Positions 1 to 57,167 of a DNA stretch of 57,167 bases are shown piece after piece. This DNA is from Actinomycetota bacterium (GTDB lineage: Bacteria; Actinomycetota; Actinomycetes; Nanopelagicales; Nanopelagicaceae). The stretch is taken from the NCBI GenBank assembly GCA_026392825.1, contig JAPLBF010000028.1:1-57167 (forward strand), in the 5' to 3' direction. How positions within the stretch are numbered: the first letter of the stretch is position 1; each line of letters begins with the position of its first letter. The translations under genes were made by a program, and so were the position numbers. The notes under the pieces are model-generated. The model was not told the DNA's origin, did no database searches, and was given only the letters and a program-made list of their open reading frames with translations.

Positions 1-136
1 AACTGGGAAAGACCTCAAATTGCCCACCAGCTGCGCGATCAAGTGCGTATGAAGCACCCAACATGACACCGCCAACTAAATATAGGTTCCAAGCAAAAGA
101 AGCAAAAACTGCGGTTATAAAAGTTTTGTTCCTCAT
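1..136 (-). CDS. N-terminal part of a membrane protein, cut by the window edge
   Basis: The complement reads ATG at 136 and stays open to the window edge for 45 residues, beginning MRNKTFITAVFASF. Residues 6 to 30 are hydrophobic and look like one membrane segment or an uncleaved signal. An AGGAG ribosome site lies inside the last codons of the upstream deacylase gene, whose stop is only four bases away, so the two genes are probably co-transcribed and translationally coupled. Too little is visible to name a family. Confidence 0.6.
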   Translation of the reverse strand, partial: MRNKTFITAVFASFAWNLYLVGGVMLGASYALDRAAGGQFEVFPS

Positions 137-140
137 TCAA

Positions 141-629
141 CTAGTCTCCTACAATCATTGGTTGCGCACCAGTGCATTGAATCAATTCGTAATACGTTGT
201 TGGATAGACCGCATGGGGATGTCCAGCAGCAGCCCAAACAGCGTCGTAATCGTTTAACGCTTCATCAATAAGGATAATTTCTGGCTTAGAAATCCACCCC
301 AGTGGGCTCACGCCTCCAACCGAATAACCAGATACTTCTTTCACATAATTTGCATCGGCTCGTCCCAGTTCTGGGATTCCTAAACTCTTCGCAACTAAAT
401 CTGTATCAACGCGATGGCGACCGCTAGTGATAATCAAGAGCGGATTGCCAGAAGGCAATTTGAAAATTAGCGAAGATGCGATTTGGCCGACTTCAATGCC
501 AAGTCCATTTGCTGCATCAACGGCGGTTCGGGCAGTTTCTGAAAGAACGGTTACTTCTCCCTTTACTCCAAGATCTGAGGCGGCTTGAATAAAACGTTTT
601 ACCGCTGCCTTTTCTAAGATGCCTTCCAT
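141..629 (-). CDS. YbaK/EbsC-type aminoacyl-tRNA deacylase
   Basis: This 162-residue protein belongs to the YbaK/ProX family of stand-alone editing enzymes, which hydrolyse wrongly charged tRNA such as Cys-tRNA-Pro in the cytoplasm. The family features visible are the conserved lysine in the segment SSLIFKL (residues 52-58) and the glycine-rich signature GYSVGGVSPLGW near residues 101-112. I chose the ATG at 629 rather than 665. It removes a 12-residue extension, agrees with the start of the family, and places TATCCT exactly six bases upstream, which suggests a leaderless transcript. Substrate specificity cannot be read from the sequence. Confidence 0.85.
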   Translation of the reverse strand: MEGILEKAAVKRFIQAASDLGVKGEVTVLSETARTAVDAANGLGIEVGQIASSLIFKLPSGNPLLIITSGRHRVDTDLVAKSLGIPELGRADANYVKEVSGYSVGGVSPLGWISKPEIILIDEALNDYDAVWAAAGHPHAVYPTTYYELIQCTGAQPMIVGD

Positions 630-635
630 GGTTGC

Positions 636-641
636 AGGATA
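636..641 (-). promoter_or_regulatory. -10 box of the YbaK-family gene, leaderless type
   Basis: Reading the complement, TATCCT is followed by six bases and then the ATG at 629, so transcription would start at or next to the A of the start codon. There is no Shine-Dalgarno sequence. This hexamer overlaps by two bases the -10 box of the divergent MFS gene. I see no convincing -35 element. Confidence 0.5.
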
Positions 642-645
642 CCCT
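640..645 (+). promoter_or_regulatory. -10 box of the MFS gene, leaderless type
   Basis: TACCCT lies exactly six bases before the ATG at 652, with no ribosome site between them. It shares bases 640-641 with the -10 box on the other strand, so two polymerases could not occupy both promoters at once. The call rests on the spacing, which recurs at other operon heads in this window. Confidence 0.5.
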
Positions 646-651
646 TGGCAA

Positions 652-1854
652 ATGTCTAGCGGCACAATTGATCAAATTCATCGCGCGAAATTAGCGCGAA
701 ATTCTCTGTGGATCTCTTTCCTTTTGCTTGGAATAGTTTCTATGGGATGGGTCCCAAGGATCCCGGAAATCAAAGATGCTATCGGTCTTTCAAATGGCGC
801 ATTCGGATTTGTTTTATTGGGAAGTGCTTTTGGTTCGGTAACTGGTGCACAGCTTGCAGGCCGCTTAATGCATACCTACGGTTCGCAGCGCACAATTTTC
901 TTTGGAGTATTTGTAATGCCCGCAGGATTGGCGGGGATGGCGCTTTCTACAAATGCAGTAACGCTATTTCTAACGCTTTATACAATGGGGCTCGGTTACG
1001 CACTTATAGATATGTGTTACAACTTTCAAGGCACCGTCATTGAAAAAATCTTGGGACGGCGCTATATGTCTTCCTTTCACGCAATGTGGAGCACTGGAGC
1101 ATTTTTAACTACTGTTATTGGCGGATTGATTACTCGCCATGTTTCACCTCAAGCTAATTTGATTGCTATAGCCGTCGTATCAGTCTTTGCTTACTTAATC
1201 GCGACTTATTACTTACTTCCTTCAAGCATTGATGGACATAAAGGCGAAGAAGAACACGAATCAAAGATTCCGTTAATTGGTAAATCAGTTATGCCACTTT
1301 GGTTCTTGGGATTTGGATTAATGGCAAGCTTGATTGGTGAAGGAGCCGCAAGTGATTGGGGTGCAATTTTATTGCGGGATGAGATGGGATACGAGAAAGG
1401 AGTTTATGCATCTGCCTTTGCATCTTTTGCACTCGCCATGATCGTAAGCCGTTTCTTAGGAGATCGCGCTCTTGATCACTTTGGTCCAGCACGCCAGGTA
1501 AAACTTGGTGGTTATTTAGGTGGAAGTATCTGGGGGATTGCGATTGCGATAGCGATTCCAATGTCAGACTCTTATCCAATCCCTGCTTTGATAATTGTAA
1601 ATATTGGTTTCATTGCTGCAGGTATGGGCATCGGGCCTATGTTTCCGGCGTTTATTCTGGCCGCTAGTAAAACGCCAGGGATGGCACCCGCGGTGGCAAT
1701 TTCTAGAGTTGGAGTAATTGGAATCGCTGGGTTCTTCTTCGGGCCTTCAATCACAGGGCTAATCGCTGAGTATACAAACCTTACAGTTGGAATGGCATAT
1801 CCGGTAGCGATGTTAGTTCTCGCCGGTTTTATGTCGCGTGCTATTAAGAATTAA
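652..1854 (+). CDS. Major facilitator superfamily transporter
   Basis: This is a 400-residue integral membrane protein with about 12 hydrophobic segments, the usual MFS size. The loop after the second segment holds AGRLMHTYGSQR, a variant of the MFS G-x-x-x-D-R-x-G-R-R loop motif, and a weaker repeat (RFLGDRALDHFGPARQ) opens the second half. The ATG at 652 is preferred over 619 because it removes a hydrophilic extension and has TACCCT six bases upstream. The general type resembles YbjJ or fucose-permease-like carriers, but the substrate is unknown. Its divergent partner is the tRNA deacylase gene. Confidence 0.85.
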   Translation: MSSGTIDQIHRAKLARNSLWISFLLLGIVSMGWVPRIPEIKDAIGLSNGAFGFVLLGSAFGSVTGAQLAGRLMHTYGSQRTIFFGVFVMPAGLAGMALSTNAVTLFLTLYTMGLGYALIDMCYNFQGTVIEKILGRRYMSSFHAMWSTGAFLTTVIGGLITRHVSPQANLIAIAVVSVFAYLIATYYLLPSSIDGHKGEEEHESKIPLIGKSVMPLWFLGFGLMASLIGEGAASDWGAILLRDEMGYEKGVYASAFASFALAMIVSRFLGDRALDHFGPARQVKLGGYLGGSIWGIAIAIAIPMSDSYPIPALIIVNIGFIAAGMGIGPMFPAFILAASKTPGMAPAVAISRVGVIGIAGFFFGPSITGLIAEYTNLTVGMAYPVAMLVLAGFMSRAIKN

Positions 1855-1858
1855 AACC

Positions 1859-2599
1859 TCAAAAATAGGTTTTAAAGATAGTAAAGAGCGAAATCGTAAA
1901 TAACAGATAGGCGAACCCTCGTCGCAAAAGTACCGGCGAAGTCTTATGGGACAACTGTGATGAGATCTGGGCAATGACAATGGCGGATGCGCCCATCAGA
2001 ATCGGAATATGCCATTGCACATCGGCCCATTGCGAGCGATGGCCAACGAAAGCGGTTAGCGAGTTTACGGAGATAATCAAAAGTGAAGTTCCGGCGGCCA
2101 CAATTTGCGGTGTTCCAAAGTAGAGAACAAGTACTGGGATGGCAAGGAATCCGCCACCGATACCAAAAAGTCCAGTCATCGTCCCGATAACCAATGACAA
2201 AAGAACCAATACCGGAAAGGGCATTCTTTTCTGCTCATCTAACTTTGGTGGCCGCAACATCGAAGCACCTGCCAAAATTAAGACGCCAGCAAAACCAGTT
2301 GTAATAACTGAATCTGGTATCTGGTCAACGATAGATGAAAAGCCTAAGTTGGTAATTGAACCGATACCCCAGATAACAAAGGCATCGCGATACAAGACTT
2401 GTTTCTTTCGAACCTTGGGAATCAAACCAGATAGCGCAGCAAGTAGCACGACTGCTAGCGCTGCGGTGGTTGATGGCTTAGGATCAAAGCCAAATATGTA
2501 CATGAGAATCGGAACCGAAAGCATTGCCCCGCCAGCGCCAACTAAGCCGAGTGCGGCACCGATAAATCCACCGGCGATTAGCGCGAGTGCGGTCTCCAT
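1859..2599 (-). CDS. TauE/SafE family sulfite/anion exporter-like permease
   Basis: This is a 246-residue membrane protein of the TauE/SafE (DUF81) family, whose members are linked to export of sulfite, sulfoacetate and other small organic anions. It has the internal duplication typical of the family: GFIGAALGLVGAGGAML (residues 11-27) is echoed by IGTMTGLFGIGGGFLAIP (138-155). Length is normal. It follows the DoxX gene on the same strand after a hairpin, and converges with the MFS gene with only four bases between stops. GAGTAT lies six bases before the ATG, a weak match to the leaderless pattern seen elsewhere. The substrate is unknown. Confidence 0.85.
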   Translation of the reverse strand: METALALIAGGFIGAALGLVGAGGAMLSVPILMYIFGFDPKPSTTAALAVVLLAALSGLIPKVRKKQVLYRDAFVIWGIGSITNLGFSSIVDQIPDSVITTGFAGVLILAGASMLRPPKLDEQKRMPFPVLVLLSLVIGTMTGLFGIGGGFLAIPVLVLYFGTPQIVAAGTSLLIISVNSLTAFVGHRSQWADVQWHIPILMGASAIVIAQISSQLSHKTSPVLLRRGFAYLLFTISLFTIFKTYF

Positions 2600-2624
2600 T
2601 TCTTTATACTCTCACCAAAATAGG

Positions 2625-2652
2625 AAATGGCCCCCCTTTCGGGAGGCCATTT
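2625..2652 (-). terminator. Hairpin between the DoxX and TauE/SafE genes
   Basis: AAATGGCC and GGCCATTT face each other and are extended by a GC-rich stem with one mismatch around a short T-rich loop. It lies just after the DoxX stop on the minus strand. There is no long U tract, so it may be an attenuator or an RNA-stabilising stem rather than a full terminator. Confidence 0.55.
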
Positions 2653-2665
2653 CTCAGATTGTTAA

Positions 2666-3094
2666 TTACTTGTTAAAGAAAGAGATGTTTCCGATATGTG
2701 GACCGAAAGCATCTGCTGAGATTGCACCGCTGTAGATAAGCGCGAAAATGATTAGTGAAGCGCCGGCAAGTGCGAGATCCTTATTGAAAGCGATCATTTC
2801 ATTCTGCTTTGCAGTTGCATCTGTCTCTTTCCAGTAGTTATGGAAGATAACTGCGGCAAGTACCAAGGTGATTGCTAGCAATAGTGCACCGAGGTCTACC
2901 CAGAAACCGAGGGCGATGTAGATTCCACCGAGAAGGAAGAAGAGTCCGCTTACGATAACGCCGAGCTTTGCAGCAGGCAGTTTCTTGTACTTGGCATAAC
3001 CGGTCATCATCTCGAGCTTGGCAAAGTGAGCGATTCCTGAAGTGATGAAGATTAAGGCGAAGAGAATTCGGCCTATTACGAGTACTGCGTCCAT
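2666..3094 (-). CDS. DoxX family membrane protein
   Basis: This 142-residue protein has four predicted membrane segments and the typical DoxX opening, RILFALIFITSGIAHFAKL (residues 9-27). DoxX proteins are small quinone-oxidoreductase-associated or otherwise uncharacterised membrane proteins, and some partner with thiol or sulfur oxidation enzymes. The neighbouring TauE/SafE permease would fit a sulfur-related role, but this is only suggestive. A good ribosome site (AAGGAGA) precedes the ATG. The gene diverges from the SOS operon. Confidence 0.82.
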   Translation of the reverse strand: MDAVLVIGRILFALIFITSGIAHFAKLEMMTGYAKYKKLPAAKLGVIVSGLFFLLGGIYIALGFWVDLGALLLAITLVLAAVIFHNYWKETDATAKQNEMIAFNKDLALAGASLIIFALIYSGAISADAFGPHIGNISFFNK

Positions 3095-3194
3095 GGGTCT
3101 CCTTTTAAGTTAACTTTTATTTGTGCTTACAAGCGTCAGGGTAAGGGGTGATCTTTGACATTTCAACTACCTCAAGCGTGGCGTGGCGTGCGCC

Positions 3195-3223
3195 TTGCCA
3201 ATGTCAGAGCCTTGGGCTACTTT
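3195..3223 (+). promoter_or_regulatory. Promoter of the SOS mutagenesis operon
   Basis: TTGCCA (3195-3200) and TACTTT (3218-3223) are separated by 17 bases, a good housekeeping-sigma arrangement. The LexA box begins on the last base of the -10 element, so bound repressor would block the start of transcription. Confidence 0.65.
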
Positions 3224-3240
3224 TCGAACACTTGTTCGAA
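3223..3240 (+). promoter_or_regulatory. LexA binding site (SOS box)
   Basis: TTCGAACACTTGTTCGAA is an inverted repeat with perfect seven-base arms (TTCGAAC / GTTCGAA) around four bases. It contains the GAAC-N4-GTTC core known for LexA of Gram-positive bacteria and actinobacteria. It overlaps the -10 box and probable start site of an operon encoding two translesion polymerases, exactly where an SOS operator is expected. Confidence 0.88.
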
Positions 3241-3270
3241 TATCCACAGGAAGGCTTGAGGCGGTAAAAA

Positions 3271-3552
3271 ATGTCAGTCCCAGAAGTTGCTCCAGCTCAC
3301 GATGTCATCTCCGATGGAGCGGCCACACCTATTGAATTTACCTTTCGCGGCAAACGCTTTCGTATACACGCTGTTCTCTCGCGCTGGTGTGAAGCAGGTG
3401 GTTGGTGGAACCGAGTCAGCGATGGCATCTATCGCCCTGACGATGGAGCCCGCGCCTTATGGACCGTTGAAGCGGCGCCAATCGGTGCGTTAAATACCTT
3501 TCAACTCGAACGCGATGAGATCACAGGTTCCTGGATCGTAAAACAGGTTTGA
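3271..3552 (+). CDS. Small DUF6504-like protein of the DnaE2 operon
   Basis: This 93-residue soluble protein is first in the LexA-controlled operon. Its core, including FTFRGKRFRIHAVLSRWCEA (residues 24-43) and ALWTVEAAP, resembles DUF6504, a small domain found in actinobacteria near imuB and dnaE2; I recall the family but could not search it. It is followed by dnaE2 after 18 bases. There are no obvious catalytic residues. The role is unknown, and a helper of the mutagenic polymerase is the natural guess from context. A GAGGCGG ribosome site precedes the ATG. Confidence 0.72.
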   Translation: MSVPEVAPAHDVISDGAATPIEFTFRGKRFRIHAVLSRWCEAGGWWNRVSDGIYRPDDGARALWTVEAAPIGALNTFQLERDEITGSWIVKQV

Positions 3553-3570
3553 TTCAGGTTTGAGTTAAAA

Positions 3571-6500
3571 ATGAGCTTTATACATTTACGTACATCAAGT
3601 GCTTTCTCACTTAAATACGGAACCACCCAGCCACGTGATCTTGTAGAACGCGCTGCGCAATTTGAATCACCGGCGCTCGCACTCACCGATCGCGATGGCT
3701 TATCAGGTGCGATCCGTTTTGCTAGCGCTTGTCTGGAATTTGGAATCGCTCCAATTATTGGCATCAATTTGGCGATTGATTTACTGGCAGATCCAAATCT
3801 AAAGAGCACACCCGCTAAAGATTTACCGCGTGTGACTATCTTGGCTCACGGTGATGGGGGATGGCGCGCTCTTGTGCGTTTATTAAGCGGCCTTAACATG
3901 AACGCCGCAGATCGCACACCGATTCTGACTTTAGATTTCTTGCAACGCTTTAGCCAATATTCAACCCAACTGCATTTACTGCACGGCCCCGAATCACCAG
4001 TTAGCCAAGCGTTGGCGCTACACCGCAGCGATATTGCGCTAGAAATATTTAATAAGACCCGCGCACTCTTTGGCGATCACGCTATAGATTGCGTATCTCA
4101 CTTGGTTGCAGGCAGTGGCCCTTTTTCAACTGGGCATGCGGCAAGATCACTTATCTTCGCCCGCGATCACGATATTGATGCAGTAATCACTAATGCGGTG
4201 CGCATGCGCGATGCCGCAGATGGGCCAGTTGCCGATATTTTAGATTGTGCGCGCCAGCTAGTTCCTTTACATCAACGCCACCTGGAACGGCGCAATGCAG
4301 AAGGTTATTTAAAATCGAATGATCAGATGGTTTCACTCGCTGCTGAAATTGCACGCGCCGCGGGAGAACGCACCCCGCGCGATCTTTTAAATACAACTCG
4401 CCAATGGGCCGAACGCGCACTTTTATCACCGCAACGCGATCTTGGTTTAGGCGGTATTCACTTACCTGAGGCGCACATAGTCGGTGCTGATTCAGCAAGT
4501 GCGATGCGCACTTTGTTGCGTACTCGCTGTGAATCTGGAATCAACTGGCGCTACAACGACTCAGCCGCAATCAATAAAGCTCGTGCGCGCTTAGATGATG
4601 AACTCGCAACCGTTGCGACCTTGGGATACGAACCATATTTCTTAACCGTTGCTGACATCACCGATATGGCGCGAGATAGAAATATTCGAGTAGCAGCACG
4701 CGGCAGTGGTGCCGGTTCGCTGATCTGTCATCTGCTGGGTATTTCCGGAGTTGATCCGATGCAACACGGTTTATTAATGGAGCGTTTCTGTTCACCACTG
4801 CGCCGGGCTTTGCCTGATATCGATATTGATGTGGAATCTGCGCGCCGCTTAGAAATTTATGACTTGGTCTTTAAAAGATATGGCGATACTGATTGGCGAT
4901 CCCCACAAGCGCTTTCACGCTGTGCAACTGTTTCTATGGTCGACACCTATCGCGCACGAAATGCGATTCGCGATGTTGGGGCCGCACTTGGTCTGCCGGC
5001 GATGGAGATAGATCTAATCGCCAAATCTCTGCCGCATATCCGCGCCCGCAATATTGAGGCAACCCTTAAATCACTTCCTGAACTTCGCTCACTTAACTTA
5101 TCCGCCCCACTTACCGTGATGGCTATTTCATTGGCGCAACGCCTGGATGGCCTGCCGCGCCATTTAGCTATGCACCCTTGCGCAGTCGTTCTATCTGATG
5201 CGGGTTTATTAGATCGTGCGCCAGTTCAATTTAACGCCAGCGGTTATCCAATGGTGGAATTTGATAAAGATGGCGTAGAAGAAATTGGGTTATTGAAGCT
5301 AGATATATTGGGCGTGCGGATGCAATCGACAATTGCACATGCGGTACACGAGATAAAACGCGTTGTCGACATTGATTTAGATATTGATGCGGTGCCACTA
5401 GATGATGCGCCAACTTATGAATTGATCCAATCAACGCGCACGCTAGGCATCTTCCAAGTTGAAAGCCCGGGACAACGCGAATTAGTTGGCAAGTTAGCGC
5501 CGAAAACCTTTAGGGATTTAATTATCGATATCTCACTCTTTCGCCCCGGACCAGTTAAGAGCGACATGATCCGTCCCTTTCTTAACGCTCGCCACGGTTG
5601 GACTAGCGCACAGATAATCCACCCCGATCTTTATTCAATCTTGGCGCAGACCAAAGGCGTGGTGGTCTTTCACGAACAAGTTATCTCGATCATTGCGGTG
5701 ATGACCGGCATCTCACTTGCTGCCGCCGATGAAAAACGGCGTGCTTTAGGCAGTAAGGAAAGCCAGCAAGAAGTCTGCGATTGGTTCTTTCCTGCCGCCA
5801 CGGCGCGCGGTTATGAGCTGACCACGATTACTGAAATCTGGGATGTGCTTCGCGCCTTTGCATCCTTTGGATTCTGCAAAGCACATGCTGCAGCTTTCGC
5901 ACTTCCTACATATCAATCCGCTTACTTAAAGACACATTACCCGGCTGCATTTATTGCAGGTGTCTTAACTCATGACCCAGGTATGTACCCAAAGCGTTTA
6001 ATGATCGATGAAGCGCGCCAACTCGGCGTTGGTTTAGCACCGCTTGATGTAAATTTTTCGGGCAGTCAGTACACAGTAGAAAAGAACGATAGCGGTGGCG
6101 AGAGCGTGCGGATCGCACTTACTTCAGTTTCAGGAATTAGCGATAAGGAAGTCACTTCGATAATCACTGGCCGCCCCTATCTTGACCTCGCAGATTTTTA
6201 TCGCAGGTCTGGTGCATCACATCCAGTTATCGAAACTTTAATTATGACTGGTGCATTTGATCAGGTGCATTCGTTAAGTGAGGGAGCCATAAACCACCGC
6301 GATTTATTACTGCACCTATCGGATCTAACTCGCTCACCAGTTGCCAATATTGGCGGATCCCAAATGGTCTTTGGTTTTGCGCCCCCTGATGTAGAAGCAA
6401 GTGGTTTACCTGCGATGGGAGCTGCTGAAAAAGTACGCAATGAGGTTGAGCGATTAGGAATGGATATCACCCACCATATGCTCGAGTTTTATGCTCCATT

Positions 6501-6855
6501 TTTAAATGCGATCGGCGCAGTTAAATCTTCTGATTTACTTTCATTGCGGTCGCAGAGTGAAGTACTTGTGGCAGGAATTAAAGTTGCAATGCAGACCCCG
6601 CCAGTGCGTTCTGGACGGCGCGTCATTTTCTTAACTCTCGATGATGGTTATGGCTGTACCGACTCCACATTTTTCTCTGATGCCCAAGAGAGTTTTGCTT
6701 CCACTCTTTACAGTTCATCCATATTGTTAGTCCGTGGCACAACTCGCAGAACCGGTGATCGCGGCATCTCTATCAACGCCAACGGGGCTTGGGATCTGCG
6801 CGCCGCATATGAAAAATGGTCCCGCCAATTAGTACAGCAAGCGATTCAGAGATGA
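3571..6855 (+). CDS. dnaE2: Error-prone DNA polymerase III alpha subunit DnaE2
   Basis: This 1094-residue C-family polymerase does inducible translesion synthesis. Domain order is PHP (about 1-270), palm/thumb/fingers (to about 900), then a C-terminal helix-hairpin-helix and OB fold. The catalytic aspartates are present: PDIDID near residues 415-418 and LLKLDILG with Asp near 578. The PHP domain opens FIHLRTSSAFSL and so lacks the HxH metal motif kept in the replicative DnaE1 of this window (FVHLHVHTEYSM). Length fits DnaE2 rather than DnaE1. The stop overlaps the dinB start (ATGA), implying coupled translation. Confidence 0.93.
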   Translation: MSFIHLRTSSAFSLKYGTTQPRDLVERAAQFESPALALTDRDGLSGAIRFASACLEFGIAPIIGINLAIDLLADPNLKSTPAKDLPRVTILAHGDGGWRALVRLLSGLNMNAADRTPILTLDFLQRFSQYSTQLHLLHGPESPVSQALALHRSDIALEIFNKTRALFGDHAIDCVSHLVAGSGPFSTGHAARSLIFARDHDIDAVITNAVRMRDAADGPVADILDCARQLVPLHQRHLERRNAEGYLKSNDQMVSLAAEIARAAGERTPRDLLNTTRQWAERALLSPQRDLGLGGIHLPEAHIVGADSASAMRTLLRTRCESGINWRYNDSAAINKARARLDDELATVATLGYEPYFLTVADITDMARDRNIRVAARGSGAGSLICHLLGISGVDPMQHGLLMERFCSPLRRALPDIDIDVESARRLEIYDLVFKRYGDTDWRSPQALSRCATVSMVDTYRARNAIRDVGAALGLPAMEIDLIAKSLPHIRARNIEATLKSLPELRSLNLSAPLTVMAISLAQRLDGLPRHLAMHPCAVVLSDAGLLDRAPVQFNASGYPMVEFDKDGVEEIGLLKLDILGVRMQSTIAHAVHEIKRVVDIDLDIDAVPLDDAPTYELIQSTRTLGIFQVESPGQRELVGKLAPKTFRDLIIDISLFRPGPVKSDMIRPFLNARHGWTSAQIIHPDLYSILAQTKGVVVFHEQVISIIAVMTGISLAAADEKRRALGSKESQQEVCDWFFPAATARGYELTTITEIWDVLRAFASFGFCKAHAAAFALPTYQSAYLKTHYPAAFIAGVLTHDPGMYPKRLMIDEARQLGVGLAPLDVNFSGSQYTVEKNDSGGESVRIALTSVSGISDKEVTSIITGRPYLDLADFYRRSGASHPVIETLIMTGAFDQVHSLSEGAINHRDLLLHLSDLTRSPVANIGGSQMVFGFAPPDVEASGLPAMGAAEKVRNEVERLGMDITHHMLEFYAPFLNAIGAVKSSDLLSLRSQSEVLVAGIKVAMQTPPVRSGRRVIFLTLDDGYGCTDSTFFSDAQESFASTLYSSSILLVRGTTRRTGDRGISINANGAWDLRAAYEKWSRQLVQQAIQR

Positions 6856-8036
6856 CACAGTCCACGATTTTGCATGTGGACATGGATGCTTTCTACGCAT
6901 CTGTTGCAGAGCTAGATCACCCAGAACTTCGCGGCAAGGCAGTCGTAGTTGGTGCTGGTGCGCGCGGTGTTGTCTTATCGGCAAATTATGCCGCCCGTAA
7001 ATTTGGAATACGCGCTGCGATGCCAGTTGGTCGCGCCCAAAGAATGGCGCCGCAAGCAATCTTTATTGCACCAGATCACCATCGTTACTCAGAAATATCA
7101 GAGCGGGTAATGCAGATCTTCGCTTCATACACACCACTTGTTGAACCGATTTCACTCGATGAAGCATTTCTAGATGTAACAGGTGCGCGCAAATTACTCG
7201 GAACTGGCCGCGAGATCGCAACTGCAATTCGCGCCCGCGTTGAGAAAGAAGAGGGAATTACCTGTTCTGTCGGAATCGCACCTTCAAAGTTCATCGCCAA
7301 GCTAGCTTCACAGCACTGCAAACCAAATGGCATGCTTGAAATAACCACAGATCGAATCCTCACCTTTCTACATCCACTTCCCGTAGGTGCAATCTGGGGA
7401 GTTGGGCCAAAGACTGCCGAACAACTTGAAAGACTCGGTCTTCACACGGTGGCAGATATTGCAAATACTCCACGCGCAACGCTGATTCGCGCACTCGGTG
7501 ATGCCTCTGGTGCATCTCTCTATGAACTTGCCTGGGGGCGTGACTATCGCGATGTAACGCCGGAGGAGCCAGATAAGAGCATTTCCTCTGCCGAAACTTT
7601 TCCAAACGATTTAGATAATCCAACCGAAATCTTGCAAGAGTTTCTGCGAATGACTGAAAGGTCCACCGCGCGCTTACGAGAGAAAGGTTTATTTGCAAAG
7701 ACGATTTCCATCAAAGTGCGCTTTGCAGATTTTTCAACCATTAATCGTTCGAAGACTTTGCCACTTCCAATTGATAGCACCCACGAAGTTTATGAAGTTG
7801 TTAAGTCTTTATATCTGGCGCTAAAGATTGAACGAGCCAGATTGCGTTTAGTTGGAGTCTCACTTGAGAATCTGCAGGAAGATTCCCCCGAACAACTTGT
7901 CCTCGGGGCGCGCGAAAAGGGCTGGCGAGAAGCTGAAAGTGCGATTGATCAAGCAAAAGCGCGCTTTGGCCGCGGCAGTGTTCGCCCCGGGCGCTTGATA
8001 AAGCCAGGGGATCAGTCAGAATCGCAAGAGGATTAA
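6852..8036 (+). CDS. dinB: DNA polymerase IV (Y family)
   Basis: This 394-residue Y-family polymerase inserts nucleotides opposite damaged bases. Catalytic residues are intact: the HVDMD motif (residues 8-12) and SLDE with Asp103 and Glu104. ImuB, the usual Y-family partner of DnaE2, has lost these. The helix-hairpin-helix segment IWGVGPKTAEQLERLGL and the little-finger domain follow. EQLVLG near the C-terminus could be a weak sliding-clamp motif. The ATG at 6852 overlaps the dnaE2 stop, and the earlier in-frame ATG at 6816 would lie well inside dnaE2. It is last in the SOS operon, so it should be DNA-damage inducible. Confidence 0.93.
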   Translation: MTQSTILHVDMDAFYASVAELDHPELRGKAVVVGAGARGVVLSANYAARKFGIRAAMPVGRAQRMAPQAIFIAPDHHRYSEISERVMQIFASYTPLVEPISLDEAFLDVTGARKLLGTGREIATAIRARVEKEEGITCSVGIAPSKFIAKLASQHCKPNGMLEITTDRILTFLHPLPVGAIWGVGPKTAEQLERLGLHTVADIANTPRATLIRALGDASGASLYELAWGRDYRDVTPEEPDKSISSAETFPNDLDNPTEILQEFLRMTERSTARLREKGLFAKTISIKVRFADFSTINRSKTLPLPIDSTHEVYEVVKSLYLALKIERARLRLVGVSLENLQEDSPEQLVLGAREKGWREAESAIDQAKARFGRGSVRPGRLIKPGDQSESQED

Positions 8037-8067
8037 GGATCAACTAGCCCTCGGCGCAAAGATGTTC

Positions 8068-8073
8068 TATTGT
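8068..8073 (+). promoter_or_regulatory. -10 box of the DUF3040 gene, leaderless type
   Basis: TATTGT stands exactly six bases before the ATG at 8080 and no ribosome site is present, matching the leaderless arrangement at several other operon heads here. Confidence 0.5.
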
Positions 8074-8079
8074 TGGGAT

Positions 8080-8451
8080 ATGGCACTATCAGATCGCGAA
8101 CAACGCCTACTTGCCGAAATGGAAGAGGCGTTATCTGCCGATGACCCACGCCTAGTCTCGACGCTAAATGGTTCAACTTCACGATTTGGGGCATCTATCG
8201 GGATCGCGATAGCAGCACTGCTTGGCGGATTCGCCATTCTCTTTGCCGGTCTTGTCGCTCAGCTGACCTTGGTTGGCGTAGGTGGCTTCCTGGTTGCCCT
8301 CGTTGGCGTGATTCTGCTTATCAACGGCGTTACTAGCCGCGCATCTAGCTTCGGCAAGGGTTCTGGGTCCCCAAAACGCGCTCGCCGCTCCTTTACTCAA
8401 GGCTTCACCAAGGGGATGGAAGACCGCTGGGATCAGCGCAATAACGGCTAA
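8080..8451 (+). CDS. DUF3040 family membrane protein
   Basis: This 123-residue protein starts MALSDREQRLLAEMEEAL, the characteristic N-terminus of the actinobacterial DUF3040 family, followed by two membrane segments (about residues 45-85) and a basic tail. The function is unknown. In actinobacteria this gene commonly lies just upstream of mraZ, as it does here. I chose the ATG at 8080 over 8062 because the family begins at this point and TATTGT sits six bases upstream. A strong terminator follows. Confidence 0.85.
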   Translation: MALSDREQRLLAEMEEALSADDPRLVSTLNGSTSRFGASIGIAIAALLGGFAILFAGLVAQLTLVGVGGFLVALVGVILLINGVTSRASSFGKGSGSPKRARRSFTQGFTKGMEDRWDQRNNG

Positions 8452-8469
8452 AACTTCTTCGTAAACCTT

Positions 8470-8496
8470 GCCCTCGCCGCTGGCGGGGGCTTTTTT
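8470..8496 (+). terminator. Rho-independent terminator after the DUF3040 gene
   Basis: GCCCTCGCC and GGCGGGGGC form a nine-pair stem with one G-U pair around a three-base loop, followed directly by six T residues. It cleanly separates the DUF3040 transcript from the mraZ operon. Confidence 0.88.
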
Positions 8497-8520
8497 CATG
8501 CCTAAATACCGCCGCAACAG

Positions 8521-8600
8521 CGTGGGGAGGGGTGGGGTAGCAGTGGGAGAAAAGTGGCGAAGGGTGGTTGAAAAAGGAGGAAAGTGGAGTAAAGTGGGGG
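8521..8600 (+). promoter_or_regulatory. MraZ box array upstream of mraZ
   Basis: TGG cores recur at 8523, 8533, 8544, 8555, 8565, 8585 and 8595, with a degenerate AGG at 8576, so the period is ten or eleven bases. The best units (AAAGTGGCGA, AAAGTGGAGT, AAAGTGGGGG) match the known MraZ operator, which is a set of direct repeats with TGG cores spaced one helical turn apart. MraZ binding here would autoregulate the division and cell-wall operon. Confidence 0.82.
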
Positions 8601-8604
8601 ATTA

Positions 8605-8620
8605 AGCGGGATCTCCCGCT
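8605..8620 (+). repeat. Inverted repeat in the mraZ leader
   Basis: AGCGGGA and TCCCGCT are perfect seven-base arms around two bases, between the last MraZ box and the GGGGG ribosome site of mraZ. It could be an operator dyad (the central two bases make it a poor RNA hairpin unless the loop opens). The role is unknown. Confidence 0.5.
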
Positions 8621-8648
8621 CTGGAACCTGGGGAAGGGGGCCAGAAAA

Positions 8649-9080
8649 ATGTTTCTTGGCACCCACGAGCCGCGCCTTGATGAAAAGGGCCGCCTCATTC
8701 TTCCTGCGAAATTTCGCGAAGAGCTCTCTGCAGGTTTGGTAATTACTAAAGGACAAGAGCGTTGTTTATACGTTTTTCCATCTTCTGAATTTGCAACGAT
8801 CACCGAAACCCTGCGCCAAGCACCGGTTACATCAAAGAATGCGCGCGATTACATGCGCGTGATGTTTGCTGGCGCGCACGATGAAATTCCTGATCGTCAA
8901 GGTCGCGTAACTATTCCTGCCGGACTTCGCACATACGCCGGACTTGAAAAAGATTGCGTAGTAATCGGTGCAAATACACGCGTTGAAATTTGGGATAACG
9001 CTGCTTGGAATTCTTATTTATCAGATCGTGAAAAAGGTTTTGCTGAAGTTTCAGAGGAGATCTTTCCAGGTCTCTTTTAG
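8649..9080 (+). CDS. mraZ: Transcriptional regulator MraZ
   Basis: This 143-residue regulator opens the division and cell-wall (dcw) cluster. It has two SpoVT-AbrB-type halves, seen as [13 protein letters not shown] (about residues 11-23) and [13 protein letters not shown] (about 82-94). MraZ proteins form rings and bind TGG direct repeats upstream of their own gene; such repeats are present here. I chose the ATG at 8649, where the family starts ([14 protein letters not shown]), with an AGGGGG site eight bases upstream. The earlier ATG at 8568 lies inside the operator array. Confidence 0.93.
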
Positions 9081-9105
9081 TTAAAAGTAAAACAACTTAA
9101 TAGCG

Positions 9106-9206
9106 CTCTCATTTGTGGCCACCGCCGACCAAAAGCCGGCAGTGACACCCCTTCCCCGGTGTCACTTTCGTTAGATCCGTCGGCCGGCGGTGACCAGAGA
9201 TGAGAG
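9106..9206 (+). ncRNA. mraW RNA motif, structured leader of rsmH
   Basis: A folded element fills the gap between mraZ and rsmH. CTCTCAT (9106-9112) pairs with ATGAGAG (9200-9206). TGGCCACCGCC (9116-9126) pairs with GGCGGTGACCA (9186-9196) except for one mismatch. An inner hairpin has perfect nine-base arms AGTGACACC / GGTGTCACT (9141-9166) around the loop CCTTCCCC. The position, pyrimidine-rich loop and host group fit the mraW RNA motif known upstream of mraW in actinobacteria. The mechanism of that motif is not known; control of the downstream peptidoglycan genes is assumed. Confidence 0.75.
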
Positions 9207-9252
9207 ATGAATCAAATTAAAAAGTTAACAAGTTATGGAAAAGGGGGAGTAG

Positions 9253-10209
9253 ATGAACGATGCAAGTACGCAACACATATCTGTAATGCTTGATCGCTGC
9301 ATTGAATTACTCGCCCCAACAATTTTGCTAAATGAAAAGCCAGTGATCGTTGATTGCACACTTGGTTTAGGTGGACACACTGAGGCACTTCTTGAGAAAT
9401 TTCCAACCCTTACTGTAATTGGTATAGATCGTGACCAGATTGCTCTAGAACGCGCTGGTGCACGACTTGCTCGCTTCGGTGATCGCTTCAAAAGCGCGCA
9501 TGCGATCTTCGACCAGATTGGTGAAGTAGTTGCTGCGCAAGGATTTAGCCAAGTAAACGGCGTCTTATTTGATCTTGGCGTTTCTTCAATTCAACTCGAT
9601 GAAGTCGAACGTGGATTTTCTTATTCCCAAGATGCACCACTTGATATGCGCATGGATCGCAGCCGTGGAATAACTGCTTCAGAGATCGTAAATACCTATG
9701 CACCTGGTGCACTGGTAAAGATTTTGCGTACCTTCGGCGAAGAAAAATTTGCTACTCGCATTGTAGAAAATATCGTTAAAGCCCGCGCCAAAGCCCCACT
9801 TAACTCAACGCAAGAGTTAGCCACATTGGTCAAGGAGAGCATTCCTGCAGCTACGCGCCGCACTGGTGGAAATCCAGCGAAGCGCACCTTTCAAGCCCTA
9901 CGTATTGAAGCAAACGATGAATTGGGAGCGATTTCGCGTGCGCTCCCGATTGCACTGGATCTGTTAACTATCGGAGGGCGTGTAGTCGTTCTCTCATTCC
10001 AGTCACTAGAAGATCGAATTGTTAAAGAAATCTTTGTTGAAAGATCAACTTCCAAAACTCCGCGAAACTTGCCAGTTGATCTTCCGGAATTTGCCGCAAA
10101 ATTTGCCCTTGTTTCAAAATCGGGAGAAACCCCAACCGATGAAGAACTGGCACGCAATCCACGTTCGGCTTCAGTGCGCCTTCGTGCAATTGAAAAGGTG
10201 GCGGCATAA
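9253..10209 (+). CDS. rsmH: 16S rRNA (cytosine-N4) methyltransferase RsmH
   Basis: This 318-residue SAM-dependent enzyme methylates N4 of C1402 in 16S rRNA in the cytoplasm. The SAM-binding motif is seen as DCTLGLGGHTEALL (residues 34-47), followed by VLFDLGVSSIQLD (about 104-116) and GGNPAKRTFQALRIEANDEL in the catalytic half. Length is normal. A GGGGGAG ribosome site lies just upstream and the gene is directly followed by ftsL. It is also known as mraW. The structured leader upstream suggests separate control from mraZ. Confidence 0.95.
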   Translation: MNDASTQHISVMLDRCIELLAPTILLNEKPVIVDCTLGLGGHTEALLEKFPTLTVIGIDRDQIALERAGARLARFGDRFKSAHAIFDQIGEVVAAQGFSQVNGVLFDLGVSSIQLDEVERGFSYSQDAPLDMRMDRSRGITASEIVNTYAPGALVKILRTFGEEKFATRIVENIVKARAKAPLNSTQELATLVKESIPAATRRTGGNPAKRTFQALRIEANDELGAISRALPIALDLLTIGGRVVVLSFQSLEDRIVKEIFVERSTSKTPRNLPVDLPEFAAKFALVSKSGETPTDEELARNPRSASVRLRAIEKVAA

Positions 10210-10620
10210 ATGGCGCTCCTAAACTCGACTGCAATCAAGGCGCCTCGTCAAAAGCTGACCGAGAAATCGGTAGAGGTTTTTCTCAAATTAGTTCCAAGTG
10301 TTTCTGAAGGCGCTCAAGCAACTCATCGTTTCTTCGCAACTTTCTTATCGGTTGTAGCCGGCATCGGCCTGTTGATTCTTCTCGCAGTGAACATTCTTTT
10401 GGCACAAGACGCCTTTACGCTTTCTGCGCTAAAGGCTGAAGCAAAAGTTGTAGCAGATCAACGCGAAGCAATTAATCGCCAGATCGAAGCAGCCTCTTCT
10501 CCCGAAGCGCTTGCAGCCAAGGCACGAGCGCTAGGGATGCGCCCCTCAGATTCTCCGGTATTTCTTAATTTAGATGAGGCAGCGCAGGCAGTTGCAAAGG
10601 GAGATGGTAAAAATGGGTAA
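10210..10620 (+). CDS. ftsL: FtsL-like septum protein
   Basis: This 136-residue protein has a cytoplasmic N-terminus, one membrane segment (about residues 42-65) and a short extracytoplasmic region with heptad-like spacing, then a conserved tail around EALAAKARALGMRPS. FtsL forms the FtsQ-FtsL-FtsB complex that activates FtsW/FtsI. Sequence identity in the family is low, so the call rests mainly on topology and on the position between rsmH and ftsI. The ATG follows the rsmH stop immediately and its 3' end overlaps the ftsI start. Confidence 0.82.
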   Translation: MALLNSTAIKAPRQKLTEKSVEVFLKLVPSVSEGAQATHRFFATFLSVVAGIGLLILLAVNILLAQDAFTLSALKAEAKVVADQREAINRQIEAASSPEALAAKARALGMRPSDSPVFLNLDEAAQAVAKGDGKNG

Positions 10621-12439
10621 CTTAAATCTCGCCGCCTCGCGGATTCGCATACTTACCATGTTGGTCTTTATCTGTTTCCTCTTGTTCGCAGTTAGGCTAA
10701 TTCAAATTCAAGCAATTCAGGCCAGCGACTATCGCAGTAAGGCTGCAAATGAGATGGAGTCAACTCGCGCCATTCCAGCGGCGCGTGGTGAAATCACCGA
10801 CATTAATGGCATCGCATTTGCGCGTAGCGTCTCTGCCATCAATATTGTGGTTGATCAAACATCGATAACCGATGCACCTCAGACAGCTAATTTCGCTGCC
10901 CCGTTCCTTGGAATGACCGTTGCGCAAGTGCAAAGTGCAATCACAGGGAGCAAGCGCTATGCAGTGGTCGCGCGGAACGCAAAACCAGCGGTTTGGCGCG
11001 AGTTAAGTGGAGCTATTGATTCTTATAACGCAGGGTTAGAAAAAGAGAAATTTGATAAACGAATAGTTGGATTCTTCTCGGAGAGAAATTACATCCGTGA
11101 ATATCCTTCTGGCTCACTGGTTTCATCACTCGTGGGTTTTGTCCGTCAAGATGGCATTGGCGCAACCGGAATTGAATCAAGTATGAACTCCATTATTACT
11201 GGAACTGACGGCAGATACTCATATGCTCGTGGTCTTGGCGCTGAAATTCCAGGTTCTCAAAATGAAATAATTGCAGCCAAAAAGGGCACAACAGTTCGAC
11301 TAACTATCGATCGTGACGTCCAATGGGTTGCCGCAAAAGCGATTCAGGAGGCGGTAAGTAAAGCCCGTGCCCAAAGTGGCACTGTTATTGTGATGGATCC
11401 TAAAACGGGACACATCTTGGCGCACGCAACAGCACCCACTTTTGATCCAAATAACACTAAGAAAGTTTCTGCAGCGTTGATGCGCAATCCATCAGTGCAA
11501 GATGTTTATGAACCTGGATCGACCGGAAAAGTCATGACGCTGGCCGCTGCTCTAGAAGAGAAGAAAATAACACCAGAAACAGTCTTAAAAGTTCCATATT
11601 CACTCAAGCGCGCTGGAGAGACTTTTTCTGATCATGAGCGCCATCCAGTCCAGTACTTAACCACCTCTGGAATCTTGGCGGTCTCATCAAATACAGGAAC
11701 TATAAAAATTGGGGAGATGCTCGCTAACGATACTTTGTACGGTTACCTATCTAAATTTGGAATGGGAAAGTCAACCGGTTCAGGTTTACCTGGCGAGTCA
11801 GGGGGAATTCTCCGTCCAGTTAGTGATTGGACTGGAACAACCGCGCCAACCGTTGCCTTTGGTCAGGGCTACGCAGTAACAGCGATGCAAGCTACGAGCA
11901 TGTTTGCGACGATCGCTAACAATGGTGTTCGCGTATCTCCAACAGTTATCGCTGGCACAACAGATGAATCAGGAAGGTATACAGCATCCGTTCCTCGCAC
12001 TAATGAGAGAGTGATCAGTGCAGAAACCGCTCAGCAGCTGCGCATCATGATGGAGTCAGTTGTTTCAGGACAAGGTACTGCGCCGAGTGCAGCGATACCT
12101 GGTTATCGCGTGGCGGGTAAGACGGGTACCGCAAACCGTTACAACACAAATTGTGGCTGCTACAGCGGATACACAGCGTCATTTATCGGTTTTGCACCTG
12201 CAGATAGTCCAAGGTATGTAATCAGCGTAACGATTCAAGATCCTAAGGGTGCGCACTTCGGCGGGTCTCTTGCGGGCCCAGTCTTCAAAAAGGTAATGAC
12301 CTTCGTCCTTCAATCTGAGCATGTGGCACCTACAGGAACAAAAGTTATGCCTGTAGCGCTCACGCAAAAGGAATTACTCAAGAAGCAAAGCCAAACTACT
12401 GAGGCGAAGGTTTCACAAGCAAGTGCAAAGAAGCGATGA
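10613..12439 (+). CDS. ftsI: Septal peptidoglycan transpeptidase FtsI (PBP3)
   Basis: This 608-residue class B penicillin-binding protein cross-links septal peptidoglycan. It has an N-terminal membrane anchor (about residues 8-30), a dimerisation domain, and a transpeptidase domain with all three active-site motifs: STGK (Ser303, Lys306), SSN (358-360) and KTGT (503-506). The ATG at 10613 is preferred because a GGGAG site lies nine bases upstream; ATG at 10604 would add three residues. It overlaps ftsL by eight bases and ends in an ATGA overlap with murE. Confidence 0.93.
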   Translation: MGNLNLAASRIRILTMLVFICFLLFAVRLIQIQAIQASDYRSKAANEMESTRAIPAARGEITDINGIAFARSVSAINIVVDQTSITDAPQTANFAAPFLGMTVAQVQSAITGSKRYAVVARNAKPAVWRELSGAIDSYNAGLEKEKFDKRIVGFFSERNYIREYPSGSLVSSLVGFVRQDGIGATGIESSMNSIITGTDGRYSYARGLGAEIPGSQNEIIAAKKGTTVRLTIDRDVQWVAAKAIQEAVSKARAQSGTVIVMDPKTGHILAHATAPTFDPNNTKKVSAALMRNPSVQDVYEPGSTGKVMTLAAALEEKKITPETVLKVPYSLKRAGETFSDHERHPVQYLTTSGILAVSSNTGTIKIGEMLANDTLYGYLSKFGMGKSTGSGLPGESGGILRPVSDWTGTTAPTVAFGQGYAVTAMQATSMFATIANNGVRVSPTVIAGTTDESGRYTASVPRTNERVISAETAQQLRIMMESVVSGQGTAPSAAIPGYRVAGKTGTANRYNTNCGCYSGYTASFIGFAPADSPRYVISVTIQDPKGAHFGGSLAGPVFKKVMTFVLQSEHVAPTGTKVMPVALTQKELLKKQSQTTEAKVSQASAKKR

Positions 12440-13932
12440 TGAGACCGTTTAATACACCTGCGGTAGCGCTCACCAAAATCGTGGATTCTTGTAATGCAAA
12501 GGTGTCCATAAGTGAAGACGAACTCAATGAAATCATAATCAGTGGAGCCACTCACAATGACCGCGAGGTAACGCCAGGTGATTTGTTTGTTGCTATTCCT
12601 GGCGCAAACCGTCACGGGGCAGAATTTTCTGAGAATGCGAAGGCGCGGGGAGCGGTCGCAGTATTAACCGATCCAGCCGGCGCAAAACTAATTCGTGATT
12701 TTCCCGTACTAGTTGTAGATAACCCGAGATTGGTCGCCGGTCGAGTTTCCGCACTTTTATATAGCGAACCAATGCGAGATCTAAATTGCATTGCAATTAC
12801 TGGAACAAATGGGAAAACCACAGTAACTACTTTGCTACACCAGATTTTTAGCGGCGCTCATCGTGAATGTGGGCTAATCGGCACTGTTGAAACACGAATT
12901 GGCAGCGAAGTAATTGTCAGTAAGCGCACGACTCCGGAGGCTACTGATTTGCAAGCTCTGGCAGCGGTGATGAGAGAGCGCCACATGCGTCATCTAGTTA
13001 TTGAAGCGTCAAGCCACGCGCTGCAACTGAGCCGATTAGAAGGCGCTCATTTCGCCATTGCTGGTTTCACCAATTTAACTCAAGATCATTTAGATTTTCA
13101 CGGAGATATGGAGAGCTACTTTGCAGCGAAAGCTGCGCTCTTTAACTTTGCAATGGCAGATTTGGCTTGTATTAATATTGACGATCCGTATGGCGCAAGA
13201 CTTGCCGCAAGCACTGAGCTCCCAGTTGTGTCCATCTCACGTGCTAATCCCAAGGCAATTTGGCACTTCACGCAGATTGATTCCGAGGCTAAACGCGTAC
13301 AGCTAAAGATTCGTGGCTCAGGTGGGATTTTGATTGAGACTTCAACAACTTTGCGGGGCGGCTATAACTTTGACAATTTGTTAATGGCGATAGCGATTGC
13401 TGTTGAAAGCGGAGTAGATCCAATAGATATCGCCGCAATCGTCCCAAAGATTTCTGGAGCGGCAGGAAGACTCGAAGAGGTTACGGTTGGGCAAAGTTTC
13501 AACGCCTTTGTTGACTATGCACATACTCCTGACGCAGTTTCGAATGTACTCAAGTCAATTAAGGAATTTACATCTGGAAAAGTGATTGCGGTTCTGGGTT
13601 GTGGGGGAGATCGTGACGCAAGCAAGCGACCTTTGATGGGGAAGGCGCTAATTGAAAACGCTAACATTGCAATTTTTACAAGTGATAATCCTCGATCGGA
13701 AGAGCCCTCAGAGATCTTGCGTCAGATGGTTGGTGGGATAAGTGTCGTAAATCAATCACAAGTTATTGACGATCGTGCGAATGCAATTGCATATGCAGTT
13801 TCAGTTGCAGAACCTGGCGATACCGTTGCGATCCTTGGCAAGGGTCACGAACTCGGACAAGAGATCAAAGGGAAAATATTCGATTTTGACGATCGGCTAG
13901 TTCTTGCACGGGCAATTGAGGCAAAGCAATGA
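12436..13932 (+). CDS. murE: UDP-MurNAc-tripeptide synthetase MurE, meso-DAP type
   Basis: This 498-residue cytoplasmic ligase adds the third amino acid to UDP-MurNAc-L-Ala-D-Glu. The ATP-binding loop is GTNGKTTVTT (about 121-130). The specificity motif is DNPR (residues 417-420), which in characterised enzymes selects meso-diaminopimelate rather than lysine, so the peptidoglycan is predicted to be DAP type. ATG overlaps the ftsI stop (a second ATG three bases later is possible) and the stop overlaps the murF start. Confidence 0.95.
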   Translation: MMRPFNTPAVALTKIVDSCNAKVSISEDELNEIIISGATHNDREVTPGDLFVAIPGANRHGAEFSENAKARGAVAVLTDPAGAKLIRDFPVLVVDNPRLVAGRVSALLYSEPMRDLNCIAITGTNGKTTVTTLLHQIFSGAHRECGLIGTVETRIGSEVIVSKRTTPEATDLQALAAVMRERHMRHLVIEASSHALQLSRLEGAHFAIAGFTNLTQDHLDFHGDMESYFAAKAALFNFAMADLACINIDDPYGARLAASTELPVVSISRANPKAIWHFTQIDSEAKRVQLKIRGSGGILIETSTTLRGGYNFDNLLMAIAIAVESGVDPIDIAAIVPKISGAAGRLEEVTVGQSFNAFVDYAHTPDAVSNVLKSIKEFTSGKVIAVLGCGGDRDASKRPLMGKALIENANIAIFTSDNPRSEEPSEILRQMVGGISVVNQSQVIDDRANAIAYAVSVAEPGDTVAILGKGHELGQEIKGKIFDFDDRLVLARAIEAKQ

Positions 13933-15335
13933 TCGCGCTCAGGGCATCTGAAATTGCCCTAATCGTTGGAGGCGAACTTAAAGGTTCAGATGTGACCGTA
14001 ACCGCAGCACCAGTATTTGACTCTGGTCAAGCGAGGCCTGGTTCGATCTTCTTGGCACTTAAAGGTGAAAAAACTGATGGACATAAGTATGTCGCCGATG
14101 CATTCTCTAAAGGTGCTGTACTTGCCTTTGTCACGGTTGCCTCGCCCGAACGGTGCATTGTTGTACCGAATGTACTTGACGCGCTAAATAAACTGGCAGC
14201 GCACGTGCGAAAGCAACTTAAGAATTTACAAGTGATTGCCTTGACTGGATCCCAAGGAAAAACTACTACTAAAGACTTGCTGCAGCACATCCTAGAAAAT
14301 CTCGGCAGTACAGTTGCGCCAACCGGTAATTTCAATAATGAACTCGGAACACCAATCACGCTTTTGCGATGTGATGAAGCTACAAAGTTCTGCATCCTAG
14401 AGATGGGCGCTCGTCATATTGGAGATATTGCTCTTCTCTGTGAAATGGCTAAGCCAAATATCGGCATGGTTTTACGAGTCGGCAGCGCGCACATCGGAGA
14501 GTTTGGATCAGAGGAAGCTGTCGCCAAGGCGAAGTCAGAGATGATCTCCTCTCTTGACCCTGAAGCTATTGCAATTCTTGGGCAGTATGACGCCTTTACT
14601 CCACGGATGAGTTCACTTCATAAAGGAAAGATTGTTTCCTTTGGCGAAACTACATCAGCAGATGTTCGCGCAACGGATATTGAAATCCGTGAAGGACGCC
14701 CACATTTTGATTTAGTAACCAGCGCTGGACGTGCTGCAGTTGGCTTACGCATCGTGGGAATACATCAAGTCGCAAATGCCCTCGCCGCTGCCGCTGCCGC
14801 ATCCGCACTCGGTGCATCTATCGATCAGATTGCCGTTTCTCTTTCCACCGCTGATATCCGCAGTAAGTGGCGGATGGAGATTGAAGAACTACGAAATATT
14901 GTTTTAATAAATGATTCCTATAACTCCAGCCCGGAATCTGTCGAAGCGGCGCTACGCACTTTGGTGCTCTTTGCACAAGAACGCGGCGGTCAATCGTGGG
15001 CTTTTCTGGGAAAGATGCACGAACTCGGCGAGTCCTCAATAGGTCGTCACGCAGATATTGGCACCCTTGCTTCAGAGTTAGGGATAGATCATTTGGTCTG
15101 CATTGGCGCTCCGGAGTATTCCGCAAAGATTCCCGGCAGCACTGCGACTGAAATCCATCTCTTCGAAGAGAAGGTAGATGCTTTGCAATTGGTGCAGGAG
15201 ATGAGTGCAGGAGATGTTCTCCTGGTTAAAGCCTCACGTGCCGAAAAGTTTGAAGAGTTGGCGCAAGCAATTTCGTTAAAAATTTCAGAAGTAGTTTCAG
15301 CAGGATCAGAAATTAGCGAAGAAGGGGAGCGTTAA
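13929..15335 (+). CDS. murF: UDP-MurNAc-tripeptide-D-Ala-D-Ala ligase MurF
   Basis: This 468-residue cytoplasmic ligase attaches D-Ala-D-Ala to complete the UDP-MurNAc-pentapeptide. Visible motifs are the ATP loop GSQGKTTTKDLL (about residues 108-119), the NFNNELGTPITLL segment typical of MurF, and INDSYNSSPESVEAAL (about 325-340). It starts by an ATGA overlap with murE and is followed by mraY after six bases. Length is normal for the family. Confidence 0.95.
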   Translation: MIALRASEIALIVGGELKGSDVTVTAAPVFDSGQARPGSIFLALKGEKTDGHKYVADAFSKGAVLAFVTVASPERCIVVPNVLDALNKLAAHVRKQLKNLQVIALTGSQGKTTTKDLLQHILENLGSTVAPTGNFNNELGTPITLLRCDEATKFCILEMGARHIGDIALLCEMAKPNIGMVLRVGSAHIGEFGSEEAVAKAKSEMISSLDPEAIAILGQYDAFTPRMSSLHKGKIVSFGETTSADVRATDIEIREGRPHFDLVTSAGRAAVGLRIVGIHQVANALAAAAAASALGASIDQIAVSLSTADIRSKWRMEIEELRNIVLINDSYNSSPESVEAALRTLVLFAQERGGQSWAFLGKMHELGESSIGRHADIGTLASELGIDHLVCIGAPEYSAKIPGSTATEIHLFEEKVDALQLVQEMSAGDVLLVKASRAEKFEELAQAISLKISEVVSAGSEISEEGER

Positions 15336-15341
15336 AGCAAA

Positions 15342-16400
15342 ATGAGAGAAATTTTAATCTCGGGTGCACTTGCACTCTTCATCTCGCTTTTCGGTACTCC
15401 TGTTTTGATTAGATTCCTTGCCCGACGTGGTTACGGTCAAATAATTCGTGACGACGGTCCATCCTCCCATCACACCAAACGCGGCACCCCAACCATGGGT
15501 GGGCTAATCATTATCTTTGCGGCTGCAACTGGTTACTTTGTGGCACACGCGGTATCTCAAAATGCAGTTACTACTTCAGTACTTCTGGTCCTTGGATTGA
15601 TGGCATCACTCGGTTTCGTTGGATTTTTAGATGACTGGCTAAAAGTTTCCCGCCAAAAATCGCTCGGTTTAAATGCAAAGCAGAAGATTCTTGGCCAAGT
15701 TTTATTTGCAGCAATTTTCGCTTATCTTGGTATCCGTTTCCCGGATGGTGATGGCTTAACCCCTATCTCTCTTAATCTCTCCACTGTTCGCGATACATCT
15801 CTCGAGCTCGGCGTAGTACTTGTAATCATCTGGGTAGTTCTGATGGTGACGGCAACCAGTAATGGTGTAAATCTCACTGATGGTTTAGACGGACTTGCAA
15901 CCGGTGCGGCAGTTATGACATTTATCGCCTACATCTTGATTGGTGTTTGGCAGTTTGGACAAAGTTGCGCAATCTCTCCTGGAGATAACTGTTATTTGGT
16001 GCGAGATCCACTCGACCTAGCGGTCTTATCCGCGGCGTTAGCTGGCGCGTGTGCAGGATTTCTTTGGTGGAATGCTTCACCAGCCAAAATATTTATGGGT
16101 GATACCGGATCCTTGGCCTTGGGCGGCGCACTCGCCGGTATCGCGACATCACTTCGCATCGAACTTTTGCTTATTCCACTAGGCGGGCTTTTCGTAATCA
16201 TCAGCGCATCAGTAATTTTGCAAGTGGCTTATTTTAAAATCACTGGCGGCAAACGCATTTTCAAAATGGCCCCGTTGCAGCATCACTTTGAACTTATGGG
16301 TTGGGGCGAAGTGACTATCGTCTTGCGCTTCTGGATCATCGCAGGTCTATGCGTTGCGCTAGGACTGGGTCTCTTTTACGCTCAATGGGTTACGCAGTAG
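15342..16400 (+). CDS. mraY: Phospho-MurNAc-pentapeptide translocase MraY
   Basis: This 352-residue enzyme has about ten membrane segments and transfers phospho-MurNAc-pentapeptide to undecaprenyl phosphate, forming lipid I at the inner membrane face. Signature motifs are [14 protein letters not shown] (about residues 42-55), [23 protein letters not shown] and [12 protein letters not shown] with the catalytic aspartates, and [10 protein letters not shown] near the C-terminus. It is preceded by GGGGAG at the end of murF. Confidence 0.95.
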
Positions 16401-16416
16401 TTAAGGCACAATAGCG

Positions 16417-17802
16417 ATGCCCATTACTTTTTCAGATAAGAGAATTCTTATCCTCGGCGCGGGGGTAACTGGTTTAGCCGTTGCTCGCTCACTTTCAAAA
16501 AGGGGAGCGCAAGTATCACTGGCCGATGATGCAGTCACTGAAGTCGAAGGCTTCAGCGTTGCAATTACCAATTCTTATAGCGCCGTAAATTTCGATGCTC
16601 TTGTTATTTCTCCTGGTTGGAAATCTGATCACAACTTAATTCTTGAGGCACAGAAATCTGGTGTGGCGCTATGGAATGAAGTAGATCTGGCGTGGAAGTT
16701 ACGCGCTGAATTGGTACCAAACCAGCGATGGATTGCCCTCACAGGAACAAATGGAAAGACAACGACGGTTGAGATGGCGGCAGCGATGCTCCGCGAAGGT
16801 GGTGTATCAGCAATCGCCTGCGGAAACGTTGGAACAACAGTTATTGAAAGCGTGGAAAGCCCAGAAAAATATGAGGTCCTTGTTTTAGAACTTTCATCTT
16901 TTCAACTTCACTGGATTAGAGAAGCCACATTCGTAGCGGCATCAATATTAAATATCGCCCAAGATCACGTCGACTGGCACGGTGGCTTTAACGAATACGC
17001 TCAAGCAAAAATGGCAATCTTAGATCGTGCCAGCATGGGAATATTCAATGGCGATGATGCTGAAGTTCTTTCAAGGTCTGCACTTTGGCAGGGGAGAAAA
17101 GTGTTTTTCTCGCTGGATACACCTGGCCCAGGAGAGATTGGCGTTGTTGAAGAGCTGCTGGTTGATCGAGCATTTGTAAGCGATCCGCAGGAAGCGGCGA
17201 TGATCGCAGAAGTTGTAGATGTAATCCCTACCGTTCCCCATAACGTTGCCAACGCTTTGGCAGCTGCAGGTCTGGCACGTGCTATTGGAATTCCACACGA
17301 AGCGATTCGCCTGGCATTACAGAATTTCAAACTCGGTCGCCATCGAATCGAAGTAGTTTTCTCAAAAAATGACATTAATTGGATTAACGATTCCAAAGCC
17401 ACCAACTCGCACGCTGCGGCGGCCTCACTAATGTCAACGCTCTCCGCAATTTGGATTGCAGGAGGCTTGGCCAAGGGTGCGCAGATGGATGAATTAATTA
17501 CGCGTTGCAAATCCCGAATAAAAGTTGCGATTCTCATTGGCTCGGATCGTGAATTTATTGCCGCCGAACTGCGCAAAAGCGCTCCAGAAGTGGAGATTGT
17601 TTATGTCGATGCCCCTGATTCCTACGTAAAAGGCGGAGCAGATAATTCTCTGATGGAAGCTGTTGTCGGTGCGGCAAAGGCACGTGCGGTTGCAGGTGAC
17701 ACAGTTTTGTTGGCGCCGGCGTGTGCATCAATGGATCAGTTCCTTTCATATGCCGATCGTGGCGACAGATTCACCAAAGCGGTATTAAAGGAGAACTCAT
17801 GA
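16417..17802 (+). CDS. murD: UDP-MurNAc-L-alanine:D-glutamate ligase MurD
   Basis: This 461-residue cytoplasmic ligase adds D-glutamate to UDP-MurNAc-L-Ala. It has an N-terminal nucleotide-binding fold (ILILGAGVTGLAVARSL, residues 9-25), the ATP loop GTNGKTTTVEMAA (about 110-122) and the C-terminal NWINDSKATNSHAA motif. The stop overlaps the ftsW start by ATGA. It follows mraY after 16 bases with no terminator, so it is part of the same operon. Confidence 0.95.
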   Translation: MPITFSDKRILILGAGVTGLAVARSLSKRGAQVSLADDAVTEVEGFSVAITNSYSAVNFDALVISPGWKSDHNLILEAQKSGVALWNEVDLAWKLRAELVPNQRWIALTGTNGKTTTVEMAAAMLREGGVSAIACGNVGTTVIESVESPEKYEVLVLELSSFQLHWIREATFVAASILNIAQDHVDWHGGFNEYAQAKMAILDRASMGIFNGDDAEVLSRSALWQGRKVFFSLDTPGPGEIGVVEELLVDRAFVSDPQEAAMIAEVVDVIPTVPHNVANALAAAGLARAIGIPHEAIRLALQNFKLGRHRIEVVFSKNDINWINDSKATNSHAAAASLMSTLSAIWIAGGLAKGAQMDELITRCKSRIKVAILIGSDREFIAAELRKSAPEVEIVYVDAPDSYVKGGADNSLMEAVVGAAKARAVAGDTVLLAPACASMDQFLSYADRGDRFTKAVLKENS

Positions 17803-18977
17803 GCGCTACGAGCCAGAAATTTCTAGCAAAACCAATAAACAATTTTTACATCCTGGCTATTAGCGCACTCTCGTTATCAGTTATTGGGCTGATAATGGTC
17901 TTTTCTGCCTCATCCATTCACGCGCTGGATACAAGGGGCAATGCTGTTGCAATCGTTCTTCGCCAGTTAACGTTCTTTGTAATCTCAATTCCATTAGCGG
18001 TTTATCTCTCGCAACGTAGCTTGATCCAGTGGCGCTTACTCGCCCGTTTTAGTCTATTAATCGCAATAATAATTCTCTTGATTCTCCAGATTCCCGGAGT
18101 GGGAAAGACTGTAAACGGAAACACAAATTGGATTGCGCTGCCCTTTGTTGATATCCAACCGAGTGAGCTAGCAAAATTTCTTCTAATACTTTGGGCAAGT
18201 TACATGTTGGCTAACCAAGAACGCAGTGGGAAAACGCGTGTGAACGTTTTTCTCTTGATCGGCCCCGGGTTCGGTCTTGTCATCTTGTTGGTGCTGCTCG
18301 GTCGTGACCTCGGTACAGCGTGCGTAATCGCAGCGATTCTCGGTGGTTTACTTTTCATCTCAGGAATTGAATTGCGGGTTCTTGGTTCCTTAATTGCAGT
18401 CGGAGCGATTGCCCTTGCAGTTCTGATTGCGACCGCGTCATATAGATTGCAACGCCTCTTAGTTGTTCTCGATCCATTTGCAGTTGAGGAATATAAAAAT
18501 GCCGGATGGCAACCTGCGCATAGTTTGTTAGGACTAGCTAGTGGAGGCATCTTCGGAGTAGGCCTCGGCGGCAGTCGTCAAAAGTGGGGCAATCTCGCTG
18601 AAGCTCATACCGATTTTATTTTCGCGGTAATTGGCGAAGAGTTGGGATTACTGGGAACGTTGGTTGTACTCGCATTACTTGCAGCCCTGATTTTCTCAAT
18701 CTTTAAAATTTCACTCCGTTGTGTTGATCCTATGTCGCGCTACGTTGGCGCAGGAATTGGAAGTTGGATCGCAATTCAAACCATTCTTAACGTTGGTTCT
18801 GCCACTAGCGTTTTGCCAGTTGTCGGCGTGACCCTTCCCTTTGTTTCTTATGGTGGATCGGCGTTGATCTCGCTCTATATCGGCTTAGGCTATGTATTTG
18901 GTAGCGCTCTGCGCGATCCAGAAGTGAAAGTTGAATTACAAAAGGCTATTGAACGGCGTAGATTACGCACATCATGA
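17799..18977 (+). CDS. ftsW: Septal peptidoglycan glycosyltransferase FtsW
   Basis: This 392-residue SEDS-family membrane protein has about ten membrane segments and polymerises glycan strands from lipid II at the septum with FtsI. Family motifs are DIQPSELAKFLLILW (about 117-131) and GVTLPFVSYGGSALISLYI near the C-terminus. The ATG at 17799 overlaps the murD stop (ATGA) and removes an implausible extension from an upstream ATG inside murD. It ends by overlapping murG, so the cluster is translationally linked. Confidence 0.95.
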   Translation: MSATSQKFLAKPINNFYILAISALSLSVIGLIMVFSASSIHALDTRGNAVAIVLRQLTFFVISIPLAVYLSQRSLIQWRLLARFSLLIAIIILLILQIPGVGKTVNGNTNWIALPFVDIQPSELAKFLLILWASYMLANQERSGKTRVNVFLLIGPGFGLVILLVLLGRDLGTACVIAAILGGLLFISGIELRVLGSLIAVGAIALAVLIATASYRLQRLLVVLDPFAVEEYKNAGWQPAHSLLGLASGGIFGVGLGGSRQKWGNLAEAHTDFIFAVIGEELGLLGTLVVLALLAALIFSIFKISLRCVDPMSRYVGAGIGSWIAIQTILNVGSATSVLPVVGVTLPFVSYGGSALISLYIGLGYVFGSALRDPEVKVELQKAIERRRLRTS

Positions 18978-20056
18978 AAATCATCTTTGCAGGTGGCGGT
19001 ACGGCAGGACATGTTGAACCCGCCCTTGCAATCGCTCGTTTATGGCGTGAGAGAAATCCGGAAGAATCAATAATTTTTTTGGGTACCGCTAAGGGGCTTG
19101 AGAATGAATTGGTCCCGGCAGCCAACTTTGATTTAAAGCTAATTCCCAAAGTAGTAATGCCACGAAAAATTTCGCTATCAGTGATAAGCGCCCCATTCGC
19201 TTTTTCTAAGGCTTTATTGTCAGCGCGCAAAATCATTAAGGGAGCAGACTTGCTAATTGGATTCGGTGGGTATGTTTCGGCACCTGCCTACCTTGCGGCA
19301 AAGTCTTTGGGTATTCCATTTGTGGTGCACGAAGCAAATGCCAAACCTGGATTTGCAAATCGTTTAGGTGCGCGCCTTACTCCCAACGTTGCAGTAGCCC
19401 AGGCGGTGCCAGGCGGTTCGCTGAGCAGCGCTCTAATAACAGGAATTCCACTTCGCTCTGATGTGGCAAAAGCGCTTACCAATAGCGCCGGCGATTGGGC
19501 TAAAGCTCGTGCAAATGCAAAATCAACCCTTGGTTTTTCTCCCACAGCGCCGCTTGTCTTCGCCTTCTTCGGCTCGCAAGGATCGGTTGCCCTAAATTCA
19601 GTTATTGAAAAATCACTACCGTCATTGCTCGCTAATGGGGGACAACTTTTACACGCAGTAGGCAAGTTAAATCCACTACCCAAGGCTCAAGAGCGATATA
19701 AATCGAGTACTTATATCGAAGATATGGCGACGGCTTATTTGGCAGCAGATTTGATCATCAGCCGCAGTGGCGCAATTTCTTGCTCTGAAATAAATGCTTT
19801 GGGGCGGTATTCACTTTTCATCCCGTTGCCCATTGGAAATGGTGAACAACGCTTTAACGCTAACCACGTTATCTCTCAAGGGCGCGGTGAAGTAATTGAT
19901 CAAGCTCTGTTTTCGCAATCCTGGATCGATAGCAATTTGCGCCGACTCTTGGCTAAATCAGCAGATTCACCACTTGCTGGTTCAAATACAGATCAAGATG
20001 CGAGTGAGAAAATTGTTAACTTTATGGAATATGCCCTGACAGGGAAGCGCGACTGA
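18974..20056 (+). CDS. murG: UDP-GlcNAc:lipid I GlcNAc-transferase MurG
   Basis: This 360-residue peripheral membrane glycosyltransferase converts lipid I to lipid II. The first nucleotide-binding motif is GGGTAGHVEPALAIARLW (residues 6-23). The glycine-rich second motif is FGGYVSAPAYLAAKSLGIP (about 97-115), and the acceptor/donor region SRSGAISCSEINALG (about 258-272) corresponds to the family's SRAGA segment. It overlaps both ftsW and murC. Confidence 0.94.
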   Translation: MKIIFAGGGTAGHVEPALAIARLWRERNPEESIIFLGTAKGLENELVPAANFDLKLIPKVVMPRKISLSVISAPFAFSKALLSARKIIKGADLLIGFGGYVSAPAYLAAKSLGIPFVVHEANAKPGFANRLGARLTPNVAVAQAVPGGSLSSALITGIPLRSDVAKALTNSAGDWAKARANAKSTLGFSPTAPLVFAFFGSQGSVALNSVIEKSLPSLLANGGQLLHAVGKLNPLPKAQERYKSSTYIEDMATAYLAADLIISRSGAISCSEINALGRYSLFIPLPIGNGEQRFNANHVISQGRGEVIDQALFSQSWIDSNLRRLLAKSADSPLAGSNTDQDASEKIVNFMEYALTGKRD

Positions 20057-21441
20057 TGACTATCCAATTAACTGAATTGCAAGGCAAGCGCCTTCATTTC
20101 GTAGGCATTGGTGGCGCGGGTATGAGCGGACTTGCTCGGATTGCACTGTCGCACGGAATATCAGTATCTGGCTCTGATGCGAAAGATTCGACAGTGCTTA
20201 GCGCACTTGGCACTCTCGGTGCAGAAGTTCACGCCGCACACCTTGCACAGCAAGTAGATGGCGCTGATTTTGTTATCTACTCAACCGCAATTAACCAAAA
20301 TAATGTTGAACTAGTTCGGGCCCGAGAATTGAGTTTGCCTATCCTGACGCGCGCACAAGCGTTAGCAACTCTGATGACTGATTCGCGCAGCATCGCAGTT
20401 GCCGGAACACACGGAAAGACGACCACTTCATCGATGCTCACCGTCGCATTACAGGCGTGTGGATTGGATCCATCGTTTGCAATCGGTGGCACCTTAACTT
20501 CTTCTGGATCTAACGCACATCGCGGAACAGGAGATCTCTTTGTCGCCGAGGCAGATGAATCTGATGGTTCGTTTATTGAATACCGACCATTTGCCGCGAT
20601 TGTCACTAACGTCGAACACGATCACGTCGATTACTTTGCTACTGAAGCAGATGTAACGCAGGCCTTTGCAGATTTTGCCGCGACCATCAGCAAAGGCGGA
20701 TACCTCGTTTATTGTGCAGATGATGCGGGATCGGCACACCTGGCCAGCTCTGTAAGCGGCTTAAACCTAATTTCTTATGGAACAAGTGTCGGAGCGGATC
20801 TATTTATTGATTCCATCAACTTGCTGCCTATGGGATCTACCGCGCGTGTGCTTTGGAAAGGTCGCGCCATCGGCACAATGTCATTGCAAGTTCCCGGCCA
20901 ACACAATGTTTTAAACGCCGGTGCAGCTCTTGCTATGGGACTAGCACTTGGCGCACCAGCTGCGGAAATGTTAACTGGGCTAGCGAGTTTCCACGGTACA
21001 GGGCGACGTTTTGAGTTGAAGGCGACAATTCACGGTATCCGAATTATCGACGATTACGGTCACCACCCGACTGAAGTTCAGGTGACTTTAACTGCTGCTA
21101 AAAGATATGCCGGAGATGGAAGATTGCTAGTCATATTTCAACCACATCGATACTCTCGAACAAAAGCATTTATGAGCGAATTTGCCAAATCACTTGGCGT
21201 TGCAGATGAAGTCGTTCTACTTGAAATTTATGCTGCCAGCGAGACTCCGATTCCTGGGATCACTTCCGAATCTATTGTCGAAGAGATGACCAATGGCCAC
21301 TTCATTCCTAATTTTCTAGAAGCATCAGAGTGGATTATTGCCCAAGCTAAACCAGGTGATGTGATTGTCACTTTGGGCGCAGGTGATGTTAATTCGCTAG
21401 CTCCAATAATCAGCGATGGCTTGGCGCGGCGATTTAACTAA
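20056..21441 (+). CDS. murC: UDP-MurNAc:L-alanine ligase MurC
   Basis: This 461-residue cytoplasmic ligase starts the peptide stem by joining L-alanine to UDP-MurNAc. It begins with a Rossmann-like motif HFVGIGGAGMSGLARIAL (14-31) and has the ATP loop GTHGKTTTSSML (about 117-128) and the DDYGHHPTEV motif (about 332-341) characteristic of MurC. It shares single-base or four-base overlaps with murG and ftsQ. Confidence 0.95.
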   Translation: MTIQLTELQGKRLHFVGIGGAGMSGLARIALSHGISVSGSDAKDSTVLSALGTLGAEVHAAHLAQQVDGADFVIYSTAINQNNVELVRARELSLPILTRAQALATLMTDSRSIAVAGTHGKTTTSSMLTVALQACGLDPSFAIGGTLTSSGSNAHRGTGDLFVAEADESDGSFIEYRPFAAIVTNVEHDHVDYFATEADVTQAFADFAATISKGGYLVYCADDAGSAHLASSVSGLNLISYGTSVGADLFIDSINLLPMGSTARVLWKGRAIGTMSLQVPGQHNVLNAGAALAMGLALGAPAAEMLTGLASFHGTGRRFELKATIHGIRIIDDYGHHPTEVQVTLTAAKRYAGDGRLLVIFQPHRYSRTKAFMSEFAKSLGVADEVVLLEIYAASETPIPGITSESIVEEMTNGHFIPNFLEASEWIIAQAKPGDVIVTLGAGDVNSLAPIISDGLARRFN

Positions 21442-22142
21442 TGAAATTTGCAGCGCGGGTGAAACCTTCTAAGGCAGTTCTAGCGATAACAACAACCTTA
21501 CTTATTTTCGGTGCCGGTTCTTACCTACTCGGCTGGTCCTCATTGCTGACTGTGAAGCAAATTGAAATCACCGGAGCACCCACTCAAAAATCCGAAAGAG
21601 ATATCGCAAAGAGTTTAAATCTTTCTATTGGAGATAAGTTAGCTCGAGTTGATTCAAGGGCGCTTGCAAATAGGCTGAACACCGTTGATTGGATTGAGTC
21701 CGCCGATATTTCGCGCAATTGGCTCAACGGCAAAGTAGCCGTTCATTTGCAAGTAAGAACCCCAGTTGCCCTCTATACCGAACTCGGTAAACCTCAAGTG
21801 GCACTTGATGCTTCGGGGATCACTTTTCAACTGCCTGGCCAAGTACCAGCTGGACTTCCAAAGGTAAGTTCATCATCAGTTGCAAGTGGATTAATTGCAA
21901 TCGAAGTCTTTACACAAATGCCTAAAGAATTTAGCGATGGAATTGATCGACTTACCGCGGTAAGTCCCACCAATATAGTTATAAACGGCAAGTTCAATGA
22001 CCGCAGTTTGCAGATTGTTTGGGGAGATAGCGAGGACACTTCCCTTAAATTGAAAGTGATTTCTGCACTTTTGGATCGTCCGGAAAATAAATCAATACGA
22101 TTAATTGATGTCACCGCACCACATGCACCGATCGTTAAGTGA
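21441..22142 (+). CDS. ftsQ: Cell division protein FtsQ
   Basis: This 233-residue bitopic membrane protein has a short basic N-terminus, a membrane segment (about residues 13-32) and a POTRA domain starting LTVKQIEITGAPTQ (about 36-49), followed by the FtsQ beta domain. It bridges the membrane and periplasm-facing space in the divisome with FtsL. The start overlaps the murC stop (TAATG). It is the last gene before a 140-base gap that carries a likely separate ftsZ promoter. Confidence 0.92.
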   Translation: MKFAARVKPSKAVLAITTTLLIFGAGSYLLGWSSLLTVKQIEITGAPTQKSERDIAKSLNLSIGDKLARVDSRALANRLNTVDWIESADISRNWLNGKVAVHLQVRTPVALYTELGKPQVALDASGITFQLPGQVPAGLPKVSSSSVASGLIAIEVFTQMPKEFSDGIDRLTAVSPTNIVINGKFNDRSLQIVWGDSEDTSLKLKVISALLDRPENKSIRLIDVTAPHAPIVK

Positions 22143-22186
22143 TCTTTAAGTGACCTATAAAGAAATAAAATAGTTTGAGTCGGTCT

Positions 22187-22215
22187 TTGCTTTCGCACGC
22201 ATAACGCCTTACGTT
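22187..22215 (+). promoter_or_regulatory. Candidate ftsZ promoter
   Basis: TTGCTT (22187-22192) and TACGTT (22210-22215) are 17 bases apart in the 140-base gap between ftsQ and ftsZ. It would give a leader of about 60 bases before the strong AAAGGAGG ribosome site. FtsZ is needed in higher amounts than its upstream neighbours, so its own promoter is expected. Confidence 0.45.
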
Positions 22216-22282
22216 CACCTTCATCAAAGAGCGTAGAAATGTAATTCTCAAGTTGAGGTTTACAGTTCTAAAGGAGGAACTT

Positions 22283-23413
22283 GTGGCTGCACCACAGAAT
22301 TATTTAGCTGTCATCAAAGTAGTTGGAATTGGTGGCGGTGGAGTTAACGCAATCAATCGAATGATTGATGTTGGATTAAAAGGCGTTGAGTTCATTGCGA
22401 TTAATACTGATGCACAACATCTTTTGATGAGTGATGCAGATGTTAAATTAGATATCGGTCGTGCATCTACTAAGGGTCTCGGTGCTGGTGCTGCTCCTGA
22501 AAAAGGAAGACAAGCCGCTATTGATCACACTGAAGATATTGAAGAGATCTTACGTGGCGCAGATATGGTGTTTGTAACCGCAGGTGAAGGTGGTGGCACC
22601 GGTACAGGTGGAGCGCCAATCGTTGCAAAGATTGCCCGCGATCTTGGTGCGCTAACAATTGGTGTAGTAACACGTCCATTCTCATTTGAAGGAAAAATAC
22701 GTTCGTCGCAAGCAGATGAAGGTATCGAACTCTTACGCGCTGAAGTAGATACGTTAATTGTTATTCCTAACGATCGCCTGCTTGCAATTTCAGATCGAAA
22801 CATCACTGCCGTTGATGCATTTAAAACTGCTGATCAAGTCTTGCTTTCAGGAGTACAAGGAATTACCGAGATAATTACTCAGCCTGGTCTTATAAACTTG
22901 GACTTCGCAGATGTTAAGACAGTTATGACTGATGCAGGGTCTGCGCTGATGGGAATCGGTTCAGCTCGCGGAGAAAACCGCGCAACTCGCGCCGCTGAGT
23001 TAGCAATCTCAAGCCCACTTCTTGAAGCATCAATAGATGGAGCAATGGGAGTTCTACTCTCAGTCGCTGGTGGATCTGATCTCGGTCTATTTGAAATCAA
23101 TGAAGCGTGCGAACTTGTACAAGCGGCTGCACATCCAAATGCTCGCATTATCTTTGGAACAACGATCGATGACGCCCTCGGAGATGAAGTTCGCGTAACT
23201 GTGATCGCTGCCGGCTTTGATGGGGGACAGCCAAAGAAGGTCTCAATGCCAGTAATTGACGCCTCGGCTTTATCTGGAATCGCAGACCCGATTCCATCTA
23301 ATGATCCGATATCAGTCGCCCTCGATCTCGACAGCACTTCTCCTCGTAAGCGAGTTACATTCGAAGATCTCGTCGCTGAAGATGAGATCGACGTTCCTGA
23401 TTTTATGAAGTAA
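22283..23413 (+). CDS. ftsZ: Cell division GTPase FtsZ
   Basis: This 376-residue tubulin-like GTPase forms the Z ring. It has the tubulin signature GGGTGTG (residues 103-109), the N-terminal [10 protein letters not shown] (15-24), and the short C-terminal tail EIDVPDFMK, the site that binds SepF and other partners. I chose the GTG at 22283 because a full AAAGGAGG ribosome site lies five bases upstream and the family starts there. A TTG further upstream would run through that ribosome site. Codon choice and this ribosome site suggest high expression. Confidence 0.96.
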
Positions 23414-23446
23414 TAGCGACCCACTCCATCTGCGAGTGAGTATTTA

Positions 23447-24112
23447 ATGCCTGTTACATTCACAAACCGCCACGGTGGTGTTAGCCAAGGGGTTTACTCA
23501 TCGCTAAATTTAGGCGATCACGTTGGCGACGATGGAGCTGTTGTCTTGCGCAACCGAGAAGTTGTTTCCGCGATACACGGCCCAATGCAGTTTATGAACC
23601 AAGTGCATGGAAATCGGATCGCAATTATTGAAGAAATCACCGATGAGGCACCAACCGCCGATGCTCTTGTTACCGGGATTCCAGGGATCACTTTGGCGGT
23701 GATGGTTGCAGATTGCATCCCACTTTTATTGACTTCTAAAGAAGTGGTCGCCGCAGTCCATGTGGGAAGACGCGGACTCGTAAATAGCGTTGCAATCAAA
23801 ACAATTGAATTAATGCGCGAAATGGGTGCGCAAGATATTTCAGCGACAATCGGACCTGCTATTTGCGGGAGATGTTATGAAGTCTCTGCCGAAATTCATC
23901 AAGAGGTGATTTCACTTTTTCCAAGTGCAGACTCTCGAACTAATTCAGGCTCGTTCGCACTGGATTTACCTAAGGCGCTTCTTGCGGTTCTGCACGACGC
24001 CGGAATTGCAGTAGACATCAGTCACGGTGCGTGCACGGTAGAAGATGCCGATTTATTCTCCTATCGCCGCGATGGCATCACGGGACGACAAGCTGGGCTG
24101 GTGCGATTATGA
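23447..24112 (+). CDS. pgeF: Laccase-domain peptidoglycan editing factor family protein
   Basis: This 221-residue protein belongs to the YfiH/PgeF (multi-copper polyphenol oxidoreductase, DUF152) family. The conserved metal/cysteine positions are visible in VADCIPLLL (about residues 85-93), AAVHVGRRGLVN, and GPAICGRCYEV (about 139-149). E. coli PgeF prevents wrong amino acids in the peptide stem by hydrolysing L-Ser muropeptide precursors. Its place right after ftsZ is standard in actinobacteria. The usual HAGWRG is HVGRRG here. It overlaps yggS. Confidence 0.88.
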   Translation: MPVTFTNRHGGVSQGVYSSLNLGDHVGDDGAVVLRNREVVSAIHGPMQFMNQVHGNRIAIIEEITDEAPTADALVTGIPGITLAVMVADCIPLLLTSKEVVAAVHVGRRGLVNSVAIKTIELMREMGAQDISATIGPAICGRCYEVSAEIHQEVISLFPSADSRTNSGSFALDLPKALLAVLHDAGIAVDISHGACTVEDADLFSYRRDGITGRQAGLVRL

Positions 24113-24798
24113 CAAGTTTGCGCGCCGAGTTAATTGCAGAGTCTTTAGATCAGGTAAAAAAGAAAATCACGAACGCGGCCCTAGGTGCCAGTCGAAGCGT
24201 TGACGAGTTAACTTTGATCGTCGTCACCAAGACATATCCGGCCAGCGATGTTGAAATCTTGCATAATTTGGGTGAACGCAACTTTGGTGAGAATCGAAGC
24301 GAAGAAGGTGCTGAAAAGTCCGCCCAGGTAAATGCCACTTGGCATTTCCAGGGACAAGTACAGAGTCGCAAATTGCGCGATATCGCAGGCTGGGCAACAT
24401 ACGTGCATTCCATTGATTCACCAGATCACGCACTGAAGCTCTCGCGAATCTGTAATGAGTTAGGTAAAGATATTTCAATCTTCTTACAACTCTCATTAGA
24501 TGGCGCACCCGATCGTGGGGGAGTAATCGACACCGAAATCGCAGCCCTTGCCGAACAGGTCGCGATTTTGCCTAACATTAAATTGGCGGGGCTAATGTGT
24601 GTTCCACCGGTCTCTTATGAGCATCAGCGTGCATTTTCAGAGATTGCACAAATCCATGAGCGATTTAAAAGCAGATTTCCGGAGTCGAAGTCGTTATCGG
24701 CTGGTATGAGTTCTGATTTTGAAGTGGCGATCGCTCATGGCGCGACACATCTGCGGATAGGTAGCCAAATCCTCGGTTCACGCGCTTATCACCCCTAA
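24109..24798 (+). CDS. YggS/PLPBP family pyridoxal phosphate homeostasis protein
   Basis: This 229-residue single-domain PLP-binding protein resembles the N-terminal domain of alanine racemase. The Schiff-base lysine lies in LTLIVVTKTYPASD, and GERNFGENRSEE is the second family signature. YggS-type proteins buffer vitamin B6 and have no established enzymatic reaction. The ATG at 24109 overlaps the pgeF stop, so the earlier in-frame ATG at 24031 inside pgeF is rejected. The gene sits in its normal place between pgeF and sepF. Confidence 0.9.
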   Translation: MTSLRAELIAESLDQVKKKITNAALGASRSVDELTLIVVTKTYPASDVEILHNLGERNFGENRSEEGAEKSAQVNATWHFQGQVQSRKLRDIAGWATYVHSIDSPDHALKLSRICNELGKDISIFLQLSLDGAPDRGGVIDTEIAALAEQVAILPNIKLAGLMCVPPVSYEHQRAFSEIAQIHERFKSRFPESKSLSAGMSSDFEVAIAHGATHLRIGSQILGSRAYHP

Positions 24799-24801
24799 CC
24801 T
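24796..24801 (+). promoter_or_regulatory. -10 box of sepF, leaderless type
   Basis: TAACCT, which includes the yggS stop codon, lies six bases before the sepF ATG at 24808. No ribosome site is visible in the nine-base gap. This could give sepF and yggT their own leaderless transcript. Confidence 0.45.
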
Positions 24802-24807
24802 TTACCT

Positions 24808-25275
24808 ATGTCAGCACTCAATAAAATGATGGGTTATCTCGGTCTCGTAGATACCGATGAAGAAGCCCAAGGTGAAGCAACTCCAGCTCGCGCCGAACGT
24901 CCAGCTCGCGAAGTAGCACGACCAATTCGTGATCGCGCCGGAGTAACTGTCGTCGGTTCAACAATCGCAGTTGCTCCCTCAACACAACCAGAAGCGAACT
25001 ATCACATCATCACATTGCAGCCTCGCTCCTATAGCGAAGCACGCAAAATGGGCGAGCACTACCGTGAAGGAAATCCAGTCATCATTAACCTTGATGACAT
25101 GGAAGAGTCAGAGCGTAAGCGTTTGGTCGACTTCGCAAGTGGATTAGTTTTTGGATTACACGGTCGCATCGAGCGCGTTAGCCATAAAGTATTTCTTCTA
25201 TCACCTGCAAATGTGAATGTGAGCAGTGAAGATAAGACTGCAGCAGCACAGGCCAGTTTCTTTAACCAGTCATAA
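24808..25275 (+). CDS. sepF: Z-ring anchoring protein SepF
   Basis: This 155-residue protein tethers and bundles FtsZ filaments at the membrane. The N-terminus MSALNKMMGYLGL can form the amphipathic membrane helix. A charged linker follows, and the SepF fold covers about residues 68-145 with NPVIINLDDMEESERKRLVD and the glycine turn FGLHGRIERVS. It pairs functionally with FtsZ, whose C-terminal tail is conserved. FtsA is not found in this cluster, as usual for actinobacteria. Confidence 0.93.
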   Translation: MSALNKMMGYLGLVDTDEEAQGEATPARAERPAREVARPIRDRAGVTVVGSTIAVAPSTQPEANYHIITLQPRSYSEARKMGEHYREGNPVIINLDDMEESERKRLVDFASGLVFGLHGRIERVSHKVFLLSPANVNVSSEDKTAAAQASFFNQS

Positions 25276-25300
25276 CTCAAAGCGAATTAGTTAATTCTCG

Positions 25301-25582
25301 ATGATTACCAACCTATTACTAACCGCGCTTGACCTCTTTAAATACGCGCTATTTATCCGCCTGATTATTGATTACGCGCGAATTTTTGCCCGTAATTGGC
25401 GCCCCAATTCGTTCTTAATTACATTCTTCGAATTTATCTATGCAATCACAGATCCACCGATGAAATTTGTTGGAAGATTTGTACCACCATTGCGTTTGGG
25501 CGGAGTCTCTCTAGATCTATCTTTTATAGTTCTCTTGATCGCAATAAGTCTTCTAAAAGGCATTATCGTCGTCGTTCTTTAA
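25301..25582 (+). CDS. YggT family membrane protein
   Basis: This 93-residue protein has two membrane segments (about residues 3-25 and 70-92) flanking the family motif FEFIYAITDPPMKFVGRFVP (43-62; the YggT core is usually TEPLL/DP..P.R). YggT proteins are linked to cell division or osmotic tolerance, but the mechanism is unknown. Position after sepF is standard. It ends the division cluster: divIVA, which often follows, is absent and ileS converges from the other strand 13 bases away. Confidence 0.87.
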   Translation: MITNLLLTALDLFKYALFIRLIIDYARIFARNWRPNSFLITFFEFIYAITDPPMKFVGRFVPPLRLGGVSLDLSFIVLLIAISLLKGIIVVVL

Positions 25583-25595
25583 GCCTTGAAAAGAT

Positions 25596-28500
25596 TTAAG
25601 CTTTAACTAAAACTGCGCTTATCTGCAAGTCATTATCGCCGGATGGCAGACTCTGATCGTGCGTAAATTCGAGAGCAAGTACTTCATCACTGATGTGCGA
25701 TGCTGATTGGCTAACGGCAGCAACAATTGCAGCATCAGCGTTCCAGCGGACTTTAATGCGATCAGATATTTCAAAGCCATCACCTTTACGGCGCTCTTGA
25801 ATGTAGCGAATTACCTCGCGGACATTGCCCGCATCAATAAGTGTTTGGCTCAAGGCAAGATCGAGCGCTACAGATTCGCCCTCATGGCTAGCAACCATCC
25901 AGCCGCTCTTTGGCACTTCAGTAACCACTAGGTCACCGAGTTCAATCTCCCAAGTTGCAACCTTGGTTGAGGCGCTAGTGCGAAGTGTTTTGACTAGCGT
26001 TGTTGCATCAAGAGCGGCAATCGCCTTGGAAATCTCTTGCACATCTTTGCCGTACTTGGCACCGAGTGATTTGAAGTTCGCTTTGACTGAGATATTGACG
26101 AGATCTCCATCAGCATCTGCGATATCGGCGAGATCAATCACATTTAACTCATCGGCGATCTGCTCGCGCATATCACTTGGAAGTTTCGCCCAGCCTGGTG
26201 CTGAAATTAGGGCACGTTGCAGAGGCTGACGGATCTTGATTGCAGATTCGGCTCGAGCAGCGCGTCCGAGTTCAACGACGCGGCGAGTCATAGCAACCTG
26301 AGCGTTTAGTTCGGTGTTGATTAGCTCTTTCGCTGCAACTGGAAAATCGGTTAAGTGAACCGAATCGGCAGCGTTAGCATCGGCTGGTTTAACAACTTCT
26401 TGCCAGACATGTTCTGTAATAAATGGAACCATTGGCGAAAGAAGTTGGGTAAGAGTTACTAAACACTCATGAAGCGTTCCAAGCGCGGCCAGATCCCCAT
26501 CCCAGAATCGGCGACGCGAGCGACGGACATACCAATTAGATAAATCATCAATAAAGCGAGCCAGCGCCTTGCCCGCAGATTGTGAATCAAACTCCTCGTA
26601 GGCAAGATCAACTTCGGCGATCAACGCATTTAATTCACTGAGGATCCAGTGATCCATCATTGATCGATCTTTAACCGGCGGAATCTGCGAGATATCGAAG
26701 TTAGAAGATTGCGCATATAAAGTATGGAAAGAGATTGTGTTCCAGTAGGTAAGTAAAGTTTTGCGAACAACATCGCTTATTGCATCGTGGCCAACGCGGC
26801 GAGCAGACCAAGGCGATCCAGCTGCCAACATGTACCAACGCACAGCATCAGCGCCATGTTGATCCATCAATGAGATAGGTTCAATTACATTTCCAAGGTG
26901 CTTACTCATCTTGCGGCCATCTTTATCCAAGATATGGCCGAGGCAGAGCACGCTTTTATATGAAGATTTATCAAAGACCAAGGTGCCGATGGTCATTAAG
27001 GTGTAGAACCAGCCGCGAGTTTGATCAATTGCCTCACAGATAAAATCAGCGGGGTAGGCGGCTTTAAATTTCTCCACTGATCCCGGCTTATGCGGATAGC
27101 CCCACTGCGCAAATGGCATTGCGCCAGAGTCATACCAACAATCAATTACTTCTGGAACTCGCACCATCTCCTTATTGCATGTTGCACAAGGAAAGGTGAT
27201 GTCGTCTACAAATGGGCGATGCGGATCTAAGTTAGAGAGCTCTTTCCCAGCGAGTGCGCCTAACTCTTTAAGTGAATCAACGCAGACTTCGTGCTTTTCT
27301 TCACACCGCCAAATAGGTAGTGGAGTACCCCAGTAACGATTACGAGAGAGCGCCCAGTCAATATTATTATTTAGCCAATCGCCATAACGTCCAGTCTTGA
27401 TTGTTTCAGGGTGCCAATCGGTCTGGTTATTTTCGCGAATTAATTCATCTTTAATTGATGTAGTGCGGATATACCAAGATGGTTGCGCGTAATAGATAAG
27501 GGCGGTGTGGCAGCGCCAGCAATGTGGGTACGGGTGCTCATATGGCTGATGCTTGTAGAGAACGCCACGGGATTTCAATTCTTTCACCAAAGTTTTATCG
27601 GCATCTTTGAAGAAGAGGCCACCTACTAGCGGAACATCGCTTAAGAATGTTCCGTTCGGTGCGATCGGATTTACAACGGGTAAACCGTAGGCGCGGCAAA
27701 CAGCGAGGTCATCTGCTCCGAAAGCAGGAGATTGGTGAACGAGGCCGGTTCCATCTTCGGTGGTTACATAATTAGCAAGCACGACAAAGTGAGAGTCAGG
27801 GATATCAATTAAATCTAAGGGGCGTTTGTAGGTTACGCGTTCTAGATCTTTACCCTTAATGGTCTTGAGTATCTTTATTTCCCCAGAGAGAGCTGAGATA
27901 AGTGGCTCGGCAACCACTAATACTTCTCGATTATCATCAACGATAACTTCGGCAACCACGTAATCAACATCTGAGTTAACTGCAATAGCGGTATTTGAAA
28001 CCAGGGTCCAAGGAGTGGTCGTCCAAACCAGAAGTGCGGCTCCGAGATCGGCTAGTTCGCCAGATGTAACCGGAAAGCGCACATAAACCGATGGATCAGT
28101 AACAGTTTCATATCCTTGAGCAAGTTCGTGATCTGAGAGCCCAGTTCCGCAACGCGGGCAATATGGAGCAACGCGGTGATCTTGAACCAGGAGACCTTTC
28201 TTCCAGATCTCTTTTAAACTCCACCAAACGCTTTCTACATATTCGGGAGCCATAGTCCAATAAGCCTGATCGAAGTCGACCCAGAAGCCCATTCGGTTTG
28301 TCATGTTTGTAAAAGCATCGACGTGGCGAGTTACAGAGTCACGACATTTATCGTTAAAGGCAGCGATTCCATATTTTTCAATATCGCCCTTGCCTGTAAA
28401 ACCTAACTCTTTCTCAACTGCAATCTCAACTGGAAGACCGTGACAATCCCATCCAGCCTTGCGAGTTACATACTTGCCTTTCATCGTTTGATAACGCGGA

Positions 28501-28706
28501 AATACATCTTTAAAGACGCGCGCTTCGATGTGGTGAGTACCAGGCATGCCATTTGCGGTCGGTGGACCTTCATAGAAAGTCCAAGGCGCAGCGTCCTGGC
28601 GGGCAGCAGTGCTAGCTTCAAAGATTGCGTGTTCGCGCCAGAAATCCAAGATCGAACGCTCCATTGCTGGGAGGTCGATTTGAGCAGGAACTGGGCGAAT
28701 TGTCAT
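25596..28706 (-). CDS. ileS: Isoleucyl-tRNA synthetase
   Basis: This 1036-residue class I synthetase charges tRNA-Ile in the cytoplasm. The HIGH-box equivalent is GTHH (residues 56-59) and the KMSKS equivalent is RKMSKHLGN near residue 598. The CP1 editing domain lies between (for example VWTTTPWTLVSNTAIAV), followed by PYCPRCGTGLSDHE, a probable zinc-binding segment. GTHH/GIHH forms are typical of the eukaryote-like IleRS2 class found in actinobacteria, which is known for natural mupirocin tolerance. It is the only large minus-strand gene in the centre of the window. Confidence 0.95.
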   Translation of the reverse strand: MTIRPVPAQIDLPAMERSILDFWREHAIFEASTAARQDAAPWTFYEGPPTANGMPGTHHIEARVFKDVFPRYQTMKGKYVTRKAGWDCHGLPVEIAVEKELGFTGKGDIEKYGIAAFNDKCRDSVTRHVDAFTNMTNRMGFWVDFDQAYWTMAPEYVESVWWSLKEIWKKGLLVQDHRVAPYCPRCGTGLSDHELAQGYETVTDPSVYVRFPVTSGELADLGAALLVWTTTPWTLVSNTAIAVNSDVDYVVAEVIVDDNREVLVVAEPLISALSGEIKILKTIKGKDLERVTYKRPLDLIDIPDSHFVVLANYVTTEDGTGLVHQSPAFGADDLAVCRAYGLPVVNPIAPNGTFLSDVPLVGGLFFKDADKTLVKELKSRGVLYKHQPYEHPYPHCWRCHTALIYYAQPSWYIRTTSIKDELIRENNQTDWHPETIKTGRYGDWLNNNIDWALSRNRYWGTPLPIWRCEEKHEVCVDSLKELGALAGKELSNLDPHRPFVDDITFPCATCNKEMVRVPEVIDCWYDSGAMPFAQWGYPHKPGSVEKFKAAYPADFICEAIDQTRGWFYTLMTIGTLVFDKSSYKSVLCLGHILDKDGRKMSKHLGNVIEPISLMDQHGADAVRWYMLAAGSPWSARRVGHDAISDVVRKTLLTYWNTISFHTLYAQSSNFDISQIPPVKDRSMMDHWILSELNALIAEVDLAYEEFDSQSAGKALARFIDDLSNWYVRRSRRRFWDGDLAALGTLHECLVTLTQLLSPMVPFITEHVWQEVVKPADANAADSVHLTDFPVAAKELINTELNAQVAMTRRVVELGRAARAESAIKIRQPLQRALISAPGWAKLPSDMREQIADELNVIDLADIADADGDLVNISVKANFKSLGAKYGKDVQEISKAIAALDATTLVKTLRTSASTKVATWEIELGDLVVTEVPKSGWMVASHEGESVALDLALSQTLIDAGNVREVIRYIQERRKGDGFEISDRIKVRWNADAAIVAAVSQSASHISDEVLALEFTHDQSLPSGDNDLQISAVLVKA

Positions 28707-28715
28707 AAGGGGGAG

Positions 28716-28721
28716 AGTCTA
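28716..28721 (-). promoter_or_regulatory. Candidate -10 box of ileS
   Basis: On the complement TAGACT lies nine bases before the ileS ATG, leaving room for a leader of only two or three bases. The gap is pyrimidine rich and has no ribosome site. The whole space to the divergent gene is 85 bases, too short for a T-box leader. Confidence 0.35.
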
Positions 28722-28791
28722 ACGCCCGCGGGTCTTAGAGATGGTGCAGGCAATTGCGCAGTACAAAGGCAAGAAATTACTGAGGATCTGA

Positions 28792-29634
28792 GTGGCAAAG
28801 TTGGTCTTAGCGGTAAAAGCGCATAAGGTGCGCGGCGTGCCAGCAAAAAAGAAAGCCGTAGCCAAGAAAGCCGTTGTCAAGAAAGCGGCTAAAAAGGCAG
28901 TGAAGAAAGCCCCTGCCAAAAAGGTTGCGAAGAAAGTTGCAAAGAAAGCGCCGGCAAAGAAAGCTCCAGTAAAAAAAGCACCGGCTAAAAAAGCACCCGC
29001 TAAGAAAGCACCCGCTAAGAAAGCACCCGCTAAGAAAGCGCCGGTTAGACCTTTTCCTTCCAAAGTTGGAAAGACCACTCTTACGGTTGATGAGAAATCT
29101 CAGACAGTTAGTGTGGCAACAGTTGTCGCCCCAGTTGCGACACCGTTAATTGAAGAACGTCGCCTAGTAATGCCCCCACCACCGCGCCCAGTTAAGAGCG
29201 GAAAGAAAGTTGCTCCACTTAAGCCAATCAAGGCCGCCCCAACTCCAGTCACAGCTAGTGATGGGGAAGCGCCTTGGTCTGCCGCTGAGTTAAAGGCGAT
29301 TCGTACTGAGATTGCTAAAGATTTAGCCCGTTTGCAGAAAGAACTCGCTGTGGTTGAAGCAGAGATGAATGAGTTGATTTCGGATTCTGGTGAAGGCGCT
29401 GGCGATGATCAAGCAGATTCCGGAACTAAAACTTTCGAACGTGAGCACGAGATGTCACTAGTAATAAATGCACGTGACATGGTTTTGCAAACAGAACGTG
29501 CGCTAGATCGCATCGACAATAAGACTTACGGTAATTGTGAAGAATGCGGCAATGCCATCGGCAAGGCGCGCCTACAAGTTTTCCCACGAGCAACTCTCTG
29601 CATGATTTGCAAGCAGAAGGAAGAGCGGCGCTAA
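28792..29634 (+). CDS. Lysine-rich DksA/TraR-type zinc finger protein
   Basis: This protein of up to 280 residues has two parts. Residues about 16-88 are a lysine/alanine/proline-rich tail with AKKAP-type repeats, resembling histone H1-like or HupB-type DNA-binding tails. The C-terminal part has an acidic coiled-coil region and a DksA/TraR C4 zinc finger with cysteines 249, 252, 270 and 273 (CEECGNAIG...CMIC). DksA-like proteins act in the RNA polymerase secondary channel, and here the basic tail may bind DNA or RNA. The start is uncertain: GTG at 28792 has GAGG six bases upstream, while GTG at 28837 has AAGG and gives MPAKKKAVAKK, a more familiar N-terminus. Confidence 0.85.
   Translation: MAKLVLAVKAHKVRGVPAKKKAVAKKAVVKKAAKKAVKKAPAKKVAKKVAKKAPAKKAPVKKAPAKKAPAKKAPAKKAPAKKAPVRPFPSKVGKTTLTVDEKSQTVSVATVVAPVATPLIEERRLVMPPPPRPVKSGKKVAPLKPIKAAPTPVTASDGEAPWSAAELKAIRTEIAKDLARLQKELAVVEAEMNELISDSGEGAGDDQADSGTKTFEREHEMSLVINARDMVLQTERALDRIDNKTYGNCEECGNAIGKARLQVFPRATLCMICKQKEERR
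28948..29037 (+). repeat. Six 15-base tandem repeats inside the lysine-rich gene
   Basis: Units of 15 bases encode the pentapeptide APAKK or APVKK. The last three (28993-29007, 29008-29022, 29023-29037) are identical copies of GCACCCGCTAAGAAA, and three diverged copies precede them. Identity at synonymous positions points to recent slippage, so copy number probably varies between strains. Confidence 0.88.
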
Positions 29635-29635
29635 A

Positions 29636-30118
29636 GTGCGCCAACTTTCTACACACTGGAAAAGACTTTATACGATCGCGTGGGCGGTCTGGCTACTAGA
29701 TTTTGCAACAAAGAGTTGGGCTCTCAATACACTCGATTCTAGAAATCCAGTTAAATTACTTGGCAACTTTCTCCAATTGACTCTGCTTAAAAATTCTGGT
29801 GCCGCCTTCAGTTTGGCGCAAGGCGCCACGATTGTCTTCACTTTCTTTGCAATTCTGGTTGTCGCCGCAATTGCGTATTACTCAACAAAGATCACTTCTT
29901 TTGGTTGGTCAATCGTTCTTGGACTTGCCCTAGGTGGAATCCTCGGAAACCTATCCGATCGTATTTTCCGCGCTCCTGGTTTCTTTACCGGACACGTAAT
30001 TGACTGGATTCAACTGCCGAATTGGCCGGTATTTAACTTGGCAGATACCGCTATTGTGGTTGCAGCATCAATTGCAGTCATACTTTCAATCCGTAACATT
30101 TCACCGATAGGGGCTTAA
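29636..30118 (+). CDS. lspA: Lipoprotein signal peptidase II
   Basis: This 160-residue membrane aspartyl protease removes signal peptides from prolipoproteins after Lgt modification. It has four membrane segments and the family motifs LLKNSGAAFSL (51-61), GGILGNLSDR (100-109), HVIDW with Asp123 and FNLADTAI with Asp137, the two catalytic aspartates. It starts at a GTG one base after the preceding stop. The partner enzyme Lgt is encoded at 45821. Confidence 0.93.
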   Translation: MRQLSTHWKRLYTIAWAVWLLDFATKSWALNTLDSRNPVKLLGNFLQLTLLKNSGAAFSLAQGATIVFTFFAILVVAAIAYYSTKITSFGWSIVLGLALGGILGNLSDRIFRAPGFFTGHVIDWIQLPNWPVFNLADTAIVVAASIAVILSIRNISPIGA

Positions 30119-31057
30119 ATGTCACGCGAAGCGCGCACGTTAAGTGTTCCCGAAGGTGTCGCCGGCGAACGCATAGATAGCGCACTTACTCGCGTGCTTG
30201 GTCTATCACGCACCACAATTGTTCGTCTCTTAGAAGATGGCGATATCCGCACCAGCGGTCGAGTAATGGCGAAGTCAGAGCGAGTAACCAGCGGACAAGT
30301 CATTGATGTTTTAATGCCAGAGCCGCTAAATCAAGATCCAATTCCGTTGACTCCGCTAGATGGTTTACGAGTTGTCTACGATGACGAAGATATTATTGTT
30401 GTAGATAAACCCGTTGGATGCGCTGCTCACCCAAGTCCAGGTTGGATGGGCCCAACAGTTGTTGGCGCGCTCACTGCTGCGGGTTACACAATTTCTACTT
30501 CTGGGCCAGCTGAAAGAGCGGGCATCGTGCATCGCCTCGATGTCGGCACAAGCGGATTAATGATCGTCGCAAAAACTGACCGCGCCTATACAACTCTTAA
30601 GGATGCATTTCGGGATCATGCAGTCGAAAAGATTTATCACGCTTTAGTGCAAGGCCATATGGATCCTGTTACCGGAACTATTGATGCGCCAATTGATCGC
30701 CACCCTAAAGAAGATCATCGCTTCGCAGTTGTCGCCGAAGGTAAAGAAAGCATCACGCACTATGAAGTAATTGAATTTTACAGATCTGTCTCTCTGGTTA
30801 AAGTTGAACTTGAAACTGGACGCACTCATCAAATCCGCGTTCACTTTTCTGCTTTAAACCACCCACTCGTTGGTGATACGACATACGGCGCCGATCCGGT
30901 ACTTGGTAAATCATTAAAAATGTCGCGTCCGTGGCTACACGCCCTTGAACTTCGCTTTGCCCATCCCGTAACTAAAGAACCCTTGGTTTTTAACGCTCCC
31001 TATGCACCTGACCTTCAGGCTTGCTTGGCGTTGCTCTCCGATGCGGTTCTGCCTTAA
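30119..31057 (+). CDS. RluA/RluD-family 23S rRNA pseudouridine synthase
   Basis: This 312-residue enzyme isomerises uridines in 23S rRNA. It has an S4 RNA-binding domain (about residues 16-65) and a catalytic domain with the motif HRLDVGTSGLM, where Asp141 is the catalytic residue, followed by GRTHQIRVHF and HPLVGDTTYG. It is most like RluD (helix 69 modification), but target sites cannot be set from sequence. The ATG directly follows the lspA stop. The lspA-rluD-dnaE order is common in actinobacteria. Confidence 0.92.
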   Translation: MSREARTLSVPEGVAGERIDSALTRVLGLSRTTIVRLLEDGDIRTSGRVMAKSERVTSGQVIDVLMPEPLNQDPIPLTPLDGLRVVYDDEDIIVVDKPVGCAAHPSPGWMGPTVVGALTAAGYTISTSGPAERAGIVHRLDVGTSGLMIVAKTDRAYTTLKDAFRDHAVEKIYHALVQGHMDPVTGTIDAPIDRHPKEDHRFAVVAEGKESITHYEVIEFYRSVSLVKVELETGRTHQIRVHFSALNHPLVGDTTYGADPVLGKSLKMSRPWLHALELRFAHPVTKEPLVFNAPYAPDLQACLALLSDAVLP

Positions 31058-31087
31058 CCGATAGCCAACCACTAACATTGAGAAACT

Positions 31088-34000
31088 GTGACGACCGCGA
31101 ACCCAAAACCTGCGATGAGTAAAAAAGACTCTTTCGTACATCTGCACGTTCATACCGAGTATTCGATGCTCGATGGTGCAGCGCGAGTTGGCGATTTAGT
31201 AGAAGAAGTAGCGCGCCAGGAAATGCCGGCGATCGCTATGACTGATCACGGAAATGTCTTTGGTGCATTTGATTTTTATAAACAAGCAACTAAGGCTGGC
31301 GTAAAACCTATTATTGGTATTGAAGCCTACGTTGCTCCTGAATCGCGCTTTGATAAGAAGCGCGTGCAATGGGCCAGCGGTGGAGATGACGATGTCTCAG
31401 GGGGCGGTGCATATACCCACATGACAATCCTCGCCGAAAATAACCACGGTTTAAAGAATTTGTTTCGACTCTCTTCTCTGGCATCCCTTGAAGGCTATTA
31501 CTACAAGCCGCGCATGGACCGTGAGTTACTCTCGCAATATGCAGATGGGTTGATCGCAACCACAGGATGTCCTGGTGGCGAAATTCAAACGCGTTTGCGT
31601 ATGGGAAATTATAAAGATGCGATGCGTGCCGCAAGTGATTACCGCGATATCTTCGGTGCAAACAATTTCTTCTTGGAGCTAATGGACCACGGAATTGACG
31701 TGGAAACCCGAGTCAAGGAAGATCTACTTAAATTAGGACGCGAACTTAAGTTACCGCTACTTGCCACAAATGATCTTCACTACACCCACCACGCCGACGC
31801 GGCTGCACATGCTGCCTTGCTCTGTGTGCAATCAGGTACAACGCTGGCAGATCCAAAGCGCTTTAAATTCGATAATGATGAATTTTACTTAAAGACGCCG
31901 GCGCAAATGCGCGAAATCTTCCGAGATATCCCCGAAGCCTGCGATAACACCTTATTGATTGCCGAACGCTGCAATGTAAAACTTCGTGAAGATGAAAATT
32001 TGATGCCCGCATTCGCAGTTCCGGCGGGAGAAAGTGAAGATAGCTGGCTGCGCAAAGAAGCCGAACGTGGCCTTATCGCTAAATTTGGTGAAGAGGTTTC
32101 CGAAAAACATAAAGAGCGTTTGAATTACGAATTAGATGTAATGCTAAAGATGGGCTTTCCCGGTTACTTCTTAGTTGTCGCAGACTTGGTCGCTCACGCT
32201 AAAAAAGTTGGAATCCGCGTTGGTCCAGGACGTGGTTCAGCAGCTGGCTCACTGGTTGCCTATGTATTAGGAATTACCGGGTTAGACCCAATTGAACACG
32301 GCCTCTTATTCGAACGTTTTCTAAATCCAGAACGTATTTCTATGCCGGATATCGACTTGGACTTTGACGAACGTCGCCGCAGCGAAATGATTAAATATGC
32401 AACCGAGAAGTATGGTGAAGATCGTGTTGCCCAGATCATTACCTACGGCACAATTAAATCTAAGCAATCAATTAAAGATGCCACTCGCGTACTTGGTTAT
32501 CCGTACGTAATCGGTGAGAAGTTAACTAAAGCGCTTCCACCTTCAGTGATGGGTAAAGATATTTCACTCTCGGGAGTCTTTGATCCCAAAGATCCACGCC
32601 ACGGCGAGGCCGGTGAGTTCCGCGAGCTCTATAACTCAGATCCCGATTCAATGAAGGTTGTTGATTTAGCAAAAGGTTTGGAAGGCCTAAAGCGTCAATG
32701 GGGCGTGCACGCCGCTGGTGTAATCCTCTCGCGTGAGCCGTTACTAGATGTTATTCCGATCCATCGCCGGGAAGCAGATGGAGCAATAATTACCCAATTT
32801 GATATGGGCGCATGCGAATCAACTGGTTTGCTGAAGATGGATTTTCTTGGACTTCGCAACTTATCGGTGCTAGATGATGCACTTTTAAATATCAAAGAGA
32901 ATCAAGGCGTTGATGTAGTTCTCGAGGATCTTCCTCTTGCCGATCAGAAAACTTTCGAACTTTTATCGCGCGGCGATACTTTAGGCGTTTTCCAGCTCGA
33001 TGGTGGCCCAATGCGTGCGCTCTTGCGCAGCATGGCTCCAGATTCATTTGCAGATATTTCAGCTGTGATCGCGCTCTATCGACCTGGTCCAATGGGAGAA
33101 AATGCGCACAATAACTACGCGGACCGCAAGAATGCTCGCAAACCAGTTGAACCTATTCATCCTGAACTCTCTGAAGTTCTGCAGGAAATTTTGGGGGATA
33201 CCTACGGCTTAATTGTTTACCAAGAGCAAGTAATGGCCATTGCTCAGAAAGTTGCCGGCTTCTCACTAGGTCGCGCAGATTTATTGCGTAAGGCAATGGG
33301 TAAGAAGAATAAAGAGATTCTAGATAAAGAATATGTACCATTTGAAGCCGGTATGAAAGAAAATGGTTTCTCAACCGCAGCCATTAAACGTCTTTGGGAC
33401 GTTCTAATTCCCTTCTCAGATTACGCCTTTAACCGCGCACATAGCGCCGGCTACGGCGTAGTTTCATTTTGGACTGCATATCTAAAGGCGAATTTCCCAA
33501 CTGAATATATGGCCGCGCTCCTTACTAGCGTTCGTGATGATAAAGATAAATCTGCGCTCTATCTTTCAGAATGTCGCCGTATGGGAATTAAGGTTCTGCC
33601 ACCTGATGTGAATGAATCAAATGCCGAATACACCCCGCGCGGTGTAGATATTCGCTTCGGCCTTGCGGCAATTAGAAATGTGGGTGAAGGTGTAGTTGCC
33701 TCAATAAAGGCATCTCGAACAGCTAAAGGCGCATTCACATCTTTCGGAGATTTCCTCGCCAAGGTAGATGCGCAAGTTTGCAATAAGAAGACTATTGAAT
33801 CCTTAATTAAGGGTGGTGCTTTCGATTCTTTGCAACATCCTCGTAAAGGGTTGATGTCAATTCACCTAGAAGCAATTGACTCGGTAATTGAAACCAAGCG
33901 CGCCGAAGCCATCGGTCAATTCGATCTCTTTGGCGGCGAATCGATGACTCAAGTTGCGGGACTAGATATTGAAATTCCAACTTTCGAGTGGGATAAAACA

Positions 34001-34621
34001 ACGTTGCTAACTTTCGAACGCGAGATGCTTGGGCTCTACGTTTCCGATCATCCACTGCTTGGCGTTGAACACATTTTGCGTTCAAATACCGATATGTCTA
34101 TCAGCGCTCTGCTATCTGATGAAAGCACTCCTGATGGATTCGTGACTTTAGGTGGGCTAATAACTGGGGTGCAACGTAAAGTTTCACGCCAGGGATCTTC
34201 CTGGGCGATCGTAAGTCTGGAAGATCTAGAAGGAGCGGTTGAAGTTCTCTTCTTCTCAAATGTTTATAATCAATATGCGCTAACACTGACAGAAGATCGC
34301 GTAGTCACAGTGCGAGGACGCTTTGAACGCCGCGATGAAGTTGTTCGCTTCACTGCACTCGAGATGAAATCGCTCGATATTTCTACCGGCCCAATAGGCC
34401 CACTTCTAATCTCACTTCCTGTTTCGCAATGCACCCCACCAATCGTTGATCGCATGAAGGAAATTCTTCGCTCCCATCCTGGAAAGCGAGAGGTCCATAT
34501 GCAGATCGATGATCAAGGGGTTTTAACAACGATGAAGATCGATGCGCTGGTCACGGCATCGCCAAGTTTGAGCGCTGATCTCAAATCAATTCTTGGTCCA
34601 GATTGTCTAGTCCGCATCTAA
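31088..34621 (+). CDS. dnaE: Replicative DNA polymerase III alpha subunit DnaE1
   Basis: This 1177-residue main replicative polymerase has an intact PHP domain with HLHVHTEYSMLDGA (about residues 19-32), catalytic aspartates in MPDIDLDF (Asp421 and Asp423) and KMDFLGL (Asp585), then tau- and clamp-binding regions and an OB fold. The length fits DnaE1. The GTG at 31088 is taken, with TAACAT nine bases before it. An ATG at 31115 (MSKKDSFVHLH) is also possible since neither has a clear ribosome site. Confidence 0.95.
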   Translation: MTTANPKPAMSKKDSFVHLHVHTEYSMLDGAARVGDLVEEVARQEMPAIAMTDHGNVFGAFDFYKQATKAGVKPIIGIEAYVAPESRFDKKRVQWASGGDDDVSGGGAYTHMTILAENNHGLKNLFRLSSLASLEGYYYKPRMDRELLSQYADGLIATTGCPGGEIQTRLRMGNYKDAMRAASDYRDIFGANNFFLELMDHGIDVETRVKEDLLKLGRELKLPLLATNDLHYTHHADAAAHAALLCVQSGTTLADPKRFKFDNDEFYLKTPAQMREIFRDIPEACDNTLLIAERCNVKLREDENLMPAFAVPAGESEDSWLRKEAERGLIAKFGEEVSEKHKERLNYELDVMLKMGFPGYFLVVADLVAHAKKVGIRVGPGRGSAAGSLVAYVLGITGLDPIEHGLLFERFLNPERISMPDIDLDFDERRRSEMIKYATEKYGEDRVAQIITYGTIKSKQSIKDATRVLGYPYVIGEKLTKALPPSVMGKDISLSGVFDPKDPRHGEAGEFRELYNSDPDSMKVVDLAKGLEGLKRQWGVHAAGVILSREPLLDVIPIHRREADGAIITQFDMGACESTGLLKMDFLGLRNLSVLDDALLNIKENQGVDVVLEDLPLADQKTFELLSRGDTLGVFQLDGGPMRALLRSMAPDSFADISAVIALYRPGPMGENAHNNYADRKNARKPVEPIHPELSEVLQEILGDTYGLIVYQEQVMAIAQKVAGFSLGRADLLRKAMGKKNKEILDKEYVPFEAGMKENGFSTAAIKRLWDVLIPFSDYAFNRAHSAGYGVVSFWTAYLKANFPTEYMAALLTSVRDDKDKSALYLSECRRMGIKVLPPDVNESNAEYTPRGVDIRFGLAAIRNVGEGVVASIKASRTAKGAFTSFGDFLAKVDAQVCNKKTIESLIKGGAFDSLQHPRKGLMSIHLEAIDSVIETKRAEAIGQFDLFGGESMTQVAGLDIEIPTFEWDKTTLLTFEREMLGLYVSDHPLLGVEHILRSNTDMSISALLSDESTPDGFVTLGGLITGVQRKVSRQGSSWAIVSLEDLEGAVEVLFFSNVYNQYALTLTEDRVVTVRGRFERRDEVVRFTALEMKSLDISTGPIGPLLISLPVSQCTPPIVDRMKEILRSHPGKREVHMQIDDQGVLTTMKIDALVTASPSLSADLKSILGPDCLVRI

Positions 34622-34665
34622 CCTGAGTATCTTTTATTAAGGCGCGGCAATAATTACCTAACCGT

Positions 34666-34671
34666 TAGACT
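34666..34671 (+). promoter_or_regulatory. -10 box of the his-trp operon, leaderless type
   Basis: TAGACT is followed by TCACTC and then the hisD ATG at 34678, a six-base gap with no ribosome site. It is the only promoter-like element found in the 56 bases between dnaE and hisD. No leader peptide or attenuator fits in this space. Confidence 0.55.
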
Positions 34672-34677
34672 TCACTC

Positions 34678-35985
34678 ATGATTCGCACGCTCGATTTACG
34701 TGGCCAAGCCTTGAGTAAGGCTGGCTATCAAAGGGCAATCCCGCGTGCATCACTTGACATCGCAACTGCGATGCGCACCATTGAACCAATTCTGGAACGT
34801 GTGAAAAATGGTAGCGAGTCAGATCTTATGAATCTGGCGCAAGAGTTTGATGGAGTCAGACCAGCATCCATTCGCGTCAGCCAAAGCGATCTAGATGTAG
34901 CTCTTACAAATTTAGATCCCGCAGTTCGCATTGCGTTAGAACTTTCAATTTCTCGAATTCGCAAAGTACACCAGGATCAGATTCGAACAGATAAAAGCAC
35001 CAAAGTTGTAGACGGCGGAGTTGTGACTGAACGCTGGATTCCAGTAGATCGGGTTGGCTTGTACGTTCCCGGTGGGCGCGCTGTTTATCCAAGTAGCGTG
35101 TTAATGAATGTGATCCCAGCACAAATTGCAGAAGTTTCGAGTATCGCTGTTGCCTCACCGCCACAGAAAGAGTTTGGGGGCTTGCCGCACCCAACAATTT
35201 TGGCTGCATGCGCACTTCTTGGAATAACTGAGGTTTATGCAATCGGGGGAGCACAAGCAATTGCACTCTTTGCTTACGGAATGGAAGGTCTCTCCGAAAA
35301 ATGTGATCTAGTCACAGGTCCAGGAAACATTTATGTCGCCGCTGCCAAGCGCGCTCTAAGAGGTGTGATCGGAATTGATTCTGAAGCGGGACCAACCGAG
35401 ATTGCTATTTTGGCAGATGAGAGCGCTATCGCTGCAGATGTAGCAGCAGATTTGATTAGTCAGGCAGAACACGATGTTATTGCGGCTGCAGTTTTAGTAA
35501 CAACATCTACTGACTTGGCCGCTCAAGTTGCTAAAGAGCTAGAAATTAGAGTTGCGGCGACCAAGCACAGTAAACGAATTAGTGAGGCGCTCTCTGGCAT
35601 TCAGTCAGCGATTGTCTTAGTAGATTCAATATCGCAAGGCTTGGATGTAGTAAATGCTTACGCCGCTGAACATTTAGAGATTCAAACCGCTAACGCTGCG
35701 GGGGATGCACTCAAAATCCGTAACGCTGGCGCAGTCTTTATCGGTCGTTATTCCCCAGTTTCACTTGGAGATTACTCCGCGGGCTCTAATCACGTCTTGC
35801 CCACAGGGGGATGTGCTTGTCACAGCAGCGGGCTTTCTGTGCAAACTTTTCTGCGGGGCATTCATTACATTGAATACAGCAAAGATGCTTTCACAGAGTT
35901 GGTTCCGACGGTGATCACTCTGGCAAATTCTGAAGATTTACCCGCGCATGGTGAAGCGATGTCGGCACGTTTGGAAAATCAATGA
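34678..35985 (+). CDS. hisD: Histidinol dehydrogenase
   Basis: This 435-residue zinc enzyme performs the last two NAD-dependent oxidations of histidine synthesis. Seen are the nucleotide region [16 protein letters not shown] (about residues 213-228), the zinc ligands in SQAEHDVIA (about 259-267) and the [14 protein letters not shown] segment (about 365-378). It is the first gene of the his operon and overlaps hisC by ATGA. Confidence 0.95.
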
Positions 35986-37091
35986 GCGAGAAAAATTGGC
36001 CAAACTGGCTGCCACTGCGCGAAGATTTAGCGCCGCTTTCGCCATATGGTGCGCCACAAGTACCAGCCGAAGCAACGCTAAATACAAATGAGAATCCTTA
36101 TGCGCCATCTCCTGCACTAGCTAAAGCGATCGCTGATCGTGTCCAACAAGTTGCGCTTAATTTAAATCGATATCCAGATCGCGACGCAAATTCTTTGCGC
36201 CACGCACTTGCATCGTTTGTTAACAATCTTTCAAAGACATCTTTTGGTTCAGATCAAGTGTGGGCAGCCAACGGTAGTAACGAAATAATTCAATCGCTTT
36301 TCATGGCATTTGGCGACCGGCCCGCTCTTGGATTCACGCCTTCCTATTCGATGCACCCGCTAATCGCCAAAGTTATTGGAGTGAACTGGAACGACGGTGG
36401 TCGTCGTGCAGATTTTTCACTTGACCTTGCTAAAGCGAAATCAGATATATCTGCCATAAAACCAGCGCTAACTTTTATTACATCCCCAAATAACCCAACT
36501 GGAACGACAGTTACTCTTGAGGAAATTTCAGAGTTGGCCGATGCTGCGGGAAAGATTTACGGCTTACTTATAGTCGATGAGGCATATGCCGAATTTTCAA
36601 ACCAGCCTTCCGCGGTAACGTTAATTGGAAAATATCCCAATCTGGTCGTCATCCGCACAATGAGCAAAGCGTTCGCTTTCGCTGGAGCTCGCTTGGGATA
36701 TTTGATTGCAGATCCAGAAGTAGTTTCAGCGATGTTCTTAGTTCGCCTTCCTTATCACTTGAGTTCGCTAACGCAGGCGGCGGCAGAAGTGGCGCTGGAA
36801 TTTGAAAAAGAACTGCTCGGCACCGTGTCATCTCTTATCGAATCTAGAAAGATAGTTGCATCCGAATTAGAGAAGATGGGTTTGCAGGTTATTCCCAGCC
36901 AAGCCAACTTTCTGCTCTTTGCTGGATTTAGCCAAGAACCTTCACAGCTGTGGCGTCAGTTGCTAGATCGCGGCGTTCTCATTCGAGATGTGGGATTATT
37001 GGGTCACCTACGAATGACTATTGGCAATGAGGCCGAGAACCAGAAATTTATCGCCGCCCTGCAAGAAATCTTGAATGGAGAAAGCCAATGA
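35982..37091 (+). CDS. hisC: Histidinol-phosphate aminotransferase
   Basis: This 369-residue PLP enzyme converts imidazole-acetol phosphate to histidinol phosphate with glutamate as donor. The Schiff-base lysine is Lys229 in [17 protein letters not shown]. The early [14 protein letters not shown] segment (about 33-46) and [10 protein letters not shown] (about 168-177) are typical of HisC-type class II aminotransferases. It overlaps both hisD and hisB. Confidence 0.95.
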
Positions 37092-37672
37092 GACAAGCCC
37101 GCGTAGAACGTAAGACTAAAGAGTCACAAGTAATCGTTGAATTAAACCTAGATGGTGTCGGTGAGATTTCAGTTGATACCGGTGTTCCGTTCTTTGATCA
37201 CATGCTTTCTCAACTTGGCAAGCATTCCGGTTTTAATCTAACTGTGAAAACAACTGGCGATGTTGATGTCGATTCTCACCACACTGTTGAGGATACTTCT
37301 TTGGCATTTGGTCAGGCCCTTCGTGAAGCGCTCGGCGATAAAGTAGGAATTCGTCGCTTTGGCGATGCGATGGTGCCACTTGATGAAGTTCTTGTTCAGG
37401 CGGCCGTGGACCTCTCCGGACGTCCATACCTTGTCCACCGCCAACCTGAAATTGTGGAATTAATCGGAACATTTGATACGACTCTTGGAAAACATATTTG
37501 GGAGTCAATCGTTGCTGAAGCGCGTATCGCACTTCACATTCGCGTCCTTGAAGGCCGCAACGCCCACCACGTCTTTGAAGCACAATTTAAAGCCGTTGCG
37601 CGTGCACTCCGTGATGCAGTCTCACTTGATGGCGGAATCGCAGGAGTTCCTTCCACAAAAGGTTCGCTCTAA
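37088..37672 (+). CDS. hisB: Imidazoleglycerol-phosphate dehydratase
   Basis: This 194-residue manganese enzyme dehydrates imidazole glycerol phosphate. It is the stand-alone form, without the histidinol phosphatase domain fused in E. coli. The repeated metal-binding motifs are visible as FFDHMLSQLGKHS, DSHHTVEDTSLAFG (about 59-72) and NAHHVFEAQFKA (about 158-169). It starts with an ATGA overlap to hisC; hisH follows after two bases. Histidinol phosphatase is not encoded in this window. Confidence 0.95.
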   Translation: MRQARVERKTKESQVIVELNLDGVGEISVDTGVPFFDHMLSQLGKHSGFNLTVKTTGDVDVDSHHTVEDTSLAFGQALREALGDKVGIRRFGDAMVPLDEVLVQAAVDLSGRPYLVHRQPEIVELIGTFDTTLGKHIWESIVAEARIALHIRVLEGRNAHHVFEAQFKAVARALRDAVSLDGGIAGVPSTKGSL

Positions 37673-37674
37673 TA

Positions 37675-38277
37675 GTGATTGCAATCCTTGACTACGGGTC
37701 AGGTAATTTACGTTCAGCACAACGTGCTTTCGAGCGAAGTGGATCTGAAGTAGTAGTTACATCCGATCGCGAAACTGCGCTAAACGCTGCTGGTCTTGTT
37801 GTGCCAGGTGTTGGCGCATTTGCCGCATGCATGCGCGGATTAATGGCGATCGGGGGAGATGAAATCGTTCGCGCCAGAGTCGCCGCAAAACGTCCGACTC
37901 TCGGTATCTGTGTTGGTATGCAAATTCTTTTTCGCGATGGTGATGAGCACGCAAATACCGAATTACACAAAGGTGTTGGAATATGGCAAGAGAGTATTAC
38001 CAAATTAGCAGCGCCAATCTTGCCGCATATGGGATGGAATACCGTTGCCGTTACCGGTACATCACAACTCTTTAAAGGTATTGCCGATCAATCATTTTAT
38101 TTTGTCCATTCTTACGCTGCGAAATCCAGCGTAGGCACTGCGCAGGGTTGGACAACTCATAGCGAGAAATTTCTTAGCGCAGTTGAAGATGGCGCTATCT
38201 GTGCCACGCAATTTCACCCAGAAAAATCTGGTGATGCCGGCCTTGAACTAATCAAGAATTGGGTGGGGCTGCTATGA
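37675..38277 (+). CDS. hisH: Imidazole glycerol phosphate synthase glutaminase subunit
   Basis: This 200-residue class I glutaminase feeds ammonia to HisF. The catalytic triad is Cys79 in TLGICVGMQ with His181 and Glu183 in QFHPEKS. The start is a GTG two bases after the hisB stop. The HisF partner is at 39015. The end overlaps the hisA start by ATGA. Confidence 0.94.
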
Positions 38278-39014
38278 GCGGATCAAAATATTTGGAACTT
38301 CTCCCTGCCGTTGATGTAAAAGATGGTCGTGCAGTAAGACTGGTGCAAGGTGAGCTTGCGCGCGAAAGCGTTTATGGTCAGCCACTTGAAGTAGCTTTAG
38401 AATTTCAAGCAGCAGGAGCTGAGTGGTTGCACCTAGTAGATCTTGATGCTGCATTCGGCCGTGGAGATAACAGCGCCATTCTCGCTGAAGTTGTTGGGCG
38501 TTTAGATATAAAGGTAGAGCTATCCGGAGGTATTCGCGATGATGAATCACTCAAGCGCGCTCTCGCCACCGGTTGTCGCCGTATAAACCTTGGCACTGCT
38601 GCACTGGAGAATCCGGAGTGGACCGCGCGGGTAATTGCAGAACACGGCGATCGAATCGCGGTTGGTTTAGATGTACGTGGCCATGTTCTTGCAGCGCGTG
38701 GTTGGACCAAAGAAGGCGGAGATCTTTTTGAAACCTTAGCCCGACTAGAAAGCGATGGTTGTGCGCGTTATGTCGTAACCGATGTAACCAAAGATGGAAC
38801 TTTGCAAGGTCCAAATTTAGAGTTACTCCGTGAAGTATGCAGCGTTACTAAGAAGCCAGTTGTTGCCAGTGGAGGAATCTCATCGCTAGCCGACATCTCC
38901 GCGCTATCTGCTTTAAATGAAATTGGCGTTGAAGGCGCGATCGTCGGTAAAGCTTTATATGCCGGTGCTTTTACTTTGCCAGAAGCTTTGGCTCTGACTA
39001 AAGGCGCCAAATAA
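38274..39014 (+). CDS. priA: HisA/PriA isomerase, probably bifunctional (HisA and TrpF)
   Basis: This 246-residue (beta-alpha)8 barrel isomerises ProFAR in histidine synthesis. The catalytic aspartates are Asp14 ([10 protein letters not shown]) and Asp170 ([10 protein letters not shown]). The loop [10 protein letters not shown] carries Arg142 and Trp144, matching the arginine and tryptophan that mycobacterial PriA uses to bind the tryptophan-pathway substrate. [13 protein letters not shown] and [13 protein letters not shown] are also PriA-like. No trpF occurs with the trp genes downstream, which supports a dual role. ATG at 38274 overlaps the hisH stop. Confidence 0.88.
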
Positions 39015-39788
39015 ATGGCGCTTTCAATTCGAATCATTCCTTGTTTAGATGTAACAGATGGGCGCGTTGTAAAAGGTGTCAATTTCACAGATCTGGTGGA
39101 TGCTGGTGATCCCGTAGAAATGGCAGATTTATATAACCTGGAAGGCGCAGATGAGTTAACTTTCCTAGATATATCTGCCAGTAGTTCGAATCGGGAAACC
39201 ACTTTGGATGTCGTCCGAAAAACCGCCGAACAAGTTTTCATTCCATTAACTGTGGGAGGCGGAATCCGAAGCGTAGAAGATGTAGATCGGCTACTACGCG
39301 CGGGCGCCGATAAAGTTTCGATAAATACTTCAGCGATTGCCCGTCCAGAGTTAATTGCAGAAATTGCCGATCGTTTCGGTTCACAAGTACTTGTCATTTC
39401 AGTAGATGCACGCCGAGCAAGAACCGAATCAGGATTTGAAGTTACAACTCACGGAGGACGACAGAGCGCTGGTCTTGATGCACTCGCGTGGGTTGAGAAA
39501 GCTTGCGCACTCGGTGCAGGAGAAATCCTTCTGAATTCAATGGATGCCGATGGCACGCGCGCGGGTTATGACATCGGAATGATCACAGCGGTACGAGCAA
39601 TCTCCAAAGTTCCGTTGATCGCCAGTGGTGGAGCAGGAACACTCGAAGATTTTGGTGCCGCCCTTGATGCTGGCGCTGATGCTTTACTCGCAGCGAGCGT
39701 ATTTCACTTCGGAATTCACCGAATCAGTGATGTTAAGAAGTATTTAAGCGCGCAAGGATATTCCATTCGCAACAACCGCATCGCCTAA
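39015..39788 (+). CDS. hisF: Imidazole glycerol phosphate synthase cyclase subunit
   Basis: This 257-residue barrel enzyme uses ammonia from HisH to form imidazole glycerol phosphate and AICAR. Catalytic aspartates are Asp12 in [19 protein letters not shown] and Asp131 in VISVDARR. The phosphate-binding [10 protein letters not shown] and [11 protein letters not shown] segments are present. It starts immediately after the hisA stop. Confidence 0.95.
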
Positions 39789-39790
39789 GG

Positions 39791-39796
39791 CAGAAT
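39791..39796 (+). promoter_or_regulatory. Possible internal -10 box before hisI
   Basis: CAGAAT stands six bases before the hisI ATG in the 14-base gap after hisF. It matches the leaderless spacing, but its first base differs from TANNNT, so the call is weak. Confidence 0.25.
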
Positions 39797-39802
39797 AAGA
39801 CT

Positions 39803-40174
39803 ATGGATGCGCAGCTGCCGACGGATCTGCCTGCCGATATCGCAGCGATCTTAAAAAATGATCTGGATCTAATTCCGGCGATCGCCCAGGACGCTAAGAC
39901 CGGCGAAGTTTTAATGTTGGCTTATATGAATCGCCAGTCACTTGCCTTAACCCTCAAGAGTGGGCGAGCAACTTACTGGAGCCGCAGCCGCAACGAACTC
40001 TGGGAGAAGGGCGCGACTTCAGGAAATAGCCAAAGAGTTTTAGCTATCTCATTAGATTGCGATGGCGATGCGATTTTAATTAAAGTCGAACAAAGTGGCG
40101 CTGCCTGCCATACCGGGGAGCAAAGTTGTTTTCATAACCAAGTGCCTATCAACAATTCTGCGGGGAAGAGTTAA
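39803..40174 (+). CDS. hisI: Phosphoribosyl-AMP cyclohydrolase
   Basis: This 123-residue zinc enzyme opens the purine ring of PR-AMP in histidine synthesis. Visible are the substrate loop [20 protein letters not shown] (about residues 56-75) and the metal ligands in [11 protein letters not shown] and CHTGEQSCF (about 102-116). It is the single-domain form; the pyrophosphohydrolase HisE must be separate. Its stop shares one base with the trpE start, tying the his and trp genes together. Confidence 0.94.
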
Positions 40175-41670
40175 TGCAACGTTCAGAATTTCAGGAGTAT
40201 GCCAAAAGTTTTAATGTAATTCCAGTTTACCGCAAACTTCTCGCAGACGGTGAAACCCCAATTGGAATTTATCGAAAGTTAGCAAAGAACGCGCCCTCTA
40301 CTTTTCTCCTGGAATCTGCCGAACACGGGGGAGCGTGGTCGCGTTACTCATTTATCGGAGCAAATAGCCAAGCAACTTTGAGCGAGAAGGAAGGCAAGGC
40401 GATCTGGGTCGGAACTACTCCAGCTGGTGCACCTGTTGGAATAGATCCACTCGAAGCGCTGCGCCTATCTGCCGCACATTTGCGTTCGCCTAAAATCCCG
40501 GGGCTTCCACCACTAACTGGTGGCTTAGTTGGTTATATGGGATACGACTGCGTTCGCCGCTTGGAGAAAATTCCTTCACTTGGTAAAAAAGATATTGATT
40601 TACCAGAGTTGGCTTTCATGTTGACCAGTGATCTTGCGGTTATGGATCACGCGGAAGGAACAATCACTTTAATTGCCAATGCCATTAATTGGGATGGAAC
40701 TGGTGATCGGGTAGATCAGGCATACGATGACGCGCAATCGCGATTAGATCGAATGCAGAGTGATCTCGCTTGCTCTCTTCCAGGATTTGTCGCCGAGCTA
40801 GCCCAAAAGAGCGCGCCAGAGTTCACGCGCAATATTTCGGGTGAAGAGTACAAAGCAAAGATTGCTTTGGCTAAGGAAGAAATTTTGGCAGGTGAAGCAT
40901 TCCAAATAGTTCTCTCACAACGTTTTGCCATGGAGTGCACTGCAGATGCGCTAGACGTTTATCGCATGTTGCGCCTGCATAATCCGAGCCCCTATATGTA
41001 TTTATTTAGATTTACAGATGGCGTTGAAGTAGTTGGTTCAAGCCCAGAAGCGCTGGTCAAAGTCACCAGCAAAGAAGTGATGGTTCATCCGATTGCTGGT
41101 ACCCGTAAAAGATCAGATTCGACAGAAGAAGATCATCGCCTTGGCGAAGAGTTATTGGCAGATCCGAAAGAGCGCGCCGAGCATTTGATGTTGGTAGATC
41201 TTGGACGAAATGATCTAGGGCGAATTTGCACTCCCGGAAGCGTTGAGGTTATCGACTTTATGCATATTGAACGTTACTCACACGTTATGCATATCGTCTC
41301 CACTGTTATTGGAGAGCTGTCTGAAAAATCATCACCAGTTGACGCGCTCTTTGCAGTTTTCCCAGCAGGAACTCTTTCCGGTGCACCAAAACCACGCGCG
41401 ATGGAGATTATCGAAACTCTAGAACCAACGCAGCGCGGTCTATACGGTGGGGCGATCGGTTATATAGATTTCACTGGCAATATCGATACTTGTATTGCAA
41501 TTCGCACTGCTCTTATTCACAAGGGCGTTGCATATGTTCAAGCAGGCGCTGGAGTCGTGGCCGATTCAGATCCAGAGTCGGAGAATCAAGAGTGTCTAAA
41601 TAAAGCCGCTGCGGTTTTAGGCGCAATTGGCGCTGCTAACAAATTATCTACTGAAATGGCGAATTCTTAA
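40174..41670 (+). CDS. trpE: Anthranilate synthase component I
   Basis: This 498-residue enzyme makes anthranilate from chorismate, using ammonia from the TrpG glutaminase, which is not in this window. The N-terminal LLES motif (residues 45-48) followed by GGAWSRYSFIG marks the tryptophan feedback site. The chorismate-binding domain is seen in AGTRKRSD, LVDLGRNDLGR, FPAGTLSGAPKPRAM and YGGAIGYIDF. The start overlaps hisI (TAATG). No attenuator is possible at this junction, so control is probably feedback or from the upstream promoter. Confidence 0.95.
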   Translation: MQRSEFQEYAKSFNVIPVYRKLLADGETPIGIYRKLAKNAPSTFLLESAEHGGAWSRYSFIGANSQATLSEKEGKAIWVGTTPAGAPVGIDPLEALRLSAAHLRSPKIPGLPPLTGGLVGYMGYDCVRRLEKIPSLGKKDIDLPELAFMLTSDLAVMDHAEGTITLIANAINWDGTGDRVDQAYDDAQSRLDRMQSDLACSLPGFVAELAQKSAPEFTRNISGEEYKAKIALAKEEILAGEAFQIVLSQRFAMECTADALDVYRMLRLHNPSPYMYLFRFTDGVEVVGSSPEALVKVTSKEVMVHPIAGTRKRSDSTEEDHRLGEELLADPKERAEHLMLVDLGRNDLGRICTPGSVEVIDFMHIERYSHVMHIVSTVIGELSEKSSPVDALFAVFPAGTLSGAPKPRAMEIIETLEPTQRGLYGGAIGYIDFTGNIDTCIAIRTALIHKGVAYVQAGAGVVADSDPESENQECLNKAAAVLGAIGAANKLSTEMANS

Positions 41671-41844
41671 ATGTCAGATCTTGCGCCAGTTCTTTTCTCA
41701 CTTGTCGTAATTCTCTTTCTAGTCTTTGCGATTTCACGTCGCTTCAATATCTCATCGCGTTATGAGCGCAAACCAAAAGTACACACTCCCTGGAGCGCGC
41801 TCGATAACGGAATAGATCCATCTAAGGATGGTGGCGAAAAGTGA
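41671..41844 (+). CDS. 57-residue single-span membrane protein in the trp genes
   Basis: An ATG directly after the trpE stop opens a 57-residue frame, MSDLAPVLFSLVVILFLVFA and onward, ending in a TGA that overlaps the trpC start by GTGA. It has one membrane segment (about residues 5-21), a basic stretch, and a polar tail with the segment VHTPWSALDNGIDP. The perfect fit between two genes strongly supports translation. Actinobacterial trp operons often hold small membrane proteins of unknown role at this place. I do not recognise a named family. Confidence 0.78.
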   Translation: MSDLAPVLFSLVVILFLVFAISRRFNISSRYERKPKVHTPWSALDNGIDPSKDGGEK

Positions 41845-42614
41845 GCGTTTTGGATTCAATTATTGAAGGCGTGCGTGAGGATTTAGCTAAGCGCCGTAAA
41901 TCATTGGGTCAATTGCATGACGAAATGTCGCAAGCTCCAGCGCCGCTAGATGCGCATCCGGTCCTTAAAGGTGATGTAATGAAAGTGATCGCAGAGGTAA
42001 AGCGATCATCACCTAGTAAAGGTTCACTTTCAGCAATTGCAGATCCGGCAGCTCTCGCTGAGCAGTACCAGATCGCTGGCGCAAGCGTGATTAGCGTTTT
42101 GACTGAGGAGCGCAGATTTAAGGGTTCGCTTGCAGATTTAACCGCTGTTCGATCAAGGGTTTCAATTCCAATTCTTCGTAAAGATTTTATGGTTGATGAG
42201 TATCAATTCTTTGAGGCTCGTGCACACGGTGCCGATATGGTGCTTTTAATTGTCGCTGCTTTGGCGAAGAGCCAGTTGCGAGATTTCTATGATCTAGCAA
42301 CCGATCTAGGAATGGCAGTTCTTATCGAAGTTCACACCGCTGATGAGTTAGAACGCGCGATGGAGATCTCACCGCGCATTGTTGGAGTTAACTCCCGTAA
42401 CTTAAAGACGCTAGAAGTAAATCCAGCAGCCTTTGCTGAGTTGATTCCACGGATTCCGAGCGAGGTTATCCGTGTCGCAGAATCAGGAATCAGCCGCCGC
42501 GCTGATGTTGAGTTTGCGCAAAGCCACGGGGCGGACGCCATATTGGTAGGTGAAGCCCTCGTCACATCTGCGGATGCGAATTTGGCAATGCGTGCCTTAT
42601 TAGGTCAAGGGTAG
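41841..42614 (+). CDS. trpC: Indole-3-glycerol phosphate synthase
   Basis: This 257-residue barrel enzyme closes the indole ring from CdRP. Motifs include AEVKRSSPSKGSLS (about residues 53-66), LRKDFMVDEYQ, VLIEVHTADELERA and GVNSRNLKTLEV, with the C-terminal ESGI and GADAILVGEALV phosphate-binding parts. It is single-function, not fused to trpF. It starts at a GTG that overlaps the stop of the small membrane gene. Confidence 0.95.
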   Translation: MSVLDSIIEGVREDLAKRRKSLGQLHDEMSQAPAPLDAHPVLKGDVMKVIAEVKRSSPSKGSLSAIADPAALAEQYQIAGASVISVLTEERRFKGSLADLTAVRSRVSIPILRKDFMVDEYQFFEARAHGADMVLLIVAALAKSQLRDFYDLATDLGMAVLIEVHTADELERAMEISPRIVGVNSRNLKTLEVNPAAFAELIPRIPSEVIRVAESGISRRADVEFAQSHGADAILVGEALVTSADANLAMRALLGQG

Positions 42615-42617
42615 GCT
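42612..42617 (+). promoter_or_regulatory. -10 box of trpB, leaderless type
   Basis: TAGGCT, including the trpC stop, is followed by TTAACT and the trpB ATG at 42624: a six-base gap with no ribosome site. It may supply extra transcripts of trpBA independent of the his promoter. Confidence 0.45.
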
Positions 42618-42623
42618 TTAACT

Positions 42624-43835
42624 ATGTCGATTTCAGAGCGCGAGGATCTCTCCGCCATATTGGGCCACTTCGGTCCTTACGGTGGACGTTTTGTTCCGGA
42701 AGCTCTAATTGGTGCACTTGAAGAGTTAGAGGAAGCACACCGCACTTCACAACTCGACCCGTCTTTTGTATCTGAACTTGCCGAACTTCACCGCACATAT
42801 ACCGGTCGCCCCAGCATCCTCACCGAAGCGAAACGTTTTGCAGAGCATGCAGGTGGAGCCCGCATAATTTTAAAGCGCGAAGATCTCAATCACACTGGAA
42901 GTCACAAGATAAATAACGTACTTGGACAAGCGCTGCTCACAAAGCGAATGGGCAAGAAACGAATCATTGCCGAAACTGGAGCTGGTCAACACGGAGTTGC
43001 TTCTGCTACTGCCGCCGCTCTTATGGGGTTGGAATGCGTTGTCTATATGGGCGAAGAAGATACAAAGCGTCAAGCGCTAAATGTTGCGCGAATGAAATTG
43101 TTAGGCGCTGAAGTTGTTCCAGTAACGTCTGGCTCACGCACACTAAAGGATGCCATTAACGAAGCGATGCGCGACTGGGTAACAAATGTGGAGACCACAC
43201 ATTACATGTTGGGTACCGTCGCTGGCCCTCATCCATTCCCAACCATGGTTAGAGACTTTCATAAAATTATTGGTGAAGAAACGCGGGCGCAAGTTCTAGA
43301 ACTTACAGGTCGTCTTCCTGATGCGGTTCTCGCATGTGTAGGAGGTGGATCAAATGCGATTGGCATCTTCCACCGTTTCATTTCAGATCCAACGGTTCGT
43401 TTAATTGGACTTGAAGCAGGCGGTGATGGAGTGGAAACTGGTCGCCACGCCGCAACTATTACTGGTGGTACACCGGGTGTTCTTCACGGCACTCGCTCAT
43501 ATGTTTTGCAAGATAAGAATGGACAGACTGTTGAGTCGCATTCAATTTCTGCTGGCCTTGATTACCCTGGCGTCGGACCAGAGCATGCTTACTTACACGA
43601 CATTGGTCGCACCGAATATCGCGCAATCACTGACGATCAAGCAATGCACGCATTTGCGCTCTTATCAAAGACAGAAGGAATCATTCCGGCCATTGAAACT
43701 GCGCACGCACTGGCAGGTGCAATGCAGGTGGGAAATGAACTTGGTAAAGATGCAATTATCGTTATTAATCTCTCTGGACGCGGAGATAAAGATGTGCAGA
43801 CTGCCGCAAGTTACTTTGGAATTCCCCTCGATTAA
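42624..43835 (+). CDS. trpB: Tryptophan synthase beta chain
   Basis: This 403-residue PLP enzyme joins indole and serine to give tryptophan. The PLP lysine is Lys95 in [13 protein letters not shown] and the phosphate loop is [12 protein letters not shown]. The alpha-subunit communication region around [15 protein letters not shown] is present. It is followed by trpA through a TAATG overlap, as expected for equal subunit synthesis. Confidence 0.96.
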
Positions 43836-44632
43836 TGACCGCTTTAGATCAACTCTTTGAAAAAGTTCGAGCTGAAAATCGTGCAGCACTTATCGCATAC
43901 ATTCCAGCAGGCTTTCCATCTCAGGCAGGATGCCATCGCGTAATCGCTGCATTCATTGCCGGGGGAGTAGATGCAATTGAAATCGGTTATCCCTACAGCG
44001 ATCCCGTTATGGATGGACCGACCATTCAAGCCGCCGCCGTTACAGCTCTTGATAACGGAACAGGTGCGGAGGAAGTTTTAGAAGCGCTAAAAATCGCGAG
44101 TGCATCTGTACCAGCGGTAGTAATGACTTACTGGAATCCTATTGAGCGTTTTGGTGTGGACAAGTTTGCCGCCGCGATCGCTGCCAATGGTGGATCAGGT
44201 GTGATCACTCCAGATTTAACAATAGAAGAGTCGGTGGGTTGGATAGGCGCAACTCAGACTTCTTCGATTAATCCGATATATGTCGTAGCCCCAAGTACAA
44301 AGGATGCGCGATTAGCGCAAGTGACTTCCAAATGCGGAGGATTTGTTTACGCTGCATCTTTAATGGGAGTAACCGGAGCGCGCGCATCGGTCTCATCAGG
44401 TGCTGGTGATCTCGTGGCACGGGTGCGCAAAACAACTGATCTTCCAATCGCGGTTGGCTTGGGAGTATCAACACGCGAACAAGCTAAGGGCGTTGCCGCT
44501 TATGCAGATGGCGTGATAGTTGGTTCAGCATTTATTAAAGCGATCCAAGATGCTCCAAATGAAGAAGAAGGACTAAAGGCTGTAACAGAATTAGCGCGTG
44601 AATTAGCAAAGGGAGTACGTGAGGGACGATGA
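43835..44632 (+). CDS. trpA: Tryptophan synthase alpha chain
   Basis: This 265-residue barrel subunit cleaves indole-3-glycerol phosphate and passes indole to TrpB. The catalytic glutamate and aspartate are in AIEIGYPYSDPVMDGPTIQ (about residues 48-66; more often ELGVPFSDP). VMTYWNPIERFG and GVTGARAS follow. The stop overlaps the next gene (ATGA), so the membrane protein downstream belongs to the same operon. Confidence 0.95.
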   Translation: MTALDQLFEKVRAENRAALIAYIPAGFPSQAGCHRVIAAFIAGGVDAIEIGYPYSDPVMDGPTIQAAAVTALDNGTGAEEVLEALKIASASVPAVVMTYWNPIERFGVDKFAAAIAANGGSGVITPDLTIEESVGWIGATQTSSINPIYVVAPSTKDARLAQVTSKCGGFVYAASLMGVTGARASVSSGAGDLVARVRKTTDLPIAVGLGVSTREQAKGVAAYADGVIVGSAFIKAIQDAPNEEEGLKAVTELARELAKGVREGR

Positions 44633-45123
44633 AAGAGAAATTTGTAATTTTGCAACCTTGGATTGGGTTGGTAGCGCGGTTAATTTTGGGTGGCGTGCTA
44701 TTTCTCGCTGGATTTTTAAAAGTTGATGAACCAGATAAATCACAAATGGCGGTTCGTGCTTATGAAATGCTCCCTATCTCGATAGCCAATTTGCTCGGCT
44801 TGACGCTTCCATTTGTAGAGGTTGCAATTGGCGCACTTTTGATTTTGGGATCCCTAACGCGGTTTATGGCTGCACTTGGTGGATTCACAATGGTCATCTT
44901 CATCATCGCTATTGCGCAAGCTTGGGCTAGAGGCCTAAATATTGATTGCGGTTGCTTTGGCGGGGGAGGCACAGTAGCCCCGGGCGAAACAAAGTATTTA
45001 CAGGAAATTCTCAGGGATTTGGGGCTGGCATTTCTCGCTGCCTATTTGATTCGCTATCCTTCAACCAAGTTTTCGTTAGATAAGAACCAGAATAGTAAAT
45101 CCTCACAGGAAGAAGTGGCATAA
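44629..45123 (+). CDS. MauE/DoxX family redox-associated membrane protein
   Basis: This 164-residue protein has four membrane segments and the motif NIDCGCFGG with Cys107 and Cys109, typical of MauE/DoxX-type proteins. MauE is needed for disulfide formation in methylamine dehydrogenase, and relatives next to thioredoxin-fold genes are thought to recycle their partner. Here a DsbA-like protein follows after two bases, so the pair may form an oxidative folding unit. The start overlaps trpA. Confidence 0.83.
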   Translation: MKEKFVILQPWIGLVARLILGGVLFLAGFLKVDEPDKSQMAVRAYEMLPISIANLLGLTLPFVEVAIGALLILGSLTRFMAALGGFTMVIFIIAIAQAWARGLNIDCGCFGGGGTVAPGETKYLQEILRDLGLAFLAAYLIRYPSTKFSLDKNQNSKSSQEEVA

Positions 45124-45125
45124 GA

Positions 45126-45806
45126 ATGGCACAGGCAAAAAACCCAAAAGGCGGCAAAGACAACTTCACTCGCAACTTAGTTATTGCGGTGGTTCTTGGG
45201 GTAGTTCTGATTATGCTCGTTCCAACGCTTCTATCTAAAAAGACCAACACCGATGCAGCCATTCCTTCCAGTGTTTCAGTTGAAGATGGTTATGGAATGG
45301 TCTTTAACAAAGAACTCCAGGATGTCCCATTTATTGAAATTTATGAAGACTTTCAATGTCCAGCGTGTGCTCGATTTGAATCAATTGTTGGCGAGTACGT
45401 GGAAGATTTGATTAATACCAAAAAAGCAAAGGTGGCATACCACCCATTATCTTTCCTTGGCCCTGAATCACAATTGGCAGCGAACGCCGCAGGATGTGCT
45501 GCAGATGAAGGTAAGTTTATTCAATTCCATAAACTGCTCTATGCAAACCAACCTGCTGAAAATTCTGGAGCATGGAGTGCAGGTTACTTCTCAACTTTGA
45601 GCCTAGGTTTAGGAATTCAAAGTAAGGATTACGACAAGTGCGTCGCTAATAATGAATACAAAGACTGGGTTACAAATGTTGCCAACGAAGGCGCTAAGCG
45701 CAATATAAATTCAACTCCCACAGTATTCATAAATGGAAAAGAGATCGATCGCAACAAGGCGTACAACAGCCTGGGCGAGTTCATGCTCGCTGTCTCTAAA
45801 GCTTAA
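45126..45806 (+). CDS. Membrane-anchored DsbA-like thioredoxin-fold protein
   Basis: This 226-residue protein has a basic N-terminus, one membrane segment (about residues 17-36) and an exported thioredoxin-fold domain with the active site CPAC (Cys78 and Cys81 in YEDFQCPACARF) and the cis-proline region INSTPTVFINGKEI (about 198-211). It probably oxidises or isomerises disulfides in exported proteins. The gene lies between the MauE-like gene and lgt, so all three act at the membrane surface. Confidence 0.88.
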   Translation: MAQAKNPKGGKDNFTRNLVIAVVLGVVLIMLVPTLLSKKTNTDAAIPSSVSVEDGYGMVFNKELQDVPFIEIYEDFQCPACARFESIVGEYVEDLINTKKAKVAYHPLSFLGPESQLAANAAGCAADEGKFIQFHKLLYANQPAENSGAWSAGYFSTLSLGLGIQSKDYDKCVANNEYKDWVTNVANEGAKRNINSTPTVFINGKEIDRNKAYNSLGEFMLAVSKA

Positions 45807-45820
45807 GCTAAAGCTTAAAG

Positions 45821-46642
45821 ATGCGTAGCTCGATACCGACTCCGACTCTGTCGCAGATCGATATCGGTCCACTCACCTTTCATATCTATGCCCTTTGCAT
45901 TATTGCTGGAATTGCTATTGCCATCTGGTTGGGTGATAGAAGGCTACGCAGTTACGGAAATTCGACAGGCGTGGACTTAAGCGGAGTTGTCTCTGAAGTT
46001 GCTGTGATTGCAGTTCCGGCTGGAATCATCGGTGGGCGCCTCTATCACGTCGTCACAACACCAGAGTTATATTTTGGTAGCAATGGTGACCTCTTAACAA
46101 TTCTAAAAATCTGGCAAGGTGGATTGGGAATTTGGGGCGCGATAGCGCTCGGTGTATTGGGTGCGTTCATTAGCTACCGCCGTATTGCAAGAGGGAAGAC
46201 GCTGCCATCTTTCCGAGTCTTCTTAGATGCACTCGCCCCTGGACTTTTATTGGCGCAAGCAATCGGTCGGTTTGGAAATTGGTTTAACGCCGAATTATTT
46301 GGCAGACCGCTAGATACTTGGTGGGCGCTGGAAATCCCTTATAAATTTAGGCCCAGAGGTTATGGACTCTTTGAAACTTTTCATCCCACCTTTTTATACG
46401 AAGCGCTTTGGACAACCTTGCTCGCTGCTCTTCTAATTAAATTTGGCGGCAAGTTGAAAGGTGGGTCCACGTTCTATATCTACGTAGCTGGATATTCTCT
46501 CGCTCGCTTCTTTATCGAAGCGGTACGAATCGATTCCGCGCACGATTTATTAGGGCTGCGGATAAATCAATGGACTAGCATATTTGTATTCATTCTTGGG
46601 ATGGTTCTTATCTATAGAAATCAAGGCAAGAAGAAGGTCTGA
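45821..46642 (+). CDS. lgt: Prolipoprotein diacylglyceryl transferase
   Basis: This 273-residue membrane enzyme transfers diacylglycerol from phosphatidylglycerol to the lipobox cysteine. The signature GRFGNWFNAELFGRP (about residues 147-161) with its essential arginine, and HPTFLYEALW (about 189-198), are present. There are about seven membrane segments. It acts before LspA (29636) and would modify lipoproteins such as the binding protein at 55923. The trpA-lgt link is common in actinobacteria. Confidence 0.94.
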   Translation: MRSSIPTPTLSQIDIGPLTFHIYALCIIAGIAIAIWLGDRRLRSYGNSTGVDLSGVVSEVAVIAVPAGIIGGRLYHVVTTPELYFGSNGDLLTILKIWQGGLGIWGAIALGVLGAFISYRRIARGKTLPSFRVFLDALAPGLLLAQAIGRFGNWFNAELFGRPLDTWWALEIPYKFRPRGYGLFETFHPTFLYEALWTTLLAALLIKFGGKLKGGSTFYIYVAGYSLARFFIEAVRIDSAHDLLGLRINQWTSIFVFILGMVLIYRNQGKKKV

Positions 46643-46647
46643 AGTTC

Positions 46648-46672
46648 ACCTGAAATTTGACGGTGATCAGGT
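46648..46672 (+). repeat. Inverted repeat between lgt and the VIT-family gene
   Basis: ACCTGA (46648-46653) and TCAGGT (46667-46672) can pair around a 13-base loop just after the lgt stop. There is no T tract. The right arm touches the -10 box of the next gene, so a protein-binding dyad is as likely as an RNA hairpin. Confidence 0.3.
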
Positions 46673-46677
46673 AGGCT
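46672..46677 (+). promoter_or_regulatory. -10 box of the VIT-family gene, leaderless type
   Basis: TAGGCT is followed by GACTTT and the ATG at 46684, the same six-base spacing and the same hexamer as before trpB. No ribosome site is present. Confidence 0.5.
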
Positions 46678-46683
46678 GACTTT

Positions 46684-47406
46684 ATGGCCCTGGAAGATGT
46701 CTATCAGCGAAACCTTCATCACCGCACTCATCGTGCTGGTTGGTTGCGCGCCGCCGTTCTTGGTGCAAATGATGGCCTAGTCTCCACCGCCTCGCTGATG
46801 ATCGGTGTAACCGCAGCAAAAGCTGGTGGCGCAGATGCGCAAGGTTTTCTAATCACAGCAGGCGCCGCCGGAATTGTTGCCGGTGCGATGTCTATGGCAG
46901 TTGGTGAATACGTCTCTGTGCGCTCTCAGAACGATATTGAAGAATCCGATCGTTTACTTGAAATAGAGCACTTAGCAGTTGATCCAGATTCAGAGTTATT
47001 GGAGCTACAAGAAATTTACGTCAAGCGCGGCCTAGCTCCAGAATTAGCACTTGAAGTTGCTACGGCAATGCACGCGCGCGATCCGCTGGAAGCGCACCTA
47101 CGCGATGAACTGGGTCAGCATCCGCATACAAAAGCGCGTCCTGTGCAAGCAGCGATTGCATCTGCAGCAGCGTTTACATCTGGTGGTTTAATTCCATTTG
47201 CGGGGGCTTTTGCTCCAACTACCGGAACTGTGGCGCTGAGCATTGTCGGGTTCACGCTAGTTGGCTTGCTCATCACGGGAATTACAAGCGCGAAAATTGC
47301 GGGTTCAAAGATTTTCACCCCAACCCTTCGAGTAGTAATTGGTGGCTGTATCGGCATGGCGATCACTGCCGGCATTGGTCGACTTCTCCATGTGAGCGGG
47401 ATCTAA
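46684..47406 (+). CDS. VIT1/CCC1 family iron or manganese transporter-like protein
   Basis: This 240-residue membrane protein has five predicted membrane segments and the family opening RAAVLGANDGLVSTASLMIGV (about residues 21-41), continuing with GAMSMAVGEYVSVRSQNDIE (about 67-86) and an acidic metal-binding cytoplasmic region, then a C-terminal pair of helices. Relatives move Fe(II) or Mn(II) out of the cytosol. Substrate cannot be set from sequence. It appears to be a single-gene unit. Confidence 0.88.
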   Translation: MALEDVYQRNLHHRTHRAGWLRAAVLGANDGLVSTASLMIGVTAAKAGGADAQGFLITAGAAGIVAGAMSMAVGEYVSVRSQNDIEESDRLLEIEHLAVDPDSELLELQEIYVKRGLAPELALEVATAMHARDPLEAHLRDELGQHPHTKARPVQAAIASAAAFTSGGLIPFAGAFAPTTGTVALSIVGFTLVGLLITGITSAKIAGSKIFTPTLRVVIGGCIGMAITAGIGRLLHVSGI

Positions 47407-47500
47407 AGCCTCAATCTTTCTTGGGCGTGCCAATTTGCCCTAATCCTTGCTACCCTTTTGACACACCCGCGACTCCGTCGTCGGTGGTTTTCGGGCCAAT

Positions 47501-47533
47501 GTTGTCCCTCCAAAATTTGCAAGCGCGGACAAC
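47501..47533 (+). promoter_or_regulatory. Inverted repeat next to the gltB ribosome site
   Basis: GTTGTCC (47501-47507) and GGACAAC (47527-47533) are perfect seven-base arms around 19 bases, and the right arm ends directly at the AGGAG ribosome site of gltB. It could be an RNA stem controlling translation or a repressor site. A TTGACA hexamer at 47458-47463 may be the -35 element, but I cannot find a good -10 box. Confidence 0.4.
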
Positions 47534-47548
47534 AGGAGTGTGAATCAG

Positions 47549-50500
47549 ATGGCCCTTCCATCTAATTATCCAACACGTGTTGGTCTTTACGACCCATCCA
47601 ACGAGCATGATGCATGCGGCGTTGCAATGGTGGCCACGCTAAAAAAGATTGCAACACACGAAATTGTCGCGCAAGCACTAACTGCGTTAAGAAATTTGGA
47701 ACATCGTGGCGCTTCTGGTGCGGAACCAGATAGCGGTGATGGTGCCGGAATATTACTTCGCGTACCCGATGCTTTCTATCGCGCAGTGGTTGACTTTGAA
47801 CTTCCTCCTGCAGATTCATATGCAACGGGAATCGCATTTATCGCGCAAGGTTCAGAAGTCCGCAGCGAAATCGCAAAGATAGCCGAAGAAGAAGGTTTGA
47901 AGATTTTGGGTTGGCGCGAGCTGCCAATTAATGCAGCATCGCTTGGTAAAACCGCAGTATCGGTAATGCCAAAGTTCGAGCAGGTATTCATTTCTGGAAT
48001 GAAAAATGAATCAGGTCTTGCCCTCGATAGATTAGCTTTTTGTCTACGAAAGCGCGCCGAACACTCATTAGATCTTTACTTCCCGTCACTTTCATCACAA
48101 ACCATCGTGTACAAGGGAATGCTTACCACTGGACAGTTAGAAGAATTCTTCCCTGACTTAAGTGATCAGCGAGTTGTATCTCCACTTGCCCTTGTTCACT
48201 CTCGTTTTTCTACCAATACTTTTCCTTCTTGGCCTTTGGCTCACCCGTATCGCTTCATCGCCCACAACGGAGAAATTAATACCGTTAAAGGAAATCGCAA
48301 CTGGATGCGCGCCCGCGAATCATTGCTGGCAAGTGAGTTAATTCCTGGAGATTTAAATCGCCTTTTTCCTATTGTTGAAATGTCAGGCAGTGATTCAGCT
48401 TCCTTCGATGAAGTTTTGGAGTTGTTATACCTAGGTGGGCGCTCGTTGCCACACGCGGTATTGATGATGATTCCTGAAGCGTGGGAGAACCACGCAACCA
48501 TGTCGCAAAAGCGCCGTGATTTTTATGCCTTCCACGCATCTCTAATGGAGCCGTGGGACGGACCAGCGTGTGTCACATTTACCGACGGGCATCAAGTAGG
48601 TGCAGTTTTAGACCGTAACGGACTTCGACCATCTCGCTATTGGGTTACAGATGATGGGCTAGTAGTCCTGGCATCTGAAGTTGGAGTTTTGGATTTCCCA
48701 GCAGAAAAGATTGTTCGCAAGGGTCGTCTGCAACCAGGCAAGATGTTTTTAGTTGATATAGAAGCCGGTCGCATTATCGAAGATGATGAGATAAAAGATT
48801 CACTCGCTGATAGCGCTCCTTATGGGCAATGGCTTAACGAAGGAATGATGAAGTTAAGCGATCTCCCTTCACGCGAACATATCGTCTACCCGCACTCATC
48901 TGTCGTGCGGCGTCAGCGCGCATTTGGATACACCGAAGAAGAGATTCGCATCTTGCTTACTCCAATGGCTAAGAACGGAATGGAAGCCCTTGGTTCAATG
49001 GGAACCGATTCGCCAATTGCAGCTCTCTCGGAAAAGCCACGCCTGCTCTTTGATTATTTCTCACAGTTATTTGCCCAAGTCACAAATCCACCGCTAGATG
49101 CAATTCGCGAAGAGTTGGTAACTAGCTTGGGTGGTTCGATTGGTCCTGAACACAATCTCCTTGATCCTGGACCGGAATCTTGCCGACAAATTTCATTACC
49201 TTTCCCAGTTATCGATAACGATGAACTTGCGAAAATCATCCACGTCAACGCCGATGGCGACTACCCGGAGCTGGAAAGTTATGTAGTTCGTGGACTCTTC
49301 CCAGTAACTGGCGATGGCAACACGCTACATATCAGGCTAGAAGAAATTAAACGCGAAGTATCTGATGCAATCGCCGCAGGTGCGCACATTATTGTTCTAT
49401 CCGATCGCAATGGTGATGCCGAAGATACGCCGATACCTTCACTCTTACTCACCGCAGCGGTTCATCATCATTTAATCCGCGAAAAGGCTCGTACAAAGGT
49501 TGGGCTAGTTGTCGAAGCCGGAGATGTTCGCGAAGTTCACCACGTTGCACTCCTAATTGGTTATGGCGCAGCAGCCGTTAACCCATATTTAGCGATGGAA
49601 TCCGCAGAAGATCTAGTTCTGCAAGGCGTGATCACTGGTATCACTCCTGAGAAAGCGGTACGCAATGTGATCAAGAGTCTTGGTAAAGGCGTCTTGAAGG
49701 TAATGTCCAAGATGGGCATTTCGACAATCGCCTCTTACACCGGCGCCCAAGTCTTTGAAGCGATCGGTTTATCTCAAGAAGTTGTAGACGAATACTTTGC
49801 CGGAACAACTTCGCGCCTGGGTGGAATTAGTTTGGACGTTATCGCCGAAGAAACTATTGCGCGCCATCACATCGCATACCCAGTCGGGGGAGAGATTCCA
49901 GGCACCAAACGTTTACCAATCGGTGGTGAATATCAATGGCGTCGCGATGGTGAGCCACATTTATTTAACCCTGAAACTGTATTCACTTTGCAACATTCCA
50001 CGCGTTCCAAGCGCTATGACATCTTTAAGCGTTACACCAGCAAGGTGGATACTCAAAGCAAAGAGCTCATGACCCTGCGCGGACTCTTCACCTTTAAAGA
50101 AGGAGAGCGGCCTGCGATATCAATTGATGAAGTAGAGCCAATCTCAGAGATCGTAAAGCGTTTCTCAACTGGCGCGATGTCATACGGTTCAATTTCGCAG
50201 GAAGCGCATGAAACTTTAGCGATTGCGATGAACCGACTTGGTGGAAAGTCCAACACCGGTGAAGGCGGCGAAGACCCAACTCGTACTATTCCAATGGCAA
50301 ACGGAGATTCCAAGCGCAGCGCAATTAAACAAGTTGCGAGCGGCCGCTTTGGCGTGACGAGTGATTACCTAGTTAACGCTGATGATATTCAGATCAAAAT
50401 AGCGCAGGGTGCAAAGCCTGGTGAAGGTGGACAACTGCCTGGAAATAAGGTTTATCCATGGATCGCCAAAGTGCGTTACTCAACTCCTGGTGTTGGTTTA

Positions 50501-52066
50501 ATTTCACCGCCGCCGCATCACGATATCTATTCAATTGAAGATTTAGCGCAGTTAATTCACGATTTGAAGAACGCCAATAAGAATGCACGCATTCACGTCA
50601 AGTTAGTTGCCGAAGTCGGCGTCGGAACAGTTGCCGCTGGAGTATCTAAAGCCCATGCCGATGTTGTCCTAATCTCTGGCCACGATGGAGGCACAGGTGC
50701 TTCACCGCTTACCTCACTCAAGCACGCGGGAGCACCCTGGGAACTTGGTTTAGCAGAAACACAGCAGACACTTCTTCTTAACGGTCTGCGTGATCGCATA
50801 GTTGTTCAAGCAGATGGACAGTTAAAGACCGGTCGAGACGTTGTCATCGCTGCGCTCTTGGGAGCCGAAGAATACGGTTTTGCTACTGCGCCACTAGTTG
50901 TATCTGGTTGCGTAATGATGCGCGTCTGCCACTTAGATACTTGTCCGGTAGGAGTTGCTACACAGAACCCAGAGTTGCGTAAGCGTTTCACTGGAAAGCC
51001 AGAATTTGTGGAAACCTTCTTCGAGTACATTGCTGAAGAAGTTCGTGAAATCTTGGCAAAACTTGGTTTCCGAACTTTGCAAGAAGCAATCGGCCATGTT
51101 GAATATCTGGATACGCGCGATGCAGTAAATCACTGGAAGGCAAGTGGTCTTGATTTAGCGCCGCTGTTAGTTCGTCCTGATGTTGACTCACCACTTCATC
51201 GCACGACTGTGCAGGATCATGGACTGGCCGCCGCATTGGATAATCAGTTAATCACTCTTGCTGCAGCCGCACTCGATAAAAAAGAGTCGGTACGAATTGA
51301 TCTTCCGGTGCGCAACGTTAACCGCACCGTAGGAACAATGTTGGGCGCAGAAGTAACTCGTCGCTTTGGCGCAGAAGGCCTACCCGTTGGAACCATTGAT
51401 GTGACGTTACATGGTTCGGCAGGTCAATCACTCGGAGCGTTCTTGCCGCGCGGAATTGCCATTCGTCTTTATGGAGACAGCAATGACTATGTTGGCAAGG
51501 GAATTTCAGGCGGACGAGTAATCGTTAGACCAGATGAACGCGCCACCTTCGCATCTCACGAGAATGTAATCGCCGGCAACGTTATTGGTTATGGTGCAAC
51601 ATCCGGTGAAATCTTCATTCGCGGCTTAGTTGGCGAAAGATTCTGTGTGCGAAATTCGGGTGCAACTGCTGTGGTCGAAGGCGTTGGAGATCACGGGTGC
51701 GAATATATGACTGGTGGAACGGTGGTTATTTTGGGCCGTACTGGTCGCAACTTTGCCGCGGGAATGTCCGGCGGTCGTGCATTCGTACTTGATTTAAATC
51801 CAGCTCAGGTAAATACCGAAATGGTTGATATTTTGGCTGTTCCAGAGGATCAAAAAGATTTATTAAAATCTGTAATCTCATCCTTCCACGCTGAAACTGG
51901 TTCTGAAGTTGCTTCTGAATTACTGAAGGATTGGAGCGCTGCTGTAAATCGCATCTCATTGATAATGCCGCGTGATTATGCACGAGTCCTCGCCGCTATT
52001 GAGCGCGCTACAAAAGATGGTCTTCCAGTTGATCAATATGTAATGGAGGTAGCAGCAAATGGCTGA
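47549..52066 (+). CDS. gltB: Glutamate synthase large subunit
   Basis: This roughly 1505-residue enzyme makes two glutamates from glutamine and 2-oxoglutarate. Order of domains: N-terminal class II glutaminase with nucleophile Cys23 (HDACGV, exposed after removal of a short propeptide), central domain, FMN/synthase domain with the [3Fe-4S] cysteines in [12 protein letters not shown] (about 1121-1132), and a C-terminal glycine-rich beta-helix ([12 protein letters not shown]). ATG at 47549 has AGGAG ten bases upstream; a GTG at 47540 lies too close to it. It overlaps gltD by eight bases. Confidence 0.95.
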
Positions 52067-53513
52067 TCCAAAGGGTTTTTTAAATACGCCGCGTGAAATG
52101 CCAAAGCGCCGTCCGGTTGATGTGCGAATCAAGGATTGGCATGAGGTTTATGAAACACAGAGTATGGAACACCTACAGAAGCAAGCGGGACGCTGTATGG
52201 ATTGCGGAATTCCGTTCTGTCACCAAGGGTGCCCACTCGGTAATTTAATTCCAGAGTGGAATGACTTGATCTGGCGTGGCGATAAAGAAGAAGCGATCGC
52301 GCGATTGCATGCGACAAATAACTTTCCAGAATTCACAGGACGTTTATGTCCAGCTCCCTGCGAAACCGCCTGCGTGGTTGGAATCAACGCTGATGCAGTG
52401 ACAATCAAGCAGGTAGAACTACGAACAATTGAAGAAGCTTTTAGCGCGGGAAATGTGAAGCCGACTCCACCTGATCGCTTAACCGGCAAGACCGTTGCAG
52501 TAATTGGATCGGGCCCTGCTGGTTTGGCCGCCGCACAACAATTAACTCGTGCAGGACACACTGTCGCGGTTTATGAGCGCGCGGATAAAATTGGTGGATT
52601 GCTTCGATATGGAATCCCAGAATTTAAAATGGAGAAGAGCGTCCTTGATCGCCGTCTTACTCAGATGGAGAAAGAAGGAACTCGTTTCCGACCTGGCGTT
52701 AATGTTGGCGTTGAGTTAACTGGCGCAGATTTGCGTAGAAAATACGATGCAATCGTGATCGCAGTAGGTGCTACGCAGTGGCGTGATCTTCCAATTAAGG
52801 GGCGCGAGAACAAGGGCGTTTACCAAGCAATGGAATTTCTGCCTTGGGGCAATAAGCAAGCACTTGGTGAAGTGGTAAATCCAGATATCAACGTCGCTGG
52901 AAAACACGTTGTCATCCTCGGCGGGGGAGATACCGGTGCAGATTGTCTGGGTACATCTATTCGTCAGGGAGCTGCCAGCGTTACTCAACTAGAAATTATG
53001 CCTCGTCCTACGGAAGAGCGTCCGAGCGGACAACCTTGGCCAACTTATCCAATGATCTATCGCGTCTCATCTGCGCACGAAGAATTAGACAATCGTGTAT
53101 TTGCGGTAAGCACTGAAGAGTTTATTGGTGATGGCCAAGGAAATCTAAAAGCTTTAAAGATCGTGGAAACTGAATTTGTTAATGGAAAATTCGAACCAGT
53201 TCCTGGCACCGAGAAAGAGATACCAGCAGACTTTGTTTTCTTGGCAATGGGCTTTACTGGACCTGAAAAATCGGAGATTTTGGCCCAACTTGAGGTCGAG
53301 CTCGATGATCGTGGCAACATCAAACGCGATGAAAATTATCAGAGTACCGTTGAAGGAATATTTGTCGCAGGAGATGCCGGACGCGGTCAATCACTAATTG
53401 TTTGGGCAATTGCCGAAGGTCGCAGTGCAGCGGCCGGTGTAGATAAATACCTCGAAGGTGAAACCCAGTTACCAGCACCTATTGAGCCAACTGAACGTTC
53501 GTTAATGGTTTAA
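52059..53513 (+). CDS. gltD: Glutamate synthase small subunit
   Basis: This 484-residue flavoprotein delivers electrons from NAD(P)H to GltB. Iron-sulfur cysteines are in [17 protein letters not shown] (about residues 47-63) and [12 protein letters not shown] (about 97-108). The FAD site is [15 protein letters not shown] (about 148-162) and the pyridine nucleotide site is [14 protein letters not shown] (about 286-299). Start within the gltB end gives coupled translation. A seven-base hairpin includes its stop codon. Confidence 0.95.
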
Positions 53514-53530
53514 GTGGTTAATCCCACTTA
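53511..53530 (+). terminator. Hairpin at the gltD stop codon
   Basis: TAAGTGG and CCACTTA pair around a six-base loop; the first three bases are the gltD stop. There is only a weak A/T-rich tail (AAATTAACTT), so it may be a weak terminator or an mRNA 3' end stabiliser. Confidence 0.4.
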
Positions 53531-53580
53531 AATTAACTTCCTGTTCTCCAACAAACCAACCAGTTACGAAATTGATTAGA

Positions 53581-53586
53581 TAAGGT
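53581..53586 (+). promoter_or_regulatory. -10 box of pyk, leaderless type
   Basis: TAAGGT is followed by AGCCAC and the pyk ATG at 53593, again a six-base gap with no ribosome site. I find no good -35 element. Confidence 0.5.
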
Positions 53587-53592
53587 AGCCAC

Positions 53593-55032
53593 ATGCGTCG
53601 CGCGAAAATTGTCTGCACAATGGGTCCAGCGGTTGAATCTGCCGAAAAAGTTCGTGAATTAATTGATGCTGGAATGAATATGGCGCGCCTTAATCTCTCC
53701 CACGGTGGCTACCCAGAACATCAAGCCCGCTTAGATCAAGTTCGTCTAGCTTCGAAAGAGGCTGGCGTTCCTGTCGCAATTTTGGTTGACCTGCAAGGCC
53801 CCAAGATTCGCCTAGCGCGCTTCAAGGCAGGCCCACACGATTTGGCGTGTGGAGATATTTTTACAATTACAACAGATGAAATTGAAGGCACCAAAGATCG
53901 CGTTGGTACTACATACAAGGGTTTACCTGGAGACTGCAAAACTGGGGACCGTATTTTGATCGATGATGGAAAAGTCACCATCGAAGTAATTGAAGTTAAA
54001 GGTAATGATGTAATTACCAAAGTAATCGAACCTGGTGCGGTCAGCAACAATAAAGGAATTAACCTGCCTGGTGTTGCAGTTTCTGTACCTGCGCTATCTG
54101 AAAAAGATATGGATGATCTGCGCTGGGGTTTGAAAGCTGGCGCTGATTTCATTGCGCTCTCATTTGTCCGTAGCGCTGATGACATTGTGGACGTACACCG
54201 CATAATGGATGAAGTTGGAATCAGTATTCCGGTAATCGCAAAAATTGAAAAGCCACAGGCCGTTGCAAATTTGCAAGAGATCGTCAATGCCTTTGATGGC
54301 ATTATGGTCGCGCGTGGAGACTTGGGAGTGGAACTTCCAATCGAAGAGGTGCCGCTGGTACAGAAACATTGCATCCAGTTGGCTCGCGAAGCCGCTAAGC
54401 CAGTAATAGTTGCGACCCAGATGCTTGACTCGATGATTACAAATTCACGCCCAACTCGCGCAGAAGCGACAGATTGCGCGAATGCCGTTCTAGATGGTGC
54501 GGATGCGCTGATGTTGTCGGGTGAAACTTCCGTTGGGGCGTTTGCAATTGAAGCTGTCCAAACAATGGCTCGCATAATTACCCATACCGAACAAGGCGGA
54601 ATGGACATGATCCGCCCAATGAAATCAACACCAAAAACAAAAGGTGGTGCGATCACCAAGGCGGCAGCTGAAGTTGGTGCAATTGTGGGCGCTAAATACT
54701 TAGTTACCTTTACTCAATCTGGTGACTCCGCGCGACGTACCGCGCGCTTGCGATCACCTATTCCAATTCTGGCATTTACTCCTGAAGTTGGAACCTACAA
54801 TCGCATGGCCCTTGATTGGGGAGTTGAACCAGAGTTAACGGCGATGGTGAAGCACACCGATGAAATGGTTAAGCAGGTAGATACTTTTCTGCTGCAATCG
54901 AAGCGCTGTAAAGAAGGCGAGTTGGTTGTAATTGTCGCTGGATCGCCTCCAGGAATTCCAGGCTCAACCAATGCAATGCGTGTTCACCGCGTGGGCGATG
55001 CCGTGGGTGGCGCCGCTCCTGCTTACCGTTAA
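53593..55032 (+). CDS. pyk: Pyruvate kinase
   Basis: This 479-residue glycolytic enzyme transfers phosphate from phosphoenolpyruvate to ADP. The sequence opens MRRAKIVCTMGPAVESAEKV; the PEP and metal site is in IPVIAKIEKPQAVANL (about residues 213-228) and ARGDLGVELP, and ATQMLDSMITNSRPTRAE (about 275-292) is the family active-site segment. The C-terminal allosteric domain is present. It follows the gltBD operon after 79 bases and precedes a tRNA gene. Confidence 0.96.
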   Translation: MRRAKIVCTMGPAVESAEKVRELIDAGMNMARLNLSHGGYPEHQARLDQVRLASKEAGVPVAILVDLQGPKIRLARFKAGPHDLACGDIFTITTDEIEGTKDRVGTTYKGLPGDCKTGDRILIDDGKVTIEVIEVKGNDVITKVIEPGAVSNNKGINLPGVAVSVPALSEKDMDDLRWGLKAGADFIALSFVRSADDIVDVHRIMDEVGISIPVIAKIEKPQAVANLQEIVNAFDGIMVARGDLGVELPIEEVPLVQKHCIQLAREAAKPVIVATQMLDSMITNSRPTRAEATDCANAVLDGADALMLSGETSVGAFAIEAVQTMARIITHTEQGGMDMIRPMKSTPKTKGGAITKAAAEVGAIVGAKYLVTFTQSGDSARRTARLRSPIPILAFTPEVGTYNRMALDWGVEPELTAMVKHTDEMVKQVDTFLLQSKRCKEGELVVIVAGSPPGIPGSTNAMRVHRVGDAVGGAAPAYR

Positions 55033-55047
55033 GATTTGGCAATAACG

Positions 55048-55120
55048 GCCTCGGTACTCCAACGGTAGAGAGGGCAGTCTCAAACACTGCATAGTGTCGG
55101 TTCGAATCCGACTCGAGGCA
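55048..55120 (+). tRNA. tRNA-Leu (anticodon CAA) with a short variable loop
   Basis: A complete cloverleaf can be drawn. The acceptor stem is GCCTCGG / TCGAGGC with discriminator A and no encoded CCA. The D arm is CTC / GAG around a ten-base loop. The anticodon stem is GCAGT / ACTGC around CTCAAAC, anticodon CAA at 55081-55083. The T arm is GTCGG / CCGAC with loop TTCGAAT. The loop CTCAAAC, discriminator A and the leucine-like D loop indicate tRNA-Leu reading UUG. The variable region is only ATAGT (55091-55095), whereas bacterial tRNA-Leu normally has a long extra arm. Confidence 0.82.
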
Positions 55121-55148
55121 CATGACTATAAAGACGCGGATGTGAAGC

Positions 55149-55757
55149 GTGGATAACGCAGGAAAGCCTTCATCAACTCGCATACGAATTCTCGTTGCTG
55201 AAGATGAAACGCTGATCCGTATGGATCTAGTTGAGATGTTGGGTGAAGCCGGCTATGACGTTGTAGCCGAAGCAGCTGATGGCGCGCAAGCAATTGAGTT
55301 AGCGCAAATACACAAGCCGGACCTTGCAATACTTGATGTAAAGATGCCAGTACTTGATGGAATATCTGCTGCAGAGAAGATTATTGCGATAGCACCCGTT
55401 TTAATGTTGACCGCGTTTTCACAACGCGAACTTGTTGAACGTGCTCGCGATGCTGGCGTAATGGCATATGTCGTTAAGCCATTTTCAATTGGAGATCTAG
55501 TTCCGGCAATTGAGATTGCCATAAGTAGGCATTTACAGATGCGCTCTCTCGCAGATGAAGTCGCCGATCTGCATGAGCGATTAGAGACTCGCAAAATTAT
55601 TGACAAAGCAAAAGGCATTTTGATGTCTGCTCTTAATTTGAGTGAGCCGCAAGCATTTTCGTGGATTCAAAAGGCGGCCATGGATAGAAGACTTACAATG
55701 AAAGAAGTGGCCATGGCGGTAATCGACCCGAAGCAGGCCGAGCACTTCCCTTCTTAG
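55149..55757 (+). CDS. ANTAR-domain response regulator (PdtaR-like)
   Basis: This 202-residue regulator has a receiver domain (about residues 12-125) with acidic pair Asp19/Glu20 and phospho-acceptor Asp63 in LAILDVKMPVLDG, and a C-terminal ANTAR RNA-binding domain (about 140-195), seen in RKIIDKAKGILMSALNLSEP. ANTAR proteins bind paired hairpins in nascent RNA and prevent termination when phosphorylated. In mycobacteria the orthologue PdtaR is driven by kinase PdtaS, not encoded here. The start is a GTG at 55149, shortly after the tRNA. Confidence 0.9.
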   Translation: MDNAGKPSSTRIRILVAEDETLIRMDLVEMLGEAGYDVVAEAADGAQAIELAQIHKPDLAILDVKMPVLDGISAAEKIIAIAPVLMLTAFSQRELVERARDAGVMAYVVKPFSIGDLVPAIEIAISRHLQMRSLADEVADLHERLETRKIIDKAKGILMSALNLSEPQAFSWIQKAAMDRRLTMKEVAMAVIDPKQAEHFPS

Positions 55758-55763
55758 TCTCAC

Positions 55764-55777
55764 CGCTATTGATAGCG
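55764..55777 (+). terminator. Weak terminator-like hairpin after the ANTAR gene
   Basis: CGCTA and TAGCG form a perfect stem around TTGA, flanked by partially pairing CTC and GAG and followed by ATTTTC. It is a plausible but weak terminator. Confidence 0.45.
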
Positions 55778-55829
55778 AGATTTTCTGGAATTTACCTGGA
55801 ACATGCCCATTATCGGCTCTAATTACGTA

Positions 55830-55858
55830 TTTACCGATCGGTAATCGCTAGGTACACT
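55830..55858 (+). promoter_or_regulatory. Promoter of the binding-protein gene
   Basis: TTTACC (55830-55835) and TACACT (55853-55858) are 17 bases apart. It gives a leader of about 60 bases before an AAAGGAG ribosome site. The palindrome at 55831-55844 overlaps its -35 box and spacer. Confidence 0.55.
55831..55844 (+). promoter_or_regulatory. Palindromic operator candidate
   Basis: TTACCGATCGGTAA is a perfect 14-base palindrome overlapping the -35 element and spacer of the promoter of the amino acid binding-protein gene. Perfect dyads of this type are usual for TetR-family and similar dimeric repressors. The regulator is not evident in the window. Confidence 0.6.
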
Positions 55859-55922
55859 TTGACGATCCTTCTTGAAGGTCATCTAGATACCTTTGATAAA
55901 GGAACTTACAAAAGGAGAAAAA

Positions 55923-57149
55923 ATGAAGAAGTTCAACAGAGCAGCCATCGTGGCTGCTACTGCTGTTGCTAGCTTAGTTCTTGCTGGCTGCGGTGGTGGA
56001 GGAACAGCATCTGGTCCTCTAAAGATCGGTTCATTGTTGCCTGAGACAGGCAGCCTTGCGTTCCTTGGACCCCCAGAGTTTGCCGGAGTTGATTTAGCTG
56101 TTGCTGATATCAACGCTGCAGGTGGAGTACTTGGTGAAAATATTGAGCACGTCCGTGGTGATTCAGGAGATACAAGTACTGATATCGCACAACAGACCGC
56201 TGACTCACATATTGCAGCAGGTGTAAGTGCAATTGTTGGTGCAGCATCATCTGGAGTTTCATTTACTGTGATCGACAAGATTGCAGGAGCTGGAATTGTC
56301 CACTTCTCACCAGCAAACACATCACCAGATTTCACAAACTATGCAGATGACGGTTACTACTTCCGTACGGCTCCATCAGATACTTTCCAGGGAGCAGTTC
56401 TTGGTCAGTTGATGGCTAAGGAAGGCGCAACTAACGCTGTAATTCTAAACCTTGATGATGCATACGGTAACGGTCTTGCTAAGTACGCAATGGCTGCATT
56501 TACTGGTACATCAACAAACATTGTCTATAACCCACAGGCAGCTGAGTTCTCAGCAGATGTTGCTAAGGCAAAGGCTGCAAAGCCAGACGCAATTGCAATC
56601 ATCGGCTTCGATGAGACAGCAAAGATTTTCACTGAGCTAATCAAGCAGGGAATCGGACCTGACAAGGTTAAGACATACCTAGTAGATGGAAACCTTTCAA
56701 GCGGTGCTTACAAGGATCTACCTGCAGGAATCATGAAGGGTGTTAAAGCAACTCTTCCTGGCGTTTTGGCTGATGGAACTCTACAAGAGCGTCTACTTTC
56801 AGTGGATCCAGCTCTTACAGACTTCTCATATGCTGCTGAGTCATACGACGCAGTAGTTTTGATCGCACTTGCAGCAGAGCAGGGTAAAGCAACAGATGGT
56901 AAGACCATCCGCGACAACCTAGTCTCTGTTTCAAAGGGTGGCACTAAGTGCACAACCTTTGCTGATTGCAAGGCTCTCATCGCAGAAGGAACAGACATCG
57001 ACTATGACGGTGTTTCTGGTCCAGTTGAGTTCGCTGACAATGGCGATCCTTCATACGCAACAATGGGTGTGTATGTTTACGAAGCAAATGACAAGTACGT
57101 AGCACTTCCAGCAGAGTTCATCTCTGGTGATGTGCCAGCGGGCGAGTAA
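55923..57149 (+). CDS. Branched-chain amino acid type ABC transporter substrate-binding lipoprotein
   Basis: This 408-residue periplasmic-binding-fold protein of the LivJ/LivK class (Peripla_BP_6) has a lipoprotein signal peptide with lipobox VLAGC and lipidated Cys23, then a glycine-rich linker and the ligand-binding fold starting LKIGSLLPETGSLAFLGPP (about residues 32-50). ATG at 55923 has AAAGGAG directly upstream; the ATG at 55893 would add ten residues across that ribosome site. Permease and ATPase genes would be expected beyond the window end. Ligand could be leucine-type amino acids or other small amides. Confidence 0.92.
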   Translation: MKKFNRAAIVAATAVASLVLAGCGGGGTASGPLKIGSLLPETGSLAFLGPPEFAGVDLAVADINAAGGVLGENIEHVRGDSGDTSTDIAQQTADSHIAAGVSAIVGAASSGVSFTVIDKIAGAGIVHFSPANTSPDFTNYADDGYYFRTAPSDTFQGAVLGQLMAKEGATNAVILNLDDAYGNGLAKYAMAAFTGTSTNIVYNPQAAEFSADVAKAKAAKPDAIAIIGFDETAKIFTELIKQGIGPDKVKTYLVDGNLSSGAYKDLPAGIMKGVKATLPGVLADGTLQERLLSVDPALTDFSYAAESYDAVVLIALAAEQGKATDGKTIRDNLVSVSKGGTKCTTFADCKALIAEGTDIDYDGVSGPVEFADNGDPSYATMGVYVYEANDKYVALPAEFISGDVPAGE

Positions 57150-57167
57150 TTAGCTAAGTAAGTAATA

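Follow-up and report, generated by a model that had tools for sequence, protein, structure and literature searches.

The window analysed here is a stretch of 57,167 nt which, judging from its sequence, probably belongs to a genome of Candidatus Planktophila (Nanopelagicaceae). A single tRNA gene was found in it by ARAGORN, a tRNA-Leu(CAA) at positions 55048-55121 of the plus strand, and Rfam family RF00005 matched positions 55048-55120 with 54.2 bits, compared to a cut-off of 29. The 73-nt tRNA (55048-55120) is class I-shaped and has no encoded CCA. It is located between pyk, the gene for pyruvate kinase (53593-55032, plus strand; an open reading frame matching NCBIfam NF004886 with 627.9 bits, cut-off 623), and a gene for a response regulator with an ANTAR domain (55149-55757, plus strand; Pfam PF00072 and PF03861), which by synteny marks the orthologous site throughout the phylum. 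In its best segment, the ANTAR neighbour shares 87% identity with Ca. P. lacus MMS-21-148, which has the same tRNA-Leu(CAA). The tRNA begins 15 nt after the pyk stop codon and ends 28 nt before the start of the regulator; the upstream gap leaves scant room for a promoter, so that co-transcription with pyk is likely.

An earlier note, made from the letters of the window, had described an intact cloverleaf, and all of its stems were indeed found (acceptor 7 bp, anticodon 5 bp, T 5 bp), followed by A73 at 55120. The computed minimum-energy fold is also a cloverleaf, with a 3-bp D stem (-24.9 kcal/mol; z -1.95, an equally good fold arising in 8 of 200 shuffled sequences). A GAGAG repeat allows the 3′ strand of the D stem to pair in either of two registers, and the computed fold uses the register other than that of the 10-12/23-25 stem. 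Numbering, the Rfam alignment, and the fold place the D arm at 55057-55072, with the 3-bp stem 10-12/23-25, an unpaired C13.A22 mismatch, A14, A15, G18, G19, and A20a; the D loop that had been called extended is of the leucine type. The anticodon CAA occupies 55081-55083 (ARAGORN), and the variable loop, ATAGT (55091-55095), consists of the five bases pointed out previously and ends in U48, so that the A15-U48 pair is retained. All of the leucine identity signals (A73, A14, A15-U48, G18G19, and A20a) are thus present, and the long variable arm of class II is replaced by a 5-nt loop, which makes the molecule a tRNA-Leu by role and identity bases, and not a class II tRNA. It carries the features of the class I form described below: A9, C12-G23, C13.A22, a 5-nt loop, and a leucine D loop. 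The sequence CACT-GCAT-AGTG (55085-55096), proposed in the note as a competing mini-hairpin resembling a remnant of the arm, can pair on paper; it is judged to be incidental, and the idea of a remnant is unsupported, because, judged by eye, 8 of 16 loci (L236-L251) are unable to pair there, whereas the anticodon stem is kept in all 16.

The tRNA was found in 31 of the 37 genomes of the genus, in 25 at 99-100% identity over the full length, in five at 95-97%, and in one, where the contig breaks off, at 100% over 68 nt; the six genomes without a match are 62-82% complete. The window's own genome gave 35 tRNA hits, among which tRNA-Leu CAA and UAA are short, and GAG and UAG are long. Since this assembly is fragmented (38 contigs, without some tRNAs that are present in closed relatives), two closed genomes of the genus were inventoried. 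They contain 41 and 39 distinct tRNAs, with four leucine tRNAs each, and in both genomes GAG and UAG are long, and CAA and UAA are short. The full tRNA inventories of these two genomes contain no class II UUR tRNA, and a class II tRNA-Leu(CAA), which according to the note could have marked the present copy as decaying, was sought in the window's genome and the two closed genomes without success. All the UUG and UUA readers that turned up here in whole genomes were class I. That the gene is a pseudogene or an assembly error, for which its unusual shape alone speaks, can practically be dismissed, as the tRNA is carried by 31 of 37 genus genomes with intact stems, is the sole UUG reader found in the two closed genomes, and has a form that occurs phylum-wide. 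Two side observations concern closed genome G013. A tRNA-Lys(CTT)-like gene (L154, 368200-368500) is apparently split by an insert of about 75 nt and gives a tRNA match of 18.5 bits, and two further low tRNA hits (L152 and L153; 42.6 and 35.2 bits), named Ala(tgc) and Gly(acc) by ARAGORN, are possibly decayed or mobile.

UUA and UUG account for 111 of the 263 leucine codons (42%) in five window genes. Leucine was found at 201 of 270 aligned positions corresponding to window UUR codons (10 pyk and 15 ANTAR homologues from other families), much like the 252 of 360 positions at CUN codons in the pyk and ANTAR homologues, and at the UUR positions the homologues nearly all use CUC or CUG. As UUR codons fall on conserved leucines and no other reader was found, the short tRNAs must deliver leucine. 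We infer that the window tRNA is very probably a functional tRNA-Leu(CAA), which reads UUG and is leucylated by a single, ordinary leucyl-tRNA synthetase (LeuRS).

LeuRS would recognise A73, A14, the A15-U48 pair, and the D loop with G18G19 and A20a, and the long variable arm would not be needed. A review of identity elements reports that for E. coli tRNA-Leu A73, A15-U48, G18G19, A20a, and contacts between the D and T loops matter, but that the long arm does not, and that minimal tRNAs without this arm remain active (PMC9976931). The note's argument that LeuRS must accept a class I shape if the tRNA works is supported, and that it must work is indicated by the lack of a class II UUG/UUA reader in the two closed genomes and by the conserved leucines at UUR codons; the mitochondrion-like enzyme that it invoked is unneeded, since E. 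coli LeuRS, according to the same review, does without the long arm (PMC9976931). A single LeuRS gene was found in genome G000 and likewise in 20 of 20 others, which included both kinds, so that one enzyme would serve both tRNA shapes. A change in LeuRS was considered as the cause of the altered tRNA and rejected. Among the 15 of 21 LeuRS loci that were read, the LS insertion before the KMSKS motif is missing in G000, G013, G014, G037, G262, G336, and G423, and also in G078, and an insertion is present in G039, G149, G363, G337, G088, and G122, and also in G144. G078 and G144 have two class II UUR hits each; as either state of the insertion is shared with a class II genome, the insertion is not tied to the tRNA form. 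The Planktophila LeuRS (823 aa; locus L171, 1474-3945) is without the T. thermophilus-type insertion at this site.

The short form is set off discretely from the long one: of 165 distinct leucine tRNAs, 87 have a variable region of 5 nt, one of 6 nt (a misparse), and 77 of 11-17 nt. Among 88 class I UUR tRNAs, A73 and A14 are each present in 87, G18G19 in all 88, and A20a in 83. Position 15 is A in 78, and bases 15 and 48 pair as A-U in 77 and as G-C in 10, compared to A-U in 71 of 71 class II UUR tRNAs; the G15-C48 type represents the covariation expected if this pair is under selection. The two forms also differ elsewhere in the core. At position 9, 87 of 88 class I tRNAs have A and 70 of 71 class II UUR tRNAs have G, pair 12-23 is C-G in the former and G-C in the latter, and position 13 is C in 88 of 88 versus G in 65 of 71. 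The class I variable loop is mostly NNAGY, and usually NNAGU. The class I form is therefore a coordinated variant rather than a deletion, and the statement of the note that the tRNA has lost its long variable arm, as if by a single lesion, does not describe it. In Streptomyces, class I tRNA-Leu(CAA) (loci L252-L315) occurs in two subtypes, one with G15-C48 and a loop ending in AGC, and the other with A15-U48, a TTCAAAA anticodon loop, and a longer D loop (GGCAGCAGGC).

In comparisons with other isotypes, for which the non-leucine set was small and mostly from this genus, the nearest neighbour outside the class I leucine group was a class II tRNA-Leu for 90 of 91 class I tRNAs, with mean identities of 0.62 to class II tRNA-Leu and 0.60 to tRNA-Asn. 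When the core alone was compared, tRNA-Cys and tRNA-Asn were closer to class I tRNA-Leu than class II tRNA-Leu was, and this resemblance is what might be cited for another identity, as the note had allowed. Charging of the short tRNA with anything but leucine is nevertheless very improbable: conserved leucines are as frequent at UUR codons as at CUN codons, A73 and the leucine D loop are retained, and the short tRNA substitutes for class II tRNA-Leu one for one.

A sequence pattern for the class I form matched 101 of 396 genomes of the phylum (49 of 246 genera), and its backward control matched two genomes; the pattern requires AGT and misses the G15-C48 type, so that the class I counts are lower bounds. 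ARAGORN named all 30 fetched class I matches tRNA-Leu. The class II UUR pattern, which depends on AGACRC being present in the D arm and overlooks class II genes that deviate from it, matched 306 of 396 genomes. Among the 101 class I-positive genomes, 14 combine class I CAA with class II UAA, 42 combine class I UAA with class II CAA, 20 have both as class I, and 25 have one class I tRNA without a class II hit. All 56 genomes with one tRNA of each form are complementary in anticodon, and both forms for one anticodon were found by the pattern search in none of the 101, a result that is firm only for the inventoried genomes because the pattern is blind to altered class II genes. Two further closed genomes (f4, Mycobacterium-like, and f19, Streptomyces-like; both labels are guesses) illustrate the division. 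In the f4 genome (G363), the tRNA hits of at least 80 nt are Ser, Tyr, and Leu GAG, UAG, and CAG, and CAA and UAA are class I; in the f19 genome (G054), they include Leu GAG (two), UAG, CAG, and UAA, and CAA is class I. The class I-shaped tRNA-Leu(UUR) would thus be interchangeable with the class II form, each anticodon being served by one form.

The two forms alternate at the same chromosomal site. An ANTAR gene was found close to 28 of the 30 loci with class I CAA and to 18 of the 20 with class II CAA (the latter chosen by the authors), but to none of the 33 with class I UAA. Among the best 80 of at least 592 ANTAR relatives, a set dominated by Planktophila relatives and Streptomyces, a tRNA-Leu(CAA) lies within 3 kb of the ANTAR gene in 79 loci, 53 of class I and 26 of class II. 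One orthologous site (pyk-tRNA-ANTAR) therefore holds either tRNA form, the one taking the place of the other. At least 27 changes of form were counted on a phylum tree of 127 loci, 15 of them forced by well-supported branches, compared with a mean of 36.6 for shuffled labels. On a pyk+ANTAR tree of 48 Streptomycetaceae loci, which excludes a metagenome-assembled genome titled Streptomycetaceae with a Planktophila-type tRNA (L240), there were at least 14 changes, 11 of them forced, and a shuffled-label mean of 14.8. Form is thus less scattered than shuffled labels across the phylum, and as scattered as shuffled labels in the Streptomycetaceae.

Alignment of near neighbours of opposite form revealed an open reading frame just 3′ of the tRNA-Leu(CAA). 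It is present at 33 of the 63 loci L252-L315 (19 class I and 14 class II), all Streptomycetaceae by title, and at 38 loci over the entire scan. Two of five of its proteins matched Pfam LAGLIDADG_3 (PF14528) above the cut-off, and three matched below it; helix-turn-helix (HTH) matches were also below the Pfam cut-off. The predicted structure (pLDDT 84.8) gave I-Tsp061I as its best Foldseek hit (E 3.5e-7; TM 0.53 by query length) and also matched I-DmoI in the PDB, and WhiA, a regulator with the same fold, ranked 50th. The product is, on this structural modelling, a LAGLIDADG homing-endonuclease-like protein with two motifs and a predicted LAGLIDADG fold. The motif Asp is kept in 63 of 68 rows for motif 1 and in 60 of 68 for motif 2 (four loci, from genomes G228, G371, G218, and G423, being counted twice), and the rest were unmatched by the script. 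Relatives of the gene were found in 37 of the 396 genomes searched. Among the 30 loci read, which come from 11 families, all 30 have the relative adjoining a tRNA-Leu gene, with ten further matches beyond these; 15 of the 30 are the f19 CAA site, and the others lie on either side of CAA (9), UAG (4), or CAG (2) genes. At L369, L370, L372, L377, L380, and L382, in other actinobacterial families, relatives adjoin tRNA-Leu(UAG) or tRNA-Leu(CAG), several of which have altered D loops. A tblastn search with one type A protein (see below) gave no match in PLSDB or INPHARED.

The N-terminal HTH region of the gene occurs in two types, type A at 19 class I and no class II loci, and type B at 15 class II and two class I loci, so that type agrees with tRNA form in 34 of 36 loci, an association that is uncorrected for phylogeny and was scored with probes taken from two of these 36 loci. 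On gene trees of 42 rows, for which only endonuclease proteins of at least 230 aa were retained, tRNA form changes twice on the tree of the N-terminal DNA, three times on that of the middle, and 12 times on that of the C-terminal third (bootstrap 11-13); the latter tree is poorly resolved, and its starred branches force only four changes. As form tracks the proximal part of the gene and not the C-terminus, it seems that the first two thirds of the gene entered resident sites jointly with the tRNA. Where a class II tRNA adjoins the gene, its D loop is odd in 28 of 37 rows, which represent 35 distinct loci because two of the double-counted loci combine class II with a normal D loop, and class II tRNAs without an adjacent gene have such a loop in 3 of 12 cases; seven loci beside the gene have a normal D loop. 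These associations, too, are uncorrected for descent.

The cause of the alternation we infer from these patterns. The best single explanation, which we hold to be about evenly balanced between right and wrong, is that a putative LAGLIDADG homing endonuclease linked to the tRNA-Leu gene cuts the other tRNA allele, the class I shape being one sort of allele that resists cutting. Repair would then transfer the linked, cleavage-resistant tRNA into the cut site, along with the N-terminal portion of the gene for the endonuclease. The position of the gene directly 3′ of the tRNA, its predicted fold with the motif Asp residues largely kept, the placement of its relatives beside tRNA-Leu genes (including the 15 loci outside f19), and the agreement of N-terminal type with tRNA form all favour this explanation. 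The mosaic trees (2, 3, and 12 changes, with 14 on the pyk+ANTAR tree) fit homing with a limited conversion tract, and the altered D loops of adjoining class II tRNAs are what resistant alleles would show. On the other hand, the C-terminal tree forces few changes, the gene is missing from 30 of the 63 loci L252-L315, and none was seen at 33 class I UAA loci, where the flanks in many cases extend only 1.5 kb. The search of 396 genomes also found no such gene in the window's genome, so that it cannot directly explain the present state there; in Planktophila, the endonuclease would have been lost and the short form fixed. The direct claim for the window is the functional short tRNA, and homing concerns the spread of the forms elsewhere.

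A more specific version, held tentatively and with somewhat less than even confidence, is a home-and-rescue process. A LAGLIDADG family dedicated to leucine tRNAs would swap the resident tRNA-Leu for a linked, functional, re-shaped tRNA that it cannot cut, reciprocal class I-linked and class II-linked versions would flip an essential gene back and forth, and the window tRNA would be a fixed relic of this process.

A second possibility, which appears rather unlikely, is that ordinary homologous recombination between strains exchanges the forms without any driver, with pyk and ANTAR as conserved flanks. The flanks are indeed conserved, and both forms occur at sites in which the endonuclease-like gene was not found, for example in Nonomuraea (class II at L296 and L297, class I at L308 and L311). 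Such recombination, however, does not predict that the N-terminal type tracks the tRNA form while the C-terminus does not, nor that relatives of the gene lie beside leucine tRNAs elsewhere.

Selection at the RNA level is an improbable third reading, according to which loss of the arm or a change in the D loop shields the tRNA from tRNA-cutting nucleases or toxins, and phages and hosts would therefore retain both forms. It draws on the frequency of class I-shaped tRNA-Leu in viral contigs and on its occurrence in named phages. This reading leaves the linkage to the endonuclease-like gene unexplained, and it is further weakened in that we know of no leucine variable-arm nuclease in these hosts.

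A class I pattern was found in at least 120 viral stretches, and ARAGORN confirmed 79 of 80 loci as short leucine tRNAs (70 UAA and 9 CAA). The IMG/VR stretches analysed (L383-L462) have GC contents of 32-55%. Viral contigs often carry the class I-shaped tRNA-Leu(UAA), and the short form may therefore have a history in phages.

With class I tRNAs as the sole UUG and UUA readers found, the real requirements of LeuRS become testable in living bacteria. That a needed tRNA gene changes form in place, linked to an endonuclease-like gene whose N-terminal type follows that form, suggests that the decoding apparatus can be reshaped by selfish DNA, and if the homing explanation is true, the site would provide a natural model of a rescue-type gene drive. 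The alternation is also relevant to Streptomyces, whose leucine tRNA gene bldA acts in development.

Among the papers listed by literature searches, judged by their titles and the opening lines of their abstracts, neither a class I tRNA-Leu(UUR) in actinobacteria nor a phylum-wide dimorphism was mentioned, and no leucine-tRNA-linked LAGLIDADG gene or family was described. A review of odd tRNAs, in the part available, treats tRNA-Leu as class II (PMC7609411), and the accessible text of the tRNAscan-SE 2.0 paper discusses a human tRNA-Leu-CAA without the arm (PMC8450103). A long loop is ascribed to M. tuberculosis tRNA-Leu-2, -3, and -5 in PMC11541572, which implies that the remaining tRNA-Leu of this species may be without one. 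A single sentence in the available portion of PMC6582537 mentions a short-loop tRNA-Leu(TAG) in a tRNA cluster of the Mycobacterium mucogenicum/phocaicum group. Like the window tRNA, this is a short-loop leucine tRNA in an actinobacterium, but, as far as that portion describes it, it has another anticodon and is a cluster copy beside a normal gene, whereas the short form of the window is the sole copy found (PMC6582537).

Compared with bacterial class II tRNA-Leu(CAA), the window tRNA shares the anticodon, A73, A14, A15-U48, G18G19, A20a, the 3-bp D stem, and the genomic site, and differs in its variable region (5 nt instead of 11-17 nt), in A9 for G9, in C12-G23 for G12-C23, and in C13 for mostly G13. 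Human mitochondrial tRNA-Leu(UUR) likewise has no long arm and has A73 and A14 identity (PMC9976931), but its transcript has a weak, mismatched anticodon stem, whereas the window tRNA, which is bacterial and chromosomal, is fully paired. Phages carry short tRNA-Leu genes that are annotated simply as tRNA-Leu, as seen in cyanophage P-RSM6, Pseudomonas phage PPSC2, Myxococcus phage Mx1, and Gordonia phage Phendrix. Those of P-RSM6, PPSC2, and Mx1 have the same D arm as most actinobacterial class I tRNAs (TAGCCCAA..GGCAGAGGCAG) and a 5-nt loop; they differ in being phage genes with hosts outside the phylum, and the D arm of the window tRNA is CTCCAACGGTAGAGAG. In Mx1 (L504), the class I-shaped tRNA-Leu(UAA) (301-374) is followed, 13 nt on, by an annotated HNH endonuclease gene (388-665). 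The nearest tRNA-linked homing endonuclease found is SegB of phage T4, which, in the part of PMC2988022 available, is likewise a free-standing homing endonuclease beside tRNA genes and is tied to the inheritance of the tRNA region. SegB is a phage protein of the GIY-YIG type, and its target is listed there as a tRNA intergenic region (PMC2988022), whereas the actinobacterial protein is of the LAGLIDADG type with an HTH, is encoded on the chromosome beside leucine tRNAs, and occurs with both tRNA alleles.
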